The notes under the pieces are model-generated. The model was not told the DNA's origin. It did no database searches and was given only the letters and a program-made list of their open reading frames with translations. The position numbers and the translations under genes are program-made. From Pycnococcus provasolii (taxonomy: Eukaryota > Chlorophyta > Pseudoscourfieldiophyceae > Pseudoscourfieldiales > Pycnococcaceae): DNA of 64,000 nucleotides. Below are positions 1-64,000 of the stretch, one piece after another; position 1 is the stretch's first letter, and each line of letters opens with the position of its first letter. Where the stretch lies: assembly GCA_938743325.2 (NCBI GenBank), contig OW568873.1:682001-746000 (forward strand). Reading direction: 5' to 3'.

Positions 1-2472
1 GGTGCCCTCGCCTACCTCTCCATCAGCCCCCTCAAGCCGAGCCTCGAGACCCGAGCGTAACACCTTCACCGTGGTCACATTAGACCCGGTCACAAGAGGT
101 TCACCAGAGAGAGACGCCTCAACAGTGAATTCGTATGTGTACGGTGCGGCGAGCGAGCCGGCGGGAATCTTCAGCATTCTCGACGACGCTCCATTGATGG
201 CGTCCGTCAACGTCAGTGCGGAGGTGGATTCTGGAGCAGATCCCTTGCGAATTCCAGACCATTTCAGCTTGATTCCCTGCGTTATCGTGCATGCACGCGT
301 CGCGTCTTCGTCAGTATCAATGACGAGGTCTTGGGCGCGCTGCACAGTGCCATCGTCTGGAATGGTCGTGCGAGTGAATGAAATAGACAATTCGCATAGC
401 TCGCATGCGCCTCCCGCGGCGACGTCTGCATTGCCGTGGTACCCCTCCGGGCATGGCCCGCATGAGTGCCCATCTGCCGGTGCGGGAATATCCTCGCACC
501 TCGAACCGGGAAAGCATGGATTCTTGCGGCATCCGTCAATATCCACACAGCCAGATCCATCCTCAGCCTCTTCGTAGCCAGCCGGGCAGGGCGGCGGCGG
601 CGGCGGGCTCGGCGGCGGGCTCGGCGGCGGCGGGCTCGGCGGAGGGCTCGGAGGTGCCGGCGGCGGGGGGAGCGGTGGCGGGGGTCCAGGAGGGGCCGGA
701 GGTGGCGGGGGAGGTGAAGGGCTTGGCGGCGGCGGACTTGGCGGCGGCGGCGAGGGGGCAGGTGGCGGCGGGGTTGGCGGCGGCGCCGGGCTCGGCGGTG
801 GCCTGGGCGGCGCATTCGGTCTCGGTGGAAGCGGCGGTGGCGGCGATGGACATGGCCAGAGGTTTGGAGGACCAGGCGCCCAGTCGACTGCCACAGCGGC
901 CGACATGCGGCTTGGATTTCCATTCCCATCTCTCCCTGCACCCTGCACAAGGAGGATTTGTAACCTCATCGATTCGCCGCACACCTTGTTTCTCGGGGGC
1001 CTTATGGGGCAAACGTTGAGGCGAAACATGCGTTCGCCACTTTTTCCAGATAACCGTGACACCCTCACCTCCGCATCTGCGGACGACGACGCGAGCGGCA
1101 CGGGCAACAGCTCAATGATTGGCTCGGAAAATGTCGCCTCGACGGTGAAGCAGTCCTTGCGGACAACGCTGGACGGCTCACCCCAGAGCTTGAGCGAGGC
1201 ATCCGGTCCAATCACGTCCGGCATTGGTGGGGGAGGACCTGGCGGTGGTGCTAGTGGAGGACTCGGCGGTGGCGGCGGCGGTGGCGGCGATGGTGGTGGC
1301 GGGGAGGGTGGCGGTGGGGCAGCAGGAGGCAACTCCGGTAGTGGTGGCGGTGGCGGCGGCGGTGGCGAGGGAGGATGTGGTGATGGTGGCGGTGGAGGGT
1401 GTGGGCTCGGCGGCGGCGGTGGCCGCGGTGACGGAGGCGGCGGTGATGGAGGCGAAGGCGGTGACGGCGGTGACGGAGGCGACGGCGGTGGCGGTGGCGG
1501 CGGTGGTGGTGGAGACGGCGGCAGTGGCGGCATTGGCGGTGGCGGCGGTGGTGGTGGTGACGGAGGCGACGGCGGTGGCGGTGATGGTGGTGAAGGTGGT
1601 GGTGGCGAAGGCGGTGAAGGCGGCGGCGGTGGAGGTGGAGATGGAGGTGGTGAAGGTGGAGGAGATGGAGGTGGAGATGGAGGTGGTGATGGAGGTGGTG
1701 AAGGTGGAGGAGATGGAGGTGGCGGCGACGGGATCGTGCACGACGATCCAACGCATATGTAAAGATTATCCACCATCAACGAGTCGCCCATGGACAAGCC
1801 CGAGGGTCCGCCAATTTCCGCCATTATGCGCGCCTTCTTGACTTGTCCGCCTCCGCCTGCGCCTAAAGCTACGTAGTCGAGGGTGCCGGTTTTCCAGCAG
1901 TAGTCAGTCGGGGGAGTGCAGGACGTCGCAGTGAAAGTACCACCATTTGTAGACATCCAGTTGCCCTCAGTATCGTCGGAGTACGTCGCCTGCAAGTATA
2001 AGGCTGCGTTCCCGGTGGATGCACCTCCGAGGTTTCCGGTGTAAACCCACGCTCCGAACGTGAGTTCTGTGGGATACGGCGCGTCGAACGAAACCCACGG
2101 CGTTCGCACCTTAAGGTAGTCACTCCACCCTGCGGCCGTTCCATCCGCCGTGAGCTTTGCGCTGTACGACCCCGTCCACACGTTCGTCTGCTCGAGCGTA
2201 GCCGTTCCAAAGGAGGTTCCAACAAACCACGCGTTTGTCCCCGTCCTAAAGAAGTCCGCGGTGTCCTCGAAGTCGACGGTGCACTCGTGCGCGAGTGCAT
2301 TCTCACCATCCGCGAACTGGTACGCCGAAGTCACTTGAGAAAACAACAACAAAAAGGAGGAAAGAACCACAATGGTGATCCACGAGCATCCAATCTTATG
2401 TAAGTGGCCCCGGCCGCGGCCACCCCTAATAACAACGCGAACACCATCATTAACACTATTAACAGCACACAT
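1..2472 (-). CDS. Secreted Pro-rich, EGF and REJ-like domain protein (5' part)
   Basis: One frame stays open on the minus strand from the start codon to the window edge, so at least 824 residues are present and the 3' end is missing. Order seen: Arg-rich N-terminus, hydrophobic segment about residues 29-50 (signal peptide or anchor); a Cys-poor beta-rich domain to about 245 resembling a carbohydrate-binding jelly roll; a (SPPP)n hydroxyproline-type rod about 246-416; an Ig-like domain about 416-520; a second Pro-rich rod about 535-630; a Cys-rich EGF-like module (CVDIDGC ... CPEGYHGNA) about 630-690; then a segment about 690-824 like an REJ (receptor for egg jelly) module, with the phrase 'RMLKIPAGSLAAPYTY'. 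Such mosaics are known from algal matrix and polycystin-related proteins. In-frame ATGs also exist at 2550 and 2562; I chose 2472 because it places the hydrophobic segment nearest the N-terminus. Inferred role: cell-surface or matrix protein, possibly an adhesion receptor. Confidence 0.75.
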   Translation of the reverse strand, partial: MCAVNSVNDGVRVVIRGGRGRGHLHKIGCSWITIVVLSSFLLLFSQVTSAYQFADGENALAHECTVDFEDTADFFRTGTNAWFVGTSFGTATLEQTNVWTGSYSAKLTADGTAAGWSDYLKVRTPWVSFDAPYPTELTFGAWVYTGNLGGASTGNAALYLQATYSDDTEGNWMSTNGGTFTATSCTPPTDYCWKTGTLDYVALGAGGGGQVKKARIMAEIGGPSGLSMGDSLMVDNLYICVGSSCTIPSPPPPSPPPSPPPSPPPSPPPSPPPSPPPSPPPPPPPSPPSPPPPSPPSPPPPSPPSPPPPPPPPMPPLPPSPPPPPPPPPPSPPSPPSPPSPPSPPPPSPRPPPPPSPHPPPPPSPHPPSPPPPPPPPLPELPPAAPPPPSPPPPSPPPPPPPPSPPLAPPPGPPPPMPDVIGPDASLKLWGEPSSVVRKDCFTVEATFSEPIIELLPVPLASSSADAEVRVSRLSGKSGERMFRLNVCPIRPPRNKVCGESMRLQILLVQGAGRDGNGNPSRMSAAVAVDWAPGPPNLWPCPSPPPPLPPRPNAPPRPPPSPAPPPTPPPPAPSPPPPSPPPPSPSPPPPPPAPPGPPPPLPPPPAPPSPPPSPPPPSPPPSPPPPPPCPAGYEEAEDGSGCVDIDGCRKNPCFPGSRCEDIPAPADGHSCGPCPEGYHGNADVAAGGACELCELSISFTRTTIPDDGTVQRAQDLVIDTDEDATRACTITQGIKLKWSGIRKGSAPESTSALTLTDAINGASSRMLKIPAGSLAAPYTYEFTVEASLSGEPLVTGSNVTTVKVLRSGLEARLEGADGEVGEGT

Positions 2473-3063
2473 TAAGATCGAATCCGAAGTCAGGTGATTT
2501 CCATCATCCACAGAGCATGATGAGCATGAGCATCCTGAGGCATTCGACATGGATGAAGGCATGACGACTTCAATTCAGCGGGGAATGATTCGCATAGAAC
2601 TTGTTCGAAAGAGGTTTGGGTTTGTTGCCAGTCGGGTTTGGTTCCTCCATCCAAATCCATCCCTGAGGTGGATTCCGTAGTTTCACCCCTGGGTGGTCCC
2701 CTCAAACAAACGCTCCATCAAAGCTTTGTCTTTACCAAACGGTACTTCCTAGGGTAGACCTGATACTGTATTTGCCACTTGCACGACCTACTTGCACGCC
2801 TTGCACGACCTATGCATAGACTTGCACGCCGCCTTTTCCTTCTCCTTTCACGGGTATCTTACAGTATCTGTGGTGGTTTTTTGGTTCCAGACTTCAAGGC
2901 AAAGGATCGGGTGCTTGATTTTGTTCCCGACGGGAGTGGCTTCGAAGTCGCACCCCGGCCGGTGCATTCGCATAACGAAGCCGGTATGTCGGATCACGCG
3001 ATCCGTGAAGTTTGGCATCGAACTTTTGTTATCCGACACGTGATCTCACGATTTGAACTGGAA

Positions 3064-3097
<34 letters not shown>

Positions 3098-3241
3098 CTT
3101 GCTCAAGGCCATAGGTCATATACGTGACCGCCGTGACACCAATAAGTTACACGAATGGGCCTTGCATATATCGCTCGTCGTAGGGTAGGGAGGATACTGT
3201 ACAAGCATGGTTTCAATTACAGTATTGAACAACAATATACT
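2473..3241. other. Intergenic region with a poly-G tract
   Basis: No convincing gene. It holds the 5' flank of the matrix-protein gene and the 3' flank of the ligase gene (minus-strand TGTAA at 3217-3221, 20 bp past the ligase stop), plus a 32-base G run at 3066-3097. Confidence 0.6.
3066..3097 (+). repeat. Poly(G) tract, 32 bases
   Basis: An uninterrupted run of 32 G lies in the intergenic space between the matrix-protein gene and the 3' end of the ligase gene. Such a run can form G-quadruplexes and is error-prone in assembly, so its exact length is uncertain. Confidence 0.9.
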
Positions 3242-6200
3242 TTACTGCGCGCCGCCGCCGCCCCCGCGGTTCACCTGCCTCTCAAACATGTCTACGACGT
3301 CCGACGACTCCGTTGCCTGCTCGATCGTCTTGTCGTCGCGGATGCGAACGAAACGAGGGAAGCGCAACGAAAATCCCGAGCCGGTGGGACTCAAGTGCGC
3401 ACCCGCACGGTGCACTGGGCTAATGGAAAGCTCCTGCCCTCGAATCTCCCAAACCTCGAACGGTGTAAAGTACACCGAACAACGCTCGCCGCTGTCGACG
3501 TAGCTTGGAGGACGATCCAGCAGCCCACGCTCGGTGTACTCCTGCGTTTTCGCCTTGTAGAAGGAGTCAGAAAATCCGCTGAGTACGCGACAAAGGCACT
3601 GCCACTGTCCCAACTCTCTGTCATAGAGTGCAACGAGCCAAGGAGAAAACCATCCAGCCTTTCGACCATTGCCGTACCATGCACCGATGGGCACGACGTC
3701 GAACGTATCAGCCAACCCGTCGATCATGTCCCGCTTCAGCTTCATCCAACTATCGCTTCTCTTTGAAGGCTCGTACAGCGACGCGAGCGATTTCGCCATT
3801 AAACCTTCGCACGACTGGCTGATGCTCAACTGCAGATATGCACTCAACTCCTCAGCATCGGACGGCGCGAACGTCTGCTGAGATGCGAGCTCTAGTACAC
3901 CGGGCTGTACGCGCGGCGCAAACATGTGCGTCAGCCGACGCATCCTCGTCTCGAGAGGCGTTGCGACGAGGCTTTCTCCATTGACGCTCAGAACGTCGAA
4001 TAGAACGAGAAGCACGCGAACTGAGCCACCAGCTTGGCTTGTGGCGGCGGCAGCATTCGCCGCCGCCGCGGACGATCCTCTGCTTCTTGTGCTAAGATTT
4101 TGGAAGGGAAGTAGTCGACGCTGCTCGCCGATCGCATCCACAGCCACAATCTCACAGTCAAGTACGGCGTCGGTCATCCTAGGCAAGCCATCGTCGTCAT
4201 CGTCATCACCATCGCGCCACGACGAGGCGAGACTCACCAGCTCAGGCCACATCTGACTAAAGTTTTCGCAATTACGCGAGAAGAGCTTAACCGTGCCGTC
4301 GCAGAGGATGTGAAGTTGGCACCGCATTCCGTCGTACTTGAATTGAGCCACGAAGCCGCCCGCGCCTTCCGGGGTTGCGAGCTTATTCATCACTTCGTCG
4401 ACGGAGCGAGCCACCTTTGCCAGCATGGGCTGCATGGGTGTTCCAGGATGAACCACGGCTAAGGCTTGCACCGCCTCCTTGCCATCTTCGAGCAGTGCCG
4501 GTACAATTTCCGCAAGATTGGGATAGATGTGATACGCATCTAGCAGTGCCTCACTCCATGAGGATAGCTCTTCCTCCGGAACTGAAATGCTGATATCCTC
4601 GTCGCCATTCTCGCTCTCGTTTGTATCGCGTGCCGACGCACGTTTCGAGGCGTAACAAGCCGCTCGCCCAAGACTTGTCAGAACGAGTGTCGCCGTCGCT
4701 CCAATGCGCAGATGACGGATCGCAGTACGAGCCAGGAATCTGCACTCATCTTGACGGGAGGCACGAAGCATGCGGAGCAATACGCCGCGTTTCTTCAGCG
4801 CACTACCTTGCCCGCTATACGAAGCAAGCTCGCGGAATGCGTCCGCCACACCACGCACGGTCAAAGGTTTGGGCCTACCAAGCGTCGTCTGACGCGTGCG
4901 TAGAGCGTAGACAACATCGCCGATATCGCCGTGCTCGCGGTACAATTTCCTAAGCTGCGCCTGCGATGCACCCGTGGCGTCGATGATCGCGGCACTTACA
5001 GCCCCTCCGCCCACCTGCAGCTTCGTCTGCTGCTCATCACCTCCGCCATCGTCCATCGAGGCGACCGCGCCGTCAACATCATTCATCGTGAGCTGCACCG
5101 CACAGAGCACGTCCTGAGGAGTAAGTTCAATGACTGCATGGAAGGTGTTTGTTAGCATGTTCACGGTCTTCAGGCGCCCACGTTCGGCAGATATCAAGCG
5201 ATACGCTCTCGAGAGATGCAGATACGGCAGACTGCGCGCAGTCGGTGGAACATGAATTGGCGATGGTGCATGTTTCCCAGGCTCGAATACTTCCGCAGAC
5301 AATTGCAAGTGCGCCTCGCGCACCTCTTCGTCTTCATCATCAGCGTCTTGTGCTGCCGCTCCAATGCTCGAAGCCGCACGCGCGATGGTCGGCGAATGCA
5401 CCACATCCACCTGCTGTGTCTGCTGCGCTGGTGGTGTGGATGCAACTTCCTTCAGATTATCGTTATGCGCCTTGCTTGGCGCTTCCACGTTAGGCGCACT
5501 TTTCGACGGTGCTGAAGCACCAAAGAACGTGGCGAGCGTCGCCTGCTTTGCCCTCTTCGTGGGAGGAGAGGAGGGCGATGAGGCTGCAATCACCAATGGC
5601 GGAGCATCGACTTCGGCGGCTACAGCAGGCTTTGGTGAGATAGGCTTGGGAGCGGCAGGCTTGGGAGCGGCAGGCTTGGGGGCGGCAAGCTTAGGGGGCA
5701 CTTGCTGACTCCTGCCGCGCTTTTTTGCTGCGGGTGGCGATGACGCCGCGTCACCCTGTCCGTGTCGGTTGAGGCAGCTAGCAACGTGCGCATTGATCGC
5801 ATTTGGTGAGATCATGCGTTGACATACTGGGCATGCGACGTCAGGTCGTTCCTGACGTAAGCTTGTTTCTGCAGCCGGATGATGGGATGCCATATCCATC
5901 GTCGCTGGAGAATCTTGCCTCCCCTCCTGCTGCTCCTCCTCCTCTTCCATTTTATCGGCGCCGGCGTCTGCGTCGTCATCGTCATCGAGATCATCTATAT
6001 TGACGACGTCGTTCGTCATCTGCGGCTCAGTCACCGCCTGCTTCGCCATGCCTTGGAGGAAAAACTGCTTTGCACTCGTCGTGTCGACAAGATCTCTGAA
6101 GCGAGCGACGATGCGGCGACGGTCTCCCTCATCAGCGAAGACAGTTGGCCGAACCTCAACTGGGCGCAAGAATTTCACGTATTCACGGAGCTCGGTGAAG

Positions 6201-7451
6201 CTGCTGTGTTCGCTGTAGGGCACAAGGTGGATCGTATGGTTGCCCTTACTCACCTGCGAGTATGGCGACTTGCCCTTCTTGCCGAGCATCCATCCGCTCG
6301 GCACTATGCCCAGAACGCCCTGGGCGCCGGTGGCACGCGCCGCCAGGTCGCAATTATCCCAATTTGGTTGAAAGTATGGAAAGGTCTCTCCGAGGGCATC
6401 CATCGGGACGATTCGAACTGGCGCGTCGCCGGTGGCTGTGCGGATCGTGGTCGCGAGGCTCTTCTCACCCTCCATTTCGTCGCCGTTGTTGTTGTTGTTG
6501 TTGTTGTCCTCGTCACCACCATCTCTCCTACCCCACTCCTCCGCAACGAAGTGAGCGAGCTCGTCCTCTGGCAAGTCAATTCTGCGCAGAGTCGCGTGGC
6601 GGCGTCTATCCACTCCGATTTGAACATTGCATCGTTTAGCAATTTCGAGTAAGATCCTTTCCTTGCCAATGGTGTACGCCGAGACGAGCACGAGAGGCCG
6701 TTCGTCGGGAGGTTTGGCGAACGCCTCTTGCACGATGCGTGCGCAGTACTCGATAGCCTCGCTCTGCGGCGGAAACGTGTGCTTCGGAGCAGCGTACGTC
6801 GTATCGAGGAACACCGCGTCGCAGCCACGGCAGCTTTGCAGCGCGTCGTCGGTTTGCATTGCATCGCACGCTCGCATGTCACCGCAGTGAACGTACTTCC
6901 TTGGCCTGCTCGCCCTCCCTTCCTCCGCCGCCGCCTGCTCAGACTGCACGAACACCGCCTGCGCGGCTCCAGGGCAGTGGTTTGCGTCCGCGAAGCGTAG
7001 CGTCCACCCATCAATTTGTGCTGTTTCACCAATGGGCAGTGGAACAAGGAAGTCGGCGCGCACCTTAAGCCTGAGTGCGACGAGTTTCGCGGTAACTGGC
7101 GTGCAGTAGATCTGTTTTATTTAGTGTGTTAGGTTGTTAGTGATTGTTGTTCATCTGCCATGGATGGTTAGAGGGTAGACTTACGGGACCGTGGTTCCAT
7201 GCGTCGTCGAGCCCTGTGTAGTGGTCGGCGTGGAAGTGCGTGAGCACGAAGACGTACTTCTTTCTTTGAACTTCAGAACATGAAATGACTTTGAATCCGT
7301 CGACGACGAACGGCGACGCGGGGATCAGCTTGCTGTGCAGGTCGCGAGAGTTCATACGGGAACGAACGGCATGGCGGGAATAATCTGTCGGAGGGAGCAG
7401 AAAGATATTCGGCAGAAAAGCGGGTTCGTGGCTGAAAATCATTCTCTCCAT
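3242..7451 (-). CDS. LIG6: DNA ligase VI: SNM1-type nuclease, UBZ finger and ATP-dependent ligase
   Basis: Two exons: 7451-7185 (89 codons) and 7111-3242, around a 73-bp GTAAGT...CAG intron (7184-7112); the joined protein has about 1378 residues. The N-terminal metallo-beta-lactamase/beta-CASP part carries HFHADH at 72-77 (metal ligands), an SNM1-like DTTYAAPKHTFPP segment near 192 and YSEHSSF near 388. A C2HC finger of Rad18/UBZ4 type (CPVC ... HVASC) lies about 510-537, after an acidic stretch. The C-terminal half is an ATP-dependent ligase with catalytic Lys of KYDG at about 1014 and a terminal ligase motif (LKRD) near 1212. This nuclease-ligase fusion is the hallmark of plant and algal ligase VI, tied to DNA damage tolerance and seed longevity in Arabidopsis. 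The UBZ finger between the halves is known to me from SNM1A, not from plant LIG6. A TGTAA follows the stop. Further 5' exons cannot be excluded. Confidence 0.9.
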
Positions 7452-8406
7452 GGCGTGCGGGGATACATCGTAGGATTTGTTCCCTTAGTGGGCCCGGAAT
7501 TTCCGGGCCCACTCTGGGCCCACTCATCATGGAGAAACGCTTTACTGAAGACGACGACGTCGTCGAGGTCATCAAAGACCAAGTGACCACTTGAGGCTAG
7601 GTGTGTTTCGGTGAGTGCACCGGTGGCGCACGCGTCCGCGAGCGTACATCGTGTACGCACTCATCCTGTACGCGCCGACGGGACGTCAAACCCGCCCCGA
7701 ACAATCACCCCGCAGCTCGCGCGATACTTGGATGCGTGCTATGCGCACCCGCATGCATTCCATACCACAATACAAGAAACAGGTCGAGGGTGAAGTACAA
7801 ACAGTTGCGCGTTTGATGCGCGAGCACTTTGATGGTATGGCTTGGAACTTTGGAAGTGCTGTTGAGGATCTTGACGCCGCGTGACGTGCTCTACATAAAG
7901 GTATGGGCTCACACCCTCAGCAAATACCGCATGAAGGACGCGAGTCTATGCAAGCGAGCTGAAGCAGCATTCCAGACGGTCTTCAGCATTGTTCGAGAGT
8001 TCGGAAGAGAGCAATTTAGCATTAGCAGTGTTCGATACCATCAACAATCAAGGATCCTCCCTGGGGGTTGGCAATCAGTGCGGCAGATGGAGGCGGTGCT
8101 CATGGCGTCTGTGACTCCGATCAGATCTCAATCCACTATTTGGTGTTTTCGCGACCGTGGCGGCCGCGACCCGCCCTTCCCACCCACCCTTTCAGCCTTT
8201 GGTGTTCCGGTGTTCGCAAACGCCGACCAAAATACTCGTTTATGAGGGTGTTAATTTTGTTCCTTGTAACACGACCCGTTTTCTGGCAAGGTGGACAGAC
8301 AGCCCGAAACTCGATAACGGACGGCAAAAGCCCAAGCAAAACGGCGCAAAAGGGGCCGGCGCCACCTGGCCTAGAAGTAAACTTAGACACACACACATAC
8401 ATATTT
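7452..8406. other. Intergenic region between divergent LIG6 and VPS35L
   Basis: About 950 bp shared by two divergently transcribed genes. It holds a GGGCCC hairpin (7487-7513) close to the ligase start. Weak open frames around 7615-8245 have protein-like stretches but no recognisable family, and a frame upstream of 8407 runs continuous with VPS35L without a better start. I see no firm gene. Confidence 0.5.
7487..7513. promoter_or_regulatory. GGGCCC-centred palindrome upstream of LIG6
   Basis: Perfect 13-base inverted repeat (AGTGGGCCCGGAA / TTCCGGGCCCACT) with one base between the arms, ending 36 bp upstream of the chosen ligase start. A further TGGGCCC follows at about 7517. In land plants TGGGCC boxes (site II) bind TCP factors; use in this alga is inference. 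Confidence 0.45.
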
Positions 8407-11400
8407 ATGAAGGATAAGGTTGTTTCCAACGTGTTCGTCACGCGCGACTACGCTTTGCTGGCGTCCGAATGTTCCGTCAAGCTTAACGCGTCGACGGCCG
8501 TTGACGTGTCGGCCGGAGGAGAGACGCACCCGTTGAAGCTTCAGCTGACGACGAAGAAACAACAACCTCCCTCCTCCTCCTCCTCCTCCTCCTCCTTGAC
8601 CTTGCCAACGTCAACATCAACGGCAACGTCAATCTCGTCGTCACCTTCAACACCCGCAAAAGAGGAGCCTGCAGAACCTAGCAGCAGCAGCACGTTACAT
8701 GTCGACACACCAGACGAGCCTTTCGACCCGCTGTCGCAGGCACTCGCGGCACGCAGGTGTGCGGTCACGCCGGGGGCGGACCCTCTTTCGTCGTCAACCA
8801 CCACCAACACCACCAACACGTCGTCGTCGTCGTCGTCGTCGTCGTCAACACCGCCAATCCAAAGAAAAAAGAAAGATGCCAGCGACATGGTCGCTTTCGT
8901 TCCACCCGATGCAACGAAGAGGCGATTCGCCGTCAGGCCGCTGTCCGACGACGGTGACGGGTGCGACCCGTCGGTAGAAGCCGAGTGGGAAGTCACGCGA
9001 GCTGCGCTGCTAAAGCGCGACGTCTCAAGCGGTGCCGTCGTGCGCGTCGATGCCAGCAACTTCGAGATCGTCGGTCTTTCCACAGCAGGCGCGTCGTCGC
9101 GGGATACGACGGGAGAGAACTCTCAGCAAACAAGGAGGCGTCTGCAGCAGCTTGGCGACGACGAAGAGTCGAAAAGCCTTGAGGCGGCCACAATCAACCA
9201 AAGCGAGCTCGTCGAACGGCTGAAAGCGCTGAATGACAACATCGCCAGAGCTTGGCTCGAAAGCGACCGACTCAACGCACTGCGCCTTGCCGTGAAAGCG
9301 GCGCGGCTGCTGTCCGACGCCGCGTACACGGGTGACTTCTACCCCACAATCTTTGTGCTCGTCACGGACATCATGAACACTCTGGGCAGCCTCGTGTACG
9401 ACCGAATCTTGCGCAAGGCTACGCACGACGACGACGGCACCAAGGTGGGAACGCTGCCGGCAAGCTTTTCCGCCGCGGACGTGCGGATCGCCGCGCAGGA
9501 GACGTGCCGTAACTGGTTCTACAAAATATCAGCCATCAGGCACGCCGTTCCGCGCATTTACATGGAGCTTGCACTGCTGCGCTGCTACCGTTTCTTCCAG
9601 GATAGGCCGCCGATCGACGAGGTTTGCCGCATCGCGCGATCCGCACGAGGTGTTGCCCATCCCGTCGTCGCGAGCTATCTGCGCTGCTTCATCGCTCGGA
9701 GGGCGGCGGCGTGTGGAGTGGATCCTGTGCGACTCATTCCGCTGATGCATGACGCCGTGCGCGTCGCGGCGCCGGTTCTTGCCACCTCCGGCGAGAACTC
9801 TGCAATTTCGCCCGCACTTTCGTGGATTGCACATTGCTCGTGTCGCACTTCAGAAAGCGTGCTCACGTCGCCAACTTCGCGGCGTGGTGACTACGTGCAC
9901 GGGACCGAGGCAGATCGCATCGAAATGATGCTCGCATGGGCCGAGGGCAAGGTGCTGCCCCCGTACGCGGACGGTGCGCAACACGTCTGGGCTGACCCCG
10001 CCCCGACGCCGTCGTCCCTAGAGTCGGCCACAGTGTTTGTGCTTCCTATTGTCGTCGCCGCGCTTCGACCCGAACATGCCATGGCTCACGCGAAGCGAAT
10101 CTCAAAGCTCATCAAGACATGCGGCGCCGCGACGGCGGCAAAGCTCGGCGTGTCCGGTGGTTTGCAGATGGAAACCATGCTTGCTGCAGCGTACTCCGCG
10201 CTCGGCGCGCGTATTTCTGCCGCGAATGACGAAGTCGAACAGCTCGACGGTGCGGCGCTCGAGAACGCCACCTCGGCGTTTCAGGGGTGCCTTAAGATTG
10301 CACTGCGGTTTGCGTCGCTGAAGCCGTATCTTCAGACTGTGGCGGCATGGGCGGGGTTTGCCTCTGCGCGTCTTCCCGCGTCGGATCTCGAGCCGCTGTT
10401 GCGAGGCGTCGTCGAGCGCGTGAGTGAAAGCCAGCTTGCACCCGCGGGTGAGGAAGATAGCAACGGCGGTCACGAAGATGCGCCGTCGTCGTTCAACAAG
10501 GCGGATCCACCTATCGCAGCGACGCTGTCGGATTTATACCGCGCGGCGGTGGAAGGCGCTGCCGCGCAGCTGGGATCTGCCGGCGTTCTCGCCGTTGCGG
10601 CAGAGGGTTCGCTCGGTGCCCTCGCAGACCTGCTGCCCGCCGGAGAGCCTAGATCACAGGCAGCGGCGGCTCTGCTCGACGCGGCACTGCCCAAGCCTCG
10701 GATGCTTCCACCGCCACGCGACGTGCCCGCAACAGCGGTATCCGACCCGGTGGCTCTTACGGTGCTTTTCGAGAGTGCCCGAATCGTGCACGATGCCATG
10801 GACGCGATGACGCCCGCTTCGGAGCTTCGCTCGGCTGATGAACGCCTGACGCGCTTCGTTCGCGCGGCACGATTCCCCGGCGACGTCGATGGCAGCCGCG
10901 AACTTGCGTTCCTCGCGCGTTGCCGCGGCGCTTTTGGAAGGTGCAGTGCGGTGCTCGAGGCGGCGGTGTACCGCGCCGCAGCCGCACTTCATCGCCTGTC
11001 GTCGTCGTCCTCTCGCGGCAACGCGAAGAAGCAACGCGAGCAGCTGCTAGCTTTCGCAGCCTTTTTGCAGGTGACCGTACCAAGCCTCCGCGCGCCGCTG
11101 AGCCGCGCGCGCGCCGCGCTTCTTGCCGCCAAAGGATGTCACGCAGCCGGCTTGGCGAGCCGAGCGGATGCCTGCGTCGAGCTTGCGCTGGCTGTCGTGA
11201 AGGAGGAGAGTGCGCACGCCACGACGCTCGAGAGTGCGAGCGGCGGCAGCGCATCGGCGATTGTCGAGGATGGAAAGGATGTCGCCGCCGAGCGTGCTGC
11301 TTGTGATGCGACCATCCTCGGCTTCGCGGAGAGCGCGGGTGGCGTGCTTGCTACTCTGGCGCTGGATCCCGAGGCGGACCCTCTTCTTCTAGTCACGCGC

Positions 11401-11829
11401 GCATGCCGACTAGTGCGCGAGCATCCGTGGGTGAATCCGGCGGACGGCTACCTGCGCGCGGCACGCAGTCTGCTGAGCACGCTTCCGGCGCTGTGCCAGG
11501 AGATTCCGCCCTCCTTTGCCCTGGAACCAGGTGTGGAACCTTCGTTCAATCTGCTCGCACGCGAGCGTGCCTTTTGCGCGGATGTGCTTGCGCTCTACGA
11601 CGACGTGCTTTCCTCGTGTACTTCCGTAATCGCGTCGCACGCCGCATCCGCTCCCACGCGCGCCGTACCAGCTCGTCACGCCGCGGCGCTCGCCGTCGGT
11701 GCCGCGATGCACCTCGGTGGCGCAGCTGCTCGCGTGCGCGTCGTGGACCTGGTGGCGGAGGCGCGCGCAAACCTTCCCGCGGACGAGCGCAAAAGCTTTG
11801 TGAATGCGGCGCGGAAAGCGGGCCTGTGA
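8407..11829 (+). CDS. VPS35L: VPS35L-like subunit of the retriever endosomal recycling complex
   Basis: The 1140-residue product matches the family of human VPS35L (C16orf62) along most of its length. In order: a Ser-rich low-complexity N-terminus with a DPLSQAL motif, which in VPS35L proteins lies in the tail that contacts VPS26C; the helical core opening with 'KAARLLSDAAYTGDFYPTIF', then 'ITD-like VTDIMNTLGSLVYDRI' and 'ETCRNWFYKISAIRHAVPR'; and a C-terminal alpha-solenoid containing 'LFESARIVHDAMDAMTP'. Retriever (VPS35L-VPS29-VPS26C) with the CCC complex recycles membrane proteins from endosomes. The frame is open upstream to 8068, but that part is not family-like, so I take the ATG at 8407; a missed 5' exon is possible. 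A TGTAA poly(A) signal lies at 11840-11844. The human protein is about 960 residues; the extra length is low-complexity insertions. Confidence 0.87.
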   Translation: MKDKVVSNVFVTRDYALLASECSVKLNASTAVDVSAGGETHPLKLQLTTKKQQPPSSSSSSSSLTLPTSTSTATSISSSPSTPAKEEPAEPSSSSTLHVDTPDEPFDPLSQALAARRCAVTPGADPLSSSTTTNTTNTSSSSSSSSSTPPIQRKKKDASDMVAFVPPDATKRRFAVRPLSDDGDGCDPSVEAEWEVTRAALLKRDVSSGAVVRVDASNFEIVGLSTAGASSRDTTGENSQQTRRRLQQLGDDEESKSLEAATINQSELVERLKALNDNIARAWLESDRLNALRLAVKAARLLSDAAYTGDFYPTIFVLVTDIMNTLGSLVYDRILRKATHDDDGTKVGTLPASFSAADVRIAAQETCRNWFYKISAIRHAVPRIYMELALLRCYRFFQDRPPIDEVCRIARSARGVAHPVVASYLRCFIARRAAACGVDPVRLIPLMHDAVRVAAPVLATSGENSAISPALSWIAHCSCRTSESVLTSPTSRRGDYVHGTEADRIEMMLAWAEGKVLPPYADGAQHVWADPAPTPSSLESATVFVLPIVVAALRPEHAMAHAKRISKLIKTCGAATAAKLGVSGGLQMETMLAAAYSALGARISAANDEVEQLDGAALENATSAFQGCLKIALRFASLKPYLQTVAAWAGFASARLPASDLEPLLRGVVERVSESQLAPAGEEDSNGGHEDAPSSFNKADPPIAATLSDLYRAAVEGAAAQLGSAGVLAVAAEGSLGALADLLPAGEPRSQAAAALLDAALPKPRMLPPPRDVPATAVSDPVALTVLFESARIVHDAMDAMTPASELRSADERLTRFVRAARFPGDVDGSRELAFLARCRGAFGRCSAVLEAAVYRAAAALHRLSSSSSRGNAKKQREQLLAFAAFLQVTVPSLRAPLSRARAALLAAKGCHAAGLASRADACVELALAVVKEESAHATTLESASGGSASAIVEDGKDVAAERAACDATILGFAESAGGVLATLALDPEADPLLLVTRACRLVREHPWVNPADGYLRAARSLLSTLPALCQEIPPSFALEPGVEPSFNLLARERAFCADVLALYDDVLSSCTSVIASHAASAPTRAVPARHAAALAVGAAMHLGGAAARVRVVDLVAEARANLPADERKSFVNAARKAGL

Positions 11830-11946
11830 TGGCCTGTGGTGTAAGTAATTAGTTTTCCCCGTTTACAATTCATAAATTCACATCCCGGCCGAGGTGTGTC
11901 TCCCATGGACGTCGGAGGACGAGGTTTCGACGTCGGCGAAACGCCC

Positions 11947-12740
11947 TCAAACACCCATCAATGCGGCCAACCCAGCCCCGATTCCGACCAGCACGGCGGC
12001 GGCGATGTCTGACGTCTTGGTCGACGCCGCTGAAGTCCTCGCCTTCGTGGTTGTGGCTGTTTCCGCTGGCACCTTCGTCGTCGCCGCCGCCGGCGCAGGC
12101 GCAGGCGCAGGCGCCCCGGTAGTAGTCGTAGATCCCACGCTATCGGCACCGCATGGTGCCGATAGCATGTGAGAGGTGGAAGGCAAGCACCTTGCCAATG
12201 TCGTCGGAAAGGTCCCAGTGTTGCCCCATCGCGTCGTCGAGCTGCTCCTTCTCCGACGGCTGCGAGTCAGCAGCGCGCAGCATGCGGCGGCGGCGGCGGC
12301 ACTCTTCCTCGCCGCGGTGGCTCGCGCGTCAAGGCTCGATCGCAGCGCTGCCGCGGCATCTGCGAGCGCAGCGTCGACACATCTCCAGAGCGCGCCTGCC
12401 GCCTCGCTATTCTCACGCCGACCTGTCGGTGAAGCACCAATACCCACGCTTCCAACGCACCTTGTGAGTGCCTCAAAGGCACCCAGGCGACGGCGCGTGG
12501 GTGCAGCCCGAACGACGCGCCGCCGTGAAGCGTGGCGTGCACACGATCGCACAGCGCGCGAGCGGCGGTGTCTGCCCAGACTACGGCGAGTGCGTCACCG
12601 CACAGCTTCTCCTACTCCGCGGCGGCTGGATCCATCGCGTCCGCGTCCAACGTGCAGGGCACGTCACCCAGCCATGCACCCGCGCCTAGTGCGGAGAGCT
12701 GACCGACGAGCGATATCGCATGCTCGCCCAGGCCAAGCGT
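11947..12740 (-). pseudogene. Degraded gene, family unknown
   Basis: On the minus strand protein-like sequence jumps between frames. About 12740-12480 reads 'SLVGQLSALGAGAWLGDVPC', then an in-frame stop, then 'EKLCGDALAVVWADTAARAL'. It moves to a second frame (about 12480-12290, Ala-rich helical) and a third (about 12280-12155, 'EKEQLDDAMGQHWDLSDDIG'), followed by an Ala-rich possible membrane helix near 11950. GC-rich codon use is kept in all pieces, as expected of a host gene that has decayed or of a gene with assembly indels. I do not recognise the family; a glutathione-transferase-like helical fold is a weak guess. Confidence 0.35.
12139..12166. repeat. Perfect 12-bp inverted repeat with 4-base loop
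   Basis: GCTATCGGCACC and GGTGCCGATAGC flank the loop GCAT. It lies inside the degraded-gene region and could form a stable stem-loop. Confidence 0.7.
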
Positions 12741-13175
12741 TTCTTACACTCCCGATGCGCTTGGTGGAGGTGAAAGATGAGTGAGACTGGGTGGTGGGGC
12801 CTCTGTGACGCGCGGGACGCGCGGGACGCCTGTCAGGACACACACGACTGGGGACTCGACTGGGGATTCATTTCGGGATACCCCATTGATAGCGAAATGG
12901 GAATGGGCCCGGAATCGGGCCCATGGGATTCGGGATCCCGGTCGCGCACGTTAAGTTTGGTCGGTACCGGGTACTTTTTATTACCCGTGGGTCAAAACTT
13001 CAATGGCGTCGTAACTAAGGTTAGTTGTATCCCGAGCAAAACTCTGGAATACACCAACTTCGGGACCCCGGCCGCGGCGACGCAACCACCTCAGCAACCT
13101 ACCTCAGCAGCACATATCACCTTTCCAAGCTTGCTTGCCCGTTTAGTTTCCGTTTTCAGTTTCCGAAAGAAAGAA
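12741..13175. other. Intergenic region with a GGGCCC hairpin
   Basis: It holds the 5' flank of the small secreted protein. The frame upstream of 13176 is open to 12777 but biased and not protein-like. A perfect inverted repeat ATGGGCCCG-GAAT-CGGGCCCAT lies at 12903-12924, about 250 bp before the start. Confidence 0.5.
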
Positions 13176-13466
13176 ATGGCGCGCAACAATAGTAACATTA
13201 TTAGGGTACATGGTTCGTTGGCCACCTACCTTATTAGTGCTGTGTTGTTAGCTGTGTGTCTCCTCCCACCCGCTCGCGCTTTAAGCTGCTCGTCGTTTGA
13301 CGAACAACCGGCAGACTGCAAGGTGTGTGTGTCTGGTGGAAAGTGCACGTACAACAACACCACCTCCAAATGCACAGCCGTGCAAGATAATTTCAGCGCT
13401 ACGCAGAACATTTGTTCCGTTGGAAGGACGGCAGATTCCTTGGCCATTACTCATTCCCGTTCGTGA
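13176..13466 (+). CDS. Small secreted Cys-rich protein, PSI-like
   Basis: A 96-residue product beginning at ATG 13176. Residues about 13-35 are a clear signal peptide ending in 'LPPARALS'. The mature part has closely spaced cysteines (CSSF, DCKVCVSGGKC, SKC, NIC) in a spacing like the PSI/plexin-repeat module, with sequons NNT and NTT for N-glycosylation. The frame is longer upstream, but only this Met puts a signal peptide at the N-terminus. The protein ends abruptly after the Cys-rich module, and a different frame (13412-13675) continues protein-like, so the gene may be truncated or have an unseen intron. Function unknown. Confidence 0.5.
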   Translation: MARNNSNIIRVHGSLATYLISAVLLAVCLLPPARALSCSSFDEQPADCKVCVSGGKCTYNNTTSKCTAVQDNFSATQNICSVGRTADSLAITHSRS

Positions 13467-13864
13467 TACACAATATGCTTCTAAGGCGCAAGGCGCGGGA
13501 GCAGAGCGGATTTTTCGTCCGCACTCGCCTCGGCGATTCATCATCATCCGCTCCTTGCGATGCAAAAGACGCACTGACCGCGTTTGTCGCGCCTGACGGA
13601 CCATTCATGGGGCATGATGTTGTATTATTCAAACCTTACTTAAACCTTGTTACTAACTTGTTACTACGTGCTTAAAAGCAACGTAAACAAGAAAAACCGT
13701 AGTGAAAGGACAACCACCGTGACACCCGGAAAGGGGACAACCAGGGAAAGCGGGGCAATTGCCCAAGGGGCCCCATAAACCATCTGTCGTTAGATCCATT
13801 TGGATCAGGTTCTTCCTTGGGGACCCCCACCTCCTGTAACCCTAACCCTAACATAATTCTCTGA
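13467..13864. other. Intergenic region with telomere-type repeats
   Basis: Contains the other-frame stretch 13412-13675 and a short CCCTAA array at 13837-13852. I see no other gene. Confidence 0.5.
13837..13852 (-). repeat. Interstitial telomere-type repeat
   Basis: TAACCCTAACCCTAAC, two and a half copies of the CCCTAA unit, just upstream of the Helitron fragment. Confidence 0.85.
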
Positions 13865-14399
13865 CCTCACCTCTCCACTTCCAAACCCCGGTAACACCCT
13901 GAACCCCGACACGTTTCAACAAGGGAACACATCGTTTGTCGATAAATTAATATGGCACAACGGCTCTAATATGCGCGGCACCGATAGCTACTGGGCCGGG
14001 AAGCGCCGCGAGGTGGAGGCCTGGGTTGATTGGCTCGTGAATCAGAACAGGGCACCGCAAGTATTTTTCACGTATACTTGTGCTGAGTATCAGTGGCGAC
14101 GGTTGCTAGAGATGATTGAATGCGCGATTTTGCAAGAGCGAAATGAAGTCGTCGATCTCCTCGAGGATCAGAGCCGGCGATTTGACGAAGGTCGCCTAGC
14201 TCTAGCCGAGCACTGGAAGGAGTTGGAGTTGCGGACGATCCAAGACGATGATGGGAAAGATGGCTTGGATGAAGTCCTGGCATGGTTCGATGATAACGAG
14301 CACCGTGGCGCTAATCTACTAACGAGCAGGCTCCGAGACGCTGGGGTCGCTGTTCGTGGTGCGGAAGGTGGTGGTGCTGGCGCAAGTATTGTAACATAG
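13865..14399 (+). mobile_element. Helitron fragment (N-terminal domain of Rep-helicase)
   Basis: The open frame contains 'NPDTFQQGNTSFVDKLIWHN' followed by 'RGTDSYWAGKRREVEAW' and 'QVFFTYTCAEYQWRRLLEMI'. This is the Helitron_like_N pattern: conserved RGT..YW, a basic-acidic helix, then FFT.(S/C)..E..W. Only this part, about 175 residues, is present; no HUH nuclease motif or helicase follows before the next gene, so it is a dead fragment of a rolling-circle DNA transposon. The ATG at 13971 is internal to the domain, so the fragment lacks its true start. Terminal hairpin or CTRR end not identified. Confidence 0.72.
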
Positions 14400-15557
14400 T
14401 ATTACGCTCGATCAGAACTCGCGACTAGCTTGCGTCAATCTCGTCGTTCTCGCCGCGTCAGTTTTCCGTCAACGTCGTCGCTCTCGGAGGCAACGCTATC
14501 TCCCGACTCCCGAGGCCAGATGGTATCAAGAACTCGTTTAATTATGGATCCCAAAGTTGACACCTGGCTCATCTATTTTATTCTTGCCTCCTGCGAGCCA
14601 TCTCAACAGGAATCATACTACCGAAGGAAACGGCGCGAAGCGACGCGCATATTACGAAGTAACAGAGGGGCTCGAGACAGGGCGGGCCCCTCGTCGCGAG
14701 GACCCAGTTATAAAGGTGATGCATGCCTCCTAAAAGGCCGGCTACAGTAGTAGTAATAAGTTAAGGTGTGTGCACGCACGCGCACACATACACATAAGTC
14801 CCCTCTCCCACACCCATCCTGCACTGTGCATACCTAGGGTACCCTAAAAAGAACCGGCCATCAATGCATTCCTTTGCCACATTCACTTGAGGACCTTCCC
14901 CTCTCCCTTCGAAGGCTCGCCTCCCAGTCCCAGGTGCCTCCTAGTGGTAGGCGGCGTGAGCCTCGGAAAGCACCTGCACCTGCTCAAGTATCCCCTACAA
15001 GTGTGTGTGTTCAAGGGGTACCTCGTAGTTCCAGGGCTTGCAAGGGGCAGGCGGCCATAGATAATAAAACCAAACAAACTCATCAGCGCAGGCATAGGTG
15101 TATCTGCCTGCCATAGGATAGGTGTGTGTATATAGCAGAGCAGCTGTTAACAGGCGCTATTCTATTTGAGCTACTACTTGACTTCAAGGTGTCTGTGCAC
15201 GGCCTTAAGTTAGTTGCAAGGTGCTCGGAGGAGCCCACCTGGGGGAGCCCACCCGTCATCATCACAACCTCATCGCTCCATCTCGCGCGCATTAAGCCGG
15301 CCGTGTGGGTTGTGCATCCATCCATCCATCCATCCACCCATCATCAGTGATAGGCCGATACAGTATATACATCAAGTCCTGAGTGCGCACAACCCCTCCG
15401 CCTCCGGAGCATCATCGACAGTCAAGTGCTGTCAGTCAGTTGGTACCAGGGTGGTGCAACCTTTTTTATTGACACGCACGACGAACCGAATCTTGGTTGA
15501 GTTGAGATACCTGCCGGCTGATATCTTCATCAGCGTCGCTCAATACAAATCATAGCG
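14400..15557. other. Intergenic region, low-complexity
   Basis: No supported gene. A short frame at 14430-14750 has Ser/Arg-rich composition without a known motif. It contains a (CATC)n stretch about 15316-15347 and the 5' flank of the Sfi1 gene. Confidence 0.5.
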
Positions 15558-18500
15558 ATGGACTTCGCGCAGCTCGGTAGTTCGGGGGGAAACACGCTCG
15601 TCCCGGGTGACGTCGTCGCGTTCCTCGTACGTCACTTGTTTCGCACAAGCCGAAAGCCTCGCAAGCCAGTCTCAACGTCACAAAGTATACTCACTCCCTC
15701 ACTCCCTCACTCCCTCTTTCCCTTGTTTTCTTTCCTCTAGGATGCCGCCGGACACGCGTACGTCGCCATCCCACCGTCTGACGAGTCGGAACCCACGTGG
15801 TTCATGAGCGAGCCCATTGACGCACTGCAGGAACCTCGGTGTCACCTGGTGCGCTACTTTCTTTCTTTCTATCTATCTTTCTTTGGCACCAACCACAACA
15901 CGGCAATGCCGAAGAAAACCTTCTAACGCCCACAAAAAATAAACACTTCTTACAATCAGGTGGTGCACCGTGGCCCGTCGGGCGAACTCGGATTCAAATC
16001 CGCGGATGCAGGGAACAGGTTCCTGCAGCCTCGCCGACGAGGACGCGCAAGGCTTGCGCTCGCAGGGCAGACGTTCGGCGTGAACGAACAGTGGGTCGTG
16101 GACGGAGGGGAGAGCCCGATCCCGCCTTCCAGCCCTGTGCGCAGCCGCGACGGGGGGTCAAATCAAATGCAGTGGGCAAGCGCGCCGCTGCTTTCGCTGA
16201 GAAGCCGACGCTACCCAGAGTTCAAGCTTGCCGTGAAGGTGCTGCGCGTGCCAGCGAGCCAGCTCACATCCGCGATGGCGGCAGCGTCAGCCAACGTACA
16301 ATTCGAGCAGGAGCGAGGGTCAAGCCCCATTCCCGTACGCCGGCGGTCAGAAATCTCCGTGCCGCGTTCCGTGCGCGCAAGTGCTCAAGGTGCGCTGGGC
16401 CATTCCATGTCGCCTGACCGCGAATCGGTAGAACTGCCGCAAGATTCAGAGGCCTTTGAGCGCATGAGTGCCTCCGCGCCCTCGCATGCGCGCGATGCCG
16501 CGCAGGCGGAGCAAGGGTCGGTGATGAGCGCGATGAGCGGCCTGCTCGTACGCGAGTGGTCGAGCTTCGTGCTCAAGGAGGTGCGCGCACGCCAGAAGGT
16601 GGACGGCGAGCTCAAGGACCTGGGCGAGCAGCTGCGAAAATGCCAGCAGGACACGCTCAAGGAAATTGATAGCATCAAGCTCATGATGCACGAGGAGTGC
16701 CAGCGCACTCTGCTCGAGGCGTGGCGCCGCCAGGAGCGCATGCGGCTGCTGCGGTCACGGAGGCGCCTCAAGTCATCAGTGCTGCGCGGCTGGCACTTGG
16801 TCATTCGGGATCGCGTCATGAAGCGTGAGCGTGCAAGGTCGGCGCACAGCGCCGGCATGATGCAGCGCGCGATGAGTGCGTGGCGATGGTACGTTGACGA
16901 AACGAAGGAAAACAGGAAGCTCATCATCTTCGTACGTCGGCGTGCCAACTTCGAGCGTGCGTCGACAACATTCTCCGCGTGGTTCCAGTTCACGCGCCTT
17001 CGATTGATTCGTGCGCGCGGACTGCGCTCCATCTTGGCGCGCGCACTCGGGCGTATTCTCACATCATTCTTTGCCGAGTGGCAACAGGCTGCGCGCAACG
17101 CCGCATGGGTTCGCCGTCGAATGGCAGGCGCCTTTTGCAAGCACGTGCGTTGCATGCGGCGCTATGCATTCCAAGCTTGGACTGGCGAATTTGACCGCTT
17201 GCGCAAATTCCGCACGCGCTACGCAAAGTCTTGCAGAGTTCGGCAGAGAAAAATTCTTCGGGAGGGGTTCGGGGCCTTCAGGCGTACGATCATTGACAAT
17301 CGTCGCAAGCGCCACCATGCTCGCCGCTTTCTCTACCTTGCATCGACGCGGAGGTTAGGCGTGTTGATGCAGGAGTGGCGCGAGCATGTGAGGTGGACGA
17401 AAAGATATCGATCTCGCGCCCGCCGCGCTATGCTCATGTTTTCGCAGCGCACGTCGGCGATTGTGATGCAGGAGTGGCGCGACGTTGCGAGACGCACGGC
17501 GAGGAATCGCACCAAGCTGCGGAAGTTCCTGTACTTCACCGCACAGCGTGGGCTGAACATCGTTCTGCAGGAGTGGCACGAGGTGACGCACGGCAAGCGC
17601 GTGTATGCGCAGCGCGTGCGTAAGCATCGCGCGCTCCTTCGCAGGAGGTGCATGGACTTCGGAATGGAGGCGTTCCGCCGTCTGCTTCGCATGGCAAGCC
17701 ACCGGCGTCATCAGACTCGGAAGTTTATGTTCATGATGTCGACACGCCAGCAGGCTGTGGTGATGCAGGAGTGGTGCGAGCAAGTCAACTGGATGAAAAA
17801 GTATCGATCTCGCGGCCGTCATGCGATGCTCCGCATGTCGCAGCGCACATCGGCGATTGTGATGCAGGAGTGGCGCGACGTTGCGAGACGCACGGCGAGG
17901 AATCGCACGAAGCTGCGGAAGTTCCTGTACTTCACCGCACAGCGTGGGCTGAACATCGTTCTGCAAGAGTGGCACGAGGCGACGCACGGCAAGCACGTGT
18001 ATGCGCAGCGCGTGCGTAAGCATCGCGCGCTCCTTCGCAGGAAGTGCATGGACTTCGGAATGGAGGCGTTCCGCCGTCTGCTTCGCATGGCAAAGCATCG
18101 CAAGAGTCAGCTACGCCGTATGCTATTTCACGCATCGACACGCCAGCAGGCTGTGGTGATGCAGGAGTGGCGCGAGCAAGTCAACTGGATGAAAAAGTAT
18201 CGATCCCGCGGCCGTCGCGCGATGCTCCGCATGTCGCAGCGCACATCGGCGATTGTGATGCAGGAGTGGCGCGACGTTGCGAGACGCACGGCGAGGAATC
18301 GCACCAAGCTGCGGAAGTTCCTGTACTTCACCGCACAGCGCGGGCTGAACATCGTTCTGCAAGAGTGGCACGAGGTGACGCACGGCAAGCGCGTGTATGC
18401 GCAGCGCGTGCGTAAGCATCGCGCGCTCCTTCGCAGGAGGTGCATGGACTTCGGAATGGAGGCGTTCCGCCGTCTGCTTCGCATGGCAAGCCACCGGCGT

Positions 18501-21500
18501 CATCAGACTCGGAAGTTTATGTTCATGATGTCGACACGCCAGCAGGCTGTGGTGATGCAGGAGTGGTGCGAGCAAGTCAACTGGATGAAAAAGTATCGAT
18601 CCCGCGGCCGTCATGCGATGCTCCGCATGTCGCAGCGCACGTCGGCGATTGTGATGCAGGAGTGGCGCGACGTTGCGAGACGCACGGCGAGGAATCGCAC
18701 GAAGCTGCGGAAGTTCCTGTACTTCACCGCACAGCGTGGGCTGAACATCGTTCTGCAAGAGTGGCACGAGGTGACGCACGGCAAGCACGTGTATGCGCAG
18801 CGCGTGCGTAAGCATCGCGCGCTCCTTCGCAGGAGGTGCATGGACTTCGGAATGGAGGCGTTCCGCCGTCTGCTTCGCATGGCAAGCCACCGGCGTCATC
18901 AGACTCGGAAGTTTATGTTCATGATGTCGACACGCCAGCAGGCTGTGGTGATGCAGGAGTGGTGCGAGCAAGTCAACTGGATGAAAAAGTATCGATCTCG
19001 CGGCCGTCAAGCGATGCTCCGCATGTCGCAGCGCACGTCGGCGATTGTGATGCAGGAGTGGCGCGAGTTGGCTCGACGTGGAGCTGCTATTCGTCGCAAG
19101 ACACGAAAATTCCTATTTCTCATGGGATGCAGAATCGTTGAGGTTGCCATGCGAGAATGGCGCATCGCGGCTAGCCGTTCCGTCGTTCGGAGAAGGAAGA
19201 TTAGCAAAAGCGTCTATCGCATGAGCTCACGAAAGTCTGGATTTATCCTGCAGCAGTGGTTCAGTGCCGTGATTACGGAACGCATGCATCGCAATCGCAT
19301 TTTACGCATGTATCGGCGGCGCTTGCAGATGGTGTTGACGGTGTGGAAGTACATGGCCACTGGCACTTCGGGCATGAAGAAGCTGGTGAACATCAAGGTG
19401 AGATTCTTCACACGCATCCGTAATCGTTCGATTCTGAATGCCTGGCGCGACGTGAAGGATCATAGCGTGTACACACGTCGCTTGCTCCTAAAGCAATTCG
19501 CCTCGAAAACGGGTCAGGACCATCGCAATATCCAGGATAGTCTCGTCTCTGAGAGGGTCGAGAAATTCGAGAAGGTGGCTACGCAGGCTGCGGAGGAGCG
19601 GCTTGAGAGCATTGCCGAGGTTCAGGAGGCGAAATTGGTGCACGCAAATGCCATGGCGGACTCTTTCGTCAAGGCGTTCGTTTCGACGAATACCGATGCA
19701 ACCACCAACTTGGCGCGAGCTGTCGCCCAGGCGATTCCATCAGACTCCTTAGCTGGTGTGGCTCTGTCCGTCGATGATTTGGCTGAAGACGATTCGGCGA
19801 GTGACATCACGGCCACGATTCGACAGGTTGGTCGTCTTGAGCTATCGGAATTATCGCGTCGTGCTATGGTGAGTGACCACCTCGAGTCTGTGAAGAGCGA
19901 TACGTATGCAGTCGCCGCGCGTCTTGTGGACCCGCGGCTGCTCTTAAAGGCGGGCCTGAATCCGACCGAAGTTGACGTATCCAGCACCGGGGGCAGAATA
20001 AGAACGTCAGCATCTCCTTCGAGACCGGGAACATCGTCCCGGCCCAGTCGCGTGGACTTTGCGGAAACTGCAAGAGAGGAGGCGAAAACCCTCCGCGAGG
20101 AATTGACATTGGATATTGATGCGGCGAAGATGAAGATTAAGAGTCTCGAGTCAAAGTCAAAGCCTCCTACGCCCGGCGCTCTCACCGCCGGTCGCTCCAC
20201 ATCCGACGAGATTTCGATATGGCGCAAAAAACTTGAGATTGCGCAGAAACGCCTCAATCAACTAGAAAAGTCTGTGCAGATGATAAATGAAAGCAAGTAT
20301 CTGTCGTCAATGGTCACGACTTCTACTTCTCCCGAGGAGGCTGATGATAATTCGAGCAAAGCTGCACGGTCGCCATCTACTCCGGCCATGTCGCCGACGA
20401 GGTCAGCAGTAAGCCTCCTAACTCGCCGCTTCGAGCAGGCGGAACCGTCACCGCAGGTTGGCGCATCACGTTCGATGGTATCGCCGTCGCTAGCTTCGGC
20501 TCGTGAATCGGTGGCCGCAGCCCGAGCCGTGGCAGTACAACGAGACGAGTCCTCGATCGCGCAAGACGTGCAAAGTGTCACAGATCGCGAAAAGCGCAAA
20601 TCGATATTAGCATCTGCGCAAGATGTGCTTGAAAATGTGCGCATATCACACAACTCGGACGTTGCGGCGATGCAACCGTCAGTTGAAATCCTGCTCGCCC
20701 AGGTGTCACGTGTCGCAGCCGTTTCGGATGAATGCTCAAACATGGCAGAAAGTGCAATCCCACAGGGCATTGCTCGCCACGCGGCGCTAGCGAAAAAGTT
20801 GGCGACCGCAATGGTGCGAAATGACACAGCGAATGTCTTTGGCTATGAATCTGAGATGTTGGCCATCGAAAAATCTCTCGAGGCGATGGGTGACCCTGTC
20901 CTCAAGGATAGTGACGAAGAGTCGACTGATGAAAATTCATCTCTACCGGCGAGTGCAGAAGCGCATGAATGTGTGCAGCGCCTCGTCGCGCTTGCTGCGG
21001 CGTGTGGAAAGGCGCGTGATGAGGCGGAAGCGGCAGCAGCTGCTGCGGCACGCGAGGATTCTGAGAACAGCGGTGATGGCAACGTTGGACCATTGGACCC
21101 AGAGTCTGCCGCACGCTGGATGAAGATTCGAGATGAGATGGCACAGGCTGAACTTAAGATTCGCGAGCGTCTAGATCGCCTCATTTCCGCTCGGGAGAAG
21201 GTCGCCAACGTGCGTGCCACCTCAGCCAACGTCTTGCGCAGCACTCTGGTTTCCATTGACCCTGTGGTGCACGATCGAGCTCTGGCTGCGAAGGTAGATC
21301 ACAATCAAATCGAAAAACCGCACGTCATGTACGAAAATTCCCAAAATCAAAAGGCAATGATTGAGATCTGGCGAAATCTTGAGTCAATGTGCAAGGGGAA
21401 CAAGGCGCTCGCACGTAGTGCCATGAAAGATGTCACTTCCGAAGCAGAAATCGCGGCACGATCTTCGGCGGAACGAAAAGAGCAGCTCAAGGTGCATGCG

Positions 21501-24500
21501 AGCGAGCTGCTTCGTAAGGGTTTAACAAAAGCGTACGGACGTGCAGTGAGCGACCTGCGGCGTGTTGAGGCTGCCAAGGACCGTAGCGAGGCGTTGGCTG
21601 CTTCCGTTGCCGCGAATCGCCTCCCCGAGGTTGTGATTTCTGGATCGCGAGAGGAGATAAATGCCAACGTTGGTACTATTTCGTCCTATGCTTGTTCTGC
21701 GTCGGATGCGAAGGAGCTCATCGAGAAGAGCCTTGTCGGCACATTGGCTCTCATGCGTGACCTTGAACGACGGGAGGAATTAGTAGTTTCCGGTGAGTCC
21801 GACGAGCTTTCCTTAGATGAAGGCATAGTAGCCAAGGAGAGCATGCACGTGAAAGCTGGAAAGATGACCTCAGCCCACTACGCGCAGACACGTGCTCTGG
21901 CGGCATTGGTTGCTCTGCGTGGACGCAAGGCCCATCTTACTTCAGAACGCTCACGCTTGAGCACCTTGATCAAGGAACTGCGCGAGAAAATGTCGAGTGA
22001 CGGCCTGTCATCTGACGGAGAGAAAAGATCGTCCTTACATCGCAGTGTCGAGAAAGCGGAGAATGAATTGGCAAAAGTTGAGGAGGAAATTGATGTGACT
22101 CAAGAGCACATCACGGAGATCAAGACAATCAGCAAAGACGCGCTCGACGTGCGCCTGAAGTACGAGCTTGGAATATCGGAACACATCAACAGATTCGCGG
22201 AGCTGTCCGTTGATAAGACGACGGAATCGGAGCTTACGGAATTGAGCGAAATTCATGCGGAAGGCCTTGAGGAAATGCAGCAGCTTTTGGAGCAGGAGCA
22301 GTCATTCGCGCAGCTTGGCAGAGTGGACAAGGAGGAAGAAATTCGAGAGCGGCGAGTTGCTTTGCGGCACAAGCTCGATCGCATAGGGGGCGCAACGGAG
22401 CTATTCAGTGTGAACATGGATGCGGCAAGGGGCTTGCGCATGAACATCGTGAGACTCGAGAAGGAGAAGGCATGCCTTCAGAAGGCGATTGAGCTGCAGC
22501 ACAAGGGTGCGAGCATTTCAGGAAGCACGGGTGGAAAAGTGCCTGGTCTTTCGCGATCTCCGACCATCGCAGGCGCGGTGTCTGATCTAGAGAGGGACCT
22601 ATCCTCAGTTTCCGATGCGATCAGCAATAGCGAAACGCATTTGAACGAAGTTATGATGGCACGTGACCAGCTTCGTCGCAGCGTAGCGGAGCGTGCGTTG
22701 AACATCCTCGATAAGTGCAGTGCAGACGTTTCGTCAGTGAAGCAAATGAAAGAGCGCCTTACCAATAAGATCGCTGCTGCTTCGCCCGATGAGAATTGGA
22801 GCGCAAGCGATCGTGACGAGCTTGCTGAAGCGGCTGTTGAGTTTAATCGAAAGTCGCTGGCATTATCATCCGATTTGAGGGATGTTTGGAAGATTGCAGA
22901 AAGCCTTATCCAGGAGCGTGATCATCACCACGAGCGAGAAGACATGCATCGCAAGGCTCTCGAAGCACCTCGCGCGATGGGAGACGAAGTCGCCATGAAA
23001 GTCCACGAGGTTCATTGCAATGATCACGCAAATGAGGCTCGCGCTTTCCACGTTCAGTACGAGTCCATTGCCGAAAAATTGCGGGTAATGTGGGCTGCGC
23101 GGTCTGAATATCTGCAGGATTTCGAGAAGACAGTCGTGGCGAAATTGGATTCGTTAGACAAGAGACAGGAGGCGTCGAAGGCTAGCAATTCCATTGCAAT
23201 GGATCCTCCCGTCGGAATGAAGCGCGGTGAGCTTTTACTGAAGGTTGCAGAGCAGGCGGAACAGTCGCCAAGCTCGTCGCCTCCAACCTCCTCTCGCGGT
23301 GAATTTGACTTTTTCTCTGCGGACGACACCCCTGCGACAGCAACAACGCGCCAGCTCACCGAAACAGTCACGGACACGTCGATGAAGAAGATGAACAGCG
23401 AGCTGAAAAGAGCCAGACGTAGCCTTGCACAGGCACGCACGGCGCAGATTGCTGCGCCAACCAGCTCCGCGGCGAATGCGTCGCTCGAGCGCCAGCTCGC
23501 CGCGGTGCGCAGCGAGCTGACTCAGGCGCTGCACATGCGCTTGGTAGCATCGGAGTCTGCGTCGGTTAGCCCGCCGGCATCTGCGGAGCTCGATCGCGAG
23601 ATCACGAAGATGCGCCGCGAATTTGCGGAGTCTTTACAGGCACATGCGGAGGCATCGGCTGACAGCGCTGCGGAGAGGGCGCAGATTGAGCGCGAGGCGG
23701 CGGCTGTCCGACGTGAGACTGTTGAGAGTTTGCGCTTGCAAGCGTCGGCGTCGATAGATCCGGCGGAATCGGCCGAGCTGAAGCGCGAGATTGCGTCGCT
23801 GCGTGCGGAGATGGCTGCTCAGGTGCAATCGAAATCAGATGTGGCGCTCACACCCATCAACACCTCCGGTATGAAGGATGTGGCAACCAAACTGTCGCAG
23901 ATGCGACACGATCTTGCTCGGGCACGCACGGCGCAGGTTGCTGCGCCAACCAGCTCCGCGGCGAATGCGTCGCTCGAGCGCCAGCTTGCCGCGGTGCGCA
24001 GCGAGCTGACTCAGGCGCTGCACATGCGCTTAGTAGCATCCGAGTCTGCGTCGGTTAGCCCGCCGGCATCTGCGGAGCTCGATCGCGAGATCACGAAGAT
24101 GCGCCGCGAATTTGCGGAGTCTCTACAGGCACAGGCGGAGGCATCGGCTGACAGCGCTGCGGAGAGGGCGCAGATTGAGCGCGAGGCGGCGGCTGTCCGA
24201 CGTGAGACTGTTGAGAGTTTGCGCTTGCAAGCGTCGGCGTCGATAGATCCGGCGGAATCGGCCGAGCTGAAGCGCGAGATTGCGTCGCTGCGTGCGGAGA
24301 TGGCTGCTCAGGTGCAGTCCACGATATCTGCATTAGCGCGTCCGCAAAAGGTTACCTTTGGTGCCACCGACCAAGAAGCGCCAAGTGAACGTCGCCTTGA
24401 GCGCACTTTCTCCAACGCGGGGACTAAGTTGAGGAATCTGCTATCAAGTCAACGTGAGCAGGTTCGCACTGCCCTGGATTCGATTGTCCACGCTAGGCAA

Positions 24501-27500
24501 GTGCAGTCTCGGGAAGAAGTCGAGTATGTCATCGAGCGTTCGGAGAGGGAGAAAGAAATTCAAATGGCTTCCAAGCTTGCTTCGGAGTTGGAAAGGCAGA
24601 ATAATGCGGCTATGGAGGCTGCGGCAAGCCTTGCACAGCTTGACGCGATCCGGACGATTCGACTGCAGCGTGTCGCGGATAGCGGTGGTGACGAGACGCA
24701 AGTCGCCGCGGCGCTTACGTGCCTTGCTGCCCCCACGGCAACTAGCAGCGTTGGTACCCCAGCCACAGGTACAAAAGCGCGGTTGCCTCGACCAACGATG
24801 GTTTCACAGTCTCCTACGGAAGTCGTTCACGCCAAGACTAATCTTGGAGATGCTCAGCTCGCGTCTGACTCGGCAGCTGCGAAAGAATTGTCCACGCTGC
24901 TCGAGGCATTAGCAAGTCAGGCGAAAGCGTATGAGGAGCAGGCTATTGAGGCGCGTGCGTCAGCCAATGAGGATCGCGCGGCGGAGTGCATGTCTAAGTC
25001 GGCAGAGTGCAAAGCTGCGTCAGAGAGCGCAAGCTACAACCTAAGGGTTTACCGGGATCGCGCACACGACATTCAATCTCGGAATATTGAAAAGAAGGTG
25101 CGTGCCGTTGCGCACCTGGAAAAGGTTCTGGAGCAACAAACGTCAAACGCGAATGCAACACAGGCGGCAGCGGATCTTGTTAGTGTCCTTGGCGAGTCAC
25201 GCGATGCGTTGAATGAGCTGAGCGACCAGATGCATGCAGTGAAGGTTCTCGCCGACAAGGAGAAAAAGCTTCAGAAAATGCACGATCACTGCATGGAGCT
25301 TGACGATATGGAGAAAGCGGCACTGCTCAACGACCAGAGTCTCTTCATCGCCCGGGAAGTTGCCATGAATCTTTTGGGTGGCACTGGCCGGAAGAAGCTT
25401 TTGCGAGGAAAATCGCTAACGCTTACGCTCGCTGACCCTATGGCTGGCAGTGCGCGCGAAACTACGCCGAAATCACACGCTGGGGAAGGACTGTCACAGC
25501 GTGTGAGCACGAAGAGCACGCTGAACTTAAAAGTTCACAAGAGCTGGCGAGAGAGCATCATGCGCAAAGCAGTCGACGCATGGCATATTGTGCACATGCG
25601 TCGCGTCTACATGGCGACTCGCATTGGTCACTACCGTCTCGTGCTCACGCGGGTTCGTGGCCCATTCCACGGCTGGTTTTTCGTGCAGCAGGCGCACGCG
25701 AGGAAGCAACAGATTCTCGTTAAGGTGCATCGTCGCATGATGCAGCTGCGCCTCCGCTCGCACATCAAAGCGTGGCATGAGGTTATGCAGGAGTCTAGGC
25801 GCAAGGAGGCTTGGCGAAATGGCATGTTGGAAAATAGCAAGCGTCGCTCGCGCTGGATTTGCCTGAAGGCGTCGTTCGCCACGTGGAAATCGAAAGCGCA
25901 GCGTCGCAAACACCTGCTGGCGATTGGCCGACGTGCCGTACTAGCTGCCAAGCATGCTCTAGTTCGGCGCGCGTTCCTCACAATGCGACATGCCGCGCGA
26001 AGCAGGCTGAACCTGCGAGTGCTGGCGGCAAAGTGCCTCACGCGCGTGCTGACGAACCTAGCATGGACTTTCTTCTCCTCCTGGAAGGCATACGCGCACA
26101 TGGTTGTGCAGAATCGCAGCTTGGTTCGCATGGCACTCGCGCGCCTCGCAGCAAAGACAGCCACTGTTGCATTCGTGGCGTGGCGCAACCACATCGAGAT
26201 GGTGGGATACTACGCGCAGAGGAAGAAGAGAGCTCTGGCGATGTGTACAAATAGGCTTTCGTCCGACGCCTTCCACGGCTGGCGCATGGAGAGGGAAAAG
26301 CAGAGGCGCCTTGGCATGCGCATTCGTCGATCGGCGCGCAAGATCATGACTGTGTACGCGTCAGCCGCGTTCCACGACTGGGTTGACGCCGTTTCGGCGA
26401 AGAACGCGATGCGCGGTCGCGTGCGTTGCGTGATTGCGCGCATGCTGCGATTCTGCGCGCTGCGCGCGCTGAATGCGTGGATGGACGTTGCGCTCAATCG
26501 TAGGAAACACTTCGACCTGCTGGAGCGTGTCGCGCGCGTCAGGATGTCGCTGATGCGTTGGAACGCCTTTGCTCGATGGAGAGAGGCGATGCTCGTGCGC
26601 AAGGAAAAAAATCGTCTCGTTCGAATGGCAATGATGAGAATCCTGCGGTCAAAACTGTCAGCCTGCTTTCGGCACTGGCTCCTCTGCGCTCAGAACCGCC
26701 TGCTGATGGACAGAAAGGTGCACGAAGCCGCGCGTCGCTTCCTGCTTGGCAACATGTACACTTCCTTCTACCACTGGAGGGATGTCGCGCGACATGCGGT
26801 GACGCGCGATCGTCTCATGCGCGCCTTCCGCGTCGGCTGCGCGAAGAATCTGGCGAAGATCTACCTCCGTGGATGGTACCGTACTTCGAGCCTCCGCAGC
26901 GCACTTCTTCGGCAGTACCGCCACGCATGGCTTCGCCTGAGCATGCGCCTGATGCGCACCGTGCTGCGCCACTGGCTTACAGCTGCTTACGCGCAGCAGC
27001 GAGCGCGCGACTCCATTACAGCGATATCGCGAAAGCACATGCGGATGGTACAGCACAAGTTCACCAAGGCTTGGGCTGGTGAGATGCGCACCGCGCGGGC
27101 GAATCGCACGAGAGCCTTCGCCGCATTTGCGCGCATGCGGCGCGCTCTGCTTCGTCAGGTGGTGCTGCGCTGGCACCGCGTGATCCTGCACGAGCAGAAA
27201 GTTCGGCAGACGTTGGCGAGGTTTGCATCTCACCTCCTGAATCTGTGGGGATCAGCCGTTCTCCGCTCATGGTGGAAGCTTGGCGAGACTGTTCGTCTTC
27301 GAAAGGAGAAGATGCACCGCTGCGTGACCGCGAAGCGCGTTGTCATGCAGTGGTTCTTGCAATGGTACTGGGACGCGTACGACGACGAAATTCGCAGCGC
27401 GCTGCGGCTTCTCTATGGATCGACGGAGGGTGCGATGGACAGCCTGTATGGAAATGGCGGCGGTCAGGTGAGTCCGGTAGGCCTTGCTCGCATTCGCGGC

Positions 27501-27848
27501 ATTGGCGGGGGTGGCTACACGGTGAGAAGGCAGGCAGCAACGCCGTCGGAGACGAGCTCGGTCGGTGCAGGTCTCGAGGAGGCTGCGGAACGGGCTCATG
27601 TCAAGTTTCTGCGTTCGTCACACGACGCGTCTCTTTACAAGGAAAATGGGGAAGGCACGAGCTTGTTTTCCGCGCGATATGGAAATGCTGCCGCGGCGGC
27701 GGCGGCGGCAGCCTCTAAGGGAGGACAGTCGTCAACACCACTGAGCACGCCGTCGAGCACGCTTCGAAGGTCTGGTGGTGGCGGCGGCGGTGGCGGACAA
27801 CAATTGAGCCCTGATTGGGGCGACCTCACGAACCGCTTGAACATATAA
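15558..27848 (+). CDS. Giant centrin-binding Sfi1-repeat and coiled-coil protein
   Basis: Three exons: 15558-15626, 15741-15848 and 15960-27848, all phase 0, giving about 4021 residues; introns are 114 bp (GTACGT...TAG) and 111 bp (GTGCGC...CAG). Residues about 15-105 look like a beta-trefoil ('GELGFKSADAGNRFLQ', 'FGVNEQW'). Two arrays of Sfi1 repeats (about 33 residues, central pattern LhxxWxxxh) follow: about 300-1180 and 3230-3860. Between them lies some 2000 residues of coiled coil and Ser/Pro-rich linkers. Array 1 contains four near-identical 132-residue blocks; the central coil contains a 163-residue duplication. The C-terminus is Gly- and Ser-rich. Sfi1 repeats bind centrin and build contractile fibres at spindle poles and basal bodies; I infer a role in basal-body-linked fibres. 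A TGTAA lies at 27866-27870. Yeast and human SFI1 are about 950-1240 residues, so this is unusually long. Confidence 0.85.
17449..19032 (+). repeat. Four tandem 396-bp coding repeats inside the Sfi1 gene
   Basis: The segment carrying VMQEWRDVARRTARNRTK recurs every 396 bp (near 17461, 17857, 18253 and 18649). Each unit encodes four Sfi1 repeats. Copies differ by a few bases; copy 2 has its own third module (KHRKSQLRRMLFHAST instead of SHRRHQTRKFMFMMST). Near-identity at DNA level points to recent unequal crossing-over or gene conversion. Confidence 0.88.
23432..24320 (+). repeat. 489-bp coding duplication in the coiled-coil region
   Basis: The segment starting GGCACGCACGGCGCAG at 23432 recurs at 23921 with only scattered changes over about 400 bp. 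It encodes a heptad-like Ala/Glu/Arg-rich helix of about 140 residues plus a variable linker. Confidence 0.85.
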
Positions 27849-27939
27849 CAACAGCCTATATACGTTGTAACAGTTAGACAAATCGCTTTTTTTCGGCTGG
27901 GACCTGGGAGGGCGGGATCCCCAAAGGCTGGCTCCTCCG

Positions 27940-27956
27940 GTTAGGGTTAGGGTTAG
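27940..27956 (+). repeat. Interstitial telomere-type repeat upstream of the NIPA-like gene
   Basis: GGTTAGGGTTAGGGTTAG ends about 48 bp before the start codon at 28005. Confidence 0.85.
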
Positions 27957-28004
27957 CGTATCCTGCGTTGCCCAGAGACTGCCAGAGAGAGGGGCCGAGG
28001 AAAT

Positions 28005-29282
28005 ATGTACGGACGTCCCGATTGGGAAATGCACTCGTCCAGCCAAGCCAGCCCATTCGTCCCATACCCGTCCCACACTCCCACGAGGATGCCGGTGCCG
28101 TCGCCGTCCTCCCCCTCCTCGCCGCCGCCGTCGTCGTCGTCGTCGTCGTGGTGGCTGGGTGTGCTGCTCGCCTTGCTGGGATCGTCGCTCGAGTCTCTCG
28201 GCCTCGCGCTTCAAAAACGTGCGCAGTCCAACGTCCAGCAAATTTCGCGCTCTGGGTTTGGATCGCTCTCCTCCGAGGAAATGCGAGTTCTCGAAGACTT
28301 GGATGAGGATGAGGATGAGGATGGTGGTGGTGGCAACTCCAGTGGACAAATCCAACACAAAAATACACGGCGGCGGCGGCATAACAAAGGGATTCTGCCT
28401 GCGTACATGTACGAACGCGCTTGGATCGTCGGATTCGCGGTGTTCCTTGTGGGAAATATTGGAGACTTCGCGGCGCTCGGTTTGACCCAGCAGAGCACAG
28501 TCTCGCTCATCGGAGGTTGGGCTCTTTGCGTAAACGCCATGGTCGCACCACTCCTCCTGAACGAATCGTTCCACGTGTCCTCCGACTTGCCGGCGATTGT
28601 CGCCATCCTGCTCGGCCTCTTCCTGACAATCGCCGTGTGCGAGCCTGGGGCGGACACAACGCACGCGGGTGGACCTTGCGCGGAAACGAGCAGGCTCGTC
28701 GCGAGGTGGAGAAAGCCCGCGGCATCCCTCTACATCACATTCGTCATGCTAGGAGGATTCAGCCTGCTCGCACTCGTGCGAAGAGGGGTAGTGCGCGCAT
28801 ACCCGTTTCTCGGCGCGGTGGTTGGCGCGGTGACAATACTCACCGCGAAGGTGGCGAGCGAGTCGATCGACTGCGTGCTATCTGGTGAGAACCACCTAAC
28901 ACCGTCCGAAGGCGCAACCGTCGCGCTGCTGACGTGCATCTTCGCGGTCTCTCTGCCCATGCAAATCCACGCCATCAACGTTTCGCTAGGCCACAACGAC
29001 GCGCTGTACCACATTCCATCCTTCTTCGTGCTGTGGAACTTGCTTTCGATCATGTCGTCCGCCGTCGTCTACGAGGAAATCAAGCTCGGCTCGCGTGATG
29101 GCGAATCCTTTTATTTTTTTGGAATGTCGCTTACATCGCCTGATCCGCTCGCGTCAGCTTGGGCACTCTTCGTGCTCGGTGTTGGAAGCCTATTTCTAGG
29201 CGTTTATCTCGTCGCGAGCCGGTCGAGAACCCGTTCGAGCGTCGAACTCGACGACGACAACGTTGACAGTGTACAATTGTAA
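28005..29282 (+). CDS. NIPA-type magnesium transporter
   Basis: A 425-residue multipass membrane protein of the NIPA/DUF803 family. After a Ser/Pro-rich cytosolic N-terminus the first helix (WWLGVLLALLGSSLESLGLALQKRA) corresponds to the family's first membrane segment; an acidic-basic insertion of about 60 residues with EDEDEDGGGG and RRRR follows. Seven to eight further hydrophobic helices are visible to about residue 400, including 'VGNIGDFAALGLTQQSTVS' and 'SLGHNDALYHIPSFFVLWN', segments typical of the family. NIPA proteins move Mg2+ across plasma or endosomal membranes. An upstream TTAGGG array lies just before the start, and the stop overlaps a TGTAA, with another at 29292-29296. Substrate is inferred from the family. 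Confidence 0.85.
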   Translation: MYGRPDWEMHSSSQASPFVPYPSHTPTRMPVPSPSSPSSPPPSSSSSSWWLGVLLALLGSSLESLGLALQKRAQSNVQQISRSGFGSLSSEEMRVLEDLDEDEDEDGGGGNSSGQIQHKNTRRRRHNKGILPAYMYERAWIVGFAVFLVGNIGDFAALGLTQQSTVSLIGGWALCVNAMVAPLLLNESFHVSSDLPAIVAILLGLFLTIAVCEPGADTTHAGGPCAETSRLVARWRKPAASLYITFVMLGGFSLLALVRRGVVRAYPFLGAVVGAVTILTAKVASESIDCVLSGENHLTPSEGATVALLTCIFAVSLPMQIHAINVSLGHNDALYHIPSFFVLWNLLSIMSSAVVYEEIKLGSRDGESFYFFGMSLTSPDPLASAWALFVLGVGSLFLGVYLVASRSRTRSSVELDDDNVDSVQL

Positions 29283-29485
29283 ATCTACGTATGTAATGGA
29301 CGATTAAACTTTACCGCGATTTACCGTGATGCGTATGTATCACGCCGCCATGGCTCGCGACATCGTCGTGCGCATGCTGGCAAGGATTGCGATTGCGAGG
29401 GACGAATGCGTACGGAGGTTTAGATACGTCAAAACAAATAATACAATTTATATATTAACTTAACTTTATTGAGCGCGCAATAACA

Positions 29486-32400
29486 TCAACCACGCCAGCT
29501 AGGACGGGATTGTAGCATCGTATCCGCCGAACCGGGTGGGGTTTGCGGGAAGAGCTCGTCACGGCGATCTTTCGTCCACCAAGTCTCGCCAATTATACGC
29601 GCCGTCTCGGATGTCGAAGGACGGGCTAGCTTCTGCGTCGACGATGTGTGAAGAAACGGAGGCATGGCAGGCGACACCGGCCGCGTCAACGATGGCGACG
29701 GAGGCATCGAAAACGAGATGGGATATGGGGATGAAGGACTTGGCGGCGGCGAACCCCATTCAAGCTGCTTTCTTGCAGCAGTCGTCGGCGTCGTCGTCGT
29801 GATCGTTATCAACCCACGCTTTTGCGTAGATCGCGTTGTGAAGCGTTTGGGCGAAACGGTCATCGGCGACGAAAGTGGACGACGTTGTTGTTGATGAGAA
29901 TGCAGCGTCATGGTCGTTGTCGAATTGACAACCTCCTTTGGAATTAGTCCTAACCAACCACGGCGTAGCCAGGCCGGAGGCGAATCTGACGAATCTGGCT
30001 GCAGAAGGCGGCTCATCATCTTGCGCGAGGGTGTACGGCCTTCCACATCACCAGCCGCAACGTCGATGAGAGGACTTGTCGGACTCGACGCACGGTTGCC
30101 AGCCGATGACGAAGATGACGATTGCAATCTGCCGCGAACGCTTCGACGACTGGCATCCTGTGAATCAGGTCCACCGCCGGTGGTAGTATGCGCCACTTTG
30201 GCGGCAAAGTCGCGCTCAAGGACCGAGCCTGCGTCACGAAGGCGGAACGATTGGCCAGGCTGCCTTGTGAGCCAAGCGCGAACGCCGCCTATGGCAGCAA
30301 CGCGTGCCTTGCCACCCTCCTCGTCTAAAAACATGTCATCCTCCGACGAGGCGGCGGAAGTGGCGGTAATCCCGTCGATGATTCGACTACTTCCAACGAG
30401 CTTCTCGATGCGTGCAACGTCAAATGCGTGCCTCTGAGCCGCAGCACGCTTGAGCCGTTCGAGCGCCCGGTCGCCATGCTCGAGAGAACCGTACGCTGTG
30501 ATAAGATCCTCGGGGCGGCACGCGTACATTTCGGCGTGAACTGCAGACACGATGGCAGACACAGGTTCCTTCTGACGGAAAAGACACGCGTACGCGCCGA
30601 CACTCTCACCCTCGCCAATATGTGCAACCTTTGTCAGAGTGGCTCCCTTTGCGCTTGAAATGTGCACGCACTTGTGTAGCAAACCCGATCGCACGATGTA
30701 CATGCGGCTCGCGGCGTCGCCCTCGCATAGAACATGCTTACCTCGCGCCATCTTCTCGACTGTGAACGAGTAGGCTATCTTCGCGAGACTGCGCGTTGGA
30801 TACTTTGCCATGTCGTCAAGCGCGAGGGGGCGGCGTAGCGTGGCTAGCTTTTTGTCGAGCTCAGCCACCTGCACGTCGCTCATCAGCCTCTCGAAGTCTG
30901 ATCGGATCACCATCATGAGCGTTACGCGGTCGTCCGCGGCGAAGATGGATGCATTGCGACGTCCGCCCGTCGTAAATGCCATCTCTCCGAAGCTCTGCCC
31001 TGCATGCAGAGTCGAAACAATCTTGCCCATCATACGCGATGGAAGCTTGGCACGATGGTTCTTACGCCTGCGAAGGTAGTGGTGACACTGTGTCAACTGC
31101 TTGCTCGCATTCTTCTCCCAGATACGAACATTCAGCTCGCCGCTGAGCACGACGTAAAAGGCATCGCACGGCTCGCCCATCAGAAACACCGGGTCCTGTG
31201 CCTCGAGCTGAAGCAGCGTAGCACATTCGCAGAGCTTGTTACGCACCTCGGCATTCAAATTCGACGCGAACGCGCTACTACCCTGCATGAGCACGCCCAG
31301 TCGCTCCGTGTCCTCGCTCGTTCGAAGCTCCGGCGGCTTGAGAAGCAACTTCTTCACCAATGCAACGCTCAAAATCTTGGTAATGCGCTGACGTACGTCT
31401 GCGCTGCAGTCCTCGAACGAAGATCGGCTCAACACGACGAGCACTGCGCCATTTGACCCGGATACGGCGGTGGCAATGCGCGCAGCATCAGCCTCCGTCG
31501 CGGCAATCACCGCCGCCTCGCCGAGGCAGTCGCCAGCAACAAGCTCGCCGATGCGTGCGCCGTAACGTGCCGTTGTACTTGTCCAGACTCCGTTGTCACC
31601 GACATCGTCACCGCCGGCGTTCTCGTTGCCGCCGTCGGCGCCTGCGCCCACGCGTTTCTCTTCGCCGCCATCCCCATCCTGCCGCGACATAACACTTCTC
31701 TCCCTCTCCTCCTCAAACGACGAGAGACGCACGGTCGGCTCCGCCGCCTCGTCGAGGTCTTCAACGTCCACCTCATCAGCCATAGGATCAGCGGAGGCGG
31801 CGAACGTCTCCGATTGCGAAACCCTCTTTTCCTCGGTGTAGACGCGTGAGTAGACGTCAAGAGAGCCACGCAGAACGACGTACAGCTCGTCACCAATCTC
31901 ACCCTCCTCGCACACGACGCTTCCGGCGGGCACCTCTCGCAGCGTCACGCGTCGGCACATGGCATGCAGCACGTCGGCATCGAATGCACCAAAGAATCGC
32001 AGGCTCGCGAGCATCTCCTCCACTGCGAGCTCCTCCGACGGCGTCCATGAGCTCGTTGGACGTCGCATGAGCGCTACGAGCTTTTCCCCGATATCGCCGA
32101 GGAAGAAGATGGATCCTTTCATGCGGGATGCCGCCTCCATCGCCACGCGCTTTGACACGAGAATCACCTCCGTGTGCGGGCCTGCGTCGGGATCGTCGTC
32201 AGCATCGTCCACGCTCGCGTGCACGTCTGCGATAACAGTCGAAGCGCGCGGCGCCTTTCGCAGCACCGCCTGCTCGCCGAAGCATGCACCTGCTTGAAGC
32301 GTCGCCACCTTCGGGCCGTACATTCCCTGAAGCGTCATTTCTTGGAATGCAGCGCGGGCGCTTGCCACTGCCACGCGGCGAGCAGTGAGGTAGGTCATGT

Positions 32401-33277
32401 CGAGGCTGTTATTTTCGTCGTCCTTCTTGTCATCAATGCCGCCGTGATCGGATGAGCTCCCAGCCTGGTGCAGAGTCTCACCGTCGACGTGTGCGTTTAG
32501 CTCCGCGGCATCGTTGCGATTCTGGAGCTCAGCGATCGTGGCGTGCCAAGTCGTGACGGCTGCGTCGTGCGCCGCAACGTCCGCGGCGTCGTGCGACGCA
32601 TTTGCCTGCATTGCGCGCGCGACACCTCGGCTCCACTTGCCTCGCGTTGCGCCTTCACTTGCGGCGGCACGCCTTTGCAGGTCCGCCGCCGTGCTCGCCG
32701 CCTGCCTTGAAATTTCCGTCGGCGTGCTCACCACACGCAACGGCAGTCTCGAGCCCGTCGCGCGCGCAGTCACGTGTCCCCACTCAGGCTTGCGTGGGCT
32801 TCCGCTGCTCGTCTTTGCCGCTTCCGAGGTTGGTGAGGTTTCGTCGGCACCGCTTGCGTTGGTGCTCCTGTGTGCTCTCCTGACCCGTATCTGCACCGCT
32901 CCATTAATGACGACGAACATCGTCTCCCCTTCGGAACCCTGCTCGAAGAGCACGGTGCCCGCCTTAAGTTTTCTGAGCGCGACTCGCTTGGCGAGTGCCG
33001 CGACGGCGTCGACGTCCATTTCGTGGAAGAATGGGAGTCTCTTGAGCGCGGCGACGGCGGACGCAAGCAGAGACGGCGTTCGTTCCTCCGTGGGCAGCGT
33101 GAGCACGCGCCTGAGCGCGAGCAGGTCCGGCGACGTCGCATGTGCGTGCGCGTGCGTGCCTGCTGCCATCATCATCGCGGGCGCGGCGGACGTCGCCCGT
33201 TTCAGCAGCAAGGTATTGGTTAGCGTATCAGAAGGCGAGAAGGTGGTGGAGCGCGCGAGACCAGTGCGCGGCGCCAT
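29486..33277 (-). CDS. Protein with four cyclic-nucleotide-binding domains
   Basis: A single-exon 1263-residue protein with no membrane segment and no kinase or channel. Four CNB beta-rolls are seen, starting near residues 72 (LPFFHEMDVDAVAALAKRV), 422 (LRFFGAFDADVLHAMCRRV), 667 and 835 (ARGKHVLCEGDAASRMYIV). Domain 1 is split by an insertion of about 190 residues before its phosphate-binding cassette (FGEQAVLRKAPRAST). Domain 3 has an intact cassette (FGEMAFTTGGRRNAS). Domains 2 (LGEAAV) and 4 (VGAYACL) have degenerate cassettes lacking the usual Arg, so probably only 1 and 3 bind cAMP or cGMP. The C-terminal 300 residues are Ser/Pro/Thr-rich and disordered. Stand-alone multi-CNB proteins are common in flagellates; role inferred as regulatory or ciliary, unproven. 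An AATAAA-like element follows the stop. Confidence 0.82.
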   Translation of the reverse strand: MAPRTGLARSTTFSPSDTLTNTLLLKRATSAAPAMMMAAGTHAHAHATSPDLLALRRVLTLPTEERTPSLLASAVAALKRLPFFHEMDVDAVAALAKRVALRKLKAGTVLFEQGSEGETMFVVINGAVQIRVRRAHRSTNASGADETSPTSEAAKTSSGSPRKPEWGHVTARATGSRLPLRVVSTPTEISRQAASTAADLQRRAAASEGATRGKWSRGVARAMQANASHDAADVAAHDAAVTTWHATIAELQNRNDAAELNAHVDGETLHQAGSSSDHGGIDDKKDDENNSLDMTYLTARRVAVASARAAFQEMTLQGMYGPKVATLQAGACFGEQAVLRKAPRASTVIADVHASVDDADDDPDAGPHTEVILVSKRVAMEAASRMKGSIFFLGDIGEKLVALMRRPTSSWTPSEELAVEEMLASLRFFGAFDADVLHAMCRRVTLREVPAGSVVCEEGEIGDELYVVLRGSLDVYSRVYTEEKRVSQSETFAASADPMADEVDVEDLDEAAEPTVRLSSFEEERERSVMSRQDGDGGEEKRVGAGADGGNENAGGDDVGDNGVWTSTTARYGARIGELVAGDCLGEAAVIAATEADAARIATAVSGSNGAVLVVLSRSSFEDCSADVRQRITKILSVALVKKLLLKPPELRTSEDTERLGVLMQGSSAFASNLNAEVRNKLCECATLLQLEAQDPVFLMGEPCDAFYVVLSGELNVRIWEKNASKQLTQCHHYLRRRKNHRAKLPSRMMGKIVSTLHAGQSFGEMAFTTGGRRNASIFAADDRVTLMMVIRSDFERLMSDVQVAELDKKLATLRRPLALDDMAKYPTRSLAKIAYSFTVEKMARGKHVLCEGDAASRMYIVRSGLLHKCVHISSAKGATLTKVAHIGEGESVGAYACLFRQKEPVSAIVSAVHAEMYACRPEDLITAYGSLEHGDRALERLKRAAAQRHAFDVARIEKLVGSSRIIDGITATSAASSEDDMFLDEEGGKARVAAIGGVRAWLTRQPGQSFRLRDAGSVLERDFAAKVAHTTTGGGPDSQDASRRSVRGRLQSSSSSSAGNRASSPTSPLIDVAAGDVEGRTPSRKMMSRLLQPDSSDSPPAWLRRGWLGLIPKEVVNSTTTMTLHSHQQQRRPLSSPMTVSPKRFTTRSTQKRGLITITTTTPTTAARKQLEWGSPPPSPSSPYPISFSMPPSPSLTRPVSPAMPPFLHTSSTQKLARPSTSETARIIGETWWTKDRRDELFPQTPPGSADTMLQSRPSWRG

Positions 33278-34019
33278 TTTTGGAGGGACGAAGTGCTAGG
33301 CAAGTGATGGCGAGCTGGCACCAACTCAACATGAAGTGAACGGGGAGGTGTTTTTAGGGTGGGAAGGATCATGGAAGGATCATTGATGTGATGGGATGTG
33401 ATGTGATTGAGGCTCGTTTTTTCTTTTCCATGTTCAGTTCATGCACACACTTCACACTTCGCAGTTCGCAGAACCTGTTCACAGTTCAGAGTTCGCACAT
33501 CTCATGAGCCAACGTTAGGCGGCTGTTCTTTGTCTGTCTATTTTTTAGCTGGTACGAATTCCTTCCTAGTACTACCTATTCCTAGGGTGGTCACGTTGTC
33601 ACGTTGTCCCGTTCTCCTTTGATAAATTCTTTCAGCGCACCCACAAACATGGCCTTTCACACCCATAAATGGAAGAAGTGTGGGCCACGGGTGGTAGGCC
33701 AATTTCTCTTCGAGTGTCAGGACTCAGGAGTGTGAAATTTCCGATGAATTCCAGGGGCACGGTACACGAAAGTGAATTGGATGATGATTCATATACACGG
33801 AGATGCTGACCTTCAGACCGAGCACGTGTCCGACACACATGCCACCAACGCGGCGCGACGTATCGAGCGACGAATACGGCGGAGGCGCGGAGCCATTAAA
33901 TATTATTATATATATTTGTTGTTGTTGTTCCTGAGCTCTTCATCATAATCAAGGAGGAAGGAAGACGTCATCGTCATGAATTAAGAAACTAAAACTGTTA
34001 ATTAAAAAATTGAACGGTT
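33278..34019. other. Intergenic region
   Basis: AT-richer sequence with no supported gene; a short TATAT stretch lies at about 33905. Confidence 0.5.
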
Positions 34020-34267
34020 TGATGAACACTGATTGGGGGTTTGTTGTCTGGTGAAACCCCCACTGGAGATTTGTTTAGTGGGTTTGATTTTGGAAAAACC
34101 GTCTTGACTTTTTCAGGACGTAGTGTGTTTATTGTGTGGGAATGACAGCCCACTATAAACACCCCCTTTGGGAATAATTGTTCAAGACGTTCTTTCTGAA
34201 GGTGATTTGATGTGATTGGCGCAGATTGACTAACGCGCTAAACTGGCGGCGCGCTGGCGGCGCGCGC
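34020..34267 (+). repeat. LTR-type direct repeat, copy 1
   Basis: Begins TGATGAACACTG; near-identical to the copy at 34437. Confidence 0.8.
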
Positions 34268-34436
34268 GCTGGAGATCTCATACATTTCGACAGACTTGCA
34301 GCTCGCAGATCTTTTCACGAAGCCGCTATCTAGGGCTACGCATGACAGGCTGGCCACAGTTGCGCTGAATGGCGGAGATATTGACCTGCAGAGCAATCGC
34401 CGCAAGTCACGAGACCTTGCGACGATTGAGGAGGAG

Positions 34437-34684
34437 TGATGAACACTGATTGGGGGTTTGTTGTCTGGTGAAACCCCCACTAGAGATTTGTTTAGTGGGT
34501 TTGATTTTGGAAAAACCGTCTTGACTTTTTCAGGACGTAGTGTGTTTATTGTGTGGGAATGACAGCCCACTATAAACACCCCCTTTGGGAATAATTGTTC
34601 AAGACGTTCTTTCTGAAGGTGATTTGATGTGATTGGCGCAGATTGACTAACGCGCTAAACTGGCGGCGCGCTGGCGGCGCGCGC
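34437..34684 (+). repeat. LTR-type direct repeat, copy 2
   Basis: Offset 417 bp from copy 1; the true outer edge may extend to about 34730. Confidence 0.8.
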
Positions 34685-35497
34685 TTTACTTTCACCTTCT
34701 TTGTAACGTCATTCTTGACTTTTACTTACTTTCATACGACCAACAACAATGGCGTCTGAGGGTGACACCGGTCCCGGGGGGACACTACGAGAACAACAAC
34801 TACACACACCACTACCACCACCTCCAGGCAGTGGCGCGTTCCTTCACGGTTCGACTGAAAACGTGGTACAGTACAACGGACATCAGACAGGCGGATCTGA
34901 CAGGCGGTGAGTCCGGTGACGAGGATTCCATTTGTGGAAGATTGAGGGGTACTTAAATCCGAAACTGTTGGAGTCCGAGTCGGACCCCCCGTTGTTTTGA
35001 TATTTTTTCTGCTTGCTTCACGGATATATGCAATGCGTGAGACGTGAGTGAGAGAGAGAGAGAGAAGAGAGAAAGAGAGAGAGAGCTCGAGAGTTTGGTG
35101 ACAAAAACGTTTTTGTTTTGAAATTTGTTGCAGCGCAGAGAGAGAAAGGAATCACCACTTGAAGCTACCACACACAGTGTTTTGTCTTTTGTTTTGTGTG
35201 TAATCAGGAGTAATCACAACATGATCTAATTTCAACCACAGTCGAATCATAATCATCAAATAACCAGTTGATGACACACGAATCCGCCATCCATCGACAG
35301 GTGAACGGCTGTTATCTCCAGCTTCGCTTGTTATTGTTCGTTTTCATTTGGCATGCGTACAGTCGCAATCTCACGGGAAAAAAAGGAGAACCAAAGGAGA
35401 CGGACAAATGATAAGTGAGCTCCGCCATCATGTTGTAGGTAAGTTACTGTCATTATTCTAAATCCTGTTTACCACTTTTATTTCAATAAAAAAAAAG
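34685..35497. other. Intergenic region with GA repeats
   Basis: No supported gene. Includes a (GA)n stretch at about 35047-35090 and a possible leader of a neighbouring retroelement copy at about 34750-34908. Confidence 0.5.
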
Positions 35498-37942
35498 TCA
35501 ATACAGAAAAAGCATGCGTGCGGTGGCCGCAAAGAATAATACGCCAAGCGACACGCCACTGCTCGAAACGCCGCTAATAGGCAGCGAGCCTTTGCCTGGC
35601 ACGTCTTCTTTCAAGTCGTCGATCGTGTTCGAGACCGTATCTTTAGCCTTATCGACGGCGTCGTTGACGTTGTCAGCCCCTCCAGCTATGAAGGATACCG
35701 CGCCATCCTTCTTGCGGCACAGCACAGCCGCCTTCGCATGCATGCAGTTCGCCGCGAATAGGCCGCCGACTCCTGTGCTGCCAACATTGCCCAAGAGGCT
35801 CTCGCTCAGTGCATTCACTGCTGCGCACGCCGGGTCAGGTGCACTAGCGTCAGGCTCGCCCTGCGACCATCCAGTACTGTCGACACCACGCCAGGTTCCA
35901 CCATTGGAAATCAGGTCGCGCTCTCCTCCCGTCCACATCGTGCCTGCACCCTTGCCCCAAACGAGCTGAGACCCTACGAGGCGATCTACGCTACTAAGAT
36001 CAGAGGCCACGTCCATGCCACTCGCCTGGCAAAGGGCACGGCCTTCAAGGCTAGTCAGCATCACACCACTGCTCGCGTTCTTGCTCAACAATGCCACGAG
36101 CTTCGTGCCCTTTTCCTTGTCCTCGAGGCAGTCGTATCCATCCACGCAAGCCCACCAATTGTTGTTGTTCTTCAGAAATGTAGACAGAGGACGCGGCAGA
36201 GAATTGGCAAACCTGTCGGTGTATTTTCCCACGAGCTTGTCAAGAGCGCTCTTTCCCATCTCCACGTACCGCTGCGCGTTGTTCGCCGGCTTCTTGCAAA
36301 GGACGGCGTCGTGGACTTCATTGCACGCGCGTGTCGCCCATCCACACGTTCCGTTCACATGGTGGTGACTGACAACACAATCTTCCGAGAAAGAGTTGGC
36401 GCTGTCCGGCTCATTGGTTAACCACATGGCGCCAGATACCGGCTCATTGAGTGCGGTGACGTAGACTCCCTCCGTCTTGCGGTCATTCACGCCAAGCCAA
36501 ACGCTCGCGGTGACTCCCGGGCCGTACACTTTTTCCACGAGTGTTTTCAAGTCGTTCAGCTCCGTGGCCGTCGTTGGCTCCGTGGCTGTCATGCCGTTCA
36601 CAGCGCAGAGAGCATTCGCCTCGATCCCTGTCATCGGGCCGGGAACTGCGCCGGTGGCCGTGGTGACGAGCACCATCGACGAATCGCCTCCGGTGCACTG
36701 GTATCCGCGCGGGCACGTCCACCACGCCTGGTCATTCCACAGCTCCGTCGCTGGCTGGTAGATGTCCGTTTGAAGTCGTTCCTTCAGGACCTTCTTCGCG
36801 TCCTCAATCGCCTTCTCCGGGTTCGTGATGTACTCAATCGCCTTGGGGTCCGCGACGCACACCGTTCCGCCGAGCAGCACCTCGCACCCCGCCTTGTAGA
36901 CGTCGAATCGGCTGGAGTTGTACGAGCCGCTGGTCTGCAGCACGCTGCACTGCCTCGCGGCAAAGTCGCCGACGGCGTATGCGGCTGGAGGAAGGTCCAG
37001 GGCGTTGGCGTTGGCGTTCAACGTGGTGAGGAGATTCTGCAGAGAGTTCGACGAGACGGGCGCCATGCAGTTGATTGCGCAGACGGCAGCCGCCTCCGCT
37101 CCGTTGAGCCTGGAGTCGTCGCTGGAAGCTCGCAGGTAGACGTAATCTCCATACCTCTTGCAGCTGTACCCGCGCGGGCAATACCAGAAGTTCCCACCGC
37201 CACAGGCTGGGGTGGGAAAGTCGCCAACAACGTCCGACATCATCGTCTTGCTTGCCGCCGCGAGGGTGGTCATCTCCGTCGTGGGGTCGACGGGGTTGCT
37301 CATATCGCGCTTCTTGCAGCCGACTTGCTTCAGCTTTTCAGAGCACGACGTCGGCAGCGGGTTCGAGCCGACGGCGCCGATGAACCCGTCGTCGGTGATA
37401 TTGCAGTCGCCTTGCACCCACGCGGCACCCACGCCCCCAACCTTGGAGATGGCGGCTTGCACGTGGGCGTTCTCGGGGTGGCTGGGAGTGCCATCGCCGG
37501 CGAGTGCCAGACCTCCGAGCGTGCACAGCACGGCAGCCTCAGCCTGCGTAACGTTATCGAGCGTCGAGTTGCTTTGCAGCAGGATGATATCGTGGTCGCC
37601 TTTGTGGCATATGTACCCTCGTGGGCACAGGTACCACGGGTTTTTGGGAAGGTTGTCAAAGTTCGGCGTGTATATGCTCGCTAGCGTTTTCACGGAGAGC
37701 GCCTCGTACGTTCGCGCGAGTGCGGTTGGTTTCGGCACGTTCGGTGCGAAGAGGGATAGCGGGCCTTGCGCGTTCGCGAACGTGAGGAGCGAGGACATCC
37801 ACGTGTGTGCCGCCACTGCAAGCAGCACAGCTGTTGTGGTGGTGGTGGGCATCATCTTCATCTTTTTCATCCTCATCATGGGAAGAGTGATTGGGGATTG
37901 ATGGGACCCAGAAGCCGAAGGAGCTCCGGAGGGGCCCACCAA
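35498..37942 (-). CDS. Cell-surface protein with four C-type-lectin-like repeats
   Basis: Single exon, 814 residues. A Met-rich N-terminus is followed by a signal peptide about residues 30-60 (TTTAVLLAVAAHTW...FANAQG). Four repeats of about 170 residues follow, each opening with W(Y/W)xCPRGYxC or a relative (WWACVDGYDC in the last) and continuing with an Ala-rich helix, A(A/L)C and a C-type-lectin-like core; the third is clearest, with WLGVNDRKTEG, EPDSANSFSEDCV and AVLCKK. Several NxS/T sequons are present. The C-terminus has small residues then a hydrophobic tail (GVSLGVLFFAATARMLFLY), typical of GPI-anchor addition. Inferred role: sugar or glycoprotein binding at the cell surface. The repeated CPRGYxC opening module is not one I can name. 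The first Met (37942) or an inner Met at about residue 22 could start. Confidence 0.8.
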   Translation of the reverse strand: MVGPSGAPSASGSHQSPITLPMMRMKKMKMMPTTTTTAVLLAVAAHTWMSSLLTFANAQGPLSLFAPNVPKPTALARTYEALSVKTLASIYTPNFDNLPKNPWYLCPRGYICHKGDHDIILLQSNSTLDNVTQAEAAVLCTLGGLALAGDGTPSHPENAHVQAAISKVGGVGAAWVQGDCNITDDGFIGAVGSNPLPTSCSEKLKQVGCKKRDMSNPVDPTTEMTTLAAASKTMMSDVVGDFPTPACGGGNFWYCPRGYSCKRYGDYVYLRASSDDSRLNGAEAAAVCAINCMAPVSSNSLQNLLTTLNANANALDLPPAAYAVGDFAARQCSVLQTSGSYNSSRFDVYKAGCEVLLGGTVCVADPKAIEYITNPEKAIEDAKKVLKERLQTDIYQPATELWNDQAWWTCPRGYQCTGGDSSMVLVTTATGAVPGPMTGIEANALCAVNGMTATEPTTATELNDLKTLVEKVYGPGVTASVWLGVNDRKTEGVYVTALNEPVSGAMWLTNEPDSANSFSEDCVVSHHHVNGTCGWATRACNEVHDAVLCKKPANNAQRYVEMGKSALDKLVGKYTDRFANSLPRPLSTFLKNNNNWWACVDGYDCLEDKEKGTKLVALLSKNASSGVMLTSLEGRALCQASGMDVASDLSSVDRLVGSQLVWGKGAGTMWTGGERDLISNGGTWRGVDSTGWSQGEPDASAPDPACAAVNALSESLLGNVGSTGVGGLFAANCMHAKAAVLCRKKDGAVSFIAGGADNVNDAVDKAKDTVSNTIDDLKEDVPGKGSLPISGVSSSGVSLGVLFFAATARMLFLY

Positions 37943-38415
37943 GCGAGCGAGGGCGGCCTTGAATGAAACTCATCAGCAATTTACCACGGTAAGTACAGTA
38001 GCATCATCAAAAACGCACATGCACATGCACATGTAAGTAGTTGGTAAACTTTAGCTTAGGATGACGATTGACGAGAGGGATGTATGGAGGTGGTCAAGAA
38101 AAACTCTCCCGGTCAGCCGGTTCTTCTTGCCAGTCCAGTCCGCTCATGCGTCCATCATCCTCGTCGTTCGTTGCTAAAGGCCGGTTGCTCACGGTGTTTT
38201 CCGCTCGAAGGTCGTTCGCGCTGCCATGTGGCGCCTTCTCCTGAGGTCGACGACGAGAACATTACAGTGCATGATTATTGGCGAAGGTGCCTCTCGCTTC
38301 TCCAAAGTCCAAAGCATGGGTGGGCAACCAGGTTGGGCAACCCCTCCCCTCGTCCCTCGACTGGCGAATTGCCATGTAACTTGCACATGATTTATTAGTA
38401 TCATGCGACCTCAAG

Positions 38416-38553
38416 CTTGGTTATGTGGCACGAATGACGAATGGCGTTGCAGGACGTAAATCTTGGTTGTGTGGCACGAATGACGAATGGCGTTGCAGGA
38501 CGTAAATCTTGGTTGTGTGGCACGAATGACGAATGGCGTTGCAGGACGTAAAG
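38416..38553 (+). repeat. 46-bp tandem repeat, three copies
   Basis: Unit starting CTTGGTTGTGTGGCACGAAT begins at 38416, 38462 and 38508; a partial fourth copy leads into TGACGTCA. Confidence 0.9.
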
Positions 38554-38561
38554 CTTGGTTA

Positions 38562-38569
38562 TGACGTCA
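38562..38569. promoter_or_regulatory. CRE-like palindrome TGACGTCA
   Basis: Perfect octamer of the type bound by bZIP factors, 220 bp upstream of the gene at 38789 and directly after the 46-bp repeats. Confidence 0.4.
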
Positions 38570-38604
38570 GTCAGAGGGGACTGACCAGGGTAAACTATGG
38601 GATA

Positions 38605-38653
38605 CATCACGTGACCGGGATGGCAGCCTTTCCCAGAGGCTGGTCACGTGATG
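38605..38653. promoter_or_regulatory. Paired inverted CACGTG boxes
   Basis: CATCACGTGACC (38605-38616) and GGTCACGTGATG (38642-38653) are perfect inverted copies, 25 bp apart, about 135 bp upstream of the start at 38789. CACGTG is the core bound by bHLH and bZIP factors. A similar pair lies at 54341-54365. Confidence 0.5.
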
Positions 38654-38788
38654 GCGCAGGCGTGCGCCCACGCGTATTGCCGCGTTCTGGACTACTCGAC
38701 CTTTCACTTTTCAGCCTGGGCCGCGGTCCTACAGTACCTGTAGTGTCACTCAACTCAGCCTTCGCACCTTCGCACTCTCAATCAAGTC

Positions 38789-39978
38789 ATGTCCGCCCCC
38801 ATCCCGGTGCGCCGTCTCCTGCTCACGGTCAAGTTCAAGTGCGCAGCGTCCTCTGTCTCGTCTCTACCCGCGTCCGAGCTGCACGAAAAGCACGCGCAGT
38901 GCGTGCGTGTCGCGGCGGAATCGAGCCAACTCATCAAACCGGACGATGTCGTGGGGGCAGCCGTGATCGCAAAAGGCAACAAGGCGCTGGACATACAAGA
39001 AGCGCAGGACGTGTCCTACGACGCAGCTCTACTCGGAGACAAGGCCGCTGCCATCTCGTACGTGTACGCCAGCGGGGACGGACACGGCGACCCCGCCATG
39101 GTCATGCGCGTCGTCGTCGCGCTCGCCAAGATGGACGGCGTCACTGCTCTTCGCGTCGGCCTCCACGCACTGGAACTCGTAGCGGGAGGACCCATGTCGG
39201 AACCGGGCAAGTTCGCGGCGCCGCCGCCGTACACATACGGCATACGGCAAATGCTCAACTTCGGGCGCATGCTGGCACGCACGCTCAGCAAGATTGCCGG
39301 TGCCAAACTGCTCGGACATCTCTTCGACAAGACGGGCGCGGCGAAACGCATTGACGCGCCGGAAGGGACGGTCGTTCCAAACAACGCCACCAGCATGCTT
39401 GCGTATTACGCGCAGAAGGCACCGCCGCCCGCATCGTACCGCCTCTTCGCGGCGACGGGGGAGACGGCGAAGCTCAAGCCGTACCGGCGCTTCCTCGCCA
39501 CGCTCGAGCAGTGGAAGGACAAGCTTGGCCTCCGCGCGGTGTTCGTGCTGATCAACGCGTCGCCGTTCGCGATCCCCGCGGAAGTGCCGAACTGCGTCGA
39601 CATCGCCGACGACCGTGACTACGCGCTGCGGTATGGCGGAGCGTTCGACAAGGCGGTGAACCCACCTGGGGAGGATATATGGCCCGTCAACAACTTTTAC
39701 CACTCGGACATGATCTTCAATTCTTCATTAATAATTACGGGCGTCATGACATGGACTTCAAGGGCATGTACACGCCCACCGCGTTCAAGTGGGACTGGAT
39801 CGGCATGGCCGCACATGTGTGGGGCGCCGGATGCTTGCAGCTCAACGGGAAATTTATGGCGTGGGTGCGCGGCACGAAGGAAGGTGTCGACGCGGTCGAC
39901 GACGCGATGGCCACCGCGGTGGGCGCGAAGGTGGGGTCGCTTTACCAAGTTCGGCGCGAGGTGTTCGATTCGGCGTGA
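38789..39978 (+). CDS. Unknown protein with an apparent frame break
   Basis: The frame from ATG 38789 is protein-like to about 39715 ('GEDIWPVNNFYHSDMIF'), then turns into Arg/Pro-rich nonsense. Coding character continues in the next frame from about 39715 to the stop at 39978 ('NNYGRHDMDFKGMYTP', 'KWDWIGMAAHVWGAGCLQLN'). Together they would make about 396 residues. The shift is equal to one missing base near the AT-rich stretch 39715-39735. Causes could be an assembly error, a recent lesion or, less likely, programmed -1 frameshifting; I see no classic slippery heptamer. I do not recognise the family: no signal peptide, a hydrophobic-neutral N-terminus and conserved-looking Trp/Tyr-rich C-terminus. 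The divergent upstream region is unusually rich in regulatory-type palindromes. Confidence 0.6.
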
Positions 39979-40517
39979 GATTCTTTGATAAAGTTAAAAT
40001 TGATGAGGATGAGTGTCGTCGGAGCGCCACCCGGATGATCCGACGGCAGCTTAAAAAGGTGCCTCCTGATGCCTTATTATTTGTAGTACATTAAGCTTCT
40101 ACCAACTAACCTTACAGTAAGAGTAAAGTGGGATGCATTCGAGTAAAATGGAACGGAATCCTCTTCATGCATGAACTCATCTTGTGATCATCTTGATGCA
40201 TACATACAGTACGCCGTGCGGGTAAACCTGGTGGTGTATGTATGTACATATGTACCCGCACGATCCTATTTAAGAACTATGTAGTACTACATAAATGTAG
40301 TACTTATGTTACCACCCAGGGCAGGGTGGTAGAACTTCAGCACGCTACTTGGCATCTGCTTTTTGGCAGGCGCATCTACGCCAATTTATGCAGTGTACTA
40401 CTTCCGCGCCTTTGCCGCGCTGGTCATCGCTGGCGCGAGCGTGGGCTTGGTTATTGTTCCCGCTGGCCTGAGCGCATGTGCGAGCCTATTTGTAAAGTAA
40501 AGTTAACGAATTTTCGT
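39979..40517. other. Intergenic region between convergent genes
   Basis: About 540 bp with AT-rich 3' flanks and no supported gene. Confidence 0.5.
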
Positions 40518-42284
40518 TTACACGTATACGGAGGGTTGTGGCGATGTCGCGACTGCTGCGGGAGCAGGTGCCACCTGCTTGACTGCAGCGGCGTGAAACG
40601 ATCGATGCTTACCATGTCGCGACCTTACCATGTATGCTGCGCCTCCAACGATGAACGCGCCACCCAAACCGCATCCTACGAGCACACCGATCAATTGCCC
40701 ACCGCCTACCCCAGACGACGATTTACCGCCTGATTGCGGCGGTGGCGGCGGTGCTGCTGTGGTCTCGCGTGGAGATAGCCCATCCGCGTCGAGAACGACG
40801 ACGCTCTTCCAGAGCGGCGGGGGGCTCGGGGGTGGAGGAGGCAAGGGTGGAGGAGAAGGTGGAGGAGGAGGAGGTTGCGGAGGAGGTGGTGCATTGGGTG
40901 GAGGCTGCGGCGGCGGCGACGGCAGCGGCGGTGGGCTCGGTGGCGGCGGCGGTTGCGGAGGTGGGCTCGGCGGCGGCGGCGGTTGCGGCGGCGGGCTCGG
41001 CGGCGGCGGCGGCGGTGGAGGTGGAGGTGGGCTCGGCGGCGGCGGCGGCGGCGGAGGTGGATGAGGTGGGTTCGGCGGTTGCGGAGGTGGGCTCGGCGGC
41101 GGCGGTGGCGGTGGAGGTGGCGGTGGGCTTGGGGGGGGCGGCGGGCTGGGAGGCGGCGGGCTCGGCGCCGATGGCGGCGGCGGAGGAGGGCTTGGACTCG
41201 GCGGTGGGCTTGGTGGAGGCGGTGGTGACGGCGGAGGTGGAGGTGGGCTTGGCGGAGGTGGCGGCGAGGGTGGGCAGATTTGATCGCCATACACGTCGCG
41301 GTAATTGATCTGCCTCTGCGCGAACATCACGCGAACTTCCTTGAGGTTGTTGTTCTGCGTGAGCTCCGACTGCTGCGTCGACGGTGTTGTCGGCTGATTC
41401 ACCACCACCGCAAGCGTGTGTTCGACGGCATTGAGATACATTTTGGTGAACGTACCATCGACGGAGAAGGGAACTGTGACGTCGCGCGAGTACCTTGCAG
41501 GTAGTCTTGGCCGATTTTCCTGCACCGATAACAGCACGCCGTTCCAGAAGATGGCGTTCGTGTACCCGGCTGGTATCGTTGCGATTCCGTAGTTGTATTC
41601 AGTGTATGATATGTTAAGGCCAATGCGCACTTCCACGAGTTCGTTCTCGCGCTCGGACGGGTTGTGCGGGTACACTATAATGACGTCCTCTTTAGGAACG
41701 CACACGCGGTGGTCCCAAAGCACGGTCTGACTGCCCACGCGCACGTCGATGCCGAGCGTCATGTCCCCTGGGGGTTCAGGTGGCGGTGGCGGCAGCGGCG
41801 GTCTCGGCGGCATCGGCGGCGGCGGAGGAGACGGTGGTGGCGGAGGAGGGGATGGAGGAGGCGGCGGTGGGGGCGGCGGTGGAGACGGCGGCGGCGGCGG
41901 CGGTGGAGGTGGCGGTGGAGGAGGCGGAGGCGGTGGCGGTGGCGGTGGAGGCGGCGGCAGAGGCGGCGGCGGCGGCGGCGGCGGCGGTCTCGGCGGCGGC
42001 GGCGGCGGAGGGCTTGGTGGCAGCGCGTCGCACGGGCATAGGCAGTTGAGAATATGGTTTTTCAGCGTGCGTCGTAGAACTTTCCTTCCTCCGACGCTCG
42101 GCGCGAGTTCATACCCGGGCGGGTTGTAGGGCGGCCTGAACCACGGCGGCGGCGGCGGCGAGGGTGGTGGAGGTGAGCAGACGCACGGGCAGAACGCCGC
42201 GAGTGCCACCGAAGGCAAAGATGCGCTAAGCAGTACCACGACAAGTAAGCAGTGCCATGACGAGGAGAGAGGGAGGGAGGCCAT
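40518..42284 (-). CDS. Pherophorin-like Hyp-rich type I membrane protein
   Basis: Single exon, 588 residues. Signal peptide 1-29 (LLVVVLLSASLPSVALAA), a short Cys-rich cap (FCPCVCSPP ... CLCPCDALPP), a first rod of pure (SPPPPP)n, a globular domain of about 165 residues (TLGIDVRVGSQTVLWDHRVC ... YRDVYGDQICPP), a longer second (SPPPP)n rod, then a Gly-rich transmembrane helix about 525-550 (LIGVLVGCGLGGAFIVGGAA) and a short basic tail. Rod-globule-rod layout with SPPPP motifs is that of green-algal pherophorins and other hydroxyproline-rich matrix glycoproteins, though here a membrane anchor is added. Expected role: wall or extracellular-matrix scaffold fixed to the plasma membrane. The stop codon overlaps a TGTAA. 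Confidence 0.82.
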   Translation of the reverse strand: MASLPLSSSWHCLLVVVLLSASLPSVALAAFCPCVCSPPPPSPPPPPWFRPPYNPPGYELAPSVGGRKVLRRTLKNHILNCLCPCDALPPSPPPPPPPRPPPPPPPPPLPPPPPPPPPPPPPPPPPPPPPPPPSPPPPPPPPPPSPPPPPPSPPPPPMPPRPPLPPPPPEPPGDMTLGIDVRVGSQTVLWDHRVCVPKEDVIIVYPHNPSERENELVEVRIGLNISYTEYNYGIATIPAGYTNAIFWNGVLLSVQENRPRLPARYSRDVTVPFSVDGTFTKMYLNAVEHTLAVVVNQPTTPSTQQSELTQNNNLKEVRVMFAQRQINYRDVYGDQICPPSPPPPPSPPPPPPSPPPPPSPPPSPSPPPPPPSAPSPPPPSPPPPPSPPPPPPPPPPPSPPPQPPNPPHPPPPPPPPPSPPPPPPPPPPPSPPPQPPPPPSPPPQPPPPPSPPPLPSPPPQPPPNAPPPPQPPPPPPSPPPLPPPPPSPPPLWKSVVVLDADGLSPRETTAAPPPPPQSGGKSSSGVGGGQLIGVLVGCGLGGAFIVGGAAYMVRSRHGKHRSFHAAAVKQVAPAPAAVATSPQPSVYV

Positions 42285-42800
42285 GGGAATGGCCGGACGC
42301 CTACCTTAAGATAGTCTTGTCTAGGCAGGAGTCAACGCTTAACGTTGGGCCCCAGGAGGAACGGGTTCGGGCCTTCGGGGAGACCATGTGATTTCTCAAC
42401 GCCCCAAACAGCCAAAGGGAGGAACCACCTCGATCGTCGCATGCATGCAAGTACCATCACAGGAATTCGCTCAAGGCCCGGCCGGTCCCTGGTAAAATAC
42501 CTCTACAGTAAAGTAGTTGGTAGTACTACCCACCCCCCTTGGCTTGCCCCTCTATGGTGCCATCTAAGGTAAACTTAAGGCTTAGTCTAGCTAAGATACC
42601 AACCGGTACAGTATGTATGTAGTAGGTTAACCGGGTAGGGTATGGTAGGCCGACCGATTCCCCAGGGGCCGACAAATAGTCTAAGGTAGAATATCAGTTC
42701 GTTCGGCATTAGGGTTGTAAGGGAACCCGAACCCTAATCCTAACCCTAACCCTAACCCTAACCCTACTCCTTTCCCACTTCTCCTGTACTCCTTCATGTC
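42285..42800. other. Intergenic region with telomere-type array
   Basis: Divergent promoter space of the pherophorin-like and DnaJ genes. A TGGGCCCC box sits near 42342. No gene. Confidence 0.5.
42730..42767 (-). repeat. Interstitial telomere-type array upstream of the DnaJ gene
   Basis: Five to six CCCTAA units with one variant (CCTAAT), ending about 35 bp before the ORF start at 42801 and about 95 bp before the alternative start at 42861. Confidence 0.88.
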
Positions 42801-44858
42801 ATGTCTTGTCCGTCTTTTTCTTTTGCGATTATTGGTCCCTTTCCCATTCTAATAGGGAAGATGGTTCGCATGTGTATGCGCACGTGCCATGTTAATGTGG
42901 TTATGGTGATGTTGTTGTTACTCTCAACGGTGTGCTTGTCAACCGCGATAACGAAAAGAACCTCGCCGTACGATGTCCTTCAAGTACCCCACCGAGCTTC
43001 CCTCGACCAAGTCAAACAGGCGTACCGCGTGCGCGCGAAATTGGCACACCCGGACAAACCAGGAGGGAACGAGGAGCTGTTCCGAGAAGTGCAGGAGGCG
43101 TACGAAGTGCTATCAGACCCGGAGCGAAGGCGCACGTACGATGCGACGGGATTCAGAACGCAGGAAGAACAGCGCGACGCGGAAAGACAGTACGCATCCA
43201 GCAGAAGGAACATGTACTACGGCGGGTCGGCGCACCCGGAAGGATTCGGCGGGTTCCGACACCCGGACCAGGAGTTCAGCAGGCACGCCAGCTCGAGGCA
43301 ACAGCAACACCACAGAATGTTCGTCAACTTCGGGCAGCGTTTCTTCCAAGAGCCGCTCGCAAGCCGTTCTGCGGAGCTCACCGCGAGGACGTTCGGCACA
43401 GCCGTGTTCCGACGCGCGAGCCCGGAAACGACCGCAGCTCTCGTGCAAATCTACCACGAAGGTGTTGCCGCGTGCCACCGAGTTTCGCCGCAGTGGGAAC
43501 GCGTGCACTCCGCGCTGAACGACCTTGCTGTCGTGGGACGCGTGCACGCCACCCGCGAGGCGGCGCTCGCGGCGGAACTTGCGCCGGGTTCCAACGCCGC
43601 CGCGTTCTTCATGCACGACTCGTACGAAGAGCGGCAAGGCTTCCGCGCGGATGAGCTGCCCGCGTTCGTGGGATTTCGACCTGGATGCGTGCACTTTGCG
43701 TGCCGGCGCTACTTCCGCCCGGATAAACGCGCAGACGATCTCGCGGAGGCGCTGCAGCAATTTGTCGTCGACGATCTCATGCGCCTGCCACCCGTGGGGC
43801 GCATCTCTCTTCACGACGTCGAGGCATGGCTTGGTGCACCCGCTGGTGCGAAGCACTACGGCGTTGCGATGCCGGCATCTGCAACGACAATATGGGCACG
43901 AGCTTGGGCGTGGTTAGACGACCGACGCCCCGTGCCACTCGCGCGCGCCGCGGTGATCTGCTTCACGGCGAAAGACGGCGTGAGCAATCCCGTGCTGCGA
44001 ACGCTGCAGCGCGAGTTCGCAGGACGTGTCGACTTGCGCGTCGTGCGATGGCGGGATGGCGATCAAGCCAAGGCATGGCGCAGGATGTACGGCGTGTCAT
44101 CTGCACCGGCGGTGGCAGTGTTCCACGAACGGCGCGGTATTCCCCATAACGTGGTGACGAACACCGCATTCGGAGGCACCGAGTTGCGCGCAATTTTAAA
44201 CGCAGCGCAGCCATGGATTCCCCGCCTGCGCCTGGCCACCGCACCGCAGCTCGGTCCATGCGTGAAACGCATGGATAGAGTTGGCGTGTGCATTGCACTG
44301 GTGTCGCACGTCTCTGACAACCTCCTTGGCGAGACTGGAACTCACTGCACGCCGGCAGCCGCGGCGTATGTGAACATGGCTCGCGGTCTCGCTTCCGGCG
44401 ACACGCCTCTTGCACGCGTAGTGCGCACAGGCTCTGCGACGGTGGCTCTGATTGACCCTCGCACACAGCCCTTACTTGCATTTGCGCTGCTTCAAGGGCG
44501 TGATAAGAATGCCGCGTATCTTGTCGCGTACTCTGTGCAAGGGAAAGACGACGTGATTGCTGTGCATGCGCTATCCCGCGTGCCGGAGGATGTGAAACCT
44601 GAGGACGCGTCGAAGTGGCCCGGGAGCGATCCAAGGCTCTTGGTGACGACGCATGTTCACCGTTCGCCACTTTCCTCCCCCTTCCGGCCCGTGGACGAGG
44701 ACGCGCCCGCTTGGATTTCCAAGTTCGCCGCCGCGTCGACGACATATGCCGTGACGCACGGGTCTGATGCAATTGCCTGGGCTACGGAGATGTTGCCGCA
44801 CGTTGCGCCCATGCTTACTCTCTTGGGTGCCGTGGCGCTTGGCAACATTGTACGATAA
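42801..44858 (+). CDS. ER-type DnaJ protein with thioredoxin-fold region (DNAJC16-like)
   Basis: 685 residues in one exon. A hydrophobic signal or anchor at about 30-50 (VVMVMLLLLSTVCLSTA) suggests that the Met at 42861 (MVRMCMRTC) may be the real start. A J domain follows directly: SPYDVLQVPHRASLDQVKQA, with the HPD motif at 83-85 and 'FREVQEAYEVLSDPERR'. The middle (about 300-480) has a thioredoxin-like segment (ARAAVICFTA ... YGVSSAPAVAVFHE) that lacks a CxxC, so no redox activity is expected. A C-terminal hydrophobic segment (MLTLLGAVALGNIV) may be a tail anchor. Layout matches DNAJC16-type ER membrane co-chaperones, which act with BiP. The HPD motif shows that Hsp70 stimulation is likely. 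Confidence 0.82.
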   Translation: MSCPSFSFAIIGPFPILIGKMVRMCMRTCHVNVVMVMLLLLSTVCLSTAITKRTSPYDVLQVPHRASLDQVKQAYRVRAKLAHPDKPGGNEELFREVQEAYEVLSDPERRRTYDATGFRTQEEQRDAERQYASSRRNMYYGGSAHPEGFGGFRHPDQEFSRHASSRQQQHHRMFVNFGQRFFQEPLASRSAELTARTFGTAVFRRASPETTAALVQIYHEGVAACHRVSPQWERVHSALNDLAVVGRVHATREAALAAELAPGSNAAAFFMHDSYEERQGFRADELPAFVGFRPGCVHFACRRYFRPDKRADDLAEALQQFVVDDLMRLPPVGRISLHDVEAWLGAPAGAKHYGVAMPASATTIWARAWAWLDDRRPVPLARAAVICFTAKDGVSNPVLRTLQREFAGRVDLRVVRWRDGDQAKAWRRMYGVSSAPAVAVFHERRGIPHNVVTNTAFGGTELRAILNAAQPWIPRLRLATAPQLGPCVKRMDRVGVCIALVSHVSDNLLGETGTHCTPAAAAYVNMARGLASGDTPLARVVRTGSATVALIDPRTQPLLAFALLQGRDKNAAYLVAYSVQGKDDVIAVHALSRVPEDVKPEDASKWPGSDPRLLVTTHVHRSPLSSPFRPVDEDAPAWISKFAAASTTYAVTHGSDAIAWATEMLPHVAPMLTLLGAVALGNIVR

Positions 44859-44912
44859 TGTACTTTCTTTTATAAAAAAACAACATTTTTGTTCTGTTTT
44901 ACTTGCACTCTG

Positions 44913-46061
44913 TTATTGCTTCGCCCAAGGCAGCGCGTTGTTGCCACCCGCCGTGGTTGAGCGGCCCGATGCTGCGGCGACAGCAGCCGCGTTTAGCGCG
45001 ATGTGCTTCGCACCACGTCCTATGGAATTCCCCGAATGCTTCTTGAGGAATGAAACGCTGGGTATCAGCACGTCACGCACGATGTCGTACTCGTTGTGAT
45101 TGCACTCCTCCCCCTGCGTGTGCAGCTCGCAAACGGGCGGCATGATCATCATGCCATCCCCACCTTCGTCGCTTACCGGCGACGTGCAACTCGACGAAGA
45201 GCCCCGTGAGGACCTTGATCTTGTGCACGTCACATTGGATATGCCACCTGGGCTCCCAGCAGGATTGGTCTTGGCAGCAAACGCTTCGGCGTGTCGACTT
45301 GCCACGTCGTCGCATAGCCGCTTCGCGTGCGAGTACGGAATAATCTGGTCCGCCTCGGCGTGCATGAGCAGTACCGGCGCCCTAACTTGGCGCGCGTTCC
45401 GCAGCGTGTCCCACCGCTGGAGCAGCACGTTTGCAATGGCGCCAAACAGGTCAACGGCAAGCTGGCGTATGCTCAGGTACGGCGCGTGCAGCAGCAGCGC
45501 CGCGGGCGGCGTTCCCGCCTGCGACATGGCCGCCGCAAGCGCCGTCGCTGGCCCTGTTCCTATGCTGCGTCCAAACACGACTATGCGCTGAGGTGGAACC
45601 TGCAGGTGCGTCTTGAGGAAGGCGTACACAGCGTTCACCGCGGCGTCAACGCTCGCCTCGCTCGGCTGTCCCGTTGCGACGCCGTATCCCGGATATTCGG
45701 CGACGAGCACGTGTGCGTCCAGCGCGTCGCTCCACAGCGCCGCCTCCGCGGCCATCTCTCCCGCGTCGCACGCGTTTCCGTGAGCGATGCACACGGCGCA
45801 TCGCGCTCGCGACTTGCCCGCCTCTTTTCTCTCGACGAGCACAGCGGGCAGTGCGTCCATGTCGGACATGACGCTCGGCGCGCCGTCGCTCGCGATCCAC
45901 ACGAGTTGCATGTTCTGCGCGACGTCATTTTGCGTGGCCGACTTCCTCGTTCCTGCGAACGGCACGCCGTGCACGTCGTAGGAGGAGACGCCTCGCGCCT
46001 TGCGCGTGCCTGGGAAGGCGAATGCGTTGACGAACGAGTGCGTCTTCAGCCACGCGAGCAT
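44913..46061 (-). CDS. ABHD17-like serine hydrolase
   Basis: 382 residues. The alpha/beta-hydrolase core shows the oxyanion region IAHGNACDAG near 145, the stretch EYPGYGVATGQPSEASV, the nucleophile elbow GRSIGTG (catalytic Ser), the acid loop MHAEADQIIP and a His in 'EECNHNEYDIVRD', completing the triad. This is the pattern of the ABHD13/ABHD17 group; ABHD17 enzymes remove palmitate from proteins such as Ras. A Ser/Arg-rich insertion of about 45 residues lies between the Asp and His, and no Cys-rich N-terminal palmitoylation patch is seen, so the exact substrate is uncertain. Convergent with the DnaJ gene, the stops being only about 55 bp apart. Confidence 0.8.
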   Translation of the reverse strand: MLAWLKTHSFVNAFAFPGTRKARGVSSYDVHGVPFAGTRKSATQNDVAQNMQLVWIASDGAPSVMSDMDALPAVLVERKEAGKSRARCAVCIAHGNACDAGEMAAEAALWSDALDAHVLVAEYPGYGVATGQPSEASVDAAVNAVYAFLKTHLQVPPQRIVVFGRSIGTGPATALAAAMSQAGTPPAALLLHAPYLSIRQLAVDLFGAIANVLLQRWDTLRNARQVRAPVLLMHAEADQIIPYSHAKRLCDDVASRHAEAFAAKTNPAGSPGGISNVTCTRSRSSRGSSSSCTSPVSDEGGDGMMIMPPVCELHTQGEECNHNEYDIVRDVLIPSVSFLKKHSGNSIGRGAKHIALNAAAVAAASGRSTTAGGNNALPWAKQ

Positions 46062-46590
46062 GTGAAAAAAACTAACAGCCTGAATGAATGAAAGTTGTCA
46101 ATGTGCTTGCGTGTTTGCCTATTATCAGGGAGTGTGCTCTTAAGACCGCACACTCGCGCCTCCGGAGGTTGCCTGGCCGACTACCAACCTAGACTGGTTC
46201 ACGTGAGCACGCTTCCAAAAAAAGGGGCTCGGTTCACATTAACCCTTTTGATCCGGCTGCCCGGTACAGTACTACGGTGGTGAGTGGTGACACAACACAG
46301 CACAACACAGCTCATTCCATATTGAATATTTCATTCCGCCGCCGAGAGAGCTTCGAAGAAGTCAACACCTGTCTGTACCTGCAGAATTCCCTTAGATGAT
46401 GGTTCGAGGGCGTTAGGGTTAGGGTTACTGGGTTAGGGTTAGGGTTAGGGTTAGGGTTACTGGGTTAGGGTTAGGGTTACTGGGTTAGAAACTCCGTCGA
46501 ATTCCGTCCCCTCATATTTGGTAAGGTTTAGTTTCATTCGTTGATTGATTCGGCTGGCGTGTTCTGCGTCTGCGTTTGGTTTCAGGACTC
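46062..46590. other. Intergenic region with telomere-type array
   Basis: Divergent promoter space between the hydrolase and the RCC1-like gene; besides the array I see no gene. Confidence 0.5.
46413..46488 (+). repeat. Interstitial TTAGGG array with ACTGGG variants
   Basis: About eleven TTAGGG units, broken three times by the variant TTACTGGG. Ends about 100 bp before the start at 46591. Confidence 0.9.
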
Positions 46591-47622
46591 ATGGAGTCAG
46601 GCGGCGACGCACACGGGCATGGGCTGCGAGACGCCGCCATCGCCGTCTGGCGTGAATGGCTTGTCGTCGTGCACAAACCACGACGACTCGCAATCGTCGA
46701 GCAGCTTCGCATAACCACGTCGCGAGCCAACGCGAACCTTGCAGCGGGTCAGGATTTCTCGCTCTCTCTGCGACATGACGGCAACATTGCGTGCTGGGGA
46801 GGCAACGACGACGGCGGCCCGGCGCCACCGGATGGCATGCAAGGCGACTTCGTCGCCATCGCCGCGGGTTTGAATCACTCGCTGGCGCTGCAACGCAACG
46901 GCAATATTGCGTGCTGGGGAAGCAACTACGTCGGCCAGGCGCCTCCGGATGGCATGCAGGGCGACTTCGTCGCCATCGCCGCGGGTTTGAATCACTCGTT
47001 GGCGCTGCAACGCGACGGCAATATCGCGTGCCGGGGAGACAACGAGTCTGACCAGGCGCCTCCGGACGGCATACAAGGTGACTTCGTCGCCATCGCCGCG
47101 GGTGACTATCACTCGTTGGCGATCCGACGCGACGGCAATATTACGTGTTGGGGCTTGAACGGCAACGGCCAGGCGCCTCCGGACGGCATACAAGGCGACT
47201 TCGTCGCCATCGCCGCAGGTGCCGCTCACTCGCTGGCGCTGCAACGCGACGGCAGCATCGCGTGCTGGGGCTGGAACGAGGACGGCCGGGCGCCTCCGGA
47301 CGGCATACAAGGTGACTTCGTCGCCATCGCCGCGGGTGACGATCACTCGTTGGCGATCCGACGCGACGGCAGCATCGCGTGCTGGGGCTGGAACGAGGAC
47401 GGCCAGGCGCCTCCGGACGGCATACAAGGTGACTTCGTCGCCATCGCCGCGGGTGGCGCTCACTCGCTGGCGATCCGACGCGACGGCAATATTGTGTGTT
47501 GGGGAAGCAACGACAACGGCCAGGCGCCGACTCCAGAGGACTACGAGTATTACGGCGAGGACGACTACGCCACCCTTATTAGTGCTAACTTTCCCTTCAT
47601 GACCGATGTGCACATCCTGTAA
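46591..47622 (+). CDS. RCC1-like beta-propeller protein with seven repeats
   Basis: A 343-residue protein, start at ATG 46591 (MESGGDAHGHGL). After a 55-residue N-terminal helix region come seven repeats of 39 residues: HSLALxRxGNIxCWGxNxxGQAPPDG(I/M)QGDFVAIAAG. This is the RCC1_2 repeat, expected to form a seven-blade propeller. Repeats are very alike at DNA level (117-bp units), so the array is young or homogenised. No signal peptide or other domain. RCC1-like propellers range from Ran exchange factors to substrate-binding platforms; the short regular unit and the GQAPP linker are closer to bacterial and protist RCC1 repeats than to RCC1 itself, so exchange activity is not implied. The stop overlaps a TGTAA. 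Confidence 0.82.
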   Translation: MESGGDAHGHGLRDAAIAVWREWLVVVHKPRRLAIVEQLRITTSRANANLAAGQDFSLSLRHDGNIACWGGNDDGGPAPPDGMQGDFVAIAAGLNHSLALQRNGNIACWGSNYVGQAPPDGMQGDFVAIAAGLNHSLALQRDGNIACRGDNESDQAPPDGIQGDFVAIAAGDYHSLAIRRDGNITCWGLNGNGQAPPDGIQGDFVAIAAGAAHSLALQRDGSIACWGWNEDGRAPPDGIQGDFVAIAAGDDHSLAIRRDGSIACWGWNEDGQAPPDGIQGDFVAIAAGGAHSLAIRRDGNIVCWGSNDNGQAPTPEDYEYYGEDDYATLISANFPFMTDVHIL

Positions 47623-47697
47623 TTTGTTACAACTACTTTAATACAAGTACAGTAGGACTACAGTATATGACGATAATAGAGATTTGCTTTCTTTGAG

Positions 47698-48105
47698 TTA
47701 TGTAGTACGCACAACCTTAACCAGCAGGTGGTTCGACGACCTATTCACGCTCTTGATGTCCTCGACGACTGCGTCAGCAAACAAAGCGGACGCCTCCTCC
47801 ATAACTCCCTCGATGTGCTCGGGAATGCGCACGCGTATCAGGATGTATGCGCGACCGCCCGGCTTCAGTGTGGCGTGAATGGTGTGCAGAAGTGCGGAAG
47901 AGTCGTAGATATCCGCGACGCAGTCGGCGGCAAGAACGACGTCGAATGCGCCTCGCATATTCGGCGTGATGACATTCTCGTCCGTGCTCCAATCTAGCGT
48001 GCGAGGTATCTCAACTTTCCCCCCTGCGTGCTTGACAGCGTCTTGGTTGCGTTCGAGGTTATCTATCATGAGCGGAACGAGCTCTGAATCGTTTTCACTA
48101 CTCAC
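47698..48105 (-). CDS. C-terminal half of a METTL21-type methyltransferase, possibly truncated
   Basis: The frame reads 'ELVPLMIDNLERNQDAVKHA', then 'FDVVLAADCVADIYDSSALL', then 'TLKPGGRAYILIRVRIPEHI', which are motifs II-VI of the methyltransferase-16 (lysine/METTL21) family; the acidic motif here is ADCV rather than the family's usual D(V/C)xY. The motif I region (ELGxGxG) is not present upstream. The frame starts after a stop at a GTG (48105); the first ATG is at 48069, inside the domain. A GTGAGT at the frame start looks like a splice donor, but no complete upstream exon is seen in the 400 bp before the next gene. So the gene is either truncated or has a 5' exon I did not find. As it stands it lacks part of the SAM site and is probably inactive. 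Confidence 0.55.
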   Translation of the reverse strand: MSSENDSELVPLMIDNLERNQDAVKHAGGKVEIPRTLDWSTDENVITPNMRGAFDVVLAADCVADIYDSSALLHTIHATLKPGGRAYILIRVRIPEHIEGVMEEASALFADAVVEDIKSVNRSSNHLLVKVVRTT

Positions 48106-48307
48106 GCGTGGAGACGCTCAGACCGCTGTGATGAGCACCCAACAGCACGATGCCACTCGTGCACAGCCCAACGGGAATTGCGAGTTGAGGTCGACGGCGT
48201 AGGGACAGGCCGACGAGCGGGATCAGCGGCGCGAGCAAAATCGGCATAAGCAGCGTGTAGTCCGGCCCCGACGAGCGCGGCGATGAAGGCGAAGAAGCGG
48301 GCGCCAT
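48098..48307 (-). CDS. Small hydrophobic ORF, 69 residues
   Basis: ATG at 48307 gives a Ser-rich start and two hydrophobic helices (LLMPILLAPLIPLVGLSL and IPVGLCTSGIVLLGAH), ending 8 bp inside the methyltransferase frame. It could be a small membrane protein or part of a lost exon of the methyltransferase. No family recognised. Confidence 0.3.
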   Translation of the reverse strand: MAPASSPSSPRSSGPDYTLLMPILLAPLIPLVGLSLRRRPQLAIPVGLCTSGIVLLGAHHSGLSVSTRE

Positions 48308-48524
48308 TTGTGAAGTAGGAATGACGGAACACGAAAGCTGAAAACGGTGGAAAGGAAATCCGGAACCGGGACCAAATATTTTCCTTGCCCAAATTCGGGG
48401 TTGGGGAGAAGCGTCCGCGAAACGCGGGGGAGGCTCTCCATATGCCATTTGCCTTGTCACAAAACACTCTACCAGGTAGGCTACGATAATTGTGTTAAAT
48501 ACAAAAAGCGATGGTAGCACAGCT

Positions 48525-49910
48525 CTACAGGTCTTTGAGACTTCTCATCCGCGCCTCCGCCTCGGCGCACACCGTGCTCGCGAGAGGACTGCACAGCACG
48601 TCGTCGTCGCCGACAATCAGACGCGTGAAGATGTTCGAAGACACCTGCACGCAAGCGCGGTCGGGCGATCGACGAACACAGCGACGAAGCGCGTCGAGCG
48701 CATTGAGGCGAATCAAATACGCACTTCCAGCCTTGCTATTTGCAAGGGCGTGCAGGAGTCGGAGCGACATCCGTGCGGATGTGACGGGAGGTTTGTCGAC
48801 GGACTTCAGAGCCGCGGCGGCCGCACCGCACTTCAGCGTGGCATCCAAGAGAGCCGCGCGCTCACGCGGCTCGTTACTAGGCGAACCTCCGCGCGAGGAC
48901 ATGTGCGTCTCCGCAGCTTTCAGCAAGGCGACGAGGCAGGTTAGTGCCGCCGGTCTCGTGCAAGCGAGGCGTGCGACGCTCGTGATAACGCTGGTGGGTG
49001 GTATACAAGGTGCCACGACGCTAGCGGCGTGCGCGCAACATCGCCAACCTGCACCCACGGCACCGCTGTAGTCAAATCCGTTGAGAGTAGCTGACAGATC
49101 ACTCGGCCCACCTTTCAGGCGTATAATTTCGTCCGCAAGCTTCGCGTGCTTTGTCACGCGCCACGCGCACATGGACAGGCGAACGACTATGCCGCGCTCG
49201 CCCGTCGTTTCGTTCGTCGTGAGATACCCGTTACGCTCAAGCAGCAGTGCGCCCGACGGAGCTATGTGCATGAATCGAAAATGTGTAGACGATTTTCTGA
49301 ACACGTGTGTGGCACAGTGCGTTGGTCCGCACTCGTCGACGAAGTCCGACGACACCTGTCTGTGCACGTTGACGGCAAGAACAGTCGCGAGGCCTTCGTG
49401 CGACATGGCTTCGTCATCAACCACGCGCAGTGCCAAGACAGCGTCGTCGACGGAAGAGAGAAGGTGCACGCCTCTCGCGGCTATTGTCAAGGCGCGCCCG
49501 CACAGGTTAATTTGTGTCTTGAACACGTCGTCGCCTGCAACGGCTACAGCTGGCACGAAGACGCAAACTTCGTCGCACGCGCGTCTTGCCAACCCGTCTA
49601 GCACGCGCTCGCGCCAGTTTGTGCACGTGGTGGCACTGCGTGTACTACCGCCGCCGCCGCCGCCGTCTGAGTCGTGGCTCAGCTTCAGTGCTGCGCCGAC
49701 GTCTCTCCACAGCGCGTCGTCTGCGTTGATGGAACTTCTCATCGCGCGGCACGTGTTTGCGAGCGCAATCACGTCGACGGGGTTGAGCATGTTCGCCGCG
49801 AGGTACGAGACGACGTGGTTGGGTAGCTGCTGCAGAGCGGACAGTGGCGCTGCTGTGTTGGTTAAGGGTGGTGTTGCTGCTGCTGAGGAAGGTGTTGTTG
49901 CGGCCGCCAT
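48525..49910 (-). CDS. F-box protein
   Basis: 461 residues from the Met at 49910 (MAAATTPSSAAA); the frame is open further upstream but unlike protein. An F-box follows the Ala-rich start, about residues 27-70: 'LQQLPNHVVSYLAANMLNPV' then 'CRAMRSSINADDALWRDV'. The remainder is alpha-helical with Cys/Ala-rich armadillo-like stretches near the C-terminus (PAALTCLVALLKAAE; LLHALANSKAGSAYLIRL). F-box proteins link substrates to SCF ubiquitin ligases through SKP1; the substrate here is unknown. It shares a 510-bp promoter region with the divergent gene at 50420. Confidence 0.72.
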   Translation of the reverse strand: MAAATTPSSAAATPPLTNTAAPLSALQQLPNHVVSYLAANMLNPVDVIALANTCRAMRSSINADDALWRDVGAALKLSHDSDGGGGGGSTRSATTCTNWRERVLDGLARRACDEVCVFVPAVAVAGDDVFKTQINLCGRALTIAARGVHLLSSVDDAVLALRVVDDEAMSHEGLATVLAVNVHRQVSSDFVDECGPTHCATHVFRKSSTHFRFMHIAPSGALLLERNGYLTTNETTGERGIVVRLSMCAWRVTKHAKLADEIIRLKGGPSDLSATLNGFDYSGAVGAGWRCCAHAASVVAPCIPPTSVITSVARLACTRPAALTCLVALLKAAETHMSSRGGSPSNEPRERAALLDATLKCGAAAAALKSVDKPPVTSARMSLRLLHALANSKAGSAYLIRLNALDALRRCVRRSPDRACVQVSSNIFTRLIVGDDDVLCSPLASTVCAEAEARMRSLKDL

Positions 49911-50419
49911 TATAAATGGGTGGGTAATAAGTGGAATAATGAGCTGATGAGAAGCTAACCAAAGAGGACGTGCTGGTTGGTGCCTCAGGTGGGTGGTTGC
50001 AGACGAGCTAAAGTAAACTTTACCAGGCTTGTCAGTAGGGACAAGGGTGGTCAAATTGCTCGAACGTTCCGTGATTGCAAGTGATTGATTTTGACATGGG
50101 GTGATGGGGGCGAAGTGAAGAATGGAGGAAGTACCACTACGGGCGATGATGCGCTTGATGAGTTGATGGGATGGCCATCGTCGTCGTGTTGTGTTCCTCG
50201 TTCTCGCCTTCTCGCCTTGTCGTGGTCGGAGGATCTGGTCGGAGGGAGGATGGATGACCGGTCAGGTTGGTAAAGGTGTGCGCGTGTCGTTGTGTTCTTC
50301 GTCTCTCTGCACCTCCGAACCGTGCCTGGCCATTCCCAACTCGCCAAAGCAGTACCACTGGAAGTGGTGGGTCGTTGGCATTTCGCTCGTTCTCGTCGAC
50401 CTCTACCTTTAAAACAGCG
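49911..50419. other. Divergent promoter region
   Basis: About 510 bp between two divergent genes; no gene or clear repeat. A TATAAT-like hexamer lies just before the F-box start. Confidence 0.4.
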
Positions 50420-51088
50420 ATGCCACGCGAGCCGAAGCCGTCGCACGTGCTCGGCTCAGGCCGCATCGTTGCCGCGGGCGGGGGCAATGTTACGAGGGTC
50501 GTCGCTCCGTCCATGTACGTCGTTCCGTCCGCGGGGCCGGTGGAAAGCGCATCCGCGTCGAGCTTGGGCACGGAGGCGTCGCACACGTCATCTTCGCTCA
50601 TCTACATGGGCGCGAAGCTCGGCGACGAGCACAAAGCCGCTTCGAACCCAGGGGGCACGGGTTGGAGACAGCCTGGTTTGTTTAAGGGAACGTTCACGGG
50701 ACCGCATACGGATGTCTTGTCGCTTCCTCCGACGAGAGACGGCCTTCTCGACGACTTGGACGATTTGAAGGTGTACGAACCTCCAACGACCGTGACAACG
50801 AGCGACTACCGCGCGCTGGTCAAGGCTCACAACGCGATGGTGAGGAGTGCGCCTAAGGCTGTGACGTTTCGCCGTATGACGAATCAGCACGCGGATAGGG
50901 CGATGAGGAAGAGGCACGGCGTGGCGACTACGGAGGTGCTTGACCAGTGCAGCTTCCACCGCGACCGGAGCAGTTTGCTCCCTCACATGTGGCACGCGAA
51001 CAAGACGCGTCTCGGCGGCACGCTTCAGGGCGCGCACGGGGAGTTGTTGAAGGGCGCGCACGGGAACACGCCGCTGTACTGGCTGTAA
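50420..51088 (+). CDS. Unknown conserved-looking soluble protein
   Basis: 222 residues from ATG 50420, which follows an A-rich context; the frame is open upstream to 50267 but that part resembles leader sequence. No signal peptide, membrane helix or known domain. Composition is basic at the C-terminus with several Gly-His-Gly turns (LQGAHGELLKGAHGNTPLYWL). The middle has an acidic helix (DGLLDDLDDLKVYEPP) and 'MTNQHADRAMRKRHGVA'. Such short, motif-like, Tyr/Trp-ending proteins are often ciliary in flagellates, but that is only a guess. The stop overlaps a TGTAA, with another at 51092-51096. Confidence 0.65.
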   Translation: MPREPKPSHVLGSGRIVAAGGGNVTRVVAPSMYVVPSAGPVESASASSLGTEASHTSSSLIYMGAKLGDEHKAASNPGGTGWRQPGLFKGTFTGPHTDVLSLPPTRDGLLDDLDDLKVYEPPTTVTTSDYRALVKAHNAMVRSAPKAVTFRRMTNQHADRAMRKRHGVATTEVLDQCSFHRDRSSLLPHMWHANKTRLGGTLQGAHGELLKGAHGNTPLYWL

Positions 51089-51129
51089 GTCTGTAACCTT
51101 AAATTTAGCTGAGCTGAACGGGAACGCAA

Positions 51130-51201
51130 ACCCCTAATCCTAATCCTAACCCTAACCCTAACTGAAAACCCTAACTCCCCCCCCCCCGATTAGGGTTAGG
51201 G
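51130..51201. repeat. Convergent telomere-type repeats around a C11 tract, upstream of HOP
   Basis: CCTAAT/CCCTAA units at 51130-51175, a run of 11 C at 51177-51187, then GATTAGGGTTAGGG at 51187-51201. The two arms are inverted and could fold back. Lies 130-200 bp before the start at 51332. Confidence 0.88.
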
Positions 51202-51331
51202 AATTCTCTGGAAGCTCCTTGGACTTTCCTCCTCCTCCCTTCTTCTCCTGCTTGGATTCCCCTCCCCGCCGCCTTCGCCTCCCCTTCCCCCTCTGCAGGT
51301 TTTTTGATCACAAGCACTACGATATCATATC

Positions 51332-53065
51332 ATGGCGGACTCATCCGTGTTGAAAGCCGAAGGCAACGCGGCGTTCTCTGCGGGCGACTTCAAGCTTGCC
51401 GTCGAGAAGTTCTCCGCCGCCATCGACGTTGACGCGTCCAACCACGTCTTCTTCTCCAACCGATCCGCGTCGTACGCGTCACTCGGAGACTACAACAGCG
51501 CGCTCGCCGATGCCGAAACGTGCGTCTCCATCAACCCGACGTGGCCCAAGGGGTACTCGCGACTTGGCGCCGCGCTCCAAGGAATGCGCAAATTCGCAGA
51601 GGCGAAAGACGCGTACTCGAAAGGACTCGAGCTCGACGCGTCCAACGCGCAGATGGCCGGTGGACTCAAGGAGTGCGAAGCGGCTCTCTCTGGAGGGGGT
51701 GCAGGTGGCCCGATGGGATCCATGGGAACCATGTTCTCTAGTCCGGAAATGTGGTCCAAGCTAGCCGCAAACCCAAAGACGAGGGACTACCTGCAGCAGC
51801 AAGACTACCTCGAGAAGATGCGCGCCATCGCCGCGGACCCGAACAAACTCGGAAGCCACATGAACGACCCGCGCATACTCGAGTCTATGGGCGTCGTCAT
51901 GGGAGTGAACATTTTCTCAGGTGACAACGTCAAAGATGCCATGGGTGGTGCAGGATTCACGGAGGGGTCTGGAGGCAGCAGAGCTGCCGCGCCCACGCCG
52001 CCGCCGGAGCCCACGCCGGAGCCGGAGCCGGAGATGACGGAAGAGGAGAAGGCGGCAAAGCAGAGCAAGGAGGCCGCTCTTGCTGAGAAGGAGAAGGGAA
52101 ACGCCGCGTACAAGGCGAAGGACTTCGATGTCGCGATTAAGCACTACGACGCTGCCATCGCGCTCGACCCGAAGGAGATCAGCTTCCTGAGCAACCGCGC
52201 GGCGGTGAAGTTTGAGCAGGCGAAGTACGCCGAGTCGATCGAGGACTGCGAGAAGGCGATCGAGGTGGGGCGTGAGAACCGTGCGGACTACAAGGCGATC
52301 GCGCGCGCGATGACGCGCATTGGAAGTTGCCACGTCAAGCAGGGTGACCTCGACCAGGGCATCTACTGGTTCAACAAGGCACTTACCGAGCACCGCAACC
52401 CCGACACGCTGAAGAAACTTCAGAATGCAGAGAAGGAGAAGAAGGATTCGGAGGTGAAGGCGTACATTAATCCGGAGCTGGCGGCGGAGGAGAAGGCGAA
52501 GGGAAACGAGTGCTTCAAGGGTGACGACTACCCCACCGCCGTGAAGCACTACACCGAGGCTCTCAAGCGTCTCGGCCCCGACGGCGAAGGTCGCCACCTC
52601 ATCTACAGCAATCGCGCGGCGTGCTACACGAAGCTCTTCGGGCTCAACGAGGCGCTGAAGGATGCGGAACTGTGTATCGAGATCGCGCCTGACTTTGTCA
52701 AGGGATACACCCGTAAGGCTGCTGCGCAGTTCTTCATGAAGGACTACGACAAGGCGCTCGCATCGTACCACAAGGGTCTTGACGTCGACGCGACGAACGA
52801 CGAGTGCAAGGATGGCGTTCGCCGTTGCATGGAGCAGATCAACAAGGCGAACAGCGGTCAATTGACTGAGGATGAGATGAAGCAGCGGCAGGAGCGTGCG
52901 ATGGCAAACCCTGAGGTGCAGGAAATTCTGGGTGACCCTGTGATGCGGCAGGTTCTTAACGACATGCAGCAGGATCCGAAGGCTGCGCAGACACATATGC
53001 AGAACCCTGGCGTGGCGGCGAAGATACAGAAGCTCGTCAACGCGGGTATTATCCAGGTACGTTAG
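51332..53065 (+). CDS. STI1: Hsp70-Hsp90 organising co-chaperone HOP/STI1
   Basis: 577 residues, single exon, full length for the family. TPR1 (about 1-115: LKAEGNAAFSAGDFKLAVEK), a first DP domain (about 145-200; NPKTRDYLQQQDYLEKMRAI), an acidic-Pro linker, TPR2A (about 250-370), TPR2B (about 385-505) and a second DP domain ending GVAAKIQKLVNAGIIQVR, as in plant and animal HOP. TPR1/TPR2B bind the EEVD tail of Hsp70 and TPR2A that of Hsp90, passing clients between them in the cytosol. Carboxylate-clamp Lys/Asn positions (KGN repeats) are visible in TPR2A and TPR2B. Convergent with the cyclophilin gene. Confidence 0.95.
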   Translation: MADSSVLKAEGNAAFSAGDFKLAVEKFSAAIDVDASNHVFFSNRSASYASLGDYNSALADAETCVSINPTWPKGYSRLGAALQGMRKFAEAKDAYSKGLELDASNAQMAGGLKECEAALSGGGAGGPMGSMGTMFSSPEMWSKLAANPKTRDYLQQQDYLEKMRAIAADPNKLGSHMNDPRILESMGVVMGVNIFSGDNVKDAMGGAGFTEGSGGSRAAAPTPPPEPTPEPEPEMTEEEKAAKQSKEAALAEKEKGNAAYKAKDFDVAIKHYDAAIALDPKEISFLSNRAAVKFEQAKYAESIEDCEKAIEVGRENRADYKAIARAMTRIGSCHVKQGDLDQGIYWFNKALTEHRNPDTLKKLQNAEKEKKDSEVKAYINPELAAEEKAKGNECFKGDDYPTAVKHYTEALKRLGPDGEGRHLIYSNRAACYTKLFGLNEALKDAELCIEIAPDFVKGYTRKAAAQFFMKDYDKALASYHKGLDVDATNDECKDGVRRCMEQINKANSGQLTEDEMKQRQERAMANPEVQEILGDPVMRQVLNDMQQDPKAAQTHMQNPGVAAKIQKLVNAGIIQVR

Positions 53066-53295
53066 ATGATGTGATGAACAAGAACCTCAGGACGACTCGA
53101 ACACATTTTCGTAAGTAAAAAAAAAGAATCTTCTTCTATTTTGTTTTGTTTAAAAAACAATTTTTGAGATACTCAGATAATCGTCGTTGTTCCCATTTTT
53201 TTTTCTCTCTCTCTGACACACGCACACACACACTTTCTCTCTCTGCGTGTGTGTGTGTGTGTGTTTGTTTGTCACCCGACTTTTGCTGTGCGTAA

Positions 53296-53862
53296 TTACG
53301 CCACAGAGACCTTGATCATCTTGACTGGCGTCTTGGGTGCGTCGCCCTGGTCTGTCGGCGTCTTTCCAATTTTCATGACGATGTCCATGCCGCTCTTGAC
53401 CTTTCCAAAGACTGGGTGCTGACTTTCGCTGAGGTCGGAGCGCCAGAAGTCGAGGAAGTCGTTGTGCACGGTGTTGACGAAGAACTGGCTTCCTCCCGAG
53501 TTGGGCGCGCCAGTGTTGGCCATGCTGAGAGTTCCAGGTTCGTTGCTGATGCGCGGGCAGTTTGGGAATTCGTCGGGCATGCTTCCGTCTGGCATGCGCG
53601 CGACAGTTTTTCCCATGCACGTGTAGTTCGACCCGGGTGGCGGCCCTCCCGTTCCCGCCTGTCGCGATCGCGCGTCGCGCGAGAATGGGCATCCGAACTG
53701 GAGCATGAATCCGTCGATGACGCGGTGGAAGTGGAGTCCGTCGTAGAATCCGGCGTTGACGAGGTCGACGAAGTTGGAGACGGTGGACGGCATCTGGTCT
53801 AAGAAGAGCTCCGCCGTGAAGGTTCCCAGAGACGTCTCGAACGACACGGTCGGGTTCGCCAT
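53296..53862 (-). CDS. Cyclophilin-type peptidyl-prolyl isomerase
   Basis: 188 residues from the Met at 53862 ([20 protein letters not shown]). The catalytic Arg lies in [13 protein letters not shown] near residue 50; the family signature continues in '[20 protein letters not shown]' and '[18 protein letters not shown]'. A loop of about 35 residues with [11 protein letters not shown] and a Cys-containing segment is somewhat longer than in the archetypal protein. Short, without signal peptide, so cytosolic. Catalyses proline cis-trans isomerisation during folding; it is adjacent to HOP, but convergent, so co-regulation is not implied. Confidence 0.92.
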
Positions 53863-54164
53863 GATTGGACTTTCCAGGAAAAACAAAAAGTGATCTGAAG
53901 AATATCTGATGGGGCTGGGCTTGTCAGGGGGAGGGGCCGGAACCTTCTTTCAACTCAACAACAACCAAGTGGCAAGTTGCTTGCTCAATCAATCAAGAGG
54001 CTTGCACAAGAGAAGGGGAACAAGGGCCGGAAACAACACCAAACAAACACACGTCTCACTTCTCCAGGAAAAGGAAAAGATCTTTTCAGTTTCCGACTGC
54101 CTTTTCCCTTGTTCCGGTTGTTCGGGGTTTATAATTAGTTCTGATTTAGTTCTGATTGGCTAGC

Positions 54165-54236
54165 TAGGGGTTAGGGGTTAGGGGACCTGGTTAGGGGTTA
54201 GGGGTGCTTTTGAGGGGGTTAGGAACTCTGGTTAGG
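54165..54236 (+). repeat. Degenerate TTAGGGG array
   Basis: Units GGTTAGGGG with interruptions (ACCTGG, TGCTTTTGAGG). The variant has an extra G relative to the other arrays. About 230 bp upstream of the start at 54469. Confidence 0.75.
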
Positions 54237-54340
54237 AATGGGTTTTTTCTTGGACTCTTGGCTGAGTCATATGAACAAGTCCCTCCCTCAACCGAAAAAC
54301 GGCTCAACCGACAAAAACGGCTCAACCGCAACCGAAAAAG

Positions 54341-54365
54341 GGGCACGTGGCTCCGTCACGTGCCC
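54341..54365. promoter_or_regulatory. Paired inverted CACGTG boxes
   Basis: GGGCACGTG and CACGTGCCC form a perfect inverted repeat with seven bases between, 104 bp before the start at 54469. Same box type and arrangement as at 38605-38653, at a shorter spacing. Confidence 0.5.
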
Positions 54366-54468
54366 AGATTATCTCTCAGATGGTCGTCAAGAGAGTAGGT
54401 CACATACATGTGTTGTATGTGACGCCTCTTCACTTCATTATCGGCTTTCATTCTCAACCTAACGAACC

Positions 54469-55503
54469 ATGATGATGATGCCTTCTTGCTCCTTCTTCTT
54501 CACCGTGATCGTCATCGTGCTTGCCACCATGACGATGATGCCCTCCTCATCCTCTTATGCTGCGGCGCACCCCATCAAGAATATCACGGAAGCGTCGGAC
54601 CTCGTGTCAGATGCGTGTGCAATTGACAAAACTGCGAAGGAACGAAACTTTGACAGTGTGAAGAACATGTTCGAAAGGCAGGGAGGACTCAAGCATAAGG
54701 CGACGACGGGGTTCCCCATCACACCCGCCGCCGCCACAGCCAACGCTGTCGCACGTGCCATCGACGGAATGATGTGCAACTCTGAGATGTATCGCCAGGA
54801 GATGATCCGTAAGGGTGTCTCAGGAATTCTGCTCAATCTCGCGACAGATCTCTTGATCTCGCAGGGGGACAAGGTCGACACGGATCTTGTCGCGGTGCTT
54901 CTTGGAGCTGACGTGAGTGAGCCGAAAGGGTGCACGCCAGTGGCCAAGATCAAGAGGCGCAACGCTGAATTTGATCTGGACAACAACAACAACTCAACAG
55001 ATCCGCGCGATTTCATCCAAAAGCGTCTCACGGCGATACGCGAGGGTGATGCTGCATCCGCATCCAAGGCGCGGAACGAGCTGCTGACGCAATTGAGTGT
55101 CGCGCCTATTCAAGGTGCACTCAAGTACTCAGCTCTCATTGACCCGAAGGCGGGATCGATCACATACGGCGAGCTTGACAAGGAGCGCGCAGAGGGATTC
55201 GCGTACCTCTATCCCATCATGAACCAGATTGCCAAGTGCGAAGCCGCCTCGGACTCGGCATCAATAATCAACGACGCGCTGGGATGTAGTCCGGAGACTG
55301 CGATGCCTTCGGGAGTGAGCGAGAGTGCCACCCCCACGTCGCGCTCCACCGCTGACGATGGCGTGTATTATCGCGTGCTCAGCGCAGTCGAAAAGGCGTA
55401 CACGTGCCTCGCTCTGTCTGGTGATGCGAATGATTTCAAGCAGCGCGTGGGGACGTACAGTGGTATATCAGCAGGTCTCACGCCCGAGGGTTTCCAGGAT
55501 TGA
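54469..55503 (+). CDS. Secreted protein, possibly FEA1/H43-like periplasmic
   Basis: 344 residues with a clear signal peptide about 1-32 (FFFTVIVIVLATMTMMPSSSSYAAA). The mature part has two helical halves, each with spaced cysteines: 'ITEASDLVSDACAIDKTA' near the start, 'RAIDGMMCNSEMYRQEM', 'ITYGELDKERAEGFAYLYP', and 'YYRVLSAVEKAYTCLALSGD' near the end. The pattern reminds me of algal iron-assimilation/high-CO2-induced periplasmic proteins (FEA1/H43), but I cannot confirm it by eye. The mature part is Ala/Asp-rich with sequons NIT and NNST. No catalytic motif. A TGTAA lies at 55585-55589. The promoter carries a G-box pair, so regulated expression is likely. Confidence 0.6.
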   Translation: MMMMPSCSFFFTVIVIVLATMTMMPSSSSYAAAHPIKNITEASDLVSDACAIDKTAKERNFDSVKNMFERQGGLKHKATTGFPITPAAATANAVARAIDGMMCNSEMYRQEMIRKGVSGILLNLATDLLISQGDKVDTDLVAVLLGADVSEPKGCTPVAKIKRRNAEFDLDNNNNSTDPRDFIQKRLTAIREGDAASASKARNELLTQLSVAPIQGALKYSALIDPKAGSITYGELDKERAEGFAYLYPIMNQIAKCEAASDSASIINDALGCSPETAMPSGVSESATPTSRSTADDGVYYRVLSAVEKAYTCLALSGDANDFKQRVGTYSGISAGLTPEGFQD

Positions 55504-55694
55504 TTCTGATGATGATGATCGACGAACGTGTTGTTGGTTGTGATGCTGGGTGGGTGCTTAGTTGCATACGAATTTTCGTTTTGTTGTAATAAATACAAAA
55601 CAAATTCTGAACGATTTGATGAATGGACAACCGCTGGACACCAAGAAAGAGTATGTAAGTACTACGGAAAGCCAAAGTATTTTACACTAGTCCA

Positions 55695-56663
55695 TTACCA
55701 ATGCTCGTCGAGGATCGACGAGAACGTGTGTCGATGAGATTGTGTGGGAAGAATGTTGTGTGAGTGTTGTGGGCCGGAGACCGCGCGCGCCACTCCGACG
55801 ACGGCGTTCAGCGTGGCGCCGATGAATATGCCCAGCTTGAAGCGTCGCCCGAGTCCGCGATCCACGAGGCAGAGTATGGACATAAATCCCAGGAAGAATC
55901 CCATCATCACGCCCACTAGGCAGTCTGCGGACTCGCGTCGACCGCCCAACGCCAAGCTGCCTGAGCCAAGCACGTCCACGTCGTCGTCCGAGTCGTCGGC
56001 GAGAAGGTTGCGATTTTCCGCACCGCCACGCGCCGCGAAGGCGTTCCTCTGCCGTTCGAACGCACGCAGCGCCGCCATCTGCTCTCGCAGGAACCGTCTG
56101 ATTTCCGCGTCACTCGCGACGTTAGACGGCATGTTTCCCCCTCTGAGCGCGGAAAGCGCTGCTGCGATGGACGCCGCCTCGCTTTCGTCTCCGTCGTCGT
56201 CGACGTCGCGTTCGACGTGCGTGGTTGTCGCAGCGGTTGCGTTTCTCGGCGCATCCTGTGGAAGTGCCACGGCGTGCACAGTCGCGCCGTCTCTGATTCC
56301 GAGCGCGCTTAACAACGCCTCGTCGGGCCCGACGAGTTTTCCCGATGCGATAATACGTAGTCTGTTTGCGTCGACGGTCGCGCCTCTTTTTCTGAGTTCG
56401 TCGACGCACGCGTGTTTGAGCATGCGTGCGTTTGCGTTCGTTTGCGCGAGGTTGACGTTGAACGGCGCGACGTGCATGGTGGTTGGTGCATTTTGCTGCT
56501 GCGTTTGCGCCGTCGAGCCGGCTGTTGCTGAAGCTTGAGAAGACGCCGACTGTGACTGTGACTGTGACTGTGACGGAGCCGTTGCCGTCGCGGACGAGTA
56601 TGACGCAGGCAGAGGTGCGGTGATGACACGAACCTGCACCATCGAGCGAGGATGAACCACCAA
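55695..56663 (-). CDS. Ubiquitin-like domain membrane protein (Dsc3/DUF2407-like)
   Basis: 322 residues; a second Met at 56642 (MVQVRVITAPLP) may be the true start. After a Ser/Gln-rich insertion the ubiquitin-like fold continues ('FNVNLAQTNANARMLKHACV', then 'NRLRIIASGKLVGPDEALLS' with the IxxGxxL-type turn). The middle is acidic and helical; two hydrophobic segments follow near the C-terminus (CLVGVMMGFFLGFMSILCLV and LGIFIGATLNAVVGVARAV). Such N-ubiquitin-like, C-terminal membrane proteins belong to the Dsc3/DUF2407 group, subunits of Golgi or ER ubiquitin ligases. Function is by family only. Minus-strand TGTAA at 55682-55686. Confidence 0.7.
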   Translation of the reverse strand: MVVHPRSMVQVRVITAPLPASYSSATATAPSQSQSQSQSASSQASATAGSTAQTQQQNAPTTMHVAPFNVNLAQTNANARMLKHACVDELRKRGATVDANRLRIIASGKLVGPDEALLSALGIRDGATVHAVALPQDAPRNATAATTTHVERDVDDDGDESEAASIAAALSALRGGNMPSNVASDAEIRRFLREQMAALRAFERQRNAFAARGGAENRNLLADDSDDDVDVLGSGSLALGGRRESADCLVGVMMGFFLGFMSILCLVDRGLGRRFKLGIFIGATLNAVVGVARAVSGPQHSHNILPTQSHRHTFSSILDEHW

Positions 56664-56776
56664 CCGCCGTCGCGCGCCCCCTAGTGTGGTGTGGTTGTGG
56701 TGGACGACAAATAATGAAGCGATGGAGTGCGGAGGGACGAGGGAGGGACGAGGGGAAAAAAGAGGAGGAGGAGGAA

Positions 56777-56827
56777 TAACCCTAACCCTAACCCTAACCG
56801 AGGGATTAGGGTTAGGGCTAGGGTTAG
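56777..56827. repeat. Convergent telomere-type repeats
   Basis: CCCTAA units at 56777-56798, a 6-base spacer, then TTAGGG units at 56805-56827; able to form a hairpin. About 115 bp upstream of the gene starting at 56663. Confidence 0.88.
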
Positions 56828-56892
56828 CAGCGGATCATTCACGGATTCACCGGCCTCACCCACCGGCCAGGTCCACTTGCTTGCCTCATGAT

Positions 56893-57060
56893 TGACCACC
56901 TTCATATACGTACAAAAAACACCGGCCAGTTGACGAGCTCACAGACCGGCCTCAAGGTTGACCATCTTCATCAACGTACAAAAACACCGGCCAGTTGACG
57001 AGCTCACAGACCGGCCTCATGATTGACCATCTTCATCAACGTACAAAGACAACGGCCAAT
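56893..57060 (+). repeat. 65-bp tandem repeat, two and a half copies
   Basis: Unit starting TGACCATCTTCATCAACGTA begins at 56893, 56959 and 57024; units contain ACCGGCCAGTTGACGAGCTC. Confidence 0.85.
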
Positions 57061-57345
57061 GAGCTTAAAGCCTTAAATGAAAGCTTGCATTTGCAAGACC
57101 TACTGTATTTGCAAGCTTGCAAGAGGGCGTGCCCTACAGCCCTAGGTGGCGGAGGATGGAGGAGTTGCAAGCGGCTGATGATGGATGATGGATGATGGAT
57201 GACGGTGGAAAATCCGTCGTCCTTCCAGCTTCAACGCGGTCTGGCGGTGGAGATGGTCGAAAGGGAACCGTGTGCAACGTACAGTACGTCGTGCGGTTGT
57301 TGCGGTTGCGCGCAGCCACCTGCTGAGGGTGAGGAGAGGTGCCAG

Positions 57346-57377
<32 letters not shown>

Positions 57378-57742
57378 GAGTTGCGTACGAAGGGGCGAGA
57401 GCTCTCCCGTACATTTTACTCGTAGTTGGGATTTGGTTGGAAATAAGCTTTGTCTGGCTTTTGCATACACGCACCGTTAACGCGCTCCATCGCACTTCTC
57501 AGGAAGAACAATCCTTTGCGCCCGTGCGTGCCTCTTCTCATCATTGTTCGCGTCGCTCGCCACGCCCGCACGCGTCGCGGCTCTTACTCCTGCACGTCTG
57601 CGATTCTGCGAACAGGCCGGCCTGTGGCAGTGTTGTGTTGTGTGACAACAAACAACAAATAATACCGTCACTTTCTTCATCATCATCGCCAGCCAGTTGC
57701 CATCGTCACAACTAAAAAGAAGCAAGGAGAGGCACCGTCAAC

Positions 57743-60613
57743 ATGCAACGCGGTGCAGCACAAGGAAAATTATGGACGTACTTCATCAGCCACAAGCAGA
57801 GTGACAGCAAGACAGAGGCGCTCGAACTGACTGTGCAACTCGGAAAAGGCGCGTGCTGGCTTGACGTTCACCAACGCGATGCGGGCCAAAAGGCCATGGA
57901 GAACGGCGTGCGTAACTCGCAGTTCTTCGTGTGCATTATCAGCCCAGGATACCTGGAGTCGAAGTGGTGTATGACGGAACTCGAGTGGGCGTTCACGTTC
58001 AGCAAACCCATCATCCTGTGCTTTCGCTCGGCGGACAACGTCGGCGCTATCCTGCCACGACTGCCTAACGAGTTTGCAAGTTTGAGCAATATCCAAGGCA
58101 TCAAGTTAGACCGCTCGCACCCAGACTTCTTCCAGGTCGCCATAAACATGATACGCGAGCGTGTTGGCGACGCGACGGGAAGCAGCGATGGCATATCGAA
58201 AGTCCGGCGAGGGAAGGAGGCAATCGAGCACTGGAAGAAAATGCGAGCGACAGTGTTCACAGTCGTCGCAGCGAGGCGCTTCCGCGAAGGTGGGAAGGAG
58301 CACCACCGCAGTAACCACGAGCTCGACGTGCTCCCGGCCATTGCACTTCGCAAGCTCGAGAACCCGCAGCTTCAGCTCAACGCAGATCAGCAGCTGGAGG
58401 TGCTCGAGGCGTGCATCGCGGCTGGAAAGCAGCAGGCTGTGCGCGCGACAGATAAGCAGCTCGTCATGGTGATTGGCAATACAGGTGCCGGCAAGAGCAC
58501 GCTCGTCAACTACTTGCACGGCTGTCAGATGGAGCTTCACAAGACGACGGATGAAAAAGGCAAAAAGAAGAAAGTGATTCGAGTCCGTGAAGACTCGAGT
58601 CCGCCCGAGCTGATGGAGATCGGTCACACGAACAAGTCGGCGACATTCATGCCGAAGGTTGACGGCGGCGACGACACGCTGACGTTCGCGGACTGTCCGG
58701 GCTTCCTGGATAATTGCGGCGCGGAGATCAACATTGCGAACGCGGTGAATATCAAGGCGGCCGTATCTCAAGCAGCTGGTATTCGCGTGCTTATCGTGCT
58801 GAACTACTACTCGCTCAAGGCTGATCGAGGCAGAGGCATTCGCGAACTTGCCCAGATTCTCGCCGACCTCTTTGGCGATGCCAGGCGCATGAGAGAGCAT
58901 GCAAGCTCGGTGATCCTAGGACTCAGCCAAGCACCTCGCAGGGACGAGGATGACGACGAACCCATGCAGTTGTCAGACTTCCAAGATCGTGTGAGCGATA
59001 CCACCGGGCTTGGCGACGATGCTGCGGCAATCGTCAAATCTCTGGTGAGCCGGATGTTCGTGTACGACCCGTTGAATCGTGGCGACGAGACGTGGAGTGT
59101 TTGCGATCACATTCTTGCCAGTTTGCGCTCATTACCGCCCATCGCCGAACCTGGGGACGTGTTCCGAACGGTGCTCACGGCTGAGGACGAACGCGCGCTT
59201 CGCGCATGTGTATCTGAAATGTCGATGAGGCTACGGAAGGGTATGGAGCGCAAGGAATACGACATGGTTGGTACGATGCTGCGTCAGCTGAGTGCGCTCG
59301 AGGGCATTGGCAATCCTCTCGTGACACGGATGTTGGCATATGCCCGTGAGCAGGTGGCTCTCGCATCGGTAATGCTCAAGGATGATGCGATCAGATGCGC
59401 GATGACTCGAGGCTTTGACGAGGCGGACGAGGGCGTGCGAGAACTTAAGCGCGCCGCCTCGGCTTTGTCCAAAGCGGGACAGGCGACGAAAGATCTCGCG
59501 CGGCGTGTGCTGAAGATGTCTGAGGATGCAGGTGCCGCCGTGAGTCGCTTGAAGGAGGATGAGCAGGAGCGCAGGCAGATGCGTGATCGTCACGACGCCT
59601 TGCAGCGGCAGGTGGAATTTCTCGAAGCGAAAGCACGCGAGGACCGTGAACGCGCGGATGCTCAGCGCGCCGAGCTTGAGAAAGAGCGTGCTGACAATGA
59701 GCGGAAGCGCACGGACATGGCGGATGCGTTCGAGGCTGAGCGAAAGAAGCTCGAGGAACGCATGGCAGAATCCACCGAGGCGGAGGTGCGCAAGAAGATG
59801 CAGGAGGAACTGAAGCGTCTCGAGGCTGAGCGTGATGCGCAGGAGCGGGAGGCACGCGAGACATTCGAGAAGCGCGAGAGGCAACTGCGTAAGCAGGCTG
59901 AGGCAAGTGCACGGCGAGCCGCTGAGGCAGAGAAGGAAAGGCAGAGCTTGATGTCAGCTGCAAAGAAGGAACAGGAGCAGCAAGCGACGAGCGAAATGGA
60001 TATCTACCGGCAGCAAGCCCTCGCCCGAGAGAAAGCTCGAACATCACAATCATCATCATTAAAGCCAACAACAAACACGGGCAATGACAACAACAAGTAC
60101 GAGAATGATGATATTTACCGATTGATTAGAGAACAAAAGTGGAGTGAAGTGAAGGCATGCTTGAGCGCGAATCCTGGAAAGGCCAGGGAGAAGAACGATA
60201 ATGACGGATATCTACCCCTGCATCGGGCGGCTCAATACAATGCCCCCGCAGACGTCGTTCGCATGCTGCTCGATGCGTATCCAGCAGGAGCCAAGGAGAA
60301 GAATTGGTGCGATTATCTACCCCTGCATTATGCGGCTGAAAACAAAGCCCCCGCAGACGTCGTTCGCATTCTGCTCGATGCGTATGCGGAAGGAGCCAGG
60401 GAGAAAGACAACTATGGGGATCTACCCCTGCATCATGCGGCTGCAAACAAAGCCCCCGAAGATGTCGTTCGCATGCTGGTTGAGGCCTATCCCGAAGGGA
60501 AAAAAGTCAAGACCAATTATGGAAAATTGCCGGTGCACTTTGCGAAGGATTTTGGTGCCCCCAAAGAAATCATCAAACTTCTAGACGTGCCGTTGGGATC
60601 ATCTTGGTTCTAA
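57743..60613 (+). CDS. TIR-GTPase-coiled-coil-ankyrin protein
   Basis: 956 residues, single exon. TIR domain 1-150: YFISHKQSDS opens it, FFVCIISPGYLESKWC contains the alpha-C motif, and Glu79 in WCMTEL occupies the place of the catalytic Glu of NADase TIRs. A GTPase-like domain follows with P-loop GNTGAGKS at 245-252 and DCPGF (Walker B/G3) near 314; a typical NKxD G4 is not seen. About 600-770 is a long Glu/Arg-rich coiled coil. About 790-945 are three to four ankyrin-type repeats (GYLPLHRAAQYNAPADVVRM), more regular than the rest and similar to one another. Layout resembles NLR immune receptors, but NB-ARC is replaced by an AIG1/GIMAP- or dynamin-like P-loop GTPase and LRRs by ankyrins. Expected function: sensing followed by TIR-driven NAD+ cleavage or signalling; this is inference. 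TGTAA at 60647-60651. Confidence 0.85.
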   Translation: MQRGAAQGKLWTYFISHKQSDSKTEALELTVQLGKGACWLDVHQRDAGQKAMENGVRNSQFFVCIISPGYLESKWCMTELEWAFTFSKPIILCFRSADNVGAILPRLPNEFASLSNIQGIKLDRSHPDFFQVAINMIRERVGDATGSSDGISKVRRGKEAIEHWKKMRATVFTVVAARRFREGGKEHHRSNHELDVLPAIALRKLENPQLQLNADQQLEVLEACIAAGKQQAVRATDKQLVMVIGNTGAGKSTLVNYLHGCQMELHKTTDEKGKKKKVIRVREDSSPPELMEIGHTNKSATFMPKVDGGDDTLTFADCPGFLDNCGAEINIANAVNIKAAVSQAAGIRVLIVLNYYSLKADRGRGIRELAQILADLFGDARRMREHASSVILGLSQAPRRDEDDDEPMQLSDFQDRVSDTTGLGDDAAAIVKSLVSRMFVYDPLNRGDETWSVCDHILASLRSLPPIAEPGDVFRTVLTAEDERALRACVSEMSMRLRKGMERKEYDMVGTMLRQLSALEGIGNPLVTRMLAYAREQVALASVMLKDDAIRCAMTRGFDEADEGVRELKRAASALSKAGQATKDLARRVLKMSEDAGAAVSRLKEDEQERRQMRDRHDALQRQVEFLEAKAREDRERADAQRAELEKERADNERKRTDMADAFEAERKKLEERMAESTEAEVRKKMQEELKRLEAERDAQEREARETFEKRERQLRKQAEASARRAAEAEKERQSLMSAAKKEQEQQATSEMDIYRQQALAREKARTSQSSSLKPTTNTGNDNNKYENDDIYRLIREQKWSEVKACLSANPGKAREKNDNDGYLPLHRAAQYNAPADVVRMLLDAYPAGAKEKNWCDYLPLHYAAENKAPADVVRILLDAYAEGAREKDNYGDLPLHHAAANKAPEDVVRMLVEAYPEGKKVKTNYGKLPVHFAKDFGAPKEIIKLLDVPLGSSWF

Positions 60614-60696
60614 TAACAATCATCTACTACTTACTACCACTACATCTGTAACAACACTATATTTGCCCCCACCACGAATTAAATAAATGCTTCCAA

Positions 60697-61836
60697 TCAC
60701 GCGGCACGCGCGGCGCCCATCTGCCTTCGCAGGCGCGCGGACGAGTCCTCCTCATTCGACTTGGCGTGGTACACGCGCGTCGGCGACGACGACGGAGGCA
60801 GATGCGGCTGCGGCGCATCGTACGGATATCCGTTCTTCACAAAGTCTTCAGGTGCATCGATCGTGACGCCGTCGTTGCGCACCTGAACGCCGTGGTACAT
60901 GAGCTGGAACTGCGTAGTCAGATCCTGGTCGCTCGGCTTCTCGCCTAGCTCGTTGGCGAAAAGCCGCTGCATATTCGTGGCATACAGCCCGGCATCCGCG
61001 CGCTCCGCCTCGCTGGGCGTGTACAGCGGCATGATCTTCACCTCGCATCGGTTGTACAGCTGACTTGCAAGACGGAGGAAGGCGAAGTTGTCGTCGCGCA
61101 GCGTCCACGCGATGTTGTAGTTCTTGCACGGGTACCGAATCACCACCGGGAGCACGGGAACGCCCGCGACGAACGCGCCGCGCTTGAATCGCACGACGGT
61201 TCGTCCGTTGGTTGTCGTTCCCTCCGGCGCCATGGCAATGTTCGGGTACCTGTCGTCGAAGATACGCTCGACGACCAGCGCCGCCTTGTTACCCGCCTTG
61301 GCGCCGACGTTGCTAGCATGTGCACCTGCGCTCGCCGCCTCGACGCGGTCAACGAGTACAGGCTGGAACGCGCGCACGCCCCTTCCGATCAGCGGCAGGT
61401 TCGCGATGGTTTTCTTCGTGACGGAGCACGGTTGAAAGAAAATGACGAGTAGGAACGAGTCTACCCAGCTGACGTGGTTTATGCATATGACGATACGTTT
61501 CTTTCCACTTCTCATGTCCGGCGTATAGTTTTCGAACCCTTTTGTGTTTATGTACAGGAATCCGAGCGGGACGAGAACGATCCTGCACCACATAGCTGCG
61601 ATATAAACGATTTTCCTTCTCCACGTCGCGAGCGGTTTGTTGAGGTCCGCCCCTGCGGTCGCCGCGTAGAAGTGCGCGAACGCCGTCGCGAACGCGACGA
61701 CGAAGATAACGATTCTCACAGGTGCGGATAGAATCATGAGGGCAATTTTCGCACGTTCGTACATGTTCATGGGGAAGTTGGTTTCTAGGAACGGCGACGC
61801 GTGAAGCGCACACCTCATGGACGACGACGATGGCAT
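60697..61836 (-). CDS. Lysophospholipid acyltransferase (LPCAT/LPEAT-like)
   Basis: 379 residues. Two hydrophobic segments precede the catalytic region (ALMILSAPVRIVIFVVAFAT; then a shorter one near 85). The PlsC motifs are complete: block I NHVSWVDS (His and Asp), block II around 'RGVRAFQPVLVDR', block III APEGTTTNG and block IV PVLPVVIRYP. Spacing and the surrounding CINHVSWVDSFLLVIFF match the LPCAT1/LPEAT branch rather than plastid LPAAT. It would re-acylate lysophosphatidyl-choline or -ethanolamine with acyl-CoA at the ER. No EF hand is present at the C-terminus, unlike LPEAT2. Confidence 0.87.
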   Translation of the reverse strand: MPSSSSMRCALHASPFLETNFPMNMYERAKIALMILSAPVRIVIFVVAFATAFAHFYAATAGADLNKPLATWRRKIVYIAAMWCRIVLVPLGFLYINTKGFENYTPDMRSGKKRIVICINHVSWVDSFLLVIFFQPCSVTKKTIANLPLIGRGVRAFQPVLVDRVEAASAGAHASNVGAKAGNKAALVVERIFDDRYPNIAMAPEGTTTNGRTVVRFKRGAFVAGVPVLPVVIRYPCKNYNIAWTLRDDNFAFLRLASQLYNRCEVKIMPLYTPSEAERADAGLYATNMQRLFANELGEKPSDQDLTTQFQLMYHGVQVRNDGVTIDAPEDFVKNGYPYDAPQPHLPPSSSPTRVYHAKSNEEDSSARLRRQMGAARAA

Positions 61837-62649
61837 GGCCGCTTGAGATGAAAATGAAGGTAGTTTCAGGTTTGGGTTAGGCCGTTAGGTTAGGAGGTGT
61901 GCCAGGTCAGCATGCTAGTCTATGCTGGGAGGGGAAGGGCGGCGGCTGGGGGCGGGAGAACAAAACACCAAACTCCCCTGTTTCTGTTTAGTCGAGAGGA
62001 ATGGTCGGACTTTTGAACGTTTGGGAAACTAACCTTACCTCATGATGGCCTGGTGAGATCGATGGACTGGTGAGATCGATGGCCTGGTGAGATCGATGGC
62101 CTGGTCAGATCGATGGCCTGGTCAGATGGTGGTGATCGTGGTGGTGATCGTGGTGGTGAATGCCTGTGAATGGTGGGAAAGATCGTGGTGGTGGTGAGGA
62201 AGATGGTGGTGGTGATCGTGGTATTCAGGTGTGGTGTTCTCTGTTCATCGTGATTCGTCCGTACTGTACCGTACCACGTCTTTGTACGGGCTCATACATA
62301 TGACCAGACAAACATCATTTATCATCCGGCTGTTTATGATGTATTCCGCCAGTCCAGGTCGGCAGTCCAGGTCGGCAGTCCGGCCTTTACCTAACTGAAG
62401 GCTGTTACTGAAGGCCGCCCAGTCCGCGGCCGCCTCTCTCCGTTGTAAGTCCGCAGCCACCTACGCATCTAGGGGTATTTTTGGCAACTGGCAAGAATAA
62501 GGTGGTCAATCCATGAAAAGCAAGCTCTCTCCTCTGCTCTCTCCTGGAAGGAAGTACCTTAAGTTCGTTGGTTCCCGCCTCCTCTCCTCTCCCCTTCTCA
62601 TGTCCCGCAGGGCAAGCTCACCATCATCACCATCACGACGACGATAGTG
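61837..62649. other. Divergent intergenic region with minisatellites
   Basis: Between the acyltransferase and the LRR gene. Holds a 17-bp minisatellite and (GGTGGTGATCGT)n. TTAGGTTAGG near 61880 is a weak telomere-like remnant. No gene. Confidence 0.5.
62044..62128 (+). repeat. 17-bp minisatellite, five copies
   Basis: Unit GATGGCCTGGTGAGATC, with one to two base variants per copy, followed by GGTGGTGATCGT repeats to about 62165. Confidence 0.88.
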
Positions 62650-64000
62650 ATGAAGGCGGCGAAGAAGAAGAATCCCAACTTCGACTTCGGTGGTGGTGGT
62701 GGTGATCGTGGTGGTGGTGGTGGTGGCCGTGCCGCTCTCGACTCCTCCTTGTCCTTGCACTGCCGTCTTCGCCAATCCGCAGCCACGGGTACCATCAGGC
62801 TTTGTGGCTTGAACCTTACCGTATTACCCGCCGACGATGTCCTCGCAGTTATGATGGGAGAATACAAATACGACGACGCAGATACCACTTCAACTTACAC
62901 GTCATCGCAGGCATTTTCGTCGTCGTCATCTCCCAAGTGGTGGGAAACTAATCAGATTACCAAAGTCGATATCTCAAACAACCAAATCACAAACCTGCCA
63001 CCTGATGTACTGCAGCACGAAACACTCGAAGTACTATGCGCGCACACAAACAAACTCGCCGGCGTGTCATGCTGGGGAGAGAACATGCGCGACGTCGACG
63101 TGACTTTGAACGAAATCGAAGTCTTGCCGCCACTCACAAGCACAATCGCAAGACTCAAGGCGTCGCAAAACAGACTCGAGGAACTTCCACTGTCACAGCA
63201 CAACGGCGACAGCGCTCTCGCAGAACTCGACGCCAGCGACAACAAAACGCTCAAGAACGTGCCCGACGCATTTGGCGAACACTTTCGATTTCTAGTGCGC
63301 CTGCGTCTCGCAGACTGCGCACTTGAGCGACTTCCCGAGGAAATGTTCGCGCACATGCAAAGACTCGACGACCTTGACATCGCGGGAAACATACTTCAAG
63401 CGCTTCCCAAGTCGCTCGGAAAAGCGAGTGCAATGCGCCGCATCGACGCAAGCCGCAATCGGATCGTTGACGTGCCCACCCTTCCCACGAAGCAGCTTGC
63501 CGAGATCGTGCTTGCAAACAATCGACCACTTGCACACCTGCCCAGCTGCGTTGCAGAGGCGCGCGCACTGCGCACCGTCGTCGCGAGCCGATGCGGATTT
63601 ACCGCCATTCCTCCACCACTACTCGTACCGGACGGCCCACCTATCGCCACGCTCGATCTTGCTGACAACGACATAGCCACCGTGGCACCGGAGATGGCGC
63701 GGCGTGCAGATACGCTGCGTGCCCTATGCCTGCAGGGCAACCCCATTCGATCGGTGCGACAGGCGCTTTTGAACGGTCCCATGTCAAAGCTCATGGCACA
63801 CCTCGTAGCGCAGATGGCGGACGGCGACAACGGCATGGGCATCGGCGAACCATTCCACGCATCGGCACAGCGCAGTGGAGGCATGCTTGACATCAGCGCC
63901 GCGACCGTTCCCACTCAGGCGTGGGCGATGGATGCCGCGGCGCGCGGGGTCTTCACCGGCGTTCAAAAGATTCAGGCTGCGAATGCACCGCAAATCGACG
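62650..64000 (+). CDS. LRRC40-like leucine-rich-repeat protein (5' part)
   Basis: Open from ATG 62650 to the window edge, 450 residues seen. A Lys-rich start (MKAAKKKNPNFDF) and a Gly-rich linker lead to 'LRQSAATGTIRLCGLNLTVL', which aligns with the ARQSGxLNLSNRxL entry of LRRC40. Then comes an SSSS linker, 'KWWETNQITKVDISNNQITN' matching WWDQTDLTKLxIASNKL of LRRC40, and about nine leucine-rich repeats of LxxLxxxxNxLxxLP type. A short helical cap with 'QGNPIRSVRQALLNG' parallels the LEGNPLRTIRREIINKG of LRRC40. After about residue 390 a new segment begins and is cut by the window. LRRC40 homologues are widespread cytosolic proteins of poorly known function. No intron seen. Confidence 0.78.
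   Translation, partial: MKAAKKKNPNFDFGGGGGDRGGGGGGRAALDSSLSLHCRLRQSAATGTIRLCGLNLTVLPADDVLAVMMGEYKYDDADTTSTYTSSQAFSSSSSPKWWETNQITKVDISNNQITNLPPDVLQHETLEVLCAHTNKLAGVSCWGENMRDVDVTLNEIEVLPPLTSTIARLKASQNRLEELPLSQHNGDSALAELDASDNKTLKNVPDAFGEHFRFLVRLRLADCALERLPEEMFAHMQRLDDLDIAGNILQALPKSLGKASAMRRIDASRNRIVDVPTLPTKQLAEIVLANNRPLAHLPSCVAEARALRTVVASRCGFTAIPPPLLVPDGPPIATLDLADNDIATVAPEMARRADTLRALCLQGNPIRSVRQALLNGPMSKLMAHLVAQMADGDNGMGIGEPFHASAQRSGGMLDISAATVPTQAWAMDAAARGVFTGVQKIQAANAPQID

What the first reader, a model, noticed from the sequence alone, without database searches (positions are those of the whole stretch)
57743..60613. TIR-GTPase-coiled-coil-ankyrin protein: candidate non-canonical immune receptor in an alga
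The sequence shows a TIR domain with the catalytic-type Glu (E79 in WCMTEL), a P-loop GTPase with GNTGAGKS and DCPGF, a long coiled coil and ankyrin repeats in one chain. Known plant TIR receptors use NB-ARC plus LRR; animal SARM1 uses SAM domains. Swapping NB-ARC for an AIG1/GIMAP- or dynamin-like GTPase, with ankyrins as sensor, would be an independent design of an innate immune or cell-death sensor. The GTPase lacks a visible NKxD, so nucleotide specificity is open.
Basis: partly seen in the sequence, partly recalled or inferred. Interest (0 to 1): 0.78.

Follow-up and report, generated by a model that had tools for sequence, protein, structure and literature searches.

The report
Algal TIR–GTPase–ankyrin fusion protein
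A gene, probably from a green alga, joins a TIR domain that may break down NAD, a GTPase module whose only relatives found here sit on plasmids of bacteria that live inside other cells, a long helix and ankyrin repeats; it looks like an independently built danger sensor, but its function is untested.

Summary
Window 57743-60613 (+) is one intact 956-aa ORF with a TIR domain (TIR_2, E 7e-14), a P-loop GTPase (MMR_HSR1, 6e-6), a charged helical stretch and about four ankyrin repeats (Ank_2, 1.9e-20). E79 sits in W75-C-M-T-E79 and is invariant in an alignment with four bacterial TIRs, but phmmer's SARM1 alignment does not place it under a Glu, and TLR6 has a Glu there too. No NB-ARC or LRR was hit.

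The GTPase guess is refined. AIG1 is not hit; dynamin and septin stay below Pfam's cut-offs. Detectable kin are unnamed GTPases on plasmids of Megaera/Megaira (alga and ciliate hosts) and Neochlamydia. A profile made only from those finds the algal ORF at 5e-33. Their G4 T-K is L-G in the alga.

Most likely it works like an NLR: ankyrin sensor, GTPase switch, helical oligomeriser, TIR enzyme. Catalysis, partners, expression and immune role are inferred. No genome was held; eukaryotes could not be searched; both structure models were poor. New variant of a known kind.

The parts
57743..60613 (+). whole uninterrupted ORF, 956 aa, TIR-GTPase-helical-ankyrin
   Evidence: upstream in-frame stop at 57713; no transcript data
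57770..58111 (+). TIR domain, about residues 10-123
   Evidence: TIR_2 7e-14; 14-123 with 50.5 bits when residues 1-186 are given alone; bacterial-only TIR profile 4.9e-16
57965..57982 (+). WCMTEL motif, residues 75-80, putative catalytic Glu E79 and Cys C76
   Evidence: E79 invariant in the 5 rows of A3; under a Glu in 4 of 5 phmmer alignments shown, not in SARM1
58223..58312 (+). basic linker, residues 161-190, between TIR and GTPase
   Evidence: sequence; no Pfam hit for residues 150-239
58418..59152 (+). P-loop GTPase region, residues 226-470
   Evidence: MMR_HSR1 6.3e-6 over 241-353; kin; bacterial-only profile 5e-33
58475..58498 (+). Walker A / G1, GNTGAGKS, residues 245-252
58691..58705 (+). 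G3, DCPGF, residues 317-321
   Evidence: invariant in the 6 rows of A4
58916..58921 (+). position of G4: L392-G393 where bacterial kin have T-K (4 of 5 rows, two of them near-identical) or T-H (1 of 5)
   Evidence: alignment A4
59180..59542 (+). helical region, residues 480-600
   Evidence: 3.5-residue hydrophobic periodicity, 0.003 of shuffles as strong; mostly helical in a low-confidence model; no Pfam hit for residues 460-786
59540..60064 (+). charged helix, residues 600-774; coiled coil likely only to about 660
   Evidence: no Pro or Gly in 600-774; periodicity tests
60095..60610 (+). ankyrin repeats, residues 785-956
   Evidence: Ank_2 1.9e-20; repeat units at 824, 859, 894, 929

Best explanation
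It is an intracellular, NLR-like signalling receptor of a (probably green) alga built from non-NLR parts. A ligand or modified host protein binds the C-terminal ankyrin repeats. This changes the nucleotide state or dimerisation of the P-loop GTPase, helped by the helical region, and brings TIR domains together. The clustered TIR domains then use E79 to split NAD+ (or C76/E79 to make cyclic nucleotides), giving a stress, defence or cell-death signal. Shown: the domains, their order, the Glu position by sequence alignment, the intact P-loop and G3, the altered G4, and kinship of the GTPase to GTPases of intracellular symbionts. Inferred: enzyme activity, switch behaviour, oligomerisation, ankyrin ligand and biological role.
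For: Domain hits. E79 and the WxxxE context conserved against bacterial TIRs. P-loop and DCPGF invariant in the GTPase kin. NTPase switches coupled to repeat arrays in immune proteins, including STAND ATPases and AP-GTPases, are described in PMC8195603 (passages); a bacterial conflict system with TIR and an AIG-subfamily GTPase among its effector domains is described in PMC7159879 (passages). The three close ankyrin units differ by 16-22 nonsynonymous changes, dN/dS 0.41-1.09, compatible with weak constraint on a binding surface, though all three bootstrap limits include no difference.
Against: No functional, expression or copy-number data. The Glu is not proof of activity: TLR6, which I recall as not an NADase, has a Glu in the same column, and phmmer's SARM1 alignment puts E79 opposite an Asp behind a gap; an alignment by eye of the two W-x-x-x-E motifs would resolve this but was not tested. 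TIR_2 defines a TIR but not its type (PMC13142454 section 5), and not all TIRs hydrolyse NAD (PMC9153377 passages). The G4 change may mean poor GTP selectivity. The ankyrin array is short. Among the window proteins scanned nothing suggests a defence cluster.
Confidence: 0.48

Rival explanations
1. A TIR-NADase protein of ordinary cell physiology (NAD homeostasis, stress or programmed death without pathogen sensing), with ankyrins and helix for localisation; SARM1-like in logic rather than a receptor.
For: E79 context intact; an atlas of eukaryotic TIRs reports SARM1-like TIR sequences in green algae among others (PMC13142454 section 5).
Against: No SAM or ARM domain among the 23 Pfam families; SARM1 is only a weak phmmer match (0.016-0.035 for six SARM1 rows) and E79 is not under its Glu there.
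Confidence: 0.24
2. A scaffold: the TIR only self-associates and the GTPase has lost guanine selectivity; the protein assembles complexes, e.g. in trafficking or cytoskeleton.
For: G4 T-K replaced by L-G; long charged helix and ankyrins; PMC9153377 notes TIRs without the catalytic Glu or NADase activity (passages).
Against: Putative catalytic Glu, Walker A and G3 are all kept, unexpected if both enzymes were dispensable.
Confidence: 0.18
3. A gene whose GTPase was exchanged with an intracellular symbiont, acting at the host-symbiont interface rather than as a general immune receptor.
For: In the collections searched, GTPase kin appeared only on symbiont plasmids; one of them carries C48-peptidase and RickCE domains and its plasmid also holds a TIR gene.
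Against: TIR and GTPase parts have the codon usage of window genes; none of the five bacterial proteins scanned has a TIR or ankyrin hit at E<=0.01; eukaryotic genomes, where relatives would be expected, could not be searched.
Confidence: 0.1

Closest known systems
GTPase proteins of Candidatus Megaira/Megaera plasmids (UCM94756.1, WPX99759.1, WPX99760.1, WPX99955.1) and Neochlamydia S13 (WP_042243459.1)
   Same: same GTPase family: 22-30% identity over the aligned domain, shared GxTGxGKST and DCPGF
   Different: no TIR or ankyrin hit at E<=0.01 in the five; partners are C48 peptidase plus RickCE, TPR, or unassigned; T-K at G4 in 4 of 5 rows. Pfam's GTPase model does not hit the Neochlamydia protein at E<=0.01
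Plant TNL receptors (TIR-NB-ARC-LRR)
   Same: N-terminal TIR, middle NTPase, C-terminal repeats; W-C-x-x-E motif resembles plant TIRs (recalled); L6 and RPS4 are weak phmmer matches (0.017-0.51)
   Different: no NB-ARC, no LRR; a GTPase takes the switch position
SARM1 NADase
   Same: TIR; phmmer match 0.016-0.035 for six rows
   Different: no ARM or SAM hit; TIR is N-terminal here (SARM1 layout recalled)
Bacterial conflict systems with TIR and AIG-type GTPase parts (Kaur et al. 2020, PMC7159879)
   Same: TIR and a GTPase as parts of one defence system (passages read)
   Different: multi-gene systems there; here one eukaryotic chain with ankyrins; AIG1 membership not met
Cat1, CRISPR-associated TIR (PDB 9mud)
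   Same: best solved relative of the TIR, 9.5e-6, shared W-C-x-x-E-L-E
   Different: match covers residues 14-87 only; no GTPase or ankyrin known to me
Oomycete ankyrin-TIR proteins (noted in PMC9153377)
   Same: TIR and ankyrins in one protein (passage)
   Different: no GTPase mentioned in the passage; uncharacterised

Membership tests
TIR domain | profile score above curated cut-off | tested here: met
   TIR_2 52.8 vs 28 bits, TIR 24.2 vs 21.3
TIR domain, NADase type | catalytic Glu in WxxxE context | tested here: met
   E79 invariant in 5 rows; under a Glu in 4 of 5 phmmer alignments shown, opposite Asp in SARM1. That the column is the catalytic Glu is recalled; TLR6 shares it, so it does not prove activity
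TIR domain, NADase type | NAD+ cleavage | not testable with these tools
   needs an assay
TIR domain | flavodoxin-like TIR fold | tested here: inconclusive
   single-sequence AlphaFold2 pLDDT 40.5
Plant NLR/TNL | NB-ARC domain | tested here: not met
   absent from the 23 Pfam families at E<=1
Plant NLR/TNL | LRR | tested here: not met
   repeats are ankyrin; no LRR hit
AIG1/GIMAP (PF04548) | profile above cut-off | tested here: not met
   no hit at E<=1; two Megaera kin 0.0088 and 0.0068, 15.8 and 16.2 of 27 bits
Dynamin (PF00350) | profile above cut-off | tested here: not met
   13.5 of 27 bits, 17.4 when the domain is given alone
Septin (PF00735) | profile above cut-off | tested here: not met
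   15.8 of 26.2 bits; family profile vs PDB septin-3 E 0.00035, P-loop region only
TRAFAC-type P-loop GTPase | G1, G3 and G4 motifs | tested here: inconclusive
   G1 and G3 met; G4 not met in the alga (L-G for T-K); MMR_HSR1 passes its cut-off
Unnamed symbiont GTPase family (Megaera/Neochlamydia) | hit by a profile built without the alga | tested here: met
   5e-33; 0 of 1000 shuffles and 0 of the other 704 window segments hit
SARM1 | ARM and SAM domains | tested here: not met
   no such hit
Known anti-phage defence proteins (PADLOC) | match over the whole protein | tested here: not met
   only partial matches: PDC-S66 4.8e-6 and ThsB 0.0045 over the TIR, LeoBC 0.0057 over the P-loop
Immune receptor (function) | ligand-dependent defence output | not testable with these tools
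   no expression or phenotype data

The most novel reading that the evidence does not exclude
Algae assembled an NLR analogue from a GTPase module shared with intracellular bacteria: the switch that symbionts carry on plasmids, in one case fused to C48-peptidase and RickCE domains that look host-directed, is in the alga joined to a TIR death enzyme and a freely changing ankyrin sensor, so that host and symbiont play with the same part on opposite sides.
Probability: 0.15. Interest if true: 0.8.

Novelty: new variant of a known kind. Interest (0 to 1): 0.52.

Why it matters
How single-celled algae sense intracellular invaders is, as far as I know, largely open. [quoted passage not shown] A TIR with a different NTPase and a different sensor would show that the effector-switch-repeats plan was reached again without NB-ARC, and it offers a compact, uninterrupted gene for testing whether a GTPase can gate a TIR enzyme. 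The link to GTPases on symbiont plasmids makes the direction of gene flow testable.

Tried and rejected
Genome-wide copy number: no whole genome is held for the window; within the window only the ORF itself matched convincingly. Relatives of the whole protein: 14 pattern stretches in prokaryote genomes, 0 confirmed; 0 of 50,697 phage records. A DNA pattern for DCPGFLDN gave L001-L003, whose similarity does not go beyond the motif and a few residues beside it. L004 (1 confirmed of 26 stretches) is a chance match in another frame of an unrelated gene. Scans of viral contigs with GTPase or TIR queries: 0 confirmed of 4, 53, 147 and 11 stretches. 0 of 395 Bacteroidota genomes had the GTPase family at 1e-6; no positive control lay inside that phylum, and one phylum says little about others. 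0 plasmid records matched the ankyrin part at 1e-10. TIR query in plasmids: 3 of 72,556 at 0.01. NCBIfam gave nothing near a cut-off among the families shown (23 of 23 for the protein, 25 of 68 for the GTPase part).

AlphaFold2 without an alignment gave pLDDT 43.5 for residues 161-600 and 40.5 for residues 1-145; I ran no fold search on models this poor. I did not hand alignments with plasmid proteins to the structure tool, whose rule admits other sources only.

AIG1, dynamin and septin were considered and rejected as family names. The AIG1 profile also rings in 12 of 14 control genomes, over its cut-off in 8, so it does not discriminate at low scores. A defence-gene cluster around the ORF: none seen among the proteins scanned.

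Full report
What is there. The reading frame at 57743-60613 on the + strand is intact, 956 codons, with an in-frame stop at 57713 just before the ATG. Pfam gives TIR_2 at residues 14-96 (7e-14), MMR_HSR1 at 241-353 (6.3e-6) and ankyrin families within 821-934; these pass their curated cut-offs, other GTPase and ATPase models do not. Codon scores of the TIR, GTPase, middle and charged-helix parts (0.18, 0.20, 0.10, 0.12 bits) lie in or just below the range of nine other window genes (0.106-0.285); the ankyrin part differs (GC3 0.53 against 0.64-0.69, score -0.12), which may mean a separately acquired or recently expanded array. Open frames of up to 264 aa run on the minus strand of the ORF; I did not scan them for domains.

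Where it comes from. No genome is held for the window. Window genes include STI1/HOP, an F-box protein, a Dsc3-like protein, DnaJ, an acyltransferase, a NIPA-type transporter and a protein that joins a DRMBL repair domain to an ATP-dependent DNA ligase. I recall the last layout as that of plant ligase 6, which is why I take the window as green algal; that step rests on recall.

Is it more than chance. Profiles built only from bacterial sequences, without the alga, were run on 705 stop-to-stop segments of the window and 1000 shuffles of the protein. The GTPase profile (five rows) hit this ORF alone at 5e-33, the TIR profile (four rows) this ORF alone at 4.9e-16.

TIR. The best solved relative is Cat1, a CRISPR-associated TIR (9.5e-6), followed at 0.0036 and weaker by bacterial TIRs, Toll-like receptors, SARM1 and plant L6. 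E79 is one of six invariant columns in an alignment of five TIRs. Of the five phmmer alignments shown, four put a Glu under E79 (Cat1, two bacterial TIRs, TLR6) and one, SARM1, an Asp behind a gap. TLR6 is, as I recall, not an NADase, so the Glu is necessary rather than telling. By eye the W-x-x-x-E of SARM1 a few residues on would match, but I could not test this with a structure. C76 lies three residues before E79; [quoted passage not shown] that it is the same position is my inference. TIR_2 is too broad to tell the type (PMC13142454, section 5 read).

GTPase. It does not reach the cut-offs of the dynamin and septin families and AIG1 is not hit. tblastn in 72,556 plasmid records gave 3 records at E<=0.1: Megaira of Mesostigma viride (1e-11), Megaera polyxenophila from a ciliate culture (6e-7) and Neochlamydia S13 (3e-3) (that Neochlamydia lives in amoebae is recalled). 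The Megaira domain as query gave 4 of 72,556 at 0.01, including itself and a second Megaera plasmid. Scored one record at a time, the three plasmids match at 4e-24, 4.7e-18 and 2.4e-11, and the one Bacteroidota genome in that call does not. In six aligned rows (five bacterial proteins, two of them near-identical in this part) the P-loop and DCPGF are invariant, while the G4 pair is T-K in four bacterial rows, T-H in one and L-G in the alga. A profile of five rows matches septin-3 best among GTPases of known structure (3.5e-4), but over the P-loop region only, and an ABC transporter scores better still. So a place near septins is a lead, not a result. The bacterial partners vary: C48 peptidase and RickCE domains in one, TPR in another, none assigned in the rest. 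0 of 395 Bacteroidota genomes had the family, and no phage record matched the whole protein. Eukaryotes could not be searched. I recall, without a test, similar GTPases in ciliates and other protists; if so, the bacteria may have taken the gene from hosts.

Helix and ankyrins. Residues 600-774 have no Pro or Gly. Hydrophobic periodicity is significant for 480-600 and 600-660 and absent for 660-774 in one test, and not significant over 600-775 in a cruder one, so part may be a single charged helix rather than a coiled coil. Ankyrin units at 824, 859 and 894 are 70-79% identical in DNA and 57-66% in protein; a fourth at 929 is diverged. dN/dS between the three is 1.09, 0.41 and 0.60, each with bootstrap limits that include equality. 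The array looks young and loosely held, but positive selection is not shown.

How it probably works. Sensor at the C end, nucleotide switch and helix in the middle, TIR effector at the N end, as in NLR-type proteins. A bacterial system whose effector domains include TIR and an AIG-subfamily GTPase is described (PMC7159879 passages), and the AP-GTPase is described as sometimes displacing the STAND NTPase in bacterial systems (PMC8195603 passages), so a GTPase in this place is plausible. All mechanistic steps are inferred.

Novelty. Six hyphenated names for such a fusion (such as TIR-GTPase and TIR-ankyrin) occur in 0 of the 5.39 million papers held. The nine other searches showed no description of this layout in the titles and abstract openings listed, but several were cut short (30 of 42, 10 of 589, 15 of 254 and 12 of 191 papers listed). 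I saw passages only of seven papers and the abstract, one section and a passage of an eighth. A TIR survey counts 16 chlorophytan TIR domains, and 7 green-algal TIRs in its one eukaryotic group of diverse architectures (PMC7075850 passages), so related layouts may lie in supplements or unlisted papers. I therefore call it a new variant of a known kind.

Noticed in passing
window 42724-42766 and 46412-46479: Interstitial telomere-like arrays, AACCCT at the left and GTTAGG at the right, in opposite strand sense, flanking a DnaJ gene and a hydrolase gene.
   Followed up: no
window 15960-27848 (+): 3962-aa ORF with a 396-bp tandem array at 17357-19070 and repeated W-containing helical units; resembles Sfi1-like centrin-binding repeats (recalled). 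One Pfam hit, below its cut-off.
   Followed up: partly
window 29486-33277 (-): 1263-aa ORF with four cyclic-nucleotide-binding stretches and no other Pfam family at E<=0.001.
   Followed up: no
window 58223-58312 (+): Basic, hydrophobic linker (WKKMRATVFTVVAARRFREGG) between TIR and GTPase; could be a calmodulin- or membrane-binding helix (guess).
   Followed up: no
window 60095-60610 (+): Ankyrin-coding part has codon usage unlike the rest of the gene (GC3 0.53, negative codon score).
   Followed up: partly
L005 5284-10518 and L012 11847-12815: Megaira plasmid of Mesostigma viride carries a 1744-aa protein with the GTPase plus C48-peptidase and RickCE domains, and a separate TIR gene about 5 kb away.
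   Followed up: partly
L006 5935-8670 and 8675-10996: Two adjacent Megaera polyxenophila genes share, by eye, a near-identical GTPase part and have different C-terminal parts (one Gly-rich, one TPR), as if the switch were kept and the tail swapped.
   Followed up: no
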